Shown here one piece after another: positions 1 through 64,000 of a stretch of 64,000 bases of DNA. Every line of letters begins with the position of its first letter. Within the stretch, counting starts at the first letter, position 1. Origin of the DNA: Rhea pennata (taxonomy: Eukaryota > Chordata > Aves > Rheiformes > Rheidae); NCBI RefSeq assembly GCF_028389875.1, contig NC_084672.1, forward strand, positions 2,455,501 through 2,519,500. The letters are read 5' to 3'. The notes beneath the pieces were generated by a model. The model had not been told where the DNA came from. It made no database searches and saw only the letters and a list, made by a program, of their open reading frames with translations. A program made the position numbers and the translations under genes.

Positions 1-3000
1 GAAAGCCTAGCGCTTAATCACAGACCCGAGGGGGGACGTTGACCCCGCGCCGGCCGTGTTGCTCAACAGGGGTGCTCGGCCAGGAGGGATGCAGGCACGG
101 GAACACAGGCCTTTCCGGGCAAACAGACACTCGGAAACATCCCACCACCGTGGGAGAGCAACGCCTGCACGGTCCAGCCATTGCCCTCAAGCCTCTAAGC
201 CCCATAGCACCAGCATAACTCAGTGGCTGGGCCCCCATCTCCCCGTGGGTGGGTTTGGGGGCATTCCCTTTCCTCAAGCCTTTCTCCAGCGGTTTCAGCC
301 TGGCTTCAGCATGTGAGGCAGAGGGGATGGGGGAGGACGGAGCAACAGCAGCTGCTCGGTGCTGCAGCGGCCGAGTCAGCAACACAAGCCGGATCCACCC
401 AAGCAGCAGCCCATACCCGCGTCCGAACAGACCACGAGGTCCCTGCATTACAATAAACATGAATACAGTGTTTTGCAGTATCACATGTAGCTTTAAACAA
501 AACTCAATTCCTTATATTAGCAGCTTCTAAGTCCTCCTGGCTCCATTTGAGGAGTACGTTAGCAACAACAGGCCAGGGAAGAACTGGACAAATTTCTTCC
601 TTCTCAAAACAATAAACCCACAAGCTTTTTTAAAAACATATATATTTATAAACTAAGGGAGCATCATGTTCAGCATTGCTGCAGTAGTTCTCATTTACAA
701 CCATCTAAAAGGTAGACTGAAATTTGAAAGTCTGTCTGCCAGGCTTCCCTACAGCATTTGCTTGCCTGCGTGGAGGATATTAAGATTGTTTCACAGACCA
801 CTTTCCTCCATCTCAAGAGCCACTGCTCTGAGAGGTGATGTCTAGAGGCTTTACTAGACTTTGCTTCATTTACTTTTTTGGTGCATTAGTGCTGTAGTCA
901 GCTCGTACTCACAGGGGGTTTCTCATGGGGAAGTGAAGGCCTGGGAGACAGAAAGAGGATTTCTAATGTCTTACTCAAGGAGCAGCTCTGATCTCCCCCC
1001 ATCCCCTCTGCAGCACACCACCACTCAGCTTTAAGGAAACATGTTTCACAACATCTTACAGGAAAAACTGCCTCCATTTTCTTCAGCATCTAGCTGAAAA
1101 TCTATTTCATGAAACTCAAGCCAAGACATTTATTAAAAACCTTCTGAAAGTTTTCTTCATCTGGTTTCAAAATAATTCAACCATTTTAAGCCAGCTCTAC
1201 AATGGCTGCAGGGCCCCTTTCATCTTTCTTGATACCAGCTCATATATGCATTTTCCTAAGATACTTACTATCGCAAAAAATTCAAGGGCATGTCTATAAA
1301 ACTTTTTAAAAAGAAAAGGAATCAAAGAAATATCAGGGTAAGTTTCATCAGAACAGCAGACCCTTGTAAGGTCACCTTACATGTCAGGAGGAGATTTCCC
1401 ACCCAAGTGCTATGCAGGTACTGGGTTTTGGTAGGATACTTATAACCATAAGGATGCAGATGTGGTATATTTAATGATTGCCTGTTGAAACCACCATATG
1501 AGACAAGTCTGATGAACTTGGGCAATACATCAGATTTCAGAAATTTGCCATAATTTTTACACAAACGCAGGAGGAACTAAACATGGCAACCAGCTACGTG
1601 CAGATCTTTCCCCAGAGACACAAGGCGAGGAAACTGCAAAAAGTAGAACATTAGAACAACCACCAATTGAACTAAAAGAAAAGCCCAGGACTTTAAAATA
1701 AAAAAAAAAAAAGAAAGAAAAGAGACTGAGCTTCACAGCTAGGAAAAATACTTAGGAACCTTTCCATCAGAAAATACTGACCTGATAGAATTGAAATAAT
1801 TTATGGACCTGAGCTGTAGCTGGAAAAATGCAAAATGGAGCATTTATCAGACTAACCAGATTGGTTTCTTCACAATTTAAAAAATATTCTATTCCATACA
1901 CTAAAATACAACCTACGTTTTCACTGCATGGAGAAAATATGTCAATAAGGTTGTCATGTCTCCAGAATTAGCTCTTTCAGCATTTCCATCCCCATCACAA
2001 CCACCTTTTTCTGATTTGAAGATTCTGGCAGGATTTTGACAAGCTTTACTTAAGAAGCTCTTGACAACAGTGCTAAGAGCACTGCCCCATCCTCTCCAGT
2101 GGAAGAGGAGGACGACGACTGATCTACATTCAAGTTACGGCTGCAGCAGAAGCTGCCAAATGCCCTCAGAGGTGACAGGCACTATTGCAAAGGCAGTAAG
2201 GACACAGAAGAAATCCAGAGCTACAGGATGAAAGAGATGTTGGTTCCTAAGAGCATTCAGGGCATCCTTTCTCTGGAGAAAGCATTCGGATGCTTCCTTG
2301 AGAGCTCATCCTCCAGCTCACACGTGAATTCCTCCAGATCCGAGTTTGGCTGCACTAACAGTCCTAATCTAATTCATTAGCTCACAACACACATCAGAGC
2401 CAACTGGCAGGCCAGTGACGTGCACTCAACAAGAGGTCCTGCAGCCAGTACCTGCTACTGCAGAAGGCACAGGAGAATCTTGAGCCAGTACCTTCAGCCT
2501 AAGTTGTTCTATAGTGTTTGTCTTCAATCTCAGGATCGGAAGTCTTGCCAATGCACTATGGCATTATCTCTGGCACCCCAGGAACCCTTTATTATTATTG
2601 ATGGATATCATAACACAGAGCAGACTCCAGATGTCAAAGGCATGTTTTTCCAAGGAGCACGTTCTTTGGCTTGCCAAAAAGGCTCTAACCTGTGCACCCC
2701 GGGCAGTCTGTTATTAAGACTACGTGACCCAACCAGAAAGCAGCAGAACATTTAGAAGAACTTTAGCTCAGTGATGGTAAAGGCTCCTACTGGTCACTCG
2801 CTGGAGCAGAGCTTAAATCCTCAGATTATTCTGTAAACACAGAGCCAGCACGGAGGAGGGGAAGATTAGCCCTTACAAAATACCAGAAACAATGACAAGA
2901 GGGGAACTCCTGTGCAGTTAATTGCAAGCATCAGAAAGACAACCCAATGGGGAATTTCCTGCTGGGACACATTTTGAGCAAAGCAGAACAGCCTTACTGA

Positions 3001-5760
3001 CTGTTCATGTGCAACCGTTCCTTCAAATGCTTTAAGTACAGCAGCTAAAAAACAGATGAGCACAAGGACAGAGAAGCATGAGGCACATTTTAGAAGAAAG
3101 GCATCAAAACCCCAAGGTTAGATCGCTGAAGACATTCCCACAGACTCAGCTGGTTTGATTTGTTTCACTAGAACTGAAGAGGAACATCTGTAGGAAGAAA
3201 AAGGATTTTGAGGTTTCCCGTGCCAGGGGTTCAACTCTCAAGAAAGTGTCACTTCACAAGGAGCCTTCTCTGCTTTGCAGCATGTTCAGAAGGATTGGGG
3301 GAGTCCTGCAAGCAGCTGGTGGGCCCACTGGACCATGCAGGAGAATTCAAAGTAGGCTGGGCTGTTATACCAGCCCAGGGAGCAATACTAGAAATCAAGA
3401 CTCACCAAAGGATTTCTAGACCATTACATACTCCAGCTTCCAGTTTTATCCATTTGGGAGCCCTTAAAATTTTGACTTTTTTTCTTGAAAGCATGATTAA
3501 ATGTTAATTCAACCCAGTGCCTTGTGAAGATCTCCAACTGAGAAGGAAACCTATTAACATGCAACAGGCCAGGAGCACCTAGTGGCACTAGCAGGGCTTT
3601 GGGTATGGATAGCTAGAGAATACCAAATTCAGTGTGCACAGCCCAAGGGTGCCCAGCCACCCCTTGGAAAGAGGGGACACCTGCAGCAAGCATATCCATG
3701 TACAGCCACTCTCCACATCCACAAATTAAGGAAACAAGCTGTTGTTGAAGATACTCTCAAACTTGGCAAGAGCTGAGAAAAAGTGAATCAAGCTTGAGAC
3801 AAAAAAAAAAAGCAATCGCAAAATAGTCCATAATAATGTTTGATGGATTACTCTAAGAGACCAGTGTTTGGGACTATTTTTCATTATCTGTGGACCTTCA
3901 GCAACAATGAGGTAACAGGAATTACTAGACCGCAAACTCACAGCTCCACAGGGTCACCATAACTAAGCCACAGGCTTTGGAGAACAAGGGGCATGAAGTG
4001 ATTTCGGCAACCTGACCTTCCTTGGCAGGAGATGGCTGCAGATCTGCAGACTCCCCAGTAGGCCTCCAGAGACAGATGTGGCACCAGGTAGTCACTAAGG
4101 AGCAAAGGGGCCGGATGCATTATGTCATGGAGCAGCATGGCAGCTCAACCCATCACCTCACTGCAGCTGGGGCAAGCATGGGAACTGCAGTTATTACTTG
4201 AGCTCTGCTCAGTGACAAATAATTGAAGGACAGACTCCGCCTGAGGTTACAAGCATGCAAGCCCATGGCTTTGGGTGTTTTCAACTCTCCACTTCCTCTG
4301 CCCAGAGATTTGGGACTTAAATCCTGCTAGAAGGAAGATGAACCCCAACTGCTCACGGCAGAGATCACAATACCCTAAGGTGTAGATAGGCAGAGGCCTC
4401 CTGAAGGCACCACAACTGTCTCCATGGGACAGAGCAGACAAGTTCCAAAAGAGACAAGACATGGACTACACATGAAAATGAGAGAAAAAGTTTTCACAGA
4501 ATTCATATTTTCAGTGGGAAAATTAAGAAGTCTCAGCCAAAACCTCCAAAGTGATGTTTCAACTTTTGTCTAAGAAAAAAGAAAGCTGTGTAGCAAAGCA
4601 GACACCTGCCACATGAAAATGCTGTCAGTATATTTGAGCCCAAAGAATACACAAAAAGCCTCTGGATAGCAGAGAGAGGCTAACAACCCAACAGCATGGC
4701 ACATCATGGTGGAAGGTCTCACCTGCACCTGGCTCCAGCCATGCAGACCCAAGCACACACCATGCTAGAACAAGCTTTTTCAGATGCAGCACCAAGTCAT
4801 TTTGTCCAAAAATTTATATTCTTGGAAGTTTTAAAAAATAACAATGGGTTAATTATCAACTTACAGAAGCTATTTTTAAACAACTGATCTGTCAGAAAAA
4901 AACTGCAGAAGCTGTTACAGCATCAGCTTCCTGGATTGATGGGCCTGTTCAATCCACATCATGCAATCTAGACCATCAGCTGGCTTACAAAGTCTTAAGA
5001 AGAAAGAAAAAAAAACATGCTGAATTCCCCAGCATTTGGATCACTTAAGCATTTGCCAAGAATGGGCCTCCCTCATTACAGTTTCATAATTCTTCAATCC
5101 TTTCAGACTAACTCAGACACCATTTGGGTAATAATTAACTGTTAAGAGCTCTCAGCGCCTGCTCGGTTGAGCTCTGCATGTTCAAGCTTGGCATACAAGA
5201 TCTTCAAAACTAACGGTGCTGCAATGTTTATTTCTGTTAACTACACTGTTTTGGAAGGAAAAGAGGAAGGAGGCAATTTCCAGAGGGCATAGAGGATTTT
5301 CTTCTCACCCTTCCCCCAGGCATCCGTGGGCTTTGCGAGGGAACATTCCTCGCCTTGCAGTTATCATGCATGTTCTTCAGAAAAGGGTTGTGGTTTCAAT
5401 TCTGTGTTCCAAAGCCGAATCCAATGGAGTGTCAAATATCCCTCCTGCCACGAGAGGAGGCACAGCGCATGCTCAGCGCAAATCATTTCAGATGTTGTTG
5501 TTTAACCACAGTCCAGGCCAAGCTAGCTCCCAGCCACAGCAGGCGCTGGAAGCAGCTCTCACTGTGCTGCACAGCATTGCTGTAATGCCGCGCGTCTGAT
5601 GTATGGTGCTGCAATGCAGCACGGACCATTCATCCCTCCCTGGGGTATTGCTGGTGCCACTCTTGTTGGCACAGCTTGAAAAAGATACAGTCTGAACTGC
5701 ACCATGCTAAAGGCCATGGACATTGGATGAACAAACCAGAGAGAACTGGGGTAAGCTGCA
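1..5760. other. 3'-flanking intergenic sequence, no supported gene
   Basis: Moderate-GC, mostly unique sequence with frequent stops in all frames. Open frames of up to about 150 codons show no recognisable domain, splice structure or codon bias. I see no tRNA, rRNA or clear transposon. If mammalian gene order holds, SMAD3 would lie further left, outside the window. Confidence 0.6.
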
Positions 5761-5763
5761 GTC

Positions 5764-5784
5764 AAAAAAAAAAAAAAAAAAAAA
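5764..5784. repeat. Poly(A) tract, 21 bases
   Basis: An uninterrupted A21. No retrotransposon body or target-site duplication could be recognised on its left side, so it is recorded only as a homopolymer. Confidence 0.9.
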
Positions 5785-5790
5785 CTTGAA

Positions 5791-5808
5791 ACCCACCTGC
5801 AGGTGGGT
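5791..5808. promoter_or_regulatory. 18-base perfect palindrome with back-to-back CACCTG/CAGGTG E-boxes
   Basis: ACCCACCTG is followed directly by its reverse complement CAGGTGGGT. CACCTG is the core bound by ZEB and Snail zinc-finger repressors. Two abutting inverted copies would suit bipartite binding. Function is inferred from the motif only. Confidence 0.45.
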
Positions 5809-8800
5809 CTGCAGTACCTGAGCCTTGATACTCCAAAATGCTGGGGGCTCTTCTCTGCCTTTCCCATCCAGCCTGTGTTTTCTCCAATGATAGCTCCTTC
5901 CCTGCAGTGCAGGAAGAGCCAAGGACATCCTCTGAGGATGGAGTGCCCGTCGTCTCATGTCATCAGCCAAGGCATACCTAACAGGGCACAGGGAAGCTGC
6001 CCATGCGTTGCCTCATCCCAAGGCTCCTCACTTCATGCACAAGGGCAAGAGGTAGTTATGCTGACTCTCAAAGCCCTTGTCATGACGCTGTGGCTGCGCA
6101 GCCCTTTGGGAACAGTCTGCAGCCGTCTCGCCTGGTTCCTGCCCCAACACCATTCCCAGGGGTGGAGGAAGTGCTGAAGTCTCCTGACCTGCAATAGCAC
6201 CTTACATGGCCCTGGGCAGGCCAGGAACCCCACCCAGTCCTTATCTTTGAACAGGCAAGGAGTCAGAGAGATGATTTGAATTTATTATTCAAGAAAAAAA
6301 AAATCAATAAAATCAAGGCAGTGCTGGGAGTCTCTTGTGCAGAGAGACTGATCCCATTTCCTCTTCCCTTTCCGGTGTTGCTGGTCCATGCCCACCTCCA
6401 AGGGAGCTCCTGAGGACACTGCTTACCCCTGGGCAGAACCCAATCCAGAGCCACACAGGGGCAGCACCAAACATGCGGCAATCAAGGGCACCATGCATGG
6501 CTGGGCAGGGTGGCAATGCTGCTTCACCCACGCTGGGGAGCTTTTCTGCACTCACTGCCTTTTTCCCAGATTATCAGGGAGGCTGTGGAGGAAAAAAGCA
6601 GAGAAGCAACACAGCGGGCAGATAAGTAACCTCTGAGCAAACACTTGAAGGCAGTTGTAAAACAATAGGGAAACGATTAACTCCGAGGATCCTTTATCCG
6701 GTCTCCAGCAAAGACACAAGCCTTGTTTATCCAGGCAAGACGCCCAGCAATAGGGTGAGCAGTAAATGGGATGCTGCGGCTCTCCGGAACGGAAAGGGGC
6801 TGTCGCCAGGACGGGCTGGCAGAGGCTGAAGCAGAAGGCTCTTTCTCACTGCAGAGCGCGGTGAGCGCCAGGATGGGCAAGCACACACAGACCAGCTCAT
6901 CCAAGGTGACCTGCTCTCTCCAAAACGCCCAATGCTAAACAACAGCTGTGGGGGGGCCACAGCAGTGGGGGGAGCAGAGCCCTGGCTGCAGGCTGCAAAC
7001 AGCCATGGGGCAACCCAAACCACAGTGAAGAGCGAGAGGATGGCATCTCCACCACTCCATGGGGATGAGGGATGGCTGTGTTTTGGGAGGCTAAATAATA
7101 GTTCTTGATCATATGACAATAGTGTCCAAAAGGATCTGGAAAATAGCAACAAGAAGCTTTGAAATCTCATGCAATGGACTGGGGACAGTTTCTTTCAAAG
7201 AATTCCACAGAGACAACTAGAAACGCTCCTTCAGCCAGAGCAACTGAGTATATGGGGCTGGCACGGCACCCTCCCTGCACACATCAGACCTTACAAGCTG
7301 TCCACACAAGCCCAGTACCACAGTGTCAGAACAGAGCCAGAACCAGCCAACATGCTGCCCTTCTGCACCAGATCCTGCATTTCACAGGAAACCTGGAAAA
7401 CCTGTCCATGTATCAGGGATCCTGCAGCCCTCCCCTGTTGGTGACAACCCAGGATGGGGCAGAGGCAAAGGGGCTGCCGGGAAGCCGAGCCGTGGCTGCC
7501 TGGATCAGGAGCAAGGGCCTCCGTGGCCGCTAGCCCATCCTCAGCTCTTAGCTCAGCCCCTTGTGAAGACATGCCATGAGGAAAGTTCAGCTGTTTAGCA
7601 GGAGAGGACATGGGAGAGGGTAAAGCCTGTGGCAGACAATGAGGAGCAGCAGCTAGGACAGTAGTGCAGGAAAACCACACTGCAATGCACCAAGGTGAGC
7701 AGCACCTGCTGCAAACCAGAGAGGCCAAACCCTTTGGAACCAGGATTCGGGCACAAACAAGTATATACACACACAAATACACCTATATAAATCTACAAAA
7801 AGACACATGCAGTTGCAATTGAGATGCAGCCTAAGCTTAGCCAGCAGGACCTCAGCAGAGGGTTGCTGCTCTCCTGGTGCTGCAGCCAAGAAGCTGGGGC
7901 TCTAGCTCATGCATGGTGGCACATTAAGAGGTGGCAGCTGAAGCTGTTGCCACCTCAGCTGTTGCCCCATGGCGCAGCAGGACTGGCACCACTCGTGAGG
8001 CAGCCCGACTCCCAGGCACAACCCAGCACCTGAAGGGAAGCAAGAATGACCCTGGGTCCTCAAGCTGATGATCCCCTCTCCCTTGCTCAGCAGGCTCTAG
8101 ACCAACACCGAGCAGCATGCTGCAAGACACTCCGAAGCACAGCAGCAGAAAAAAGCAGCTGCACAGAAGGGCTTGCAGCCTCTACAGCTATTTCCGATGG
8201 TAGTGGCTTACCCGTACCCTGTTACGTATGAGGCATCGAGACAGGAGCCCAACGTGCCACAACCTCATAGGCACCCAAGCAACTGCAGCACCCACACACC
8301 CTGCTCTGAACAAACTCCTCTGGCCCTAGAGAGAAGTGAGGATTTGCACAGTATATCAGTGTACAGAGCTTGAGAATACTGCAGTGCTTTAAGACAAGCA
8401 AGAAAGAGTGCAGCTTTTTGCTTCACAAACCTTGGATGAAAGTCATCCCATGTGCTTTCACTAGCCTGGCTTGGTGAGGTAACCCACAAGACAGACTCCA
8501 TAGGAGCATCGCTGTATTAAAAGAGTTGCAATGGTCTTATTTCATACACTCAAGACCTGAAAAGCTTGGATGCTGATCCACTGTTTACCTAAATCTCCCT
8601 GGTCCACAAATGGCACTGGATGTCACCCGAGGAAGACCGTACTTTGGACATTTCCTCTGTTTCCTGGTCCAGGCTGAAAATACTGTGAGAAAAAATTATT
8701 CCCTGAAAATAATGGTAGCTGTAATCCCAGCCCTAGAGCCAACGGAAAACAAGACTCAGGAAAAACAGTTTAGCAGCATTTTTCAGAACTGAAGACGAGC

Positions 8801-11800
8801 TGGTCTGGTTTATTTATCGTGGTTTCCTAAGGAAACATGGGAGCGCAGACACCCCAGCTGCCTGTCTGCTCCCATGATTTTTGAATCATTTGTTCAGCTT
8901 CAGCAAAACCTGCACGAGGGTCAGCTCAGAAGACATCCAACATCTCAAAAAAATCATTTGATGGAACCCGCTGGCTCCACCAGCCCCCGGCACAGCCAGG
9001 AGCTTCCCGCTGGCTCCCGATCGGCAGCGATGCCCCGTTGGCGCCAAGGGGCCGCGTTTTGCTCACCCCGTCCAGGGTCCCGGGGGGCTTTCTGCCCTCC
9101 CTTCCCCGTCCGTGGTGCCCCCCCAGCTGCTTTGCTCTGAGGTGCCCCACGGCCAGGAGGCTGCTGGAGAGTCACCTTTCCTCCGCGATTCCGGGAAATG
9201 CGCTCCTGCTTTTAACGAGGAGAATTTTTTCCCCTGCTGACTTCCACAGCCAAACTAATAAAAATGGAAAGAAATAAGAAATTCCAGCAGAAGGGAGGCA
9301 TGGGGGAGGAAAAAGGGGAAGATTCTGCTCATTTGAATCTATCCTAAATAGAAGATAATTAGCTACATATATCCCAGAAAGAACAGCAACGGCATATGCA
9401 ATTATTAGGAATGCACACTTTAAGAGCATTTGCCAAAAATGCCTGCTTTTATTAAAAAGGAATGGTTTCACAAAGGCCCAACTGTAAGAAAGGTTGTAAT
9501 TTGCCCAAATAAAACTTAATTTGATCCATGAAATAGCTGTGGTTTATTGTGTAATATATGTGCTATGTGTTTTAATTTAATAGAGTCCAATATAATTGTA
9601 AGCCAGTTGAGTTTCAGAGCAATTTTGGGTTGTTCCCACAGTGTATATAGTACAGATACTACTTTGTGCTTTGCACCAGCACTTTCATAAGTCAGGAATA
9701 TAGAAAGGATTATCCACAAAACAGCAAGTAAGGCTTCATCACCAGAAGGAAAACAAGACCTTTGAAGAAAGCAAAAGAAGCTATTCACAGGAAATAGTTC
9801 TGGGATGCTCAGTTGTTGAACGTATCTCAGAGGCTTTCCTGGATCCAGTCTCAGTGCCCAGTTCACTTCAACAGCACACCTGCCTTGCCAGAGATGCCAA
9901 ACACTGCAATCCATCCCTGAAAGTCATCAGAAGTAGATGAACTTGTATTTCTGCCCTCTAGAGGGCTGCAGCCAAGGTGTCCTCCCATCCCCCTGCTCCA
10001 CATTCACCCAGGAGTGGGCTCCCAAGCTGGCCTTCACCACCCGCCCCAAACTCCATTTCGCTCCTTAAGAAAGCTCAGCTTAAAACTCAACCAGGGCAGT
10101 CAAATGGCAGGGTGGTTACTGCTCACACCATTCACCAAACAAAGGCTGAAAACCCAAAGAAATCCTTAGCTGCAACCACCACAGCCTCTGCTCTGCACAC
10201 AGTACCTTCACCTTCAACTCATTCCTCAGCGTTATTTATCCATAGACGTCATCCAGACTCTGCTGCTTTGTTTGAAGCGTATATACCCCAAGCGAAGAAC
10301 TTGAGATGTTTCATTATTTACAAAGTCAAACATCATCGTACAACCTGCCGAGACAGAAGCCTCTAATTCATTCTCATATACCAAAGCAAAGTGATTCCCC
10401 ACCCCTTACTACACCCGGGTGGGGACAGGAGGAGGCATATTCAGCTTTCAATTGTGCATTGAAAGTGTCCCCTGCACTTTTACTGTGGGAGACAAAACCC
10501 TGAAAAGGAGCATTACGATCTAAAGACTGACAGACCTTGCAGAATTGTGGCAAAAGCTATGCCACAAAGGGATTTTTAGCTTTATTTTTAAACAAGAACT
10601 GAATGTGGTTCCTTTTAGTGCTCATTTCTTTTATGTTCTGGCTAGTACAAGCTATTTCTAAGTCATAATAGTAATGAACATGAAAGACAAGATGATGATT
10701 GCCTTTCTCACAGGAGAAACTCAGAGCCTCCAGGAGGGTGAGGTCCATCAAGCCAGCAGCCACCGGCTGCTTCTAATCAACCTATTTCACATTTTTAAAA
10801 TGCAGCATTGCTCCAGTTAGGAGGACCCTGTCAAACAAACATGCTCCACGAGCCAGAGCCCAAAGGAGGCTCAGTTCTAGTATAAGTATTAATTCAGGAC
10901 TTTCACTCCAGTGGGATCTGGGTGGATTTAGCACTGTGAAGTTAGAGCAGGAATTATTCAGACTTAATGTTCCTCTTGGTTATTCCAGCAACACCCTGAG
11001 AATCCGTCTGCCCCCTCTGCTGTTTCTTCAGTGCCATCAGATGAAGGTGTCCAGCAAGTCTGAGCTCTGAGGCAACATGCTAGAACATCTCCACATCCCA
11101 CCACCTCCACAGATGACCCACAGAGCAGCCAGAGCCAGTCAGACCGTTTGCTTCAGATTCCCCTCCTGCAGCAAGATCTTATCCACAGCTGACAAGAAAA
11201 TTTCTCAGGCCTGTGGTCTGAGGAAACTGCCTGAGAAAGTCTTGTGTGCAACACCCTTGCAACACCCTCTCCTGCTGAGACCAGCAAACCCCCGCAGCCG
11301 GAAACGCTCGGCCCCTGTCCTGGGAAAGGAAGCCTTCCCCTCGGAGCAGCCGAGCAAGGTAGCTCCTTGGCGCCAGGACTCGCTTCCATCTATTTATTTC
11401 ACGGAGAAGAATGAGTCGGCTTCTCGAGAGACAGCAACAGCCTCGTAACCACTGGAAATCCCCCACCGCTGAGCTTTCCGCCAGCGACCGCTGGGGTTTG
11501 CGATCAGAGCGAGTAGCCGGCCAGGACGCCCCGCGCACACACGCCCTGCCTGGGCGCATCGTGGCACGCGTTCAAAGCAAATTACTGCAAGGAAGCAACG
11601 CCGGCACACTTTGCTGGGGCTTAGAGCTTGAATGCTTTTCAGGTCTTTTGTTAAGGCTTCATTAAAAGGGGATTTGGTGAACCAGCTCATGGAAGTGGTA
11701 CAAAACAGCTCCTTTCATCAGCCCAGCCGAGCGAGGGGCTGGGGGGAGCTGGCACCAGGGACTGCCAGCACAAGTTGCACAGCATCACGCTTGAGCAGTG

Positions 11801-12500
11801 GTGGCAAGTCCAAGCTCATTCAGCAGCCAGGTGACGCTGGGGAGATTTGCACCCCGCTTTTAGCGAGCCTCTGGCTCTCCTCGTGCCAGCAGGCAGTGCC
11901 TCAGGGGAACCGCACTCCAGCTGAGCCTCCTCCTCCTCCTCCCACCCCCTTAGGAAATGCACTGTTCCCCAGCACTGGGATTTGCTACCCTTGCATCTCT
12001 GCAGGATGCTCATGGGCTGGGGGACATCACCAGGACCTGCCACGTGCCAAGGAGTCACACATCCGCCCCTTCATCTCAGGGCTCCACCTGCCCAGGGCAG
12101 TGGGAAGGGAGCTGCACTGCCAGCATAGGAACCACGTGCTTTGCCCCAGTACCCCCAAGGGGACCCAGGACAGGCACTCAGCAATGAGCCACCCACGCAG
12201 GCAGGCCAGCAGCGCTCCCAGGAGGGAGCAAAACCAGCCCCAAGGAAACCACGCGGATCCACCCAGCAGCTCTGGGCTCCCCAAGCAGCAGCTCAGCCCC
12301 AGGCACAGCACAGCCCGCAGCCAGGGCAGGAACACCCCAGCTCCATCCCAGCACCACTCCTGTGGGACAACCACTTCTCTCCTCCCCACGGGGGAAAAAA
12401 ACACAGTGCACCACAGAGACCTACCTTGCAGGAGCACAGAGAGGACACATCCCAGCGTTGAAGGAGCACGAGCCCACCAGGAGGAAGGTGGCACGATGCA
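5809..12500. other. 3'-flanking intergenic sequence with AT-rich, enhancer-like stretch
   Basis: No gene is supported. The part at about 9.3-9.9 kb is AT-rich and resembles a conserved noncoding element. It includes GCTGTGGTTTATTG near 9535-9550, a RUNX-type TGTGGTTT core. It is followed by a CTCF-like site at 9951. The remaining sequence is unremarkable, with GC content rising from about 11 kb onward. Confidence 0.5.
9951..9964 (-). promoter_or_regulatory. CTCF-like site overlapping a 14-base palindrome
   Basis: CTGCCCTCTAGAGG matches the reverse CTCF core SYGCCMYCTRSTGG at 13 of 14 positions, by eye. It overlaps the perfect palindrome GCCCTCTAGAGGGC (9953-9966). It sits about 4.5 kb beyond the 3' end of SMAD6, where a domain boundary toward the next gene could lie. 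Confidence 0.45.
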
Positions 12501-14335
12501 CAGCACACCACGACCACCACCACCAAGGAGCCCAGGGCGTGCGGCCACCCCTTTTCTATCACGAAGTGCCTGCACCTGGGGGCAGTGGGGCAGGCTGACG
12601 GGAGCCAGCTGGGGCTGCGGGCCCAGGCGGGGTGTCCACGGCCCGTCAGCAAAGCCAGACCTCCCCCGACGCCCAGCTTTTCCTGCGAACGGCAGGAGGG
12701 GCCAAACTGCTCTGATTTAAACTCTCGCTTTTCCCTACCTGGCTTGCAGGAGGGCGCTGAAAGCTCTCAGCTGGGTTCGTAAATGAAAAAATCACGGTGC
12801 AAAAAAGGCTCCAGCGGAAGAGCCGCGTGGCAAGGTGGGCTACCGCTCGGCGACCCCGCAGCCCGGGCATCGGCCCCGCGGGCTTGCTGCCCCCGCGATG
12901 GACAGCCCGGCGGGAGCTGCACCCCCTCTGCGGCGCGGCGTTACTCGCCACCAAAATAAAGCAACGCTAGCGAACGTGGGAAGGCTGCGAGCAGGGCGAG
13001 CGGCGTGCCCGAGAGGTCCCCGGGCCGCGCGCGCCGCCCGAACGCTCGTTCCCGTCGTCCTCCTCCTCCGCCTGCGGTGGCTTTCTCGACCTTCCCGAGT
13101 GACCCCTCAAGCTTCGCCCCAGGAAAAACCCGCGGAGCGGATGCGAATGAGATGCAACCCGTCCGACAGCGCTGCTGGGATGATGATGAGGAGGAGGAGG
13201 AGGAGGAGGAGGAGGAGGAGGAGGAGGAGGAGGAGGAGGAGGAGGAGGTCCCGGGAGGACAGACCGCTCGGAGGGACCTGCGCCGGCTGGGACTGCAAAG
13301 CCTTTTCCTGGGAAATGCCAGGAAAAGAGCGGAGGAGAGCGCCAAGTGGACAGGCTTTTGGCTGGTTAAGGTAAAACGAAGCCGTGAGGAACCAAACCCA
13401 TCTTGGCAATAAAATTAGAACAAAAATGGCCTTTTAATCAACTGCACGGTGGAGGCGGTATGGCCAAACACCCCGAACCTAAGCCAGAAGGGGACGCGGG
13501 AAAAAACAACCCGTGAAGTTCCTGAAAGCTGCCTTGAACGCTCGTGACACGCTTTGACGCCGCTCCCCGGCGCTCGCGATACAAAACCCCAACTAACGGC
13601 GCCAAGTACCAGCGCCGGGGCTGCGCGGACCCAACGCACGCGGTCCCGCGGCTGGGCGCCGCCACCGCGCCAGCCCGGTCCCGCGCCGGCGTCGCTTCCC
13701 GAGCCAGAGGCTGCCCCGGCTCCGGCTGCGCTGCCGCGGGTCGGGAGGGATTTCCGTAACAATTTTCGGTCCTTCTTCTCCTTTCTGTCCGGGTTTGGAG
13801 CTGTCAAAGCTGGGGGAAGGGGGTCACATTTCGTGTTTTCCTCTGCAAGCACGAGGGCTACAGAAACAGCCCCTCTTAAATCGGGCGCGTGCGCGGTCGC
13901 TGGGCTCCGGAGGCAGGGACTTCGCGAAAATCAAACGTACAGGGATTTGCAATAAAAGCGAAACATTTGGCAACGCCGGTCACTGGCAATAAATAACGCA
14001 CTTAAAAACATTCCTGATGAAGTGCAGGCAGGAAACATCCAAGCCTCCCCGTGCAACGGCGCGGGTGCCGCCGCGCCGGCGGGAGCAAAACGCGGGCAGG
14101 GCGGGAGGGGCGTCACCGACGGGGAGCCCGGGCAGCACCCCGGGGACCCCCCGGCGCCGACCCCTCCGCCCCCCAAACCGTCCTCACTTACGGAGCTCGG
14201 AGGCAGCTGCAGACCTCCGGCGACCCGTTCGGCGTTATTCCCAAGCGTCCCAGCTCCTCCGACGGGAGAGGCCGACCCCTCCAGAAACCGCCCTTGACTG
14301 CAGAATGCCGGAGCGGATGCTGCTCAGCACTTAAA
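12500..14335. other. CpG-rich island just downstream of SMAD6
   Basis: Dense CpG and GC-box content, with a 61-base AGG repeat in the middle. Open frames across it are long but low-complexity (poly-R, poly-E or poly-S, depending on frame) and differ by strand. They are therefore best read as absence of stops. It could be the promoter of a noncoding or antisense transcript, but no TATA box or splice structure proves that. Confidence 0.5.
13188..13248. repeat. (AGG)n trinucleotide repeat
   Basis: About 20 uninterrupted GAG/AGG units follow a short GAT run (13180-13187). It is a pure polypurine tract on + and polypyrimidine on minus, and is length-polymorphic by nature. Confidence 0.95.
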
Positions 14336-14353
14336 ACCCAGGGAAAAGAGAGA

Positions 14354-14410
14354 GGGGGGGGGGAAAAAAAGAAGACACCAAAAAAAGACCAAAAAAAAAA
14401 AAAAAAAAAA
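14354..14410. repeat. G-run and A-run low-complexity tract
   Basis: G10 at 14354-14363 is followed by several A runs ending in A20 (14391-14410). On the minus strand this is the T-rich stretch immediately after the SMAD6 poly(A) site. Confidence 0.85.
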
Positions 14411-14419
14411 GACAATTAT

Positions 14420-14805
14420 ACCCCCCCCCAATAATGCGAATACTTTATTATCGATGAGTGACTGGTATTAGTTTTTTGTCTGGGTATTAATATTTCAAAA
14501 AAACCATACATCAAAATTAGGTCTTTCTCCTATTTTTGCTGTATAATTTTTTTTTTTAAAAAAATCTGTATTGAAAGAATTATATAAGCCAAAGTGCATT
14601 TTCTGTTTTTTGTCCATATACACATTGCACCATACATAAATAATTACATTGTAAAAATGACTCCATAATTACAAGTATAATATATATTTTCATATAATAT
14701 ATAAAACTTTATATTAAATCTAGGTAGATGATATTTGGGATAGTCTGTGTCTTTTTTTTTTTGTTTTTTTGTTGTTTTGTTTTTCCTTTCGTCAGAGGCT
14801 GACCG
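14420..14805 (-). other. SMAD6: SMAD6 3' UTR
   Basis: About 385 bases between the TAA stop and the poly(A) site are strongly AT-rich, in contrast to the surrounding GC-rich sequence. In gene sense they contain U-rich tracts just after the stop, long AUAU stretches and an AUUUA pentamer (14641-14637). The core around 14580-14660 closely resembles what I recall of the mammalian SMAD6 3' UTR, so it is probably deeply conserved and may carry mRNA-stability or miRNA sites. The exact 3' end is inferred from the poly(A) signal. Confidence 0.8.
14444..14449 (-). terminator. SMAD6: SMAD6 polyadenylation signal AATAAA
   Basis: A canonical AATAAA reads on the minus strand. It is followed within about 15-35 bases by a run of nine G and then a run of T (opposite the A20 at 14391-14410). 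This is a suitable G/U-rich downstream element. It is the first strong hexamer with such an element after the stop codon. Confidence 0.7.
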
Positions 14806-15347
14806 TTATCGATTGCTACTGAGCAGAATCTCCAGCCAACAAGGACACGACGTGATGAACTGTCTCGAGTAGCACGGCCCCCAGCCCTTCGCGAAGCTGA
14901 TCCGCACGCTGTTTGGGTCGTAGGGCCCGTCCGCGTAATCCAGATCGGTGGCGTGTTGCAAGAGGCAGGATTTCTCGTAATCGAACACTTTGATGGAGTA
15001 GCCAGGCATCACCTTGCGCACTATCAAAGTCCTACAGTTGGGGATGTCCAGTGTCGGGGAGTTGACGAAGATGGGGTGCTCGCTGCGGTTGTAGGCCCAC
15101 ACGCCATCTGGCTCTTTGCTAAGTAAAATCCCGTAGCCGATTTTACTTCGAGTCCTTCGCACGGTCTCGCTCCTGTTTTCCAGGTTTAGCTGTCCGAGGC
15201 AGAAGCCGTTTCCTTGAGGTAGGTCATAAAATATACTGACAGACTGTTCGTACACCGTGTAGAGGCGGCCAACGCGAGTCCGGTGTTCCCAGTAGGCCAC
15301 GTTACACCAATGGCTCCTTTTAACGGCATCGGGTGACGTGCTGGCAT
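14806..15347 (-). CDS. SMAD6: SMAD6 exon 4: MH2 domain and C-terminus (residues 295-474)
   Basis: The last coding exon begins after CCCTGCAG and encodes [15 protein letters not shown] followed by the whole MH2 domain, about residues 308-474. Clear family segments are [91 protein letters not shown], and the basic/L3-loop end [20 protein letters not shown], closing with [14 protein letters not shown] before TAA. It lacks the C-terminal SSxS phosphorylation site of receptor-activated SMADs, as all inhibitory SMADs do. The protein can therefore occupy receptors or SMAD1 without being activated. The reading frame is intact. The protein is slightly shorter than human SMAD6 (496 residues) because of the N-terminal linker. 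Confidence 0.98.
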
Positions 15348-17943
15348 CTGCAGGGAAAAGCAGAGACCCGGTCAGGGCTTGCTGTCACAGCCTGGAGAAA
15401 AAGACATCTACTTAACGTAAAAAAACCAACTATTTCCACCCATCAGCTCTACTCACACATGAATAAAACTTCCACTCAAACAATTATGTCAAATGCCAAC
15501 GAGAAGACAAGTCAACGCTGATGACCTGTCTGGCCACCCCACTGCTGGGCTCCCAGGGATCTCAAGTCCTCCTTCGCGCTCACCTGGGCCAAGCACCCCA
15601 AGGCCAGCCACTGGGACAAGCTGGTCTCATGGCAAAGGTGCACCAGCCTCCAGCACCAAGGGCACACGGGGCCGTTGTGCTACGGTGCCGCTTCCCCAAC
15701 AGGTTTTGGGTTGCGCCCTTCATCCGTGGGGCAGCATCTAAGTTGTTGCTTCCATGCGAGACACTTGGTTTTAAAGGAGGGGAAGAACACTGTCCTAACG
15801 TGCTGCTCAAGCTGACGGAGATATGCAGACCCTGCTCTGATAACCCACAAGATCAGCCACCAGTTCATCTCTTCCACAAACATCTGAGAACAGAAGTGAC
15901 TTCAGCTGCACCCTGACTGTCAAAGGCAACCTCCTGCCGAGCTGAAATGCAGGGGACGTCCGGGAACTGCTCACGTAACAGATCCGACAGTATCTCTGCT
16001 ATGTAACACTCTTTGATGGGGACTCAGATATTCCCCCGAGGAACACGAAATCTGAGAAGACGTTTCATGCCACAGGGGTAGTACTTTCTACAGACTGTGC
16101 ATGTTCTTGTATGAAACCACAGACTCCTCTTCAGCACGAGGAGGGGTCTTTTCTTTCCAAGAAACAACATTCAAGGGAGATGGGAGAGATGCAGAAAGCC
16201 AGAAGCCTTTTGAAAGCTCCTTGGAGCATTTCCGATGCCTCGAGATGGAGCATGGGACTGCTCAGGGGTGGCTCGGGCGCGTGGCTGAGCCCGGTCCCCC
16301 CGCACCAGTGAAGGTGCAAGCCAGGGGCCTGCCAACCTCCCCACCTCCATGCCGTCGAGTCTCACTAACTCTCCCACGGGGTGATGCTGTTAAATCTGGT
16401 GAGGCTCCAGGTTTTCTGCTGCCTCGAGCCAGCCCCTTCCCACGGATGCCCGGGAATGCTCACAGGGGGAAGCCGGGAGAGACCCCAGTCCAAAGGCTGC
16501 TCCTCAGACTCTGGCCCGTTCCTACATGGAGCAATGAAAAAGCAGAGCAATATTCAAAGCGCCCTTTGGGTCAGAAATACCTCGTTCTGCTTCTTGGCTG
16601 GAGCGTGCACCCTCCCATCCAAGAGAGACGCTCATGGTGCCCAGGCGGAGCAAGAGCCCGCCCGGCCTCGTGAGCAAGCCGCGGCGCACCGGCTGCACTG
16701 GGGGCTCTACCCGTCCATCAGTTCCCAAGGAGGGAAAGCAATAACCACTACTTTTGCGTGCAGCGGCCACGGCTCTGCCAACCAGCTTTGTTCTTCTGCT
16801 TCAGGCTCCTCAATCCCACAGCCAAAGCAGGAGACAACTCTGAGTTTAGCACCTGAGCCCCCGGCGCATCCTCCGAGGGTGGCTTTCCTGCCAGTGCAGC
16901 CAGGAACGGCCCCAGCCGTGCAATGACCTCAGCAACCGCCACAGTGAAAACAACTCCATGCCAAAAACCCTGCACGCCGGTACAAGGCTAGCAAACCTGA
17001 CCACGAGAGGGGCGGCCGCATTACGGAGCGATGGTGGCCAGCATCCTCGTCTTCCCAAGATTCACAACGTAGTCTAAATCGCTTCAATTCGCTTTGAAAT
17101 CTCACCCCGTTTCCCCTAAAGCGGCAAACTGTAGGAGTTGGACTATGCAAAAAAATGCTGGTTGGTAGGAAACGCTTTGCTCTCGCACTGATTACAGCAC
17201 ATCACCAAAAAGAAGAAATCTGTCTTCTACAACTGCAAGTCCTGCACACGCATGTATGCAAAACAAGCGAGTTTTAAATCTGTTCTCAACTAGTTCACAG
17301 CCCAAGTAAATATTACAGCTGCTCTCGAGCCAGCCGACGCAATCCTTCGTCTTCCCTCCTCTCGCAGCCCCCAAACTACTGATTCCACCTTGGATCCGTC
17401 TCTCCGTGAGGAGAGTCTGCGCCAAACTGAACACAGTTCCAGCCTTCGGGTGGAAGCTGAAGTTCCTGTTCAATTAAGGAAATTATTCTAAGGAAGTACC
17501 ATCCAGCACAAGCACGTGAGAGCACTTTGGCCTGGCGCTTCACCCCAACCGGCACCAGCAGAAGCACCGTCCCACCCCAAAAGCTTTGGGCGCTGAAGCC
17601 CAGGTGAAGCCCAGCTCATCCAAATCTGACTCGCATTCTCCTGGAGGGATGGGACCGGCTCAGAGTCACTTCAACAGAGCTTTTCCTTTATGTCCTTTGC
17701 CATTTCAAAGGCATCTACTGCCCCCGGGTCACGAGGAGTCAGAGGAGCAACTCGACTTGCCCTGGAAGGGTAATGACTTCATCTGCTATTCCAGGATGAA
17801 TGTGTTGTATCTAAGCTCATCATTCAACACTGCCCACCAGATCTGACTCTTCCCAAATATGTCATGACACCTTGCAAAGTACTAGTCAGGGGAACGTGAT
17901 GTTTCAGGGGAGAAGAAGATTCAAAATTAATTTAGGGTAAGGG

Positions 17944-17976
17944 AAAAAAAAAAAAAAAAAAGAGAGAGAGAGAGAG
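17944..17976. repeat. A18 followed by (GA)n
   Basis: A homopolymer of 18 A passes directly into about seven GA units. Confidence 0.9.
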
Positions 17977-18531
17977 CTGACCAGTCCCAGTAAAACATAG
18001 TAAGATCTCCACAAGACATACCAAGTTCTCCACCGAGAACAGAAACTCTAGGGAAACTAGTGACACAAAGTTTCAAAACCTCTTTATGCTGCAGCATAGG
18101 CAGAGAGTACGTTAATCCAGTTGACGGTATCACTACAAATCCGACCCAACCAAGCCGTCCCACCTCCATCCAGTGGAACACCACCGAAGCAAGGCTGTCC
18201 TCAGACTGGTCAGTGCAAATCCCCGAAAACAAGAGCTTGGCATGGGTGAAAATCTTCTGGCCTTCTCTGACAACTTACCCCGCTCTGCTACCGCCCACAC
18301 CGTGAGAGCGTTTCGCTCTTTAAAAAGCACTCTGGCAAATACTTCTAGATTTTAGGAGATGAAACGCGATGACAGAAGCACAGCCAGAACCAAACACGGG
18401 CACCGAGCCACCGAGCGTCACCACGTCCGCCGCAGCGCTCAGCACCGCCGAACCGCTGCCGATCTTTGCCCTGGAGTCTCGTGACATTGAGGGGCCTTTC
18501 CAACGCCCTTCTCAAAATCCAAGTGCGGGCC

Positions 18532-18553
18532 AATTAATTCAGCTGAATTAATT
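18532..18553. promoter_or_regulatory. 22-base perfect palindrome: E-box flanked by homeodomain sites
   Basis: The left arm AATTAATTCAG is followed immediately by its exact reverse complement CTGAATTAATT. The centre is the E-box CAGCTG. Each flank is an AATTAATT homeodomain-type core. It lies in intron 3, about 3.2 kb into the intron's 3' end, at the AT-rich edge of a CpG block. Confidence 0.5.
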
Positions 18554-20956
18554 AGGGGAATAGTTAGCAATAAACATTTTGAACAGCTTTTTCGCCCCGG
18601 TTACTAGCACATGAACCTTCCTAGCAGAGCAAAACCCAGGCAGGAGGAAAAGGGCACCCGGTCTACCGGGATGCCCGAGGGCAGGCTGCAACCACCCCGC
18701 TGCGGGGGCTGCAAGGGATGGTGGCGAAGGGGCAAGGGGGTGATTTCGGCGGAGCCGGACGTGGAGCGCCCGCGAGCTCCCGGCTGGGGCACAGGCCCGA
18801 GGGACGGCTTTAAAAGCCACGCGCGAGCCGCAGAAAGGAAACTCCCCCGCGGTCCGAAAAAGCAAACAAAACGCGCTGAAAGGAGACGGCCCGAAGGCTC
18901 GGCGCGGGGAAGAGCACGCCTCCGGGAAGCTGGCCGAAGGCTCCCGGTGCCCTCGCCCGTGCCGAGGTGCGCTCCCTCTCGTCCTTTCATCTCCCGGCGT
19001 ATCCAAACAAATCCGGAGAAGATGAACTCGTCCTGCAGACCCAACACAAAGCGCGCGCTCCAGCGAGCCCCGATGCAAGGGGGCCTGCGCTGCGTCTTAT
19101 CCCCTGCCAAGGATTAGTCTCGCCTCCAGCCATTAGCCGCTACCACTCGCCAGACGGCAGGGGCGGCCGGCAAAAAAAAAGCCTCTCCCTGCATCTTGAA
19201 TAAATATTCCACTTTCCCTCCTCTTTTTCCACATTGCCCTTTATGCACGGGCAAGAAAACACTTTTTTTTTAAAAAAAATTCTTCTTCTTTATTCTTTCC
19301 TCCCCTCTCCCAGAATGGAGACGCGCTTGCTGGATTCTTCTTGGAAAAAAAGGACAGTATTTTAGTCCCGCAGCGCCTGCCTCCGTGGTAGACGCCGCAT
19401 TTTCAGAGCTCCGCGCCGGCTGGCGTCAGGGCTCTCCCCTCCATCAAAGCCACCGCTACCGCGCAGCTCGGGGGGCTCGCTCCGGCGCGTCGCCGCTTCC
19501 TCCGCGAAGGGAATTCCAGCAAGTCGAGAGAAAAAACGCAAGCTAGGAAGCGCGACGGGGAATCAGAAGCGGGACGTCCCGGGACAACGCTCCCGCGCTG
19601 CTCCGGCACGTGCAATCCGGGCAGCACCAGAAACGCGAGGAGCAGCACTGCAGCTGCTCGCGGCGCTGCTGCTTCCGCTCCGTGCGGCGCGAGAGCCTTT
19701 AGGTAATTTGCAATTTGACAGCGCTGGCTGCCAGTAAAGTTCAAAGCGGTTCATTAAGAAAGAGGGGAGATGCTTTTCCCAAAACAAACCCCAGCACCAG
19801 CCCTGCCCGCTGCTTGATGTTACATTCAAAAGCAGGCTGGGAAACACGGGCAGATCACAAAACCAGCAGATTTAAGCATCTCTGACTCGTGCTTCGGCTC
19901 TTCCGCGCGGCTCCCGACCCTGCGGTCGCACGAGCAGAACGATCTTCCCACGGGTGAAGCCCCGTTCTCCTCCCAGACGGGGTCCTTCCCCCCATCGCGG
20001 GGGCTTCACGGACAGAGGCAGAGCAAAGCGGCGATCGCCGTCGCCGTGCCGCGGAGGGAGGCCAGCGTTGACCCAGGCTACGCCAGAAATCCCCCCCCGG
20101 CACTCGTGCGGCCACGGCGACTCGCAGGGAAGCTCGCTAGCCGTCTTCTCCAGCGGCAGGTTTTCATCGCCTCGCTTTGAGGAATGCTTTTGCACCGTCT
20201 CATCCCGAAATGCTCGCGCGTCACAGCGCTTTGTATTTTAAGCTGACACCCCCCCAGGAGGAATAAGTGAGGTTCACCTCCCTCTTACGGAGCAGCCCCT
20301 AAAAATGCTGGTGCATGCCAAAACGCATGTATCACAGGTCACCCAAAGGGGAAAACCATGCACAAAAAAAATAATAAAATAAAAAAATTACTGAGCTAAC
20401 ACGGATTTGAATGCATACTGGGGCACTTGGATAAGTCCCAAGTGGCTGCTAAGAAGATTAAGGTGGCATTTTCAAGCGTGTCCCCGTGACTTCGCCCATG
20501 CCCCATTTTCACGTCCGGCCTCTTCTGCAGCACCTCGGCCGTGCTGCGGAGCAACGCGATGTTGCTCTGAGCGTACAGTTCAGCCGCCTCCTTCACACTG
20601 CAGCGAGCAGAGCCAGGGCCTTGCCTTTTAGTTTTATTCCACTATTAGACAGATGCTCACTCTTTTTTCCTTCTTTTTTTGCCCTGCAGCAGTACGGAAG
20701 CGTGCTTGTACTGCCGAGCACACAGGGAGCCAGCGTGGTTATACACATAAATAGGTCACTACGAACAAGCTGCTAAGCAAGGTCCAGATAAAAAGCACAG
20801 CCCAAAGCACAGGCACATTTCCCCCCAAATCCTTTAACTGTTCACCAGGGAGCCATCGGCTGAAATAATCCCTGATTAATACCCTTAGAAACAAGTTCCA
20901 GGGTAATGAAGAGGTTAAAACCTTCCACAGCAGAAATGGAATTTTTATGGCCTTGC

Positions 20957-20975
20957 AAAAAAAAAAAAAAAAAAA
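20957..20975. repeat. Poly(A) tract, 19 bases
   Basis: A simple homopolymer in intron 3, followed by TTAATTAATT. Confidence 0.9.
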
Positions 20976-21665
20976 TTAATTATCAATCTGCCCCAGCAAA
21001 GCTCACAATCATTTTCGTTAAGCCAATATACTTAAAATACCTCGGCCTTACAAGTTTCAGCTGGAATACATCACTTAAGCCCCCCCCCGCCCCACTGAAA
21101 AACCGTACGGCATTAAGTCGCCGCGCCGGAAGGCCGGCCGGCTCGCCGGCGGCGCCTGCACCCCGAGGGTCTCCAGCGGGCTCCTTCCCCGAGCCGCGCA
21201 GACACCCGTTCGGGGCGGACGGCAGCGCTTCCCAGCCCGAGCCGCCAGCTAGCAAAGAAGTAACTTCTCAGCGGCGCTGGGAGTCCCAGCGACCAGTGCC
21301 CCCGCTCCCTTACCCCTTCTCCAAGGCCTCGAGATGCTGCTTCCTTATTCTGGGAAAATAACCCCCAAATCCCAGGCCGGGCTGGGAAGGCGGACCGTCT
21401 CCGTGCAGCAGAGCCCTTCCGCAACTTCTCGAGGAGAAGCCGTGCACACAGCCAGAAAGCTCCTCACCCTCAGGCCAGCGCTCTGGCGCTGCCCAGCCTC
21501 CTCCACGAGCCAACTTAATGCGCCAACCCAGCAGATGATTAACTCAGAAGAACACTTGTGCTGGGTTAATTAATTAAATTAGCTCCGAAAAGGGTCTGAT
21601 GGGCAGCGGAGCTGATGCGAGGGTGGCGGGGAGGATGACGGTGGAGTAGGCGCGTGGAGAGGACC

Positions 21666-21679
21666 GGGGGGGGGGGGGG
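21666..21679. repeat. Poly(G) tract, 14 bases
   Basis: An uninterrupted G run in intron 3, on the + strand, followed shortly by another G5. It is C-rich in the transcript. Confidence 0.9.
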
Positions 21680-24512
21680 AAAGGGGGACATTTCCATGGC
21701 AGCTCGGGAAACAAAAGGAACACAGGGCAGCGGCCAACGCCAAGAATTCGGCCGAGAACGATTTTCTCGGCAGAAAAGAAACTGCTCCACAAAATCATCA
21801 GCTCATGCTATTTTTTTTTTTTTTAACGTATCCTTCAAATAAAACCACATGCCGTGGTTAGCTCTGTCGTGAAATTTGTAAGACGTCATCACCTAGGTTA
21901 CTTGGAAGCTGAAGTCAAGAAGGTTCTTCCTGATGCATCTTCTCCAGCCATTAGCTACTCAGCCCACGACGCTGTTTTAAGGTGGTTTACCATGTTTTTT
22001 CCAGCTCCCCCGCACAGTTTACAAAAGTCTTTTCAGCTAAAAAGGTAAACAATGCAAAAAAAAAAAAAAGAAAAAAAGTAAGAAAACTGAAAAAAACGCC
22101 ACTCGGGTGTTTTTCGCGGGCGTTCTTACGCATAGCTTCCACGGCCAACGTTTTCGGAGAGTTAGGTGACTTGTTGAGTTCACAATGATCTCCCAAATTA
22201 CCGAATTCCTAACCGCGCATTTGCACATCGCGAGTGGAGGTGACTCATGCTAATTACCCTCCCTGACCAAGAAGGAATTGTTTTCATTTCTAAAAACCAC
22301 AGTTTCTTAAAAAAAAAAAAAAAAAAGACGACGACTATACACCCTAAACATAGCTGCGTACTAAAAGAGCAATGTCAAATTCACTCTCTCGCCTTAAGGG
22401 GAATTGCTTTCAAAAAATAAAGCAAGGCCTATTTGGGGGATGTCTGGTATTATACATTAAAAAGGCAGCCTGTCAACCACCTGAACCTGAGAGAGGCTCA
22501 TTTCTCTCCTCCCTGCTCGAGGAGGACGGGTCACACGCACGCAGCGTAAACGCGCCCGTAAAGAAACGCCCTGCGCAAAAGCTGAGTGAGAAACTCCGCG
22601 GCAGGTATTTTGCAGAAAGGCATTAAGCAAGCGGCGGGCAGCGCTCCGCCGCGCGCCCCGCTTCCCGCCGGCGATTCCTGCCGCTCGTTACTGCGGCGCT
22701 GCTGCTGTTCCCGACGCAGAGAGGCTGCGAATGACACCGACGGCGAGATCACCGGGAACCCCCAGGATTTGCGTGGCGCAAACAAATAACACTATCAACA
22801 TCGCACGTTTTGTCAAGTTACTGCACCAGAACCCTTAAATTGTTAAAAATAGGAAAGAAACTGCACAGTTCACATATTTTATAAAGCTGGGTTAAATCAA
22901 CATCTGCAAAAAATATCCCTGTTAAACGGAATAGCAGGATTTCATTAAGTAAATTGCAAGTTGGCAAAAATTCTGAAAGAAAGGGAAAAAGCCACAGCCA
23001 GCCCTGTAATTTAAACCTTATTTTAACTGTGACAGCATGACTGCGAGAGGCTGCATTTCCAAGCGAAAAAAATAAAATAAAGTCTAAAAAAATTCCCCGT
23101 TCTGCCCCCCTCCCCACCTCGGAGGACCGCAACGTCTGCAGTAACGTCGACGTTCCCTAGAGCTTCCCCAGGACGGTAAGGAGCGAGGAAGAGCCCGGTC
23201 CGGCCCCGACGGGACGCGGCGGGCAGCCGAAACCCCCGCGGCGAGCCGGGCGACCCTCGCAAGCGTTGGCGGGGCTCCGCTCCGGTCCCGAGCGCCGCGG
23301 CGTGGAAGGGTTTCCCTTCCAGAAGCGCCGCGAGTCCCAGCAAATCGCCCAAGCCCTGCGATCAGTAAAACTGGTGATCCGACACATACTTAATCTGTTT
23401 ACACCGAAAACAACTGCTCCTTAGAGTAAAAACGCCGGGAACAAGTCGGGAGCGATATGCAAACTCCGAGCTCAGGAGGAGAACTGCAGCAAAAGCGCAA
23501 TCATCTGTTTACAGCGTTTTGGCTTCGCTCTTCTTCCTGGCACTGGCGACTCCGGAGTTATTTTGAAGAGCTGTTTGCTGTACACGGAGCCGAGAAAACA
23601 GCAATCCGATTTCCTCCATGATCTAAACATCCGCCCGCCGTGCTAGCACGGGAAAAGCCGCGCGCCTCCGGGAGCGCAGCGAAACGCGCCGGTGGCCGCG
23701 AGCGGGGAGACGGCGCCCGCAGCCCCGGCGGGCGCCCGCAGCCCCCCGCGCTCCCGCCCCGGCTCCGGCTCGAGGGAGCTCGGACCGACTGCCACCGCAG
23801 CGTGCACCGATCCCGCGCCGCGCTGCTCCCTTCGTCTGGCGGGGCAGAACGGGAACGCGGTTTAGTCGAGGACGGCAGCAGCTTAATGAAATCCGTGCAG
23901 TGAAACCCACGGGAACGGTTCAGAAAGTGCAAATGTGAGCGAGCGGGGGAAAAACAGGCTGAAAAAAACCACGTGTTTTTCCTAACAACGTAACTCCCGA
24001 GCCCGCTAGGGCTCATCCGCGGCCGCGCTTGCTCGGCGCGGCAATTCCCTGGCGGCTCCTGCCCGCCGCCAGCTCGACCCACGGCAACACCGGCGCGGAG
24101 CCACCGCGCCGCCTCCGGCAGCACCGCCGGCGACCCGAGCCGCCAGGAAGCTCCAGCACCGGCGCAACGACCGCAGGGGGAAGGTTTTAACCCCTAAACC
24201 TTGCGATACGGGGAGTTTTGGAGCTGCGAAGGCTCCGAGTCGTAAATCTGCACGGAGACGCCGTCCCGCGCACGCGCTGCCCCCGAGCATCTCCTGCACC
24301 GCTCCGGACGGACGCCCCCGACCGCGGCGGGGCCCGTCACGCCTCCCCGGTGGGGACAGACACCCGTAACGGGTGCCCGGGCTCGCACACGCCTGCCCCC
24401 GTCCCGCCCGCGGCCCACGGACCCAGGGGCTCCCGCCGCCCTCGCCCCCCGCCTCCGCTCCCCCCGCCCGCGGGTGACCTGCGGGCCGACTTGCAGTCCT
24501 GATTTTAAATTT

Positions 24513-24538
24513 CCTGGCTTTTGAGGAGACAAGCCAGG
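24513..24538. other. Inverted repeat with 8-base arms in an AT-rich element
   Basis: CCTGGCTT and AAGCCAGG are separated by 10 bases. The surrounding AT-rich stretch, about 24.49-24.60 kb, sits sharply between two CpG-rich blocks, as conserved noncoding elements often do. Confidence 0.4.
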
Positions 24539-27500
24539 TCATTAACGTTATTTATAGGTTCCTGTGTACGAATTTCCATTTGTTTGTCTGCTTAAAAACA
24601 ATCGGGCGAAAAAAAAAAAAAAAGAAATTCCTGGAGGTCAAGGAATTGAAGAAAGGAAAGTATCAGTGTCCTGATGGGCCTGAAGGATCCACAGCTCCGC
24701 TAGACGTAACGGAGTTTCCTCAAACGCTTATTGTGTAATTATTTCAGGTACTTTATAAAACTTTTACAACATGCTTAGAAACCATGACTCCCCCCCCGAG
24801 CGCCTGGCACGGGAAGCCGCGCAGCTCTACGGGATTCGCCTGGACGCTGCGGTTTGCTACCTAGAAATCCTCAAATAAACGTGGATCTTCCTAACTTAGG
24901 GGGGAAACGACGCGCTCAGCAGACTTCCCCAGCGCTGCCTCTTTATCGTAATTCAGGTGCGTTTGAGGCAACGGCAGCAACAAATGGGGCTGGGGAAACG
25001 GCAGTTTATTCGCTTTGCAGAGCGCGGCTTTGCGCCGCGTATGACAAAGTGCAACGAAAGCTCGGAAAAAACTTGGATGGAAGTTCAAACAGGACCGTCC
25101 TGAAGATGAAAGCACGCTCTTCGATTAAATGTTTAAATAAAGTTTGCTCGTACTAAGTCATCTAAACGTTTTCACATTCCTCGCATTTCTAGAAGCACGG
25201 TTCGCTTTTATTTATTGTTGTAAGCCAGTGCCCTCAGCGGGCGACCACGGCTGTTCGAGGCAAGCCGCTCTCGGAAGGGCGAGCTCCTCCAGGACGGTAA
25301 AAGGCTCGTTCTGAGCTGGGCAGACGGACTCTCAACGCTGCGGCGAGCAACCTGCCTCGAGTCTCCAACCACCATCGGGTTTTCCGCCTTTTATCTTTTC
25401 TTCTGTATTTCTTGAAATAAATTATTCCGTGCTGCAAGCGGGCATAGCCAGGTTCTGCTGCAAATACTGAATGTAAGTTCAAAATATCTCCACCGCCTTC
25501 ACTTAGGTCGTATTTAGACAGCTGTAGCTCAGAGCGCAGCTTGGCCCGCGCGCCCAGGCGCTCCTCTAAAACCGGCGAGGCGGCTGCGGCCGGGGCGCCC
25601 GCCCCGAACGCGGACACCTAAAACCCCGCAGCGCGTTTCGAACCCGGCAGCCGCGCGTTGCCTAACGGGGCTGCAAAAGCAATCAGGAAGAGCCGGGAAA
25701 TCTGCTTGCAGGCTCCGAAGGGGACGGCTCCAAGGGGCGGGCGGCCGCGGAACGGAGCGCAAGGAATTAAACTTTTACTCCGGTAACAACGAATGCTATT
25801 TTCTGCCCATTACGTCACGCCCTCAGCTGTTATCGCACGCCGGAGATGATCCCGCTCGGATTCAAGACCACGAGAACTTTGCCATGGATTTGCAACGAGA
25901 ACGGCTCTGCGGCCAGCGTGATAAATCGCCGTTTTAAAAATAGGCTTTTTCCCCTTCCCGTGCCACGCGAGCACCCAAAGCCCGGCCGGCCGCGAGCGCA
26001 GATCACGGCGCCGTGAAGCGTCACCCACCGCAGGGCAGGTTCCCGCGAGCGGACCGAGACCCTCACGCCGCGGAGGGCGACGAGACGCCCGGACCTGCAA
26101 CGGCGAGCGGCGAGAAACGAGCACCGCTGTGCCCGATCCGCCCGTCCTCTCCCGGAGAGCCAAGCCGAACCGTGTCCTGCCCGCGGCTCTTTCTCCGCCG
26201 ACTGCGGCGGGAGCCTGGAAGAACAGCTCAGATGCAGCCGTCCACGTTCATCAGAGGCGTGGTGCGAGGACTGCTACCCGAACAGCATCAAAACGGCCCG
26301 AAAAACCACCTGCCCCTTAATCACACGCAAAAGCAGCGTCTCAGCAAGGGGGCTGCAGCCCGGATGGTCTTCACGACGTTCCACCACGTGTTCAAGCAAG
26401 GTGGCCTTGCAGGTTTGCGTCAACCGAAGCTGGTCATGCCCGAGACTAGCGTTAAGATTCGACCTCCTACACCCCATCTCCAAATCGGGTTTTAAAAGTA
26501 AGAGCTGCTGCCAAGCTCTTCTACAGCTGGGAGGCTCCACGTGATTGCCCAAAGCTCCCGGGCGGGCGGCAGCGCGCGCCCGGCTAGACGGCCACCGCGC
26601 CTTGGGCTGCTCTTCGGCAGGGGCCACCCGGCCGCGGCGCGCACCGTGCATCCCGGCCCCGGCCCCACCGCGGTGGGGGGCGCGGGGCTGGCGGCGAGGA
26701 AGGGGCCCGGAGTGACAGCGGTCGCCCATGCCCGGGTTTCCCTACAAACCCGCAACGCCGGGGAACGCGTCCCCGGTTCCGGCGGCGAGCCCGAGCCAAG
26801 CTTCTGGCAGCACCCACGTTTGGGACTGAAGCAAGGGAGGAAAAAAAAAAAAAAAAGGAACACCGCGGTTTTGACCCAAAACCAAGACATCCTCCCCCTC
26901 CAAAACCCTGGCACTTCCAACCGCCATTTATTTTGTCTCAAAGCTCAAAGCAAAGCCCCGGGCTGGAACGGCGTCCTTTGGAAAGCGCTGGGGTCTTCGG
27001 GGCCCTGCAAACCACCCAGCGGACGTTTCCACCGCGCCGCTCGGCGAGCGCTGAAAAGCCAAGGGCAAATCGCCGCGCAGGGCTCTTAGCAAACCCCTGA
27101 TCAACGCAACCTCGAGCCGCTGCGGCGGGGAACCGGAGCAGGAACCCCGCACCGGTCCGCTTCGCCCCGCAAAACCATCCGACCCGAAGCGGAGCCGGCC
27201 GGCCGGCGCCAGCAGCGGGCACCGAGCGGGCACCGGCGCCAGCAGCCGAGAGCCCTTCCGCGAGCGCCGTTTCTCACGGCCGCTTTTGCATTTCGACCCG
27301 CTCGTTAAGCTTTGCGGCGTTCTGGTACGTGCCAGGCTCGAACGGAGAGCGCTTCCCGCAAGGCAGGACGCAAAACCCGTTTGGAGACGGGTCCAATATG
27401 AACATGCAAAACGGCATCGCGTTAGACAGGTTCTTAACGTTCTCGCTTTCAAGACCAAACTGCTTTGCAGAAAAAAGCCTTTTTTAAGAAAAAAAAAAAA

Positions 27501-30500
27501 AAAAAAACTAATATGGTTCAACTGCCTCTCCGCTCTCGGCTGCGTTTTGAGCGAGCGACTACCCCGAAACGCCGCGTGCATCACCAGCTGGCTCCTTCCG
27601 CCGGCGGCCGAGGGAAGCAGGAGCGGGGCAGGGAGGGAGCGAGCCGGGGCCGCCCCGGGGGTGCCGGGCTGCGACCGCCCCACGGGCCGAACCCCCAGCC
27701 CGCCCCCGGTTAGCATTTCGGGTTCTGCGGCGGGCAGGTCTTGCTCAGGGTGGCGGAAAAGCCGCGTCGCCGCACGTACGTATCCGCTTGCGTGTGATAC
27801 GGAGCTGGGGGGGACCTGCAGGCTCGCAGCCCTTTTCCCCGTCCCCTCCGGAGTTCAGGCTCTAGCTTCCTATTAGGAACAAGTGCTGGGCATCCAGTTT
27901 CCTTGGCGGCTTTGAAAACCTAAGCTCAGCTTTTCCCTCCTGCAGGTTTTAACTAAGTCAATAGCCGACGCTTCCACGCAAAGCAACGAACCTTCACGGG
28001 CAGCAGATCTCAGCGTATAAAATACGAAGTGCAAGCAGCCTTTGAAGCAAAACCCCTTCAAAGACAGGCGCATACCGAATCCACTGAGGTTTTTACACAA
28101 ACAAATTCAGTATGGCAAGAGCAAAACTAATTTGCAAAGATCTTTAATGTTAGAAATCTCAAATGACGGACCCTTTCAAGCACAGCTGAATTCAATCCAG
28201 CTCTAGAGATTCATATTGATGATTCGACGTGGAAAAGACCATGGGTATTTAAAAATATATGGCCATGATTACCTGCAAATAAAATATGGCACTAAATTTT
28301 CCATTTCGAAAGCAAAGAAGCTGCACAGCCTGTTCCTATTCTAAAGGCAGCGATGTGTGAGTGACATTTTTTCTAAACATACTTTTGCTGACATTTCCCT
28401 TCCACGAAAACAGCTCAACAATGAGGGGAAAAGCAACTCACCATGTACATAGGATCTTTACCTTACTTTGTACTTGCAAAGGAATTTCCTTGATCTCTTC
28501 TGGAGTGGAAGTTTCCATCGATCCCAAGGTTGTGTCACATGCAACTCACTCTAGAGAAGAGTCCCGTGCTACTGCAGATTTTTTCTTTCTTTTTTTTTTT
28601 TTAACGGGAGGAGATGGCCATAAACCTTTCAAGAGTGGGCATAAATCAGCTAGGCTAAGGCAAGGCAGATGTGATGTCCTACCGACTGGGTGCAAGCGAC
28701 TGCCGCCCTCCGCGCGAGGCCTGGTGCCAACGGGAAGGGCACCAGGACCTGCACACAGGGAACCTCCCGCGGTACTTAAGGATGGGCCACAGCGGAGAAG
28801 GACTTCTCCTCCCTGCCACCACATCCCTAAGCGAAGCCGTGGCGGCTCTGCCCCGCGTCCGGTTCAGATGCCCACAGAAGAAAAGCAGACGGGCTCATCT
28901 GAACCACCAAGGCCGCGTACCTTCTCCAAGCTCAGGCGCCCCAGGCAGCAGTGGTCTCGAGGACACGGAACGGGAACCCCTCCGAAACCCACATGAGATG
29001 TCCAAGAAAGCCCCCCCACCGGCTTTCGCAAACTCCCGAGCTAGCCAGAGCTGTCACCCTTGCCCAGCTCAGGCCCCAACCATAAAACAAGCTCCACCAT
29101 AGCGTTATTTGTTTTTTTTAAGTCACAAATTATTTCCAGCAGCAGGAGGGTGGAAGGATGCGGCGTGCTGGACCCTGCTTGCCGGCACCGAGCCAGTCTC
29201 ATAAATGGTTGGCAGCCGGCAGAGCAGCAAACCCGTTTCTATTGAAATGAGCTTGTTACTACTAATTTTTACTGGCTTTCCAGTTGATTCATGAAGTTGG
29301 GTTGGGTTTTTTTGTTTGGTTGGGTTTTTTTTTTTTTTTTTTTCTCTTGCCAGGTCTCCGGACGCGCTTCCGGAGATGCCCGGGGAAGGACGGGCTCCCC
29401 GCGGAGGGCCTGCTCCGTGCCCCGCCGCCGCGGTCCCCACCCGAGCGGGGCAGCACCCGAAACGCGTTCCCGGCCGCGGCGGCGGGCCGCGCCGATTGCA
29501 CTCCCTCCGCGACCCACGCGGAGCGGGAGCGGCACGCCGGCCCCACGGCTCGCCCCTCGCCGGGCGACGAGCGCGTCAGCCCCACGCTGCCCGCGCGCTC
29601 TCGCCTCCCGCTTCGCCTTCCCCAGCTCCCGTCCGCAAGCGAGCACGAGGCCGGGGCAGCTCGGCCTAATTCCACCGTCCCCCTTCTGCAAGGAAAAAAA
29701 AAAAAAAAATCGGGATTGTGCCGTGGCTTCTTCGGATCCAGGAACGGGGGGGGAAAAAACCGCGCGCGCTGCCGCCACGCTCAGCGCCGGCACGGGAGAC
29801 CCGCAGTCCCGGGGCCGCCGCCGCGTCCGCGCCGCCCAAGGCAGCCTTTGGCGCGAGGCGACGGACCCGAAACCTTGCTAATCCCAAGGGCACTGACGGC
29901 AGAGCCGAGAGGGTTCGCGGTCACTGGGCAACGTGGCCCAGACACTCGACGCTTTTGCACCTCCGGGCCAGTGTTTATGTAGCTTTTTTTTAAACCTGCT
30001 CTTTGCAATCAATGCATTTCTTTTTTTTTTTAATTAGCAGCACCACAACGGTTTGCATCACTATGTGCGAAAAAGTAAAGAAACCAGCTGACAGTTTTTC
30101 AAAGTCTTTAACATTCTTTGGCTCTCGGAATGGAAAAATCGTAGCAAACTAGACCTTAATAAATGGAAAGAGCTGAAAAATAGCTTTTCTGCTGGTGTGT
30201 TTTTCTCCTGCTAATGGAGTACGTAGATAAAAACCGACACATCTGCATCTCAGATCTTTCCCAGGGATCCCTGACGAGCTCGTCTTGGATGTTACTTGGA
30301 CAGTGTTGGTTTTAAAGGATTTCTCTGCCTCCTGAATCCCCACCGAAGCTGGGGCCAGCCCAGCACCGCGGACGCCGGAGCGGCAGCGCGCGCGCAGCAG
30401 GAGCGCCCGGCGCAGCGGCGCGCACGCCGCTGACTCCCGCTGAGCCGCCTTTCGGGGGTCCCCGCTTCCGAGCCGACACCAGCAAGGGGAAAACGTCGCG

Positions 30501-32308
30501 TCCTTCCTCTCCCCCGCGCGCGAGCGGGGCCCCGCCGGGGCTGGGGCGGCCGAATCCCGTCAGCTCTGCCGAAGGGGCCCGTTTACGGTCAGAAAAGGTC
30601 TTCTGCTGCAAAAAAGCCCCCAGGTTGTGCAGCAGGCGCCGGGACGTTGCACGAGGGTTTCTCTCTCCTGCAGGGTGGGAACTGCACTGCTCGCGCTCCG
30701 CAGCGCCTCTCCCACGCCGCTATAACCCGGGCCGCCACGGGAGAGCGGGCGCGCGGAGCTCAAGCCTCGTCACCCAAGCTGGTGCTCGGTCATGAAGAGA
30801 AGACCTGGGACGTGCACTGAGCCCCGGTGCCGGGGAGCGGAGGCGGCGGCACGCCACGGGACGTGCCGGCGGGGACGAGGTTCCCGCGGCCGGGGAGGGG
30901 GGACCCCCTGCAACGGGGGGCTGCGCGGGGCGGCGGCAGCGAAGCGCCGGCCGGGCAGCGGCGCGGCCGCGTCTCCAGTCCCCTCGGGGAGCACAAAGAG
31001 CCGAGTCTGCTTTGCCAGTAAACCGAACGCGCGGTTCCAGCGCCGCGGGGCACTTCAAAGCCCGCAGCAGCGCCGCCAGCAGCAGTAAAGGGATGTACTT
31101 TACTTTGTGCACAGTCAAATCCGCACAAATAAGCAGTGTTCCAGCGAGGCAGGTTTAACCATCAGCGGCTCCGAAGGACGGGAGATGTTTTTCCTAAAGT
31201 CCCTTTTTTTTTCTCCCCCCCACCCCCTTTCCAGTTTGTCTTGGGCTACTTTTTTTTCTTTCTTACTAAAACACGTCTCCAGCTCCCAGAGCAGCCGCCC
31301 CTTCCCGATCTGAGCATCCTCCAGAGCTGAAATGCTGAGTTAGGTCCCGGGGTCCAGGAAAGGAGGTGCCTTTGATGAATACCAAATCTACAGACTTCAA
31401 TCGGTCCGGCGAGCGCCACAGATTTAATAAGTTATTTCCGTGGAAAACCTTAGTAACTCAGTTATGAATCAAGCCTATAAACACCTCTCACTCATCAAAG
31501 TGCCACAGAAAAATCTATTACTGTAACTCTGAATACTAGCCTCTCTCTGCAGGTCCCTCTAAGAAGCCAAAATTCCTCCTTCAAAACATTCACCATTTTC
31601 AAAGGTCATAAATACACTATGTCCAGTATTCAGCAAATCCATTTAAAAAGCAAAACAGTCGCACAGAGAGAAAGTGAAGTTCAAACAAAGGCGCACCATC
31701 AGATACGCACTGTTTAAAAGACACAACCGGAGTTACATCAAAAGAGCTTTTACTACCTAGAAAGCCATATCCAACTCCTAATAGGGTGCAAGAATGTAAT
31801 GTTTTGGCTACAAAGATTAAACTAATTTACTTTTAAGTAACTTGCTTGCTTCCTGATGTTTCTTTTTTTTTTTTTAAGTGTGATGCTTAGGTGCTTGGAG
31901 AAGTGAGGGATGTGATTATTCTGTGATTCAAGGCCAAACATCGTAACGACTCAATGAACCACAGACGAAAACATATTTTATCTGGGTGTTGTACTTACTC
32001 CAAGAACTTCTGCGCTGAAAACACCCCGGCTAACTGCTAAAAGCCATCCTGGTTCCAGGTAGAGGAGGCGGAGAAAGGCCAACTGTCTCTCCTTTTCTGC
32101 AAAAACGCCCAGCGACGCTCAGCGTATTGCCTAAAAGGAAGCGGCCGCTCCCAAACGCTGCTCATCTTACTACCTTGCAGACAAGTGATTTCTGCAGAAG
32201 GGAAACCTTTTTCTCAGGCTTTCTGTTTCCGGAGCTTGCAGGCAGCAGCGCTCCAGCACTCAGCTTGCTTTTGGGTCCCCTTTGGGAACCAGGGGCGGGA
32301 CGCCACAA

Positions 32309-32342
32309 TTTGCAAAGCATCCAGCTTTGCAAAGCATCCAGC
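32309..32342. repeat. Two perfect 17-base tandem copies
   Basis: TTTGCAAAGCATCCAGC occurs twice in direct succession, followed by a partial third start (ACTGCA). This is a recent-looking small duplication in intron 3. Confidence 0.9.
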
Positions 32343-32381
32343 ACTGCACAGCAACACCTACGGCCTGCCTGGCTGCACCGC

Positions 32382-32399
32382 TGCAAATGCCATTTGCAT
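32382..32399. promoter_or_regulatory. POU octamer overlapping an inverted repeat
   Basis: TGCAAATG and CATTTGCA form 8-base arms around one C. ATTTGCAT (32392-32399) is the exact octamer motif on the minus strand. It lies 40 bases after the 17-base tandem duplication, which itself contains TTTGCAAA. Regulatory use is inferred only. Confidence 0.35.
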
Positions 32400-35115
32400 T
32401 TGCACAGGCACCAGCGCAGAAGCATCACCTGCAAAGGAGCCGTAACCCCTGCGTTAGGCACTGGGCCAAATATCGGTAAGACCGAGCTTCTTCCAACAGC
32501 GCTGCAATACACAGCCCGTGCTACTACAGGCCAGAGCGCCTACTTCTCTGCCAGCCAGGTTTGCTTCTCTTTTTATTTATTTCCTTCTGGAAGAGGGACA
32601 GATGTGATGGTCCACGTTTTTCACGCGCTCTGTGGTCTGTGCTAGAGCAGGTTAAAGCAGGAGCAGCAGCCACTACGACGACAGGACCGAAAGTCGTTCT
32701 TGCACATCAGCAAGCGAAGGAGCGGGATCAGGGCGACCTCAACTCCCTTCTCCGCTGCACAACCGGAGCCCGTTTCACCCTGGGCAAGTCACTGCCTGGC
32801 TCCCCAGAGGAGCAAACCAGCAACAGAAGGGAAAAGGGAATCCTTCCCCGTTTCATCAGCTCGGATCAACAGCCCCCCCCCCCGAAAGCGGAGCTGCGAA
32901 GCCGGGGCCGGCGCGCAGCGGGGCTCCCGGCCCTCCTCCCCGCCGCGACCCGCCGCCGCGAGAGCGTCTCGCAAAGCCGCCCTATTGCTCACCAGGCGGG
33001 GACACGTCTCCGTTTCCCAGGCCAGAAGATACCTCTGTCCTTGGCGGGCAGTATTTTGGAGATGCTGGTGATGTTCCCTTGCCGCGTAGGAGATGGCAAG
33101 GCTGAGAACAAGCTTTTATTTTTGTTCCATCACGCACAAGTACCTTTTCCCATCTACAGCAAACTCCCCAGCGGTCCCTTATCCTTCCTGAAATTAATTT
33201 TGCCTCCCCAAATTACTAACCTGGCTCAACTCCGAATTAATTCCAAATCCAATGGCTTGTATTTCAGGCTCGTAACCCAGCAGGGCATTTTTATGAACAG
33301 GTGCCGCATGCCTTAAAAACCCTTCTGCAGCTGCAGACCCACTGCCGAAATCTCACCCTCGCTCCGGAGGCCCCCGCGCCGCAGGGCCTCCTGTCCTGCC
33401 TCCGCAGACGGGAGCTGGGGTGCAGCCGTCGACAGGAAAGCCTCGATCGCCGCTACGGCGCGACGCTCCGCACGCCGGGCACCGTCTGCGAGCCCTAGGT
33501 CATCCGCAAAGCCGGCAGCAGCAAACCCCTGCAGACCCCAGTCCCAAGGTTCATCTTTCGGCGGCCCGAGAGGAGCTACGTGGCAGGGTACTGAAGTGGT
33601 AACAACCACGCACAGGAAAGATCTCCCGCAGCCTTTACCTCGGGTGCTTGAATCACACCCGTGCAGGCTTGCTAAGTGCCCATGCTCCTTGCTGATGAAG
33701 CGCTGGCACGAGCAGTCTCTGAATACAGCTAGAAGCCCACCAGGCTGCCGAATCAACAGCCCTCTGCTTTCGCTCCAAAGGAAAAAAAAAACGTTTTAAC
33801 TCCAAGACTTGTTACCTGAGCTCCCCACCGGGACCAGCCCACACCTAAACCGCAGCTGCCCCCCTCCCGTAAAGCCGCAGGCACCGCTGCACTCAATGCC
33901 AACGCAGAACGACTTCAGACACCCGCTGCGGGGTGAAGCACCCGCCCGCTCCTCCCCGACAGCGGCAAGCCCGCCGGGACGGCGCACGCCTCCTCGCCGA
34001 GCTTCCCCCGCTCTCCTTCCAGGGATTAACGCCGCGATTCAGCCGGCAGTTTGCAAAGCCTTGCTGCGGCGCTTCCTCCGCTCCCTGGGAGCGACGCCGG
34101 CTCCGGGCTCCGCCGCACCAGCGCGGCCGGGGCCCGGCACGGGCCACGCGCGGAAAACTTCCCCAAGGAGCAACAAATTCCTCCCTAAAGCGAACCGGAA
34201 AATAGATGCGCTTTATTTCCCGTTGGCAAACTCAAGCTATGGAGGAAAAATGTTTAATATAAAAACATCTGACAAAGCACCTCCAGGATGTATTTTTTTG
34301 CATCAAAGCAGCTCTTGGCGACGCGCACGCTTCTCGGACATGAAAACGCTTGGGCCAAACCCGGACTGTTAGAGCCCGCGGCGAGCACGACACGCCAGCG
34401 AACTCGGCGCTACGTACGAGAGCAAAGGCAAAGCCAGAGCATCGCCGGCCCGCGTGAACAGCTGCCGGTGCCTGAACGGGATGCTCAGATACGCTCTGCT
34501 CTTTCTCTGGATCGAGGTTTGCTTTAAAAGCACAGGAGGAGGGAAGGTGCCCGGGCGGCACGCAGCTGGCAAGGCGCGGGCGCAGCCGGGGCCGGCACGC
34601 GGGGACGGCGGCACGCGGCGCCCCGAGACCTCCCGCCGCCGCGCGGCGAGCCGCTCGCGAGGAAAATAGCAGGTTTTTCTCCTAACAGGTAATTCCACAA
34701 TCTCTCCCCGAGTCTGGACCGGCGGATGTTTGCGCAGTTTCCACACATATCCGCCCTACGTATTTATAGGCTTTTTTTTTTCTCCTATTCCTAACACAGA
34801 AGATCTTCACAAATGTCCTTGTTAGCAGAAATCTTTGCAGAAATCCCTGCAGTCTGTCATTTCTTGGGGGAGGAGAGATGCTCACTCTCTCCATGCAGCG
34901 GGTTTGAAAATACGCTCGAGTTCACCCTGAACGCTGCTGGAAGCAGGAAACCAACAGCAGCAGCGACCCAGGAGGAGCCCGGCTCTCGCTGGGCCGCGCG
35001 GCACCGCCGGGGCGTCCGCTCCCCAGCGCGCGCTGCCCCGCGTGCCCCCGCCAGCATCCTCCGGCGCCCCGGGAAGAACAAATTCCCGCGGCTCCGGGCC
35101 CGTCCCGCCGCTCTG

Positions 35116-35153
35116 CTCCTCCTCCTCCTCCTCCTCCTCCTGCTCCTGCTGCT
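35116..35153. repeat. (CTC)n with CTG/CTC interruptions
   Basis: About nine CTC units pass into TGCTCCTGCTGCT. It is a polypyrimidine tract on + within a CpG-rich block of intron 3. Confidence 0.9.
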
Positions 35154-35429
35154 AGCTCGGCGCTCGTCGGAGCCGCGCGGCCCCCGGCGGCCCTCAGGTC
35201 TACCCGGGGGGCCGGCTGGCCGCCCCCCGCCGCCCTCCCCTCCCCTCCCGGCCGTCGGGAGAAGACGCGCCACGCGCGAGCTAAACCCTGCGCCGCGAGG
35301 CCGACGGGACGTCCGCCCGTAGGAGACCGCTCAGCGGAGCGCCGGGCACGCCAGCGTGAGCCGCCGCTCCCAATCCGCCGTTGAATTCACTCAAGACTTT
35401 TCCATATTTTAAGAGCAATACTGCAGCCG

Positions 35430-35550
35430 TGATAAGGTCTACTTCAAAAATAACCTTTTCTTTATTTTTATACATACGACAGGGGTGATCTTTTGACTTC
35501 ATGTGAAAACTTCCTGTTTAGAAGTTCATCAAGCAAACGGGTAACAGGAA
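35430..35550. promoter_or_regulatory. SMAD6: Candidate GATA/ETS enhancer in intron 3
   Basis: TGATAAGG (35430-35437) is a strong GATA site. ACTTCCTGTTTA (35509-35520) is an ETS core with FOX-like flank, and AACAGGAA (35543-35550) is a second ETS-type core in opposite orientation. The block is AT-rich between CpG islands, about 1.1 kb inside intron 3 from exon 3. SMAD6 is known to be expressed in endothelium and heart valves, where GATA and ETS factors act. Confidence 0.35.
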
Positions 35551-36384
35551 AAGAATGGTCCTCTTTGTTATCCAAAATTGAATTTTGCGGTTTTAGTAGG
35601 AAAAGCCTTTTTGATGATCAAAGCTGAAGCAATAAATAGTAGTGGCTTGATGCTAGATCCAAAATGTACTTATTTTTGGAACGGGAGTTAAATGCACAAT
35701 TAGTTCCTTCGGTACACACATAAGGCAAAGCAGGGAAGACCACGGGCTTTAGGTATCATTTACCCAGGCCTGCATCCCTAGCAGACCTATTAAAAAAGCT
35801 GAAACAGAGAAAAGCAAACTAAACTATGGCAGACAGACTCTATCACAAGGCTGAGAGGTTTTTCCCCCCCTCTTTTAAACCTCCCAGCGATGACAAGTAT
35901 GGGTTAACTTCAGCAAAACTCTTATCCTCTTTCAGCAATCACGAGCACTGGGGAAAAATAAATCACGCAGCCCCAGACTCTTATTAAAAGTTACACCATT
36001 TGAAACTACACCGGGGGAGAGGAGGTGTCCGATTTCAGCACGATCTCGGTCACATGTTATCATTACACTGCTCAAGCAGAAGTTAAAATCTCTCCCCTAT
36101 TGCAGCAAATCCAGCAGATGTCCCATAAAGACCTCAGCGGTGATAGAAGCTAAACCATTACATCCTTAGGAGCCCGGGTTTTAAAACTCTGCCGCTGTAA
36201 TTAATGGCCATTATCAGGTTACAATAAAAGCCACGGGCACGGGGAGCGCTGCAGACACGCAGCCAGCACGAGGAACGGTTGCTGGGAATTGCAAACACGT
36301 ATTTATTAGGGCACGGCTCCGGCTCCGCGCTGCCCGCCGCTCCGGCCGCTTGGCAGCGCAACAGAGGCAGCATCGCGGGGCACG

Positions 36385-36465
36385 CCGGAGCGGGGCCGGA
36401 GCGGGGCCGGAGCGGGGGCCGCCAGCACGGCACGGCACGGCACGGCACGGCACGGCACGGCGCGG
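36385..36465. repeat. Two adjacent minisatellites: 11-mer x3 and CACGG x7-8
   Basis: CCGGAGCGGGG occurs three times in a row (36385-36417). After eight bases come seven perfect CACGG units (36426-36460) and one CGCGG. Both lie in intron 3, 216-296 bases past the exon 3 donor in transcript order. Confidence 0.92.
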
Positions 36466-36680
36466 AGCAGCTCCCGGAGGGAAAGGCTGCCGCGGTGCGG
36501 CGCCGCGCTCGCCTCCCCGCGCGCCCCGGCGGCCCCGCGGCGCCCCGACCCGCCCCGCGAGCGCCTCGTCCCGAACCATCGCCTCCAACAGCCGCTTTTC
36601 CTTCCCCCCCCCCCGCCCCGGTTATCCCGAGATACACCGGCGCCGGGAAGCGCAGGGTCGAGCCGCGAGCCCCCGCCGAC

Positions 36681-36758
36681 CTGAGAAGTCTCCGGGCGCG
36701 ACGTTCGGCGAGTTGGTGGCCTCCGTTTCAGTGTAAGACAACGTGGAATCGGATAGAT
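36681..36758 (-). CDS. SMAD6: SMAD6 exon 3: second linker exon (residues 269-294)
   Basis: This 78-base exon encodes DLSDSTLSYTETEATNSPNV followed by APGDFS, and then the first base of codon 295. The DLSDSTLSYTETEATNS core is a conserved hallmark of the SMAD6 linker before MH2. The acceptor has a long T-rich tract ending TTTTTTTGCAG. The donor is CAG|GTCGGC, which departs from the GTRAGT consensus at +3 to +6 and is the weakest of the three donors in the gene. Like exon 2, it is symmetric (phase 1 at both ends) and can be skipped in frame. Confidence 0.94.
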
Positions 36759-38299
36759 CTGCAAAAAAATAAACAAACAAATAAATAAACAAAACAAAGC
36801 ACCCCAAAAAGCAGGCGCCGAGGCCGTCCGGAGCGGGCAGCCGGGCCGGGACGCGCCGGCTCCCTTCCCACCGCTGCCACGCAAACGAGCCCTTTCGATT
36901 GCTTCGACCACAAAAATAACTGCAGTTAAGTTGATCAAACAAGTAGGAACTTGGTGCTCACTGGATAAGGTTACGTTAAGCCTCTAAACAATTCATGGTT
37001 ACTATACTTAATTATCACCATTAAAATTCTTGAAGCTGTTTATTCTTGCTTCCTTCCTTCCTTCCTCTTTGCTGAAGCGAAGGAAACTTTGTTTTAACAA
37101 GTTAAGAGTCTTTGTTATTCTCTCTTGCTTACACCCCTCTAATTAAGCGCTCAACTGTTTGCTCACAGATTAACTATTATTTTTCCAATCAAATAAGCCA
37201 ATGAAGCAAATTTCAGTCCCTGGCTGTTGTTTTAATAAAATCATGTGTCACTCGGTATCTTCCCTCCCTGCAGCACAAGCAGCTTCTAAAGGGAATCAGC
37301 TCGGAGGGGGGAGAGCAGGGAGGGACGCCAGGGGTGTTTTTGTTTTGTTTTTTCCATTTCTAACAGAAAGAAGGGGAAAAAAAATACATGACCGGCGAAT
37401 TTGTTTTCCAGGGCGCTGGCAGGCAGCCCCGCGCCACAGCGCAGGGAAGGCCGGCCGTGCCAAGGCGTGGGGCCGGCGCCCGCTCGGCCGCGGGCCGGGC
37501 GCCGCGGGCCAACGAGCGAGCTGCTCGCCAGCGGCTTTGCAAAGCCGGGCCGAGCGGGGGCAGCGCGCACCCGCGCCGTGCCCAGCGCTGCCCTGCTGCC
37601 ACCGAGAACCCCGGACCCCTTCCCTCCTCGGCGCTTCGCCTCCCGTTGCCTCGAGCAAGGAGCGGGCACCGAGAAAGGCAGCGCCCAGGGAAGGAAGCCT
37701 GAAGCTCCCTAGGCGGGCAGAGGTCCCGCGCCGCCCCGGCCAGCTTCTCCAGCGGGCTAGGTCTGATGCCTACCCCACCTGTCCAAGCCGCCCTCCACGT
37801 TTTCTTTCTAGCTTCAGCAAGGAAAAGTAAAACGTGGTTCAAAAACGACAACAGCGCTGAGCTTAAACGACTTGACGTTTCATTTTAATAAACGGAGCAA
37901 CAGGCGGCTCGCGCGCGGCGCGGCGCGGCGCGGCCAGGGACGGCCGAGCGGCGCACGGAAGCGGCCCCAGGAGCCGCGGCTCCCCCCTTCCGGCCCGCCG
38001 CCCGGCAGCGTGCGCGCGCACGCACAACACCCCCTGCCACAACCTTTCATCACGCCTTCACCAAAAACGGCGCTTTAGATTATTTTGGAAAATATGCATG
38101 CGTCTACGTGGTAATTTGGTATGATGCACTGACACTCATTTACTTCTTAGAACGTGTCAGCTGATGCTTGCTCAGAAATAATGAGCAGCCATAAAATCCC
38201 TACGTGTTGGCTTTTGCCTAACACGCCACGTAGAAACATCTTCCACGACCGCGCCATGAGAGCAAGCTAGCGTGAGATCAAAAGAGAGAACACACATAC
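36759..38299 (-). other. SMAD6: SMAD6 intron 2 (about 1.5 kb)
   Basis: It holds an AT-rich stretch near 36.9-37.25 kb with a short TTCC repeat (about 37050-37067), a CpG-rich block at about 37.4-38.0 kb with a small GCGCG repeat near 37915-37935, and an AT-rich stretch toward exon 2. No gene is seen inside. Confidence 0.9.
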
Positions 38300-38356
38300 C
38301 CAGTGGCTTTTGCTCATCATTGGGAGACAGCCGAGAATAAGGAGGTGGCGGAGACT
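38300..38356 (-). CDS. SMAD6: SMAD6 exon 2: PPxY linker (residues 250-268)
   Basis: This 57-base exon encodes ESPPPPYSRLSPNDEQKPL, with codons 250 and 269 split across its borders. The PPPY at residues 253-256 is the PY motif by which inhibitory SMADs bind the WW domains of SMURF1/2, as known for the family. The acceptor reads CTTTTCCAG|AG, with a plausible CACTAAC branch site about 24 bases upstream of the acceptor AG. The donor is CTGG|GTATGT. Length is a multiple of three and both borders are phase 1, so skipping the exon would remove the PY motif without a frameshift. It is too short to stand out as an ORF and was located by family similarity and splice phase. Confidence 0.95.
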
Positions 38357-38663
38357 CTGGAAAAGACAAAGCGCTGTGTTAGTGCTGGATCGGGTTTGTA
38401 AGGGAAAAGCCTCAGGTTAAGGACCCTTGCAAGGCTGCAAACCCTGTGTTTGCACACCAGAAGAAAATCCGCTTGCAAGTAACTCTAGACCAAGGCTTTT
38501 TCCAAGCTTTGAAGATTTAGTGTTGAGTCGCAGCCCTTCAAAGGGGGCTTGGCTGCTGCAAACGGCCCATTCCGCCCCTCCAGGAAAACGCGGCCCCGCG
38601 GCCCCCTCCGGCCCCGGCTCCCTGGCACGCCGCCGCTCCGCCGCCGCTCGCCCTGACCTCCAC

Positions 38664-38759
38664 TCAGCAAAGCTCTTAAGCACATGCTTGGCTTTAAGCA
38701 GAAGCGTATTAGCAGTCATGTGCTTAAAGTTAAGCACATCCTTAAAAGCGCTCTGCTGA
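38664..38759. mobile_element. MITE-like relic with roughly 23-base terminal inverted repeats
   Basis: The left end is TCAGCAAAGCTCTTAAGCA. The right end, read in reverse, is TCAGCAGAGCGCTTTTAAGG. Inside, the AAGCACATG / CATGTGCTT motif recurs in both orientations. Similar TTAAGCACATGCTTAA-type repeats are familiar in reptile and bird genomes. The element is 96 bases, has no coding capacity and would be an ancient non-autonomous DNA transposon. The family name is not assigned. Confidence 0.55.
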
Positions 38760-40366
38760 ATCAGGACACCTAAATGGCTCTTGCTGTGCTTGCGAGAGTG
38801 AAGAGCACGCAAACAGCTCAGGGCTGCTGAAGGAGGACCTCCATCACGTCCTTGGACAGGACACAGGGTGACCCCTAAATCCCCCCCCCCCCCAAATTAT
38901 TACAGTGGTTTCCTTTCACAATTCTAACTTGCTAAAACTGAGAGTTAAATGTGACAGGCTGGGTTGGGTCATGGCACCAGCATTCAGTAGAAGCTCCCAT
39001 AACTTCCGAGAGAAGCAAAATTCAGTGCCATAATACTGACTGCGCATCACTGGGACTGCCACGTGCTCGCCAACTTTCCACACTGACCTGAAAACAAGTT
39101 ATTGAATGTAATAACTGCCGTTCAGTTTGGGGTATCTTATCAAAAACGACCGCAGCAATCTCTGTGCAATGCCTCTGGTATGGCCTGCGGTCACTTATTG
39201 CTCCTGAGAGGCAAGGTCCCCCCTCTCCAGACACGCATCCCAAGTCCCGGCAGAGCAAGGCACCAGCGCTCCGGCGCCCCGCTCCCGCGCGCACACCATC
39301 GCAGGCAGCACGGTTTTCTCACGGGGACTTAAGAGCCTCAAAGAGAGGAAAAAAACCTCAGCCAGTGCCCTAGGCTGCACCTCACGTCCTGCCCTGTCCG
39401 CCTGGCCCCGCGCTCGCGCCAGCCCCGCCGGCACGGCGGGCTTCGCCCAAGCACGGCTGCGTTTTCACGCCGCGCCGCTGAGCCAAAGCGAACGCAGGGA
39501 CACCCGCACGTGCGGCTGGCTGCACGCACACATGCCCCAAGCCCGGGGCACCTGCAGGAAGCCGCACGGGCATCGAGGCCAGCGCCGGGTCTCCCCGCTC
39601 GCCTTCGCCGCTGCCGGAGGAGCCGGAGCGCGGCCGCCCCGGCACCAACGCGCCAGCAAAACGCCGAAGGGCCACCCCGGTAAAAGCCCTGCTCCCACGC
39701 TTGACCTGCTCCCTACCCAGGATTTTAAGCCATGCACCGCTGGAAAAAATCTATCACTGCAGGGAAGCAACTTGAAAACTTTCACAGATGTAGCTGTTCC
39801 TAAAATAAATCTGCATCTACTTTAATTTTAAAGAAAAAGCTACTTCAAGCATGCAGGAATTGTCAGGGGAAAGCAGGGCGCTGGTGCTGCACGCAGAATA
39901 CAGAAGTTTCTTTCAAGTAACTGATGCAAAGCTAGGCGGGATTTCAGATTGCAAAACAAATAAAATCAAAGACCGTGCCAAAAAAGGGATCATTAACATG
40001 ATTTTTGATATCCTCCAGGATTTTCTGTTGATTAAAGGAAAAAAAAAGAAAATAAACCCGAGAATCACACGAGCAACTTCCACTTCCAAGAAAAAGGTGG
40101 CAATTCCCCCTCGATGGAGGGGGGGGATATCCAGCCTCCCCCGGTGCCGCCTGCCCGCAGGATGCCGCGCCGGGGGCGGCGGCGCTGCGCGGGGCTCCGC
40201 GGGGTCCCTGCGGCTTTAAGAGCGGCCGCGGTAATTGCCCGGCTCCGGCGCGGCTCCGGTGAGCAGCGAGCCAGGCTGGCGCCAGCAGCGTGCGAACTGC
40301 GCATTAGCACCGCTCCGGCACGGACCCGCCGAGGGGTCCTCCGCAGGAAAACCCAGGAAACGAACC

Positions 40367-40381
40367 GGGGGGGGGGGGGGG
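40367..40381. repeat. Poly(G) tract, 15 bases
   Basis: An uninterrupted G run in intron 1, near the exon 1 donor. It is C-rich in the transcript. Confidence 0.9.
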
Positions 40382-40713
40382 ACAGAGGGGAAGTTTAAAC
40401 CCAACCGAAGCTCGGGGTGACACCGGGACGGGGCTGAGGCAGCCCCCTCCCTTGGCTAACAGCGCCGGCCGGGGGGAGGAAGCCCCTCGACAGCGCCAGG
40501 CCAAGCGGGGAGGGGGATGGGGCGCGACGGGGGGAGGGGGTCCCGCGGCCCCGGCGAGCCGCCCCGCTCCGAAAACGGCCCCGCTCATTGCACCGATGCC
40601 TGCAAGGGGGCTGCCCCTCCCCCCAACACACACACACACACCCCCCCCGAGGCGCCGTGCCCGAGCCGTCGGGGCGGCGCGGCGCAGCGAGGCGAGGCGG
40701 CGGCGCTCCTTAC

Positions 40714-41461
40714 CTGGCCCACAGAGCCTGCTGAAGTGGTAGGGGTTGCAGCAGACGGTGGGGCCGTCGGCGACGCCGAAGCTCTGGCACTCGCAGAGGG
40801 GCTTGAGCTCGGCGGGGTGCTGCAGGTCGGGCCAGCGGAAGAGCTTGCCCAGGAGCAGGTGCGGCGGCGCGGCCTGGCCCCCGAGGCGCACCTCGGTGCG
40901 GGCCACCAGCACGCAGCCGCCGGGCATGCCGCCGCGGGACTCCACCGCCTCCAGCAGGCTGTCCAGCGAGCGCTCCTTGAGCCGCTTCAGCAGCGAGTAC
41001 GTGACCGCCTTGAGCTCCTGCTCCAGCAGCAGCAGCCGCGAGCGCGCCTCGCGGCCGCGCCGCTCCGGGGAGCCGCCGTCGCCGGAGCGCGGCGCCCCGA
41101 CGGCGGCCGCGGCGCCGCCCGGCTCCCGCTCCTTGAAGAGGCAGCAGGTCACCGCCCGGCAGTCGCTCTCCCGCGCCCACCGCGGGCCCGGCCCGTCGGG
41201 CGCGGCGCGCAGCCGCTCGGCCATGGGGTCGCCGCGGCGCGCCCCGCCGGCCGCCCCCGCGCACAGCTCCTCGGCCTCCCGCAGCAGGCTGCGCGTTACC
41301 GCGCGGATCTCCGCCGAGGGGTTTTTCTCCGGGGTCTTGCAGCTGCTGGCGGCTCCGCGGTCGTGGCTGCTCCTGGCGCTCCCATCTCCACCTTCCCTGT
41401 CCGGAATGACACGGCTCCTCCAAAGTCGCCGCACAAGACCTGAGCGTTTGGACCTGAACAT
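40714..41461 (-). CDS. SMAD6: SMAD6 exon 1: N-terminal region and divergent MH1 domain (residues 1-249)
   Basis: SMAD6 blocks BMP signalling. It competes with SMAD4 for SMAD1, binds type I receptors, and recruits SMURF ubiquitin ligases and nuclear co-repressors. The start is fixed by the family-typical opening [17 protein letters not shown]. The MH1-like region runs from about residue 139 to 249. It contains the helix around [20 protein letters not shown] (148-167), the AVESRGG stretch (172-178), [11 protein letters not shown] (205-215) and the end [13 protein letters not shown]. Likely zinc ligands are among C183, C223/C225, C237/C238 and H242, by analogy with other SMAD MH1 domains. Residues 20-138 are low-complexity and differ from the mammalian glycine-rich linker. 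They carry two extra copies of an AVT motif (see findings). The exon ends at the donor CAG|GTAAGG, leaving one base of codon 250. The start context is weak (C at -3, T at +4). Confidence 0.97.
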
Positions 41462-42450
41462 ACGATACGCGGGCAGCTTTGTAACGTCGGCTGGGGTCTC
41501 TTCCTTTCCCCTCCTCTCCCGCGGCCTCCTCCTGCTGCGGCCGGCTCGCCCCGTCGGCTTTTATTTCATGTCAGCGCCGTCGCCGTCGCGAGCTCCCCGG
41601 CGGCCCGAGCGCATGAAGCGGCGGCTCCCTGCAGCGCCGTGCCAAAGCCCTGCGCAGCGGCTCGCCGACGGCCCGCGGCAGCACTGCACCATGAGGGAGG
41701 CGGCGGCGGCGGCGGGGCAGCGCGCGGCCGGCATAGGCGGCGCCGCGGGGGCTGCGCCGACGGCGCGGGCCGCGGGGGCTCAGGCGCGCCGCGCCCCGGC
41801 CCTACATCCACCGCCGGCGCTCGGGGGCAGCCGCTGCCGCTTCGTCGCGCCGCAGGAAGCAGGACCCACGCGGAAAAACAGCGCAAGAGCGAGGAAAGGG
41901 GACGCGGGGACGCGGGGGGGATCCCAAGCCCGGGCCAGCCCGCGCAAAGCCCCCGACTCCTCCTCGGGGAGCGCCCCGCTCGGCCGGGCTCCCTCGCGGC
42001 TCGAACATAAAAGGCAGCTGAGCAGATCCGCCAGCGCCGCCGGTCAGTGCGCTCGCATCGGGTCTCCGGCTCGGGGTTATTTCCCTTGAGGAGGAGGGAA
42101 AAAAAAAGAAAAAAAAAAGAAAACGCAAAAAAATAAAAAAAGCAGGTTTCAGCACATGAATGGAAATTGTAAATATCCCAGGAGGAGCTGCTGGAAATCC
42201 TTCACGCGGCGGGGCGGCGAGGCGGGTCCGGGCGGCGCTGGCGCCGGGGCCGGGGGCTGCGCGGGGCTGCGCGGGGCTGCGGCGGCCGCGCGGCTCCCTC
42301 GCGGCGCCCGCGCGCCCTCGCTGCCTTTTGTGTGTGCGTGGGGCGCGCGCGCAGGGCCCCCCGGCGCGCGGCGGCGCGATTGGCTGCCGCCCATCATGTG
42401 CCAGTCTAGACACTTTGGCGGCCCCGCGCCGCGCCGATTGTTGCGCAAAC
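41462..42450 (-). other. SMAD6: SMAD6 5' UTR (start of transcript inferred)
   Basis: This is GC-rich leader sequence upstream of the ATG. It contains at least eight upstream ATGs on the minus strand, at 42157, 42058, 42008, 41807, 41734, 41692, 41614 and 41569. Two of them open minimal two-codon ORFs: ATG TGC TGA at 42157 and ATG AAA TAA at 41569. One opens a four-codon ORF (42058). The ATG at 42008 opens a frame of about 68 codons ending near 41802. A T-rich tract in gene sense lies at 42141-42099. The right-hand limit is an estimate. Confidence 0.6.
42404..42422 (-). promoter_or_regulatory. SMAD6: Smad/BMP-responsive composite site
   Basis: GTCTAGAC (42404-42411), the perfect palindromic Smad-binding element, is separated by exactly five bases from GGCGGC (42417-42422). 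Read on the minus strand this is GCCGCC-N5-GTCT. It fits the GNCGNC-N5-GTCT layout known for BMP-activated SMAD1/5-SMAD4 sites. The location at the SMAD6 start region suits the known BMP-induced negative feedback. Confidence 0.65.
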
Positions 42451-42906
42451 AAGGGCTCGAGTTTCCCAACTCTTAAAGGGGACGCGCCGCCCGCCCCGAG
42501 GGCGCGCGCCGCCCCGCCGTGGATCATCCCCCCCCCCCACCTCGGGCCCCCCAGCACACGCATATACACAAACACGCGCGTGGGGGGGGGAGGCGGAAGG
42601 AGCGCGGATGGGCACCCGCACTGCCCTCCCTCCGAGGGCGTTAAAACGGGCGTGCCCCCCCCCCACTCAGGGTACCCCCCCTCGAGCGGCGTCACTGCAC
42701 CTTTTTATTTATTTTTTTTATTTTCGGCTCGGTTCTGCTGCACCCCCCACCCCCACGCAGGACGCCTCCGCGTTTGCAGGCGCCGCCGCCTGTCCTGCCC
42801 ACCCGGGACGGCGCATCTCCCTCCCCCCCCCCCCCCCGCGCATCCCCCGCCCCCACGAGGATGCCGGCTCCGCCGAGCCCCGCGCGCGCCGGGGGAAACT
42901 AGGTCA

Positions 42907-42950
42907 GGGCGGCGCGGGCGGCGGCGCGGCGCGGCGCGGCGCGGCGCGGG
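42907..42950 (-). promoter_or_regulatory. SMAD6: GCCG/CGCC array resembling the GC-rich BMP element of Smad6
   Basis: The minus strand holds repeated overlapping GCCGCGCC units plus one GCCGCCGC that matches GCCGnCGC. A proximal BMP-responsive element made of overlapping GCCGnCGC-like motifs has been described in the mouse Smad6 promoter. The resemblance here is by motif and position only. The tract is also a simple (GCGCG)n repeat, so the match could be incidental. Confidence 0.45.
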
Positions 42951-43257
42951 TTAACGCCGCTCCCCCGCTGGAGCCGCCGCGGCGCGGACACACCCCCGCG
43001 ATGTATCAACTTGTCCCGGGTGGCAAAAGTTCAGGCCCGCCGAGCCCCGATTGGCCCGCCGCCGCGTGACGCGCGGCCCCGCCGCCGCCCATTGGCCCGC
43101 CCGGCGCCGCGGCCACGCCCCCTAGGCACGCCGGCGTGTCCGTGAATGAAAGACGCGCCGCGGGCCCCGCGCGCACCCCGACGGCGCGGCCCGGCGCGGG
43201 GCCCCGGGCGGCGGCAGGCGGCGGCCGGCCCGGGGGCGGCGGCGCCGCGGCCGCTAG

Positions 43258-43321
43258 AGGGGGACGCGGGTGGCCCCGGGGGGCGGGGGGGGGGCCCGGG
43301 GGCGGCCCCGGGGGGGCGGCT
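43258..43321 (+). other. G-quadruplex-prone G-run cluster
   Basis: At least six runs of three or more G, including a run of ten, occur within 64 bases on the + strand, at the upstream edge of the SMAD6 CpG island. A CTCF-like CCGCTAGAGGGGGA starts at 43251. Confidence 0.55.
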
Positions 43322-43426
43322 CGCCGGCGTGTTCCGCCCCGCGGCGGCGTCTGCGGCAGGGGCTGCGTGCACGAAAACTTCTCTTCCTGTATTGCAGGGC
43401 AGCCTTGCTCCCCCCACCTCCCCGCC

Positions 43427-43451
43427 AAAAAAAAAAAAAAAAAAAAAAAAA
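43427..43451. repeat. Poly(A) tract, 25 bases
   Basis: A25 marks the abrupt edge between the promoter CpG island on the left and AT-richer upstream sequence on the right. Confidence 0.92.
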
Positions 43452-44812
43452 GAAGCTAAAATGGGTATTACTATTGCAACCCCCCAAAGTTGCCATTTAG
43501 GCTGCGTTTCCCTGGCAATCCTTCCCCCCGCGGTGAGTTTCCACAGGGAGGAGATTTCTCCGTGCAGTTGCAGATGAGCATTTACCAGGGCTCACCGCGC
43601 TGAGGTTTCCAGTGCTAGCGGTAAACACATGTAAACGCTTTGGAAGAAGAAGCTGTGACGGATGCATCGAGTTTCTCGGTGGATGCCAGCACGAGCGATG
43701 CGCTCAGCGTAACGCTGACAGCGCCGCTCGGATGCTATTAAAGGTTGCTCTTGTGCAACACCAGAACATGCCAAACTTTTGGCCAAAAGTTTTACTAGGG
43801 AGCAGTAACTGGCTGAGTCACCTCTCCGTCTTTTTAAGCTGCTCATCTCCCCTTTCTCTGTTCACTGTCAAACTCGACTCAGGAGCGTTTTGCTTTCCTG
43901 GAAAGGGAGCTTTTCCCTTTGCAAACGTTAAGTGCATAATATAAATCACTGGAAATCTACTGATAAGAACAGAACAGAAAAGAACTTTGTCTGGAGGATC
44001 AGCCTTAGAACCCACTGGAATTTTTTATTAACAAGTAAAAATCAAATCTTTGCAATGTATTTCCTGGCTGATGACCAGCTAAAAAAATAAAAGATAATAA
44101 AAATGATATTTCAACCAACAAATTTTAGGTAATGCAAAACTTTTTGCCTGGCCCTTCTCTGGGTAGGTTTTAGGAAATGTGCATTTTGCTTTGGGAAGGA
44201 TAGGCAGGGTGAGCCTTGGAAACGGGATTTTGTTAGCCATGTTTTGTGTGCTGGCTATGATTTGCCAGTGCTTTTATTTTTTTGAGGCTGGCTCAAGAGG
44301 ATGAGCCCTGCAAGTAATTTCCCTGATAGAAGATAAAAAGTGCTGCTGTACGTTTCTAGTTGCTTTTAACGTCCAAGGCTACAAACGCAGAGATTTCTCA
44401 AACAGCATCTCCCAGTTCCCACCGTAGGCGCCTAGTGTGCTTGAAAAGAGTGAACAGAAGTAGAGCGAAGAATAGAGGAAAATCCCTATCAGGTGTTTCC
44501 TGGGTGTGCAGAGGGACAGTTATGGGTAACAGCGGCAAAACGAGTTTCCTTTCGTCTTGGAAAGTCCAGCGTTGACCGTCGCTGCCGCAGCGACTGCCCA
44601 TGAAACCAGGGCGTCCCCGCTCGCGGCGTGCACCAGGGTCCTCCGCCTGCAGGCATTCGGGGCCGGCGCTCGTACCCACACCTGGAAGCGCTTCACCTCC
44701 GCAGCGTTTCCAGCTGATACGGCAGGGCATGAGCTGTCATGCGTCGTACTCTTCTCCTCTGATCTGCTACAGCCCTATGTAGAAACCAAAACAGATGATC
44801 TTATTTGAGTAC

Positions 44813-44847
44813 TGACTCACTTTGCATGGAAATGATGTCACATGACG
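44813..44847. promoter_or_regulatory. AP-1/CRE-like motif cluster upstream of SMAD6
   Basis: TGACTCA (44813-44819), TGATGTCA (44833-44840) and TGACG (44843-44847) fall within 35 bases, together with TTTGCAT and an SBE-like CAGTCT about 30 bases later. This is an AT-balanced segment about 3.4 kb upstream of the exon 1 ATG. Confidence 0.35.
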
Positions 44848-45725
44848 ACCACGCTGGAGCTCGGCGCTCTCACCAGTCTGCAGAATAACATTTTACACCT
44901 AGATCATGTTTTATAGCTATTTGCAAAAGTTAGCCAGCATCCAGCTGAGGCGGGAAAATGCTATGAACCTTTCTTCACATTAGGGAACAAAAACAAGATA
45001 AATGACCCGGAAAGGTTGCAGCAAGATTCAGCTTCAGATCTGGAAGCAGAATTCAGGATTTCCTGGATCTCAGATCCAGCCAGGATCCCTGCCCATCCCC
45101 GAGCTGCTCCGGAAAGATTCCCACATTTGCTTTAAATCCGCAACGATCGACCTATCAAACACGACCCGAAGATTTACCTCCCCAAACGCAGCTGATGCTT
45201 TTCTTTCCAGCATCTCATTGGAAACAAGATCCAAATTATAATGTCACAAATGCGCAACTACCGACATTTAAATATATATAAATCTAAACTATAGCACTCT
45301 TTCAGTTAAGGCTATGCGGTCGCGGTGCCGGCAGCGCGGCGCGGGGAACCCGGTGGCAGCGGCGCGAGCGCGGGGATGCCGCGCAGCGCTCCGGGTTTGA
45401 CTCCCATTTCGGGTTTTTTTCCGACAAGAGTGCATTGTTTCATGCCCTAACACGGGGCACAAAAAACAGAGAACTCAATTGTGCTTGTCGTAATGCACGT
45501 GTAATTTATAATAATGTTGGTTATTAAAGGATTTTTAGTAATTAACAGCTATGTGCTCTTTCGCTGCCTTCTCCCTGCTTGCTTTCTTTTTTTCTTTCTT
45601 GGCCTGTCGTAGCAATGAGCGTTCCTGCAAGATGCTCTGGAGCACAGTCCATAGGTCTTGGCACGGGAGCTGCAGAGGAGCTTTTGAAAGCCTGCCAGCA
45701 TCTCCGACATCGATCTCCCAGGCAC

Positions 45726-45733
45726 TATATAAA
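45726..45733 (+). promoter_or_regulatory. Strong TATA box on the + strand (divergent to SMAD6)
   Basis: CTATATAAAGC is a near-perfect TATA box set in a GC-rich context. Transcription would start about 30 bases to the right and run away from SMAD6. A 40-codon frame with a good ATG context (A at -3) follows at 45812-45934. No product is recognised. Confidence 0.35.
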
Positions 45734-48700
45734 GCCAAACCCTCCCGGGCCCAGGACGGCGGCGGCGGCTGGCCGCAAGGGCACTGGAGCAAGCCTGCTC
45801 CCAAAGCCAAAATGCAGCGGGGGCGAAGCGGGCAGCGAGGCCGGGGGCGGCGGGGACCCGGCGCGTTCGGGGGCCTGGGCACCGAAATCCCGAGGAAACC
45901 GCTGCGCCAGAGCACGCGCCTCTGCCGGAGCTAAAATGCCTCAAAAGGGCAGGCTGGTTTCTCTGGAAGCTGCGTCTGAAAGCAACCGGAGGAAAAATCG
46001 TTCCGACACCGGCAGCAGGTCCCGCTGCGCTCGTGCCAGCGACAGCACTGTGATTTTCCAGTTCAAACGGGCTTTTCTTTCGTTACTGCCGTAAGCGCTG
46101 TCTTCCGTGCAGTACCGTACAGCGACAGGACTTCGGACCGTCTTCAAAACGGGAAAAGCGAGAATCGGAGCAAGGCACCTAGGTAAATCCAAACTAAAGC
46201 CGTTTGAAGGGGTTTTCCTGCGTGGGGCATTTCACAGTTGCTGGCCCCCCGGCTCGCCCCGACCTTGGGATCCTGCAGTCCTGCCCGAGGGGGCCGTGCC
46301 CGCCCGTGCCAGCTCGGCGCGCGCGCTGCGCCAACGGCAAAGCCCGTCGCGGCCGGGGCTTCGGCCGCCCCTCGCCGGCGCTCCTCGGCGTGCCGGGCGC
46401 GCGCCTGGCGGTGCGCAGGGGCTCCCGCGCCGCCGAACGCAGGCATCCAGCCCCTGCGGTCGCTCCCTTCCCGTGTTTTCCAGCCGGCACTAAATGCAGT
46501 CCGCAGCTGGCTCCTAGGTAGCCTCAGGTCAGTGGTTTGCAGAACCTGCTTTAAATGGTGCGCGCCGGCGGGACCCGGAGGCGCGGGATCGCCCCGGCAC
46601 GCGGGCAGGAAACCCGCAAAGCGAACCCCGGATTCGGCCTCTTGCAGCCCCGGCGGGCTCCCTCCGGGAGGGAGGGCAGGACGGGCGGCGGCGCCTGCAA
46701 ACGCCGACGACAAATTGCATTCGACTTCAAAATTGCACGAGCGATCGAGAACTGGCGGGGGTAGCAAAATCAGAGAGAAATTAGCCCAGCAGTGCGTTTC
46801 GCTGGTCCCCAAATTAATGTTAATGGTTACTGGAAAGCGCCCAAGGCGAGCGGGGCGTTTGCAGGCTCCTCGAGGCCCTTCCCACGAGTATCTTCTGTGG
46901 GTGGGACAAGCTGACTCACAGTTTCCAGGGCTGCAGTAACATTTCAACAGAGCGCTCCAGCCTTGGGGACGGATGGCAAAGAGCACATTCCGAGCAGGCT
47001 GCTGCTTGGGAGCCTTTCTGACAGCGTGCTGGGTTCTTTGGGCCTGGGGTGGGGGTTTTTGTGGTTTTTTTTTGTTGTTTTTTGGGGGGTTTTTTTGGTG
47101 TCAGAAAAATGCCAGTTTGGCAAAACCAAGAGTTTTTCATCGCGACCTGCCAGCGTCCATGAAGTGCTGTTTGCAAAGGCTGCCCAGCTCCCAGGCTGGG
47201 TTTCCAGCCGGACCCGCAGGGGCGACGTTATCTCCCAGCGGGTCCTCGCCGGCGGGCCGGAGCGTCCGCCTGCAGCGTGCCGGCCCTGGCGAGGTCCGGC
47301 GCTCGGAGCAGGGGTGCAAGCCTGCGCCCTGCATCCCTGGAGAAGCGCCTGCCCTGCTGGGCCTTGCAGGGCCCCTTCCTAAATATTTATAGCTCAGTTC
47401 CCTGGTTGGAGGCAGCGAGATCAGGGATTTAGCCCAGCTATCAGGCAAGCGTCAGGAGTACAGGACTGTCCCCTGCATTGCTTGCTTTCATTTTCATAGG
47501 AAAACAAGCTCGAGACATCCCAGTTAAGTCTTGGTGCAATCCAAGGAAAGCACAAGTCTCTCGGGTTTTGTAGGACAGAAAGGCTGGGTTCATCCAGAGC
47601 TAGTGCTGGTCTTCACAACAGAGAAAGGTGGGTTTTCCCCCTGAGCAAAGGCTGTATTTCCATCTCTCCTCCTTGCTCTTGTTTTACTATGCCTATTCTT
47701 CCTTGTTTTTTCTCTCTCTTTTTTTCCCCCACTAGGGAGAACATGTCTTTGTGTTGCAAAAACCTTCAGTACTGTTCAGCGCATATCTGCAGGCATCTCC
47801 TGATCGCAGGCAGGATCGGGAATGTGAGTGCTGCCATCTCCCAAGTACGCCCATCCTCTGGCCAGCTAGGCAGATTCGCAGAATTGGGTAAATTCCAATT
47901 TATTGGCCAAGATTGCAATTCCAGCTGCCTAACCAAACCAATCTATCAAAACCTCTAGAACCTCTCTGCCACTACCTCCTTATGCTCTTCTCGATCCCAT
48001 GCAAGCACCAGTAATTTACTTTCACTGTATTTATTCTTATAACACTCTAGGGAGGCAGTGAATTACTATTAACTTCCTTTTTTATTCATCTAGAGGGCTT
48101 GTAGCAGGAGGGACCCACAGAGGCACGTTGGTACCCAGCTCCCACCGAGTCCTGTGGGAGGCAGAGCCCTAATTACCTCTGCTCGTCCCGGGAAACGAGA
48201 TTTGCCCGAGGTAGCAGTGCGCGTCTGTGCCCATAAGGGAATAGAGCTCATGTGAAAATCCAGAACGGAAAACCTTCTCTGCTTAAGAAGTGTGCTGGGA
48301 CATGGTAGCTGTCCTAGGGAAGAGTCACAGCCTGGTTTCGTTAAAAAGCTCACAGCTCGCTTGTATGCCCCCCAGGTGGGCAGTCCCTGCCCTAAACTGC
48401 TCCTTTCTTTCCCATTTCCCCTACCTGAGCGTACTGAATCCATATTGCCACCTCATGGCAACTGCTGGTTGCTCAGAAGATTGCTCGTGGCCCACCAGAC
48501 ACCACGTCCAGGTTGCCTGTGTGACGGCACTGCCAGCCCCAGTCTCAGCCCACAGCAGTGGGTCTCGGTGGTGGGATGCTCAGTGAAATGGTGCCGACAG
48601 TCCCAGTCTGGAGCCTGGCATCAGCGTCCGGGACAGGCCGACCGGCTCGCGGGGACGGGGCTGTCCCCTGAGGCTGCTTCCCAGCCGTGGAGCTCAGCAA

Positions 48701-51700
48701 CTGTGCTGACCCTGTGGTCCGTCTCAGAACGACTAAGAGCGTAACTTCCCCAACTGCTGTACAGCACAACGAGCGCTGGAGGAGCAACTTCAAAAACACC
48801 GACTGTAACTTCTTCCCAGAGAGGCCGGAGAAGTGCAGGCCACTGCTCCTCTGGACATGGGTTTCTAAGTACTTCCTGGACTTGGAAAGCAAACCTATAA
48901 TTCCCAATAGCAACAGGATCTTGTTACCCTACCTCTGTTTTCCATATTCAATAGATGGCAGCAGGACGTCACTCTCCCGAGCACCAGCCCAGCGCAGGAG
49001 TGGATGACTGGCGTCGCTAGTGCTCTGGGCTCTGGAAGGAACCCGCTTATCTGGGGGAAGATCTACCTGCTATCAAACCTGCTAGTGTCTTTCCTGATAC
49101 CACTGAGAGCTCTTTGCAGTGCCCTTTTGACCTTACAGTCTAAAAAAAAGAGATCTATCGGTGGAGAGGATGAGGGCATCGGCTCTCGAGCCCTCGTCCA
49201 GCAGGGTGTGCCACCTCTTGATCAGCCAAGAGCGACCAGCCGGCTTCCGTAGATAGGGCACTCGCACCGGGGGGCACTGGTACAGGTTGGCAAGGTGGAT
49301 GGGGAAGAGAAATCACCTTCAGCCAGGCCGGCAAGGGCCTGCACCCCAAGCCGCTGCAGAGCGAGCTGGATGTGCTCTCTGCACCCACATCTCAACCTCA
49401 GCGTGGAGCGGCGAGGAGGAGCTCGGCGTCTGCTCCTCCAGCGCGGCGGCCAGCGCAGCTCGACGGTCATGACTCTGAGCTGGGCTTAGGGACAGTTGGT
49501 TCCTGCCTGCGCCTTCCTGCAGGGCTCTGCCACTCTCTGCCGTGCTTCCCCGGGGGAAGGCGTCAGTCCGGCTGGCTGCCTGCACGGGAGTTTAGGGATC
49601 CCCAGCCCCACAGAAATTCATAGCGTGTGTCTTGGCCTCATGTTTTACTTTTCTGCTTGTAGACAGAGCAGTGGGGCTAGCTGTGAAACTCTTTTTTTCC
49701 TGTTCTGGCTAGAGGAGTCAAGTAATATCACATAAAACAGATGCTCTGTTCAAATAGGAAGGGAATTACCACCACCCGCGTCCACCAGAGGATACATCTA
49801 AAAACACGCCACCCATAACAAACACACGGACCTGGTCCTTTTATCAGCATTTATTCAGCAGCCTGTGGAGACCGGCTGCCTTTCTGGAGTCCTTTCCAGG
49901 CGGGTAACACCCAGTTCTGAAACTGCCCTGTACTGGGATCTGGCTTGACTTTTGTGAACCGGCATCTGCGAGCTGGAAGGGGTCTGTACTGGTAAGGAAA
50001 ACAGTCCCGCACGGCGGGCGGCCACCACATCCATCTACCAGCAACCTGCCTAATACGCCCAACTCCCCATTTTTTTTTCTTTTTAATCTATCCCTGTCCC
50101 TATTTACCCATACGATTTGCAAACACAAACCTGGAAGTTCCCTAGGGGACGGGATGAAAAACGGATTATTCTAGTTGGAGCGGGTCTAGAAAACAGAGCG
50201 ATTGTATCTCTACGTCAAAACCAGATTTTAACCAGCCACCCTCTACTGCAGAAGGCTTGCCGGGCGCGCGGTGCTCTCCCAGCGGCAGGACGGGCCGAGG
50301 AGGTTGACGCGCAGGTTGACGAAGACAGCAGAGCCGATCCGAGAAAGGTCAGATATAAACGGCAACCTGTCCGTTTATGCAATAGTTTGCTCTTCTATTT
50401 ACGATGGTGTTTTCTGGGAAGAGCTGGTCAGAGCCAACTAGGGCAGGCTTGTAAAAAGATAATTTTTCTCCCGTAGAAAACCCAGAGACGGACAGCCGGG
50501 GCTGCTGGCTTTTCTCCTTCCCGCAGTCCGCTGCCCCGGGCGACGTGCTGCGCGGCAGCAGCTCTTCGCTGCCGGGCGGGCGCCTGGCGTGCCTCGGGGC
50601 CGACGCCGGGCCCTCCAGCGAGGAGCTCCTCACCACCGCTTCGGTAAATACTTTTTGCAGCGGTGCAGTAGCGTCTCCAAGAGCAGCGCTGTTACTTCGT
50701 AGCCGTCTCCAACAACAACTCGGAGAGAGCAGCCACAAGACGCGTTAGCAAGAAGCTGCTGCCACTGACCAAAACTTCAGAGAGGCAGGAGCAGAAGTGG
50801 GGAGAGAGCAGAAACGGGGACGGAGGCACTGGCCGGAGAGGCTGGCCGCAGCGGGAGTCCGCGGTCGGGTCGGCCGGACCCGCGCGCCCCTTTCGGACGC
50901 TTCCCCGGATTTCTTGCAACCTCAAAATAGGGATGTGGAAATCGTTAGGGAAGGAGAGACTCCTCTCTTCTCGGCTTTGAAAGCAGACCAAAGCTAGCCG
51001 GAGGCAATCGTTACTTAGTACCAAAACTACATCTCTTGGTTTTGGTTTTTTGTTTTTTTTTTTTTTTTTTCCTGTTGAAACTGTACTTTGAGTAACTGCT
51101 GCTGGCCGGCGCCAGGACCTCCAGGGCTTGCTGATGCAGAGGTAAGCGAGGAAGGAAGGCAGGGTTAGGGAGGAGAGGCGCTGACCCTGAAGCCAGCGGC
51201 TCTGCTCGAATACACGCCGGGCCGCGGAGCCGCACGACGGGAGGACGCAGCCGCAGCGCGGTCTCCGGCGGCGCGGGCCGGCGGGCGCTCTCCTCCGGAG
51301 CCGCCTGCGCCCTCTCTGCGGTCATCGCGGCGGCTTTCCACGCTTCCGCCCGCACCGATGAACCTGAACGCCTGCGCTGGTGCCAAAAGCCCGGGTCCAG
51401 CAGCCAAACCCTCGGAGGGTGTAAAGTGGCCGAGCGCCTGTCACCTCCGGTAGACAGCTCCCGGCCAAAACCTGACCGCTTATTTACATGCCCTGCTCTC
51501 TTCTGGGCCATCAGCTGGGGCCGTGCCCAGCGACGCAGCCGAACCCTGTAAGCCGGCGCGGGCCGACGCGAGCCCACGGCGCGCTGCCGAACGGCCCTTT
51601 CCTCCGCAGGGCACGCAGGGTCGCCTCGGCCCGCCAGGCCCGAGGGTCGGCGCCGAGGAGACGGGACGGAGCAGCGGAGCAGGGAGCTGGTTATACTCCT

Positions 51701-54700
51701 ATATTGTTATTGCATTAACTCTCAGCTGCAGGCGGGGGCACCCCGGCAAGCCCGGCTCCGCGCGGCCAAGGCGAGCACGGCTGACACCGGCGTCACCCAG
51801 AGCCTCCGTGCTCGCCCTGCAAGCGTTAAATGTGTCGGACTAAAGCATGGCATCGGCCATCCCAGCACGAGTTAGCAGTACCATCGTTAGACACACAGCA
51901 GACGTTTCTCTCGGAGTCGTAAAGCAAGGGTGGCATTTTTATTAGCTGAGGTTTCCTCCTCTTTTTTTTCCCCTTATTTTTTACGGCCGTATCCACAAAC
52001 GCTGAGAGCTAGAGGGAATTATTTGTTACTTACATGAAAGCAAGAAGCCATCAGACCACAGTGCTGCAACCGCTCTCCGTATCATTATTTTCTTCTTCTG
52101 GATTTATATGAACCTCACGATTAAACCTTAGCTAATGCAGACGGCCTTACAACGCACGGAGCGCTAATAGCTGCTAAGCAGCATTATTAATTATTGTAAT
52201 TACAGCATGTAAAACATCTTTTGATTGCATGGAAGACTGCATTAAAGATCGCACTCGTTCCTGTTCGCATGTCGGTGCCCGTCATTTGTTTAGGCGACGG
52301 GACCTGTCCGAGGGCTGCAGACAGGGCCGGGCCGGTCGCCCCGACCGCGGGCCGCCGCTCGCTGCAAAGCGCCTGAGGTCATTTCCAAAAGCGCCGCTAA
52401 CAATGCGCGGGAAGCGGCGCCCCGGAGACCTGCAGGAAGCGGCGCGGAGATCGAGCACGGAGATAGGCCCGCGCGAAGGCGCACGGGGGGAGCGCTGCCC
52501 GCGGCCCGCCCGCGGAGTCTCTTCCTCGCCGACGACCGTCTATTTTAAGTCCGAGTCCAAGCCAAAAACGGCAACGGCCGCTCGGTGGCTCGCGGCGGAC
52601 CGTGGGTCTCGGCGGCGGGGGGCCGAGGCCAAAGCGTCCTGCTCCTCTAGGGAATAAAACAAAAGAGCGGCTTTAGGCGCCGAGATTCGCGGTTCGCTCT
52701 TCAAGCAGAGCAGCGAGGGCTGTTCAGACTTCGCCTGCAAGGTATTTCTGGGTGTTTTGGAAAACCTTAACAACCAGCACACGGTCGCTTTAGAGCGCTG
52801 GTTTTCCATGCAGACACACTACTGTTTTCCCATAAATACGTTCCACAAAGCCCTTCCGCCTCCGAGCTTGCTACACGTGGCTTCTGCGTCTCAGGCGGCC
52901 GAAATCGGGGCCCCACAGCAGCGGCGACGGCCCGGGAGGCGCCGCGCCGCTCGCTGGACGAGGGCTAAGTGCTGCCCTGCAGCGCGGATCTCGGGGCGCG
53001 ATCCCCGGGATCTCGGTGGCGACGTGGGACCGAGGGCGGGGGGGAAGGAAGGGAGCCAGAGCCGGAGCTCCCGGGCTCCCCGAGCGCGGCCCTGCTGTTC
53101 CTCGATGAGCAAGTTCACCGGCTCTCCGCACTGCAAAAAGGTTTAGAAATCGCCGAGCGGTCGGGCCAAATCAGAAGGACATTAAAAAGAGCCTGCAAAC
53201 TCTTTTTTTCAGGGCAAAAACTCCTGAGACCGCTTATTTTTTTCCAATGATGGCAGCAGGCGCATTTCCATCGATAAGGCCGAGCTGCTTCACCCAGGCA
53301 CGGTAAAACCGGGGGAAGCAGCGGGCCTGCGGCGTGCCCCGGCGCTCCCCGGCGCGGCCGCCGCCGGGCTCGCCTCCTCTCGCAGCCCCGAGCTCTGAGA
53401 ACCGATCTTTCGACGGCAGAGAGCTGCCGGGGAAGGACACCCGCAAGTGTCCCACCAAGGGTGACGCCGGCTAGGGGCAGGTCAGCGCCGCAGACAGCCA
53501 GGGCCCGCGGGGCACGGGGCGCCCGAAGCGCCTCTTCTGCAGAACCTGTTTCACCAGCAGCGTTGCCCCGTACACATCGTTTTCAGTAAGTGTCTGAAGA
53601 GGCACGTTGGGCGTCGTGAGTATTGCTGACTGCTCTGCCCACCGCGGTGTCAGGGACTCGCCGTCCGCTCTTTACTCCGAGTCCCGCTCCCCGGCGTGGA
53701 TGTGAGTCTCCTGCTCCGGAGATGCTCGAAACCCACCTGGACGTGACCCTGTGCAAGGTGCTTGGACCGGCCCCGGCGCAGGGCACGCGGCACCTCTGCG
53801 CGCGGCTGGCGGGGGCGGCGGGCAGCACGAGAAGACGCGTCCTGGCCTGGCAAGCGCGGAGGGACCCGAAATCCGCCAAGACCCCGCGTCCGCGGGCGAA
53901 GCTTCCGCCGAAGCAGCAAGGCAGAGGCGGGTTTCCAGCGCCGCGGCGAGGTTCAGAAGGAGCAGCGCGGGCCTCGAGCTCCGCCGCGCCGCGGGTTTGA
54001 CCCGAGGACCGTGCGCGCTTCAGTCCCTGCCTCGTCACTATTAAACCCATGAAAACCACCCAGATTTTTTTTTCCCTTGCATTTTAAAAGTCTTTCTAGC
54101 TTCATAAAATATGCGACCGCTTAGGAAAGAATCCGTGGCCAAGTGTATAAATGATGACTAACAAGCAGGAATTTCGTGGCGTTCAGAGGGAGCGGGACAA
54201 GCTGACGAGCCGCTGGCATAACGAGTTAATTACTTGCTTCGCAACCTACCTGGCGCGCGGAGCCAGATATCCCTCCCGCAGACGTCAGTGGTGATGGGTC
54301 ATCAGCTCCTCCACCCACAGGAACGAGTTTAGGTTAAAGATCCAAAATCAGCTGCCTCAGACACGTACCAGCCCAAGGTTGCTCACTGCCCGTAACACGG
54401 ATGCTGAAGAAGATTCCAAAGCATTTTCAAAATGAAACATTTTGACACTTTGCTCCGAAATAATCGTCATTTCTAAATGACACACAATTCTGGTTTTTTT
54501 TAAACGTTAGAAAGTTTTGCAAGCCGCTCCAACCACGCATGCAACCAAACCAACATTTTTTTCAACTCATGAGTTCCCAGAAATATTTCAAACTGTTTGT
54601 TTTCTTCAGAACTAGAACAAACTTCCCCTCCCCGCCTAAATTTTGGAGCAGCCAATAATCCATTTTTTTTCCTGGAGTTAGTATCGTCCTAAGGCTTCTC

Positions 54701-57532
54701 GGTGGAAGGCACGCTGCTGTGTGTCACGAGGACTATGTGGCAGCGACAAAGCAACGCTCGCAGCACTGCAGGACCCCAGTGGAACGAGGCTGCTGGAGGA
54801 TATCTGGTATTTAGGCAGAGGCGGGGGAAGGAAGGAGCTGGACAACGGTGGGCTTTTCCGATGAAGAACATTTCTAGCGAGAACTCCCTGCCACGGGAAA
54901 AGTTCCCCACTTTATTTTGACAACGCGCTTAACCCGTGCCGAGCGTTCGGCTCGCTGCAGAGCCTCGGAGCAAACCTCTGCCGTGCCTCCTTCCTCAGCC
55001 TCCCCCGGCGCGCGGGTGCCGTCCGGGCGCCAAGCCGCCCCCGCGGGCCCTCGCCTCGGTGCTGCCGGCAGCGGCTCGGCCGCGGCCCGCCGGGCTCCTC
55101 CGCTGCGCCCGGGGCGACGCCGTGCGCGGAGCCCCCGGCGCGACGGAGACTCGCACATTGTTGCCTTTTCCTGTTTTGTTTTGCGCAGAGTAACTCCCCT
55201 CCGCGGAGTCTCCGAGGCTCCACAACCAGGCTATTAATAAACTTCGCTGCTCTGCACGGTGCAAGCCAAACGCTGACCTTAGAGGGGAAACAAAACCTAC
55301 AATTGTGTGGAGCCTTTTCATGCCGGAGTGACTTCCAGGGCACATACAGCCCTTATCTGCCGCCGAAACACGGCCACCTCCGCAGGGGCGCCAGGAGCCG
55401 CTTCGCAGCCTGGGCTGATCTGCCGCCCCGGCGCTCCAGCGACCCGAGCTCTCGGTGCACAGCACAGGCTTTTTCTAAGTTTCGTGCCTTTCGGTGGCTT
55501 TCACCGGCTTCCTTTGGGACTACAAATAAACGGTCATGTCAAAGGGGATAAGGAGTGACCTTGCGGTTACGCCACGGAGCTGAAAGTCAGGAGTCTCGCC
55601 AGGACTCTGAGGTGGTCCTTTGGTAGCAATGTTTTCTTTCCTGACCCCATCAGGTTCGGCAGAACATAAGCTTTAGGTCTGGAGAGAAAACCAGGCCAAT
55701 TATCTGGGAGCCCAGGGTCTAGTTGAAGCAGCCCATGTGGATGAAAGTGCAGCTGCACTCTGCCCTGCTGGTTCACCTTCAAATCCTGCTCCGGGCACAC
55801 CGGAGAGAGAGCCCAGGCCAGGATCAGACTCCGAGGCTGAAGCCACTTCTGGTAGGACCAAGGGTGTCCAGCAGCAAAAACACCGAGTCACAGGAAGAGG
55901 CTGAGAGCTACTTTGGTAGCAGATGAAGCAATTCTGGTGTTGAGATTACATAAAGGTAGGTGGACATTATGATATCTAACCTACGATCAGGACTGAGCTC
56001 CCACGGATAGGGAAAGAAAAGGAAGAAGGGAGTGGGTCACATCCTGCTCCAGGTTGCAGCTGCACCCAGCGGAGCTGCTCTGGATTGTGCTGGAGACACT
56101 GAAAACAGCATCCAGCACCAAGGCTGGAATGGGCGCACGCAAAAACGCCACCTGTTTGTGAGACCAGAGGGAAAATCTGAGCAGGGTTCAGGTCCGTGGG
56201 GAGGCTTGAGCTGCTCGTGGTTACCTCGCCCACGTACAGTGGTGGAGGTTCCCACACCAAGGGTTGAACACCAAGCACGCATGCCATTCTGGTACGGATC
56301 GCCCCAAGAACAGAGGGTTTGGGGCCTTTTCCTTTTCACAGCTTATAAAATTAAGAGACACCTTTGGTGAAATGAGAAACAGAGCAAGGCAAGTGTTCAG
56401 CTCGGGCGCTCCAAAGCCGTAAAGCAGCACCTGCTCTCCTCCCCGCCTCCCAGCGCAGAGCTCAGCCCCAGTGCCAGCAACGTTTAAAACAACACATTTG
56501 GGGACCTTTCGATTTCCCGCCTAGCTTTTGAGCTTACTGTTTTTAAACTTCTCTCCACAACCTTAAGGACTTAAAATGCAGCTCTGTTTCTTAAAGCAAT
56601 TTGAGTGCCTTATATACTCACTCGACTCCAGAGTTTGGAAACTCCTAGCAACCAAGGCTTGAGTCCCAACACCAAAATGACCACTGGTATCAGTGGGGCA
56701 TGGTCTTATAGCAGCCCGTGTGATGGAGCCTCCACAGCTGGCAGGGTGGAGAGGGCTTTCCAGCCGCTTCGCTGGGACGAGGCAGTGCCGCCCCAGGAAC
56801 ACACAGTCACAACCAAACGGCCAAACCACCTACGCCGCTCTCCTCCGGACTCCCCCGGGCAACACATCCTCAGCGAAAAGCGGTGGCCGCGCATCCGCCT
56901 CGCTGCTGTACGTCCCCTCATCAGCTCGCTCAGCTCAGCCTTGGACGGCTATTTTCACTGGTGGTCCAGCGATGGAATAGAGAGAAAAATAGACTGGCGC
57001 AAGAGAAAATGTGATAGCGAGATATCTCACTGCTCTCCCCTTAAAACAGCCACCCAGCCTTGCAGGAAACCCATAGATCTGGCAATACTGCCATTAATTT
57101 ATGGAAAAAAACATGTAAATCCAAGATGCTTATTATGCAAGGAGGGGCAAAGAAAAAAATGGGCATTTTCTTTTCTCTTTTAGAGAGCATCTGTTGGAGA
57201 CTGCTCTGGCGACCAGCAGTATCAGCAGAAGAGCCGTGTTTTTCGTATCTTCAAGTCTTTATACACAAATAAAAATGGCACAAGAGCAAAAGAAACTCCC
57301 CAGTGAGTTGCACATACAGCTTCTTTATGTCTGCTTACGTATTAGGCTTCAAATTCATGTTGTACTGAAATTCTGACTTCTGTCCCAAATAACCTAATTT
57401 GTCCATGACACAAATTTATTTAAGATAGTCAACACTAAAACTATTTGCAAAAAATCAAAAAAAAAAAAAAAAAAAAAAAGAAGACCCCCAAACCTCTGGG
57501 AAGATACCTTTAGGCTAAGCGTATAGGCAATA

Positions 57533-58150
57533 ATGAAATTTAATGTCAACAAATGTGCAGCGACGCACGCAGGGAAAGCTGACCGCAATGCCGTGCACGC
57601 AGCGCCGGCTGCAAACGTACGCCAGCTGCTCCGGAGGAAGATCCTGGTGGGATTCTGCACTCGGGGTACGGCAGCACAGTGTGAAAGAGTGGTCAGGAGG
57701 GCACAGGCTGGCATATATTACACCACTCGATATAATTAGGGAAGTAAAAATCTAAGGTAACTTTGGGGGACACAAGCCTTCCTTCTCTTCAACTTGGCTC
57801 CCGCTGACTCGGTAACAACACGAGCGAGTATTGGGAAGGGAGGAGGCGTGCATGGGAGAAATTTACTAAGGTAATATAAAAATATTTCTAATTTTGTATA
57901 ATTCTAGACACTTTCAGCAGAGATATGACGGAACTAGAACATAAACAAAAGATGACAAGGATGGTCAGAGACTGGGGATTATTTCTGTACCAAGGGAGAC
58001 TCATGAGCTTAGGACTCTAGCAAAGAACAGAGGCAACTCTAGAGGGATAAAATAGAGGTCTCTAAAATCACAAATAATGAAGACAAAGCAAAAAGAAAGA
58101 GATTTTCACTATTTCCCATAACAAACAAGAACTTGGTTCTCCATGCAATT
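57533..58150 (+). mobile_element. Decayed CR1-like LINE, 3' part
   Basis: Stretches match the familiar amniote CR1 3' region in order and orientation: AATGTCAACAAATG near the start, then AGATGACAAGGATGGTCAGAG, CAAGGGAGACTCATGAGCTT, GGGATAAAATAGAGGTCTC followed by TAAAATCACAAATAATG, and CCCATAACAAACAAGAAC. The reading frame is destroyed by stops and indels, so only an old fragment remains. The borders are approximate. Confidence 0.7.
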
Positions 58151-61100
58151 ATCTGGCAGTGGACTTAAACCAGACAAAAGGCAGCAGGCACAGCCGGCCC
58201 GGAGGAGAGGTCCCCAACGCCCGGGCCCCGTTTCGTGCCCTGTTCTCCTCACATCAGCTCCTTGGCCAAGGCAGCCTTTACCTGACACTTCAGACAAATG
58301 GCTCACTTATTTGAGGCTCTAAACACAAATTTGGAAGCTCAGCTATGTGTGTGCAACCTTGGGCCCGTATCCTCAGCGAAGGACTCACTCCTTGTCTCTG
58401 GATCCTAATCCTAAATGACCGTCCTGGGAAACAGGAAAACTCTTCTATTTTTCATAGATTTCTTCCATTCAAAATCCCTAAATACCTCCAGGCTTGGCTT
58501 TCTTGTAGTATCTCCACCTACAAGAAAGCATAAGAGCTTCATTTGGCACAATAACCGGCTCTCCACCGCATTAAGAAGCCCGATGACTTGGTGGTAGGTG
58601 ACCTCTGTTCCCAAACGAAACCATCGTTTGCCCAGCAATCAGGGCTGGTGTATTCCCCATGACCATTTGTACTTATTTTTGGCCTCCAAAACATGTCGTG
58701 CCTGTATTTCAGCTGCCCACAGCTGTATTTCAGCTCATGCAACGGCTCGTGAGCATCCCCCCCTGCCCATTGCAAAGCTGGGCTTTGTCTCTTCCACCAG
58801 CCTCATGCGAGTGATTTGTAGGAACTTGCTTTAGCACCATCAGATTAGTTGCTGTTAACATCATTCATCCTGTTGAAGTTTCTTCCCAGGGAGCAATGAA
58901 ACATGCATAATCCTGGCAGATTAAAGGGAAACACGTTTCCTCATCCATCCCTCAGACTCAACCACCCCACTGAAAGGCTGGCACCCCGGGGAAAAGGCAT
59001 TTGGTTTCCGAATTGCTCATAGCTCCATCAGCCTGGAGGAGCAGCTGGCGCCCGTGACAGAGACACAACCTGACACGTTGCGGATCTATGGGTATGTTTA
59101 ACTATGAACGCAATTTCCATGGTGGTTTCCTTCAAACTGCTGCACGTGCCTCGTGCCAACAGCCCGAAGCGGCTCCGCACCCGGCCCTGACCGGCAGCGG
59201 GGTCCCTCGGCGCCCCAGCCTCCTCCGAGCCCTCCTCGCCTCTTCTGCAGCCTTGCAGGGGGTGCTTTACACGGCCCTTTTGAGGATACAGCATTTTCCA
59301 TGTTTTAACCTGATCTTTCAAGAAAACCAAAGTCTCTGCGGTCATTTGCAGTGTCCATGTGAACATGTGCACACCTTCCGTGCCACCAAACAGCTTCCAA
59401 AATCATGGGGCAGTTGCAGCCCAGTTTAGCAGGAGGGTGGCAGCTGGGAAGGACCACGTGCCACTAGCCGCCCACCGGGGCGGCAGCCACCGAACGCCAC
59501 TCCTGGGCTGCAGCCACGAGCTCAGCTGCTGTAGGACGCCAAAGAGTCGGCAGGCACAATGGAAATTATGGGCAGAAAAAGCTGGATTTTGAGGCGACAC
59601 TTTCTTTGTGATCAGAAATCCAGTCACAATGCAGAAATCCAGAAGAAACCAGAGCTTCATCACTTCTGCTGCTCACGAAGAAAATCATTTTTGCTCCCAT
59701 GACAAAGAACACGCGCCGGGACAAACCGGAGCCAGCGCTGCTCTGTGTTTCGAGATGATACGGTGTGACCCACTTTAGCTTCCAACCAAGCTTTTCACTT
59801 GTCTCCCAAACAGGCATATTACGGAGTTGCCGTGCTCCCCAAACCACAGTGCTGTTTTCATGACCTTCCATTTAAGCATTAAGGAGTGAAATGTCTAATC
59901 CTGCCGAGTGTGTGAGAACGTGACTCACTCCTGCAACGCCGGGAATCACCTCCTTTTTGGCAGCCGCACCGTATGGCAACGAGTGCAGCCTTCGAAATCG
60001 CAGGGTTGGAATCTGTTAAGTGAAAACGATAAATAAATCCTAACTGCAGGTAATACCTAGCATAACATATGTGTGTGCAATAATATTATTCTAGTTGCCA
60101 AGCAACCAACAGGAGGTACCGTGAAAGAAAGAGATAAATCGGCCTGAACACGGCAACATGCTTCGGTCTCTTCACAAGAGACTCTGCTCATGCTGGTTTT
60201 ATCAGATATTGCCCAATGGTTAGCACTGAGATCTGCTCTCTGTGGATAAGAAAAAAGGATGATGAACGATTTGTCATAAATCAGGGCTGGATTCAGAACC
60301 GATAGAAGCTGCTGAGAGTCCTGCCACTGGCCTCGCGCTGCACCTAGGTACGTGCCGTTTAACTGCATCTGCTGTTCATGTAACCGCTTGTTTGGGCACG
60401 TCTGTGCACATTGCAAGATGCTACCTGGGCAGTTCTTGGGGTGAGCTAGCCCCTAATGGTTTTTCATAAGCAGAACCCAAGTCACCAGGGCCTCCCTCGC
60501 AATCCTCTAAACAACAGAGCTGCTGCCTTAGTCTTCCAATTTCAAAGGAATAATTGTGTTATCAGTAGGAACTTGAGAGCACAAAGATCTCCCAGGAGAT
60601 GTTCTGGAGCTAGCAGGATCAGGTCCTAAGCACGCATGATTCACTGCAATACACAGTGGTCTGCGTGTTTAAACTTGGCTTTCCAAGTTGCTCCCATAAA
60701 TGAATGGCCCACGCTCCACTGCGCAAGCCTCTGACACGATGTCCAGACCAAGGGTGCTGCAAGAGCTGCGGAGGCCGCTTCCTCCAACAGGTATGCATCA
60801 CCCAACTTATTTTCAGGTGTGAAACCGAAGGTCGACATTTGAAAGCTGCTGCTAAAATCTGGCCCAACACATGCAAAAATCCCGACTCTTGTTGCTAAAT
60901 GCTCACTCCTTGGGCACCGCAGCGAACGGCATGCCCCGGCGCAGGATCTGCAGCTACAGCAGAATGCATGCAGACTAACAGCAGGAGACGGCCTCCGAGC
61001 CCGCTTGCAAAAAGGGGATTTTTTTCCCCCCATTTTGGACACTCTCCTCTGCCTGGAGGAGATGATGCAGCAGACCCAGACAGGCATTCACTGTGAGACT

Positions 61101-63180
61101 GCAGGATATTAGAGCTAATACCATCCATCACCCCCCGCAGAATGATGCTCGCTTCCTTTTACCTCAAGCAATGCATTGCACCTGAGCTGTGCACTTTAAG
61201 AAACTGCTCAGACTTATCTCCAGCTTCACAAAACTTGCCAAATTGGCAAGCTAAAAGAAAATCAGAAAGAAACTCAATGTGCAATCGCACAGTAATCTCA
61301 CTGCATAATTACTGGCATGCAGTTACTCTATGGAAAATGCAATACAAACAAACGAAGGGACGTTCAAAAAACCAATAGAGGAAGAGAAGAACACAGCAAG
61401 AGAAAAGCAAAACAAGCGCCAAATAAATGCAGTGCGATGATCCTGGGCATGTCATTTACTGAGTGGAGTATTTGCTGTAAATGTCACTTTGTTTTTGTTT
61501 TTGTTTTTTTTTTTTTTTTCTGTTTTCAGATCTGTTCAGCTAAACCGAATTTCACCTTTTCTGTTGATAACGCCTGACTCTGTGGCTTGTCCAAATTTCC
61601 GCCCGCGGGGCCTTCGCCGGCTCCTCCCTGGCGGCACGGCGACTGCCTGGCCGCTCGGCCGGGAAGCGCCTCGGAGCCCTGCCTGGGTGACGGCGGCCGA
61701 CACCCGCCAAGGAAGGCCCGGATTTAAGGTTACGAGTGTTCAGTGGGAGGCTCTTCTGTGCCAACAGCCACAGATCTTTAAGGCTTTGTCGACACTCATA
61801 TCAATCCTGGCCATCACTCAGCTCCTTGCAAACAGTGACTAACGTGAGCCCGCACGTAGCCTCGCTCGCGCACACCGCCGCGCTCGGCAGGTCCTCGGAG
61901 CGGGGCGCGCTAGCCGGCCCCGCCACGCTCGGCGACCGAGGCGTCCTCCTCGCGATCCACAGACGACCGCACGGAGGGGAAGGGGAAGCGCGCCCAGGCT
62001 AGCTCGCGCTTCAGTAGCTCCTCTTCCAGCCTCCCGACGGGCTGCAAGCACCTACCCGAGCGCTCGGGGACAGGTAGCCGGGCTGAAGTCCCTTCTGCCA
62101 CAAAATCACTGTTGGGGTTCCCAAAGCTGAGAGGACTGGAGAAAACTCAGATCAGCGTCCACAAGCTCCCATCACGCCTCCAATGGCAGCCCAGACAGAG
62201 CTTATGAGTCACCAGGAAAAGATTACAGGAAAGTTCCCTTCTGTTTTAATGAATGAATAAGCTGTAAGTTTTTTCTAGGGTGTGTAAAAAGATAAGGCTT
62301 AAGGAGGAAACACTAAGTCTGCCTAACTTTCAGGTCTACCTCGTGCTTCCAGCACATTCCTAGAAACAGCCGGCATTTGCTGATAATGATATATAAGTGT
62401 CTTCAAAACATTTTATGGACTATCTAACGAGAACTAGTGTATTTGAGATCCTAACTGCAATAAATTTCACACTGGAGGGTTTGCAGTTTTTTTGAAGGCC
62501 CTCACGTCCCATCTACATCATACGGACTACATGGCAAAACTCTCCGAAGGATTATTCCCTGAAGCTGTCTGCATACCAGAAGGAAGTGATGAAGCTAATG
62601 GTGAAAGAAACTTTCTGGAAGTGGAAGAAACTAGATCACTGGAAATCTGCAGAGACATCTATGGCACCAGGAACATCTACCTCCATTGGCTCAATGTCCC
62701 AAGTAAAAGACAGAGTCTGTGACCCTTATTCCAGCTCCCAAGCAGTTGCAAAACCTAGAAATGACCCCATATGTTGAGCTAGTTGAGAGGCTGAGACAGT
62801 TGATTTCTCTGGCTCACATCCCCAAAGACGTGGATGCTACATAGGTGGAATGCATCTGAAAGAGCATCTCTTTGGATCTGCCACGATCGCTTTGTGGACC
62901 AAATCCTATCATTGAAACCCAAAATCTCAAGTAAGAAGCTGCTCCTCACACCCGCTCCCCATATATGCTGATAGACAAAATACAGAGAACAAACTGGAGC
63001 AACGTGCAGCCTGGAGACTTCATCATGGAAGGGCTTAAGCCATCTTCACTATGGCCTACAGTAGCCCTCCAGAGCTCAGACCATCCGTGATCAGGGGCTG
63101 CTTACCTGCAAGGACAGAGCTGGCACCAGTCTGCAAATGGGGGCCCTGTCAACGCCCTGCTTGGAGCAACCTCATGGAGC
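58151..63180. other. Upstream intergenic sequence, no supported gene
   Basis: Unique, moderate-GC sequence. A T-rich run lies at 61505-61519 and a small CpG-rich block at about 61.6-62.05 kb. No exon of a neighbouring gene such as LCTL, no RNA gene and no clear transposon was recognised. Confidence 0.55.
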
Positions 63181-63186
63181 CTAAGC

Positions 63187-63948
63187 AGATAATTTTTGTC
63201 TATTTTTGCTGCTAATGCAAGCTCTGGGTCTGCAGTGAGTTATCGGGCCAGGTGTGGCCCGGCATTCCTGCCTCCTTCCCAGGCTTCCGCAGGAATGCAG
63301 GGGCTGCGCAGCGCCTGGAGGGCCATCACCGTCCGGGGGTATTGCTTTTTCTGTTGGCATCGTATCTAGTCTCGTTCAAGAGAAAGCTAAAGCCTGGGCA
63401 GATAACAGTGAGCTGCGTGTGGCTGTGACAGGCTCTCTTACGCTGAACTTTTGGACTCCTTACAGTATGAAACTATATATTATCCTCTCACTGGCTCCGT
63501 GAGATATCTGTGAAAGATGCAGCCAGGAATACTCAAGTTCACCCACTGGGGAAACATTGTGTTACGTGAAGATTGCAGCTTTCTCCCCTTATCTGCAGCC
63601 CAGTTGATGAAGGGCCTGGCGTCAGTCTGGCAATTCTGATGGCTCCCATTTAGCACCAGCGAGAGCTGCCTATCAGCAGAAAGCTGGGGCAGATAGCAGA
63701 CGGGACTATCTAATCACATACCTTTTGCATTAGTGCTCCCATATATTCCTTCCATTTACAATCAGGAGACTGGACCGCACTGAATTTTCACAGGAATGAA
63801 CTGTCAACAACCCCATCCTTCCCAAGGCCTAAAAATGGGTGCTTTATCACAGAGGCCAGTAGACTTCTTTTCTTAGACTTCCAGGCAATGGCCGGAGCAG
63901 ACTTGGAGCCCCCACGAGCGAGACATTAAGGAGACCTTTTTGAGATAA
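63187..63948. promoter_or_regulatory. Cluster of six WGATAR motifs
   Basis: WGATAR sites lie at 63187-63192, 63400-63405, 63589-63594 (reverse, in CTTATCTGC), 63691-63696, 63706-63711 (reverse) and 63943-63948. The pair at 63691/63706 is inverted with nine bases between. By chance about 1.5 would be expected in this length. This lies about 22 kb upstream of the SMAD6 ATG. Confidence 0.35.
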
Positions 63949-64000
63949 CAGCAGTTCACTTGGCTCTCTCGAGAATGCCTCATGGCTGTTCCTTTTCAAA

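What the first reader, a model, noticed from the sequence alone, without database searches (positions are those of the whole stretch)
42404..42422. BMP-responsive element with exact five-base spacing at the SMAD6 start region
The minus strand reads GCCGCC, five bases, then GTCTAGAC. The last part is the perfect Smad palindrome. The GNCGNC-N5-GTCT layout is the known binding geometry for SMAD1/5 with SMAD4, and the five-base spacer is the critical parameter. SMAD6 is a BMP-induced feedback inhibitor, so this is a strong candidate for the feedback switch. GC-rich Smad6 BMP elements are known in mammals. Whether this composite has been described at this place is not known to me.
Basis: partly seen in the sequence, partly recalled or inferred. 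Interest (0 to 1): 0.7.

Follow-up and report, generated by a model that had tools for sequence, protein, structure and literature searches.

The report
Shared SMAD6/SMAD7 promoter SMAD switch
About 940 bases before the SMAD6 coding sequence lies a perfect SMAD-binding palindrome with an E-box three bases away, the same arrangement found in front of its sister gene SMAD7 in the same genome, so it is probably a shared feedback-control site rather than a specifically BMP-type element.

Summary
The sequence is as described: minus strand 42422..42404 reads GCCGCC-AAAGT-GTCTAGAC, ending 942 bp before the SMAD6 ATG (41461, minus strand). The gene call is right (MH1 domain in exon 1). The stress on the five-base GC spacing is weak: given the palindrome, GNCGNC at N5 has a 3-6% chance in such CpG islands, N5 is not enriched beside GTCTAGAC genome-wide (8 of 79 rows over spacings 0-12), and the stricter published forms (GRCGNC-N5-GTCTG, GGCGCC-N5-GTCTG) are not met. 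A better lead lies on the other side: GTCTAGAC-N3-CACATGA. From recalled SMAD7 architecture I noted, before searching, that SMAD7 should have the same geometry. The 1.27-Gb genome gives 6 matches: one is this site, one is the SMAD7 upstream region (GTCTAGAC-GCC-CACGTGA, 1495 bp before its ATG). Of the 6, only these two lie in CpG-island-like DNA and continue as CACRTGAYGGG. A vertebrate-conserved SBE/E-box in smad7 is published. Most likely this is the SMAD6 copy of the inhibitory-SMAD SBE/E-box module, possibly with a weak GC half-site adding BMP input. Occupancy, response and conservation in other species could not be tested here.

The parts
42404..42411 (-). Perfect palindromic SMAD-binding element GTCTAGAC; only copy in the window
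42395..42400 (-). E-box CACATG (TCATGTG, M-box form, on the + strand at 42394-42400), three bases from the palindrome, toward the ATG
   Evidence: the name M-box is recalled
42390..42413 (-). Core shared with the SMAD7 upstream region, GTGTCTAGAC-N3-CACRTGAYGGG (24 positions, 19 identical, 2 CpG-type transitions, 3 spacer differences)
   Evidence: read and counted by eye from the outputs
42417..42422 (-). GCCGCC GC-rich half-site, 5 bp from the palindrome (the finding's GC part)
   Evidence: chance about 3-6% given the palindrome
42419..42423 (-). GGCCG, a 5GC SMAD MH1 motif overlapping the GC half-site, 7 bp from the palindrome
   Evidence: motif definition from PMC11907993 passage
42386..42391 (+). 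Second GCCGCC on the other side of the palindrome, at 12 bp
42379..42383 (-). CCAAT box on the gene strand
42441..42448 (.). TTGCGCAA (C/EBP-type palindrome, name recalled), only copy in the window; SMAD7 also has one upstream of its palindrome
40715..41461 (-). SMAD6 exon 1 coding part (249 codons taken), ATG at 41461, MH1 domain; exact exon end not determined

Best explanation
The site is the SMAD6 copy of a promoter module shared by the two inhibitory-SMAD genes: a palindromic SMAD-binding element (GTCTAGAC) with an E-box exactly 3 bp downstream, in CpG-island-like DNA upstream of the gene. Shown: the shared arrangement at SMAD6 and SMAD7 of this genome. Inferred: SMAD4-containing complexes bind the palindrome, a bHLH-zip factor of the TFE3/MITF or USF kind binds the E-box, and together they raise SMAD6 transcription after TGF-beta/BMP signalling, with SMAD4-Ski-type repression at rest as reported for SMAD7. 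The GCCGCC half-site at 5 bp, and the overlapping GGCCG, may add a weak SMAD1/5 input, so BMP response is possible but is not specified by this geometry.
For: The expectation for SMAD7 was written down before the search. GTCTAGAC-N3-CACRTGA: 6 matches in 1.27 Gb, one at SMAD6 and one at SMAD7. For one of the other 5 to fall within 2 kb upstream of the SMAD7 ATG by chance is about 8e-6. That locus is SMAD7 by its exon 1 (MFRTKRSALVRRLW...; Pfam MH1 2.6e-28; MH1 region 55% identical to that of SMAD6). Of the 6 loci only these two are CpG-island-like (GC 0.70 and 0.62, CpG o/e 1.02 and 1.03; the other four GC 0.35-0.47, CpG o/e 0.15-0.37). In both, the E-box starts at +11 from the palindrome start and no other CACATG/CACGTG/CATGTG lies within 250 bp; the next are at +253 and -1220 in SMAD6 and -1429 in SMAD7. 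Frequency of N3-CACRTGA on either side of other positions: 1 of 1899 around SMAD6, 0 of 2399 around SMAD7, 0.00025 of 63799 in the window. [quoted passage not shown] TFE3 with Smad3 listed for PAI-1 and SMAD7, Smad4-c-Ski repression at SMAD7, Smad4 preferring the palindrome to the CAGA motif (PMC11063908, passages).
Against: No occupancy or reporter data. As a genome-wide grammar spacing 3 is only mildly in excess (6 of 21 over spacings 0-8, Poisson P about 0.03, the two I-SMAD sites included), and the pattern read backwards gives 5 matches. Similarity outside palindrome and E-box core is slight: 16 of 30 flanking positions match, E-box included, P 0.016. The SMAD6 E-box is CACATG, not CACGTG. 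In mouse cells Ldb1 was not enriched at Smad6 pr-BS1, though it was at Smad6 BS2 (PMC4321984); whether pr-BS1 is this position is not known to me. Conservation of the SMAD6 copy in other vertebrates was not testable. The recalled 3-bp spacer requirement for TFE3-SMAD sites in PAI-1 could not be checked (paper not held).
Confidence: 0.62

Rival explanations
1. One reading: a BMP-responsive composite in which SMAD1/5 binds GCCGCC and SMAD4 binds GTCT at the required 5-bp spacing.
For: Spacing and orientation of GTCT relative to the GC half are as in the ID-type motif, and the C at +6 of the GC half, the most essential position in the tests, is kept. SMAD7 has AGCGAC at the same N5 position, one mismatch to GNCGNC (read). 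R-Smad1 ChIP-seq signal at the mouse I-Smad6 locus is reported (PMC4321984, passages), exact position not seen.
Against: The GC half differs from GGCGCC, where any substitution weakened or abolished the BMP response (PMC11907993). Strict silencer form GRCGNC-N5-GTCTG not met (PMC3738585; 0 in the window). Chance 3-6% given the palindrome. N5 not enriched: 8 of 79 rows over spacings 0-12, where spacings 7, 10 and 11 have more. A SMAD7-like near-match (up to one mismatch) has an 18-28% chance.
Confidence: 0.2
2. Chance: an isolated palindrome and E-box in a motif-rich CpG island, without regulatory role.
For: The palindrome alone is expected 0.37 times per window and 34 of 100 shuffles have one; GNCGNC motifs are abundant here (124 counts, both strands, in 41400-43400).
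Against: The same palindrome-N3-E-box at the paralogue, expected beforehand and found as one of 6 genome-wide matches.
Confidence: 0.15
3. A sub-question of the best explanation: the SMAD6 and SMAD7 modules arose independently under the same selection for feedback control, rather than from one ancestral promoter.
For: Similarity outside the core is slight; distance to the ATG differs (942 and 1495 bp).
Against: Same order, spacing and side; shared extension GTG...YGGG; the two differences inside the E-box part are CpG-type transitions.
Confidence: 0.25

Closest known systems
SMAD7 promoter SBE/E-box (palindromic SBE with TFE3-type E-box)
   Same: GTCTAGAC, 3-bp spacer, CACRTGA E-box toward the gene, CpG-island-like DNA upstream of an inhibitory SMAD; both read from the same genome
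   Different: E-box is CACATG here and CACGTG in SMAD7; spacer letters differ (TGG against GCC); distance to ATG 942 against 1495 bp; SMAD6 has a CCAAT box, SMAD7 none within 250 bp. That the SMAD7 site of this genome is the published one is inferred; the published letters were recalled, not seen
ID-type BMP response element GGCGCC-N5-GTCTG
   Same: GC-rich half, 5-bp spacer, GTCT in the same orientation
   Different: GCCGCC instead of GGCGCC; GTCTA instead of GTCTG; linker AAAGT lacks the G at +2/+3 enriched in SMAD1-bound composites (PMC11907993 section 8)
Drosophila silencer element GRCGNC-N5-GTCTG (loose form GNCGNC-N5-GTCT)
   Different: Misses R at position 2 and the final G of the strict form; in flies it is a repressive, Schnurri-recruiting element
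Mouse Smad6 BMP-responsive element (Ishida 2000)
   Same: GC-rich SMAD1/5 motif upstream of Smad6 (recalled; paper not held)
   Different: Recalled as a more distal run of GCCGnCGC-like motifs without a GTCTAGAC palindrome; not compared here

Membership tests
I-SMAD promoter SBE/E-box module (SMAD7 type) | Perfect palindrome GTCTAGAC upstream of an inhibitory SMAD gene | tested here: met
   SMAD7 counterpart
I-SMAD promoter SBE/E-box module (SMAD7 type) | E-box at the same spacing and side as in SMAD7 | tested here: met
   +11 in both; 6 genome-wide matches
I-SMAD promoter SBE/E-box module (SMAD7 type) | Conserved across vertebrates | not testable with these tools
   No relative of this genome is held; conservation is published for smad7 (PMC4321984, legend). 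A 22-mer scan of prokaryote genome contigs gave 0 and says nothing on this
I-SMAD promoter SBE/E-box module (SMAD7 type) | Bound by SMAD3/4 and TFE3, TGF-beta responsive | not testable with these tools
   needs ChIP and reporter
ID-type BMP response element | GGCGCC half-site | tested here: not met
   GCCGCC, one mismatch
ID-type BMP response element | 5-bp spacer and GTCT orientation | tested here: met
ID-type BMP response element | GTCTG | tested here: not met
   GTCTA
Silencer element, strict GRCGNC-N5-GTCTG | full consensus | tested here: not met
   0 in the window
Silencer element, loose GNCGNC-N5-GTCT | full consensus | tested here: met
   2 in the window, 1.42 expected

The most novel reading that the evidence does not exclude
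A palindromic SBE with an E-box at 3 bp is an ancestral promoter module of the inhibitory SMADs, kept in both SMAD6 and SMAD7 since their duplication, so that both feedback inhibitors carry the same SMAD4/TFE3-type input, and SMAD6 is wired to TGF-beta and MiT/TFE (nutrient or lysosome) signals as well as BMP. In the SMAD6 copy the E-box has the M-box form, which could tune it to MITF/TFE rather than MYC/USF factors.
Probability: 0.45. Interest if true: 0.55.

Novelty: new member of a known kind. Interest (0 to 1): 0.4.

Why it matters
SMAD6 is commonly regarded as the BMP-induced inhibitor and SMAD7 as the TGF-beta-induced one (recalled view). A common promoter module would give both genes the same basic feedback switch and make their differences a matter of added sites. 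It gives a precise, short target for mutation in both genes and a clear comparative test across vertebrates.

Tried and rejected
GNCGNC-N5 as the defining feature: rejected as the main reading because of its chance rate, absence of N5 enrichment and failure of strict forms. The backward control that the tool prints for GNCGNC patterns (190 forward and 190 reverse; 2108 and 1941) is not a fair control, because reading CpG backwards gives the commoner GpC; I did not use it. For the E-box patterns the backward control was 5 against 6 and 67 against 21: the arrangement is not enriched genome-wide by that measure; the case rests on where two of the six lie.

Search for the promoter in other species: the tool says no relatives of this genome are held; a 22-mer scan of genome contigs gave 0; I did not scan viral contigs. 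A literature search for flanking letters of SMAD6 and SMAD7 (14 papers, 13 listed) gave titles on unrelated subjects; I opened none. Morikawa 2011, Hill 2016, Hua 2000, Ishida 2000 and Hua 1999 are not held, so what I say of Ishida and Hua beyond titles and the review's table is recalled.

TTGCGCAA shared upstream (SMAD6 -37, SMAD7 -90): noted, not used as proof. By a hand estimate (no call) some shared 8-mer in two 100-bp flanks has a chance of roughly one in eight, and this one was picked after the fact.

Whether the module is described for SMAD6: in searches of the open-access library I saw no paper that by title, start of abstract, or passages read reports it; I opened only a few of those listed. 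Only PMC4321984 held both 'Smad6 promoter' and 'E-box'; its SBE/E-box passages that I saw (12 of 26 places shown) concern SMAD7. This is not proof that it is unpublished. Searches (SMAD7/TFE3; silencer consensus) served background.

Full report
Observation. The minus strand at 42422..42404 reads GCCGCC-AAAGT-GTCTAGAC. The gene is SMAD6: an ORF on the minus strand begins [17 protein letters not shown] at 41461, carries a Pfam MH1 domain (E 2.4e-30) and matches MH1 domains of solved SMADs (14 distinct sequences). The name SMAD6 rather than SMAD7 rests on the N-terminus, recalled, and on the other I-SMAD gene of this genome being distinct. The palindrome ends 942 bp before the ATG, in CpG-island-like DNA (GC 0.70, CpG o/e 1.02 over about 1 kb).

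Chance. The palindrome occurs once in the window (0.37 expected; 34 of 100 shuffles have one). The loose composite GNCGNC-N5-GTCT occurs twice (1.42 expected). GNCGNC is its own reverse complement, so either side of the palindrome counts; given the palindrome, the chance of a match at exactly N5 is 4.5-6.1%, or 6.2% and 2.8% by sliding over the SMAD6 and SMAD7 regions. In the whole genome GNCGNC-N5-GTCTAGAC has 8 places; over spacings 0 to 12 the rows are 2,2,4,7,6,8,2,11,7,4,12,9,5 (79 in all), so five is not special. These 79 rows count three palindromes twice (this one among them, once for each side) and hold four copies of one repeat; I removed none. Of the 8 N5 places, 2 are CpG-island-like by my measure (this one and L012); L012's gene was not identified. 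The tool says its genome counts can be lower bounds for repeats.

What else is there. On the gene strand the palindrome is followed by TGG and CACATGA, an E-box that reads TCATGTG on the other strand. From memory, the SMAD7 promoter has GTCTAGAC followed by three bases and CACGTGA. I wrote this in the notebook and then searched the genome for GTCTAGAC-N3-CACRTGA: 6 places in 1.27 Gb (pattern read backwards, 5). One is this site. Another, C61:78904577-78904594 on the minus strand, has its palindrome 1495 bp before an ATG that opens [17 protein letters not shown], with an MH1 domain: SMAD7. The other four lie in AT-richer DNA without CpG-island character. From the flanks printed, only the two I-SMAD sites continue as CACRTGAYGGG; both also have GT before the palindrome, which one other site (L006) shares. 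The two differences in that part, CACGTGACG against CACATGATG, are both CpG-type transitions.

Strength. The E-box starts at +11 in both genes and is the only CACATG/CACGTG/CATGTG within 250 bp; further out SMAD6 has others at -1220 and +253 and SMAD7 at -1429. N3-CACRTGA beside other positions: 1 of 1899, 0 of 2399, and 0.00025 of 63799 in the three backgrounds. One of the five other hits landing within 2 kb upstream of SMAD7 by chance: 8e-6. Against this, spacing three is only mildly in excess genome-wide (1,1,3,6,4,1,1,1,3 over spacings 0-8, 21 in all, P 0.03), so this is not a common genomic grammar; and outside palindrome and E-box core the two flanks are hardly alike (16 of 30 positions with the E-box included, P 0.016).

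Literature, all seen as abstract, sections or passages, not whole texts. [quoted passage not shown] R-Smad1 and Ldb1 co-localise at the mouse Smad6 locus; Ldb1 enriched at Smad6 BS2 and not at Smad6 pr-BS1. PMC11063908 (passages): TFE3 with Smad3 at PAI-1 and SMAD7; Smad4-c-Ski repression at SMAD7; Smad4 prefers GTCTAGAC to the CAGA motif; both SMAD6 and SMAD7 are TGF-beta-induced. PMC12259022 (passages): GTCTAGAC is the most enriched SMAD motif in SMAD4 peaks after BMP4, chiefly at PRDM16 co-bound sites linked to repression, and may be bound by SMAD4 with pSMAD1/5/8 or pSMAD3. PMC11907993 (abstract, sections 7 and 8, passages): BMP-active composites follow GGCGCC-N5-GTCTG-like syntax; changes in the GC half weaken or abolish the response; 5-bp spaced pairs of GTCTAGAC responded to TGF-beta1 and not to BMP6; such composites explain under 1% of SMAD1 binding. 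I saw no test there of a GC half paired with GTCTAGAC.

Mechanism. Most likely the palindrome loads SMAD4-containing complexes at the SMAD6 promoter with help from a bHLH-zip factor at the E-box, as proposed for SMAD7: repression by SMAD4-Ski at rest, activation by R-SMAD/SMAD4 on signal. The arrangement is shown; binding, factor identity, the start site and the response are inferred.

Verdict. Observation confirmed; interpretation partly supported; the site is best filed as a new (SMAD6) member of the known SMAD7-type SBE/E-box promoter module, with the vertebrate-wide conservation test still to be done.

Noticed in passing
window 34626-34640, minus strand: GGCGGC-GGGAG-GTCT in a GC-rich patch downstream of SMAD6 exon 1 (presumably intron 1): meets GRCGNC-N5-GTCT (followed by C, not G), with G at linker +2/+3. 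Two such loose matches in the window are about what chance gives.
   Followed up: partly
window 42441-42448 and G000:C61:78904684 (L008/L009): TTGCGCAA, a C/EBP-type palindrome, is present once upstream of the SMAD palindrome in both SMAD6 (-37) and SMAD7 (-90).
   Followed up: partly
L008, 5794 bp downstream of the SMAD7 promoter palindrome: A second GTCTAGAC in the SMAD7 locus, beyond exon 1.
   Followed up: no
G000:C41:301584-301604: GTCTAGACACGTGCCGGCGCC: SMAD palindrome overlapping a CACGTG E-box, next to GGCGCC; gene not identified.
   Followed up: no
G000:C10:21555674-21555692 (L012): GCCGAC-N5-GTCTAGAC in a CpG-island-like stretch (GC 0.64, CpG o/e 1.12); gene not identified.
   Followed up: no
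G000:C8, 36281876 to 36548455: Four copies of GTCTAGACAGTCTTTTCCGTCGGC, probably a local repeat.
   Followed up: no
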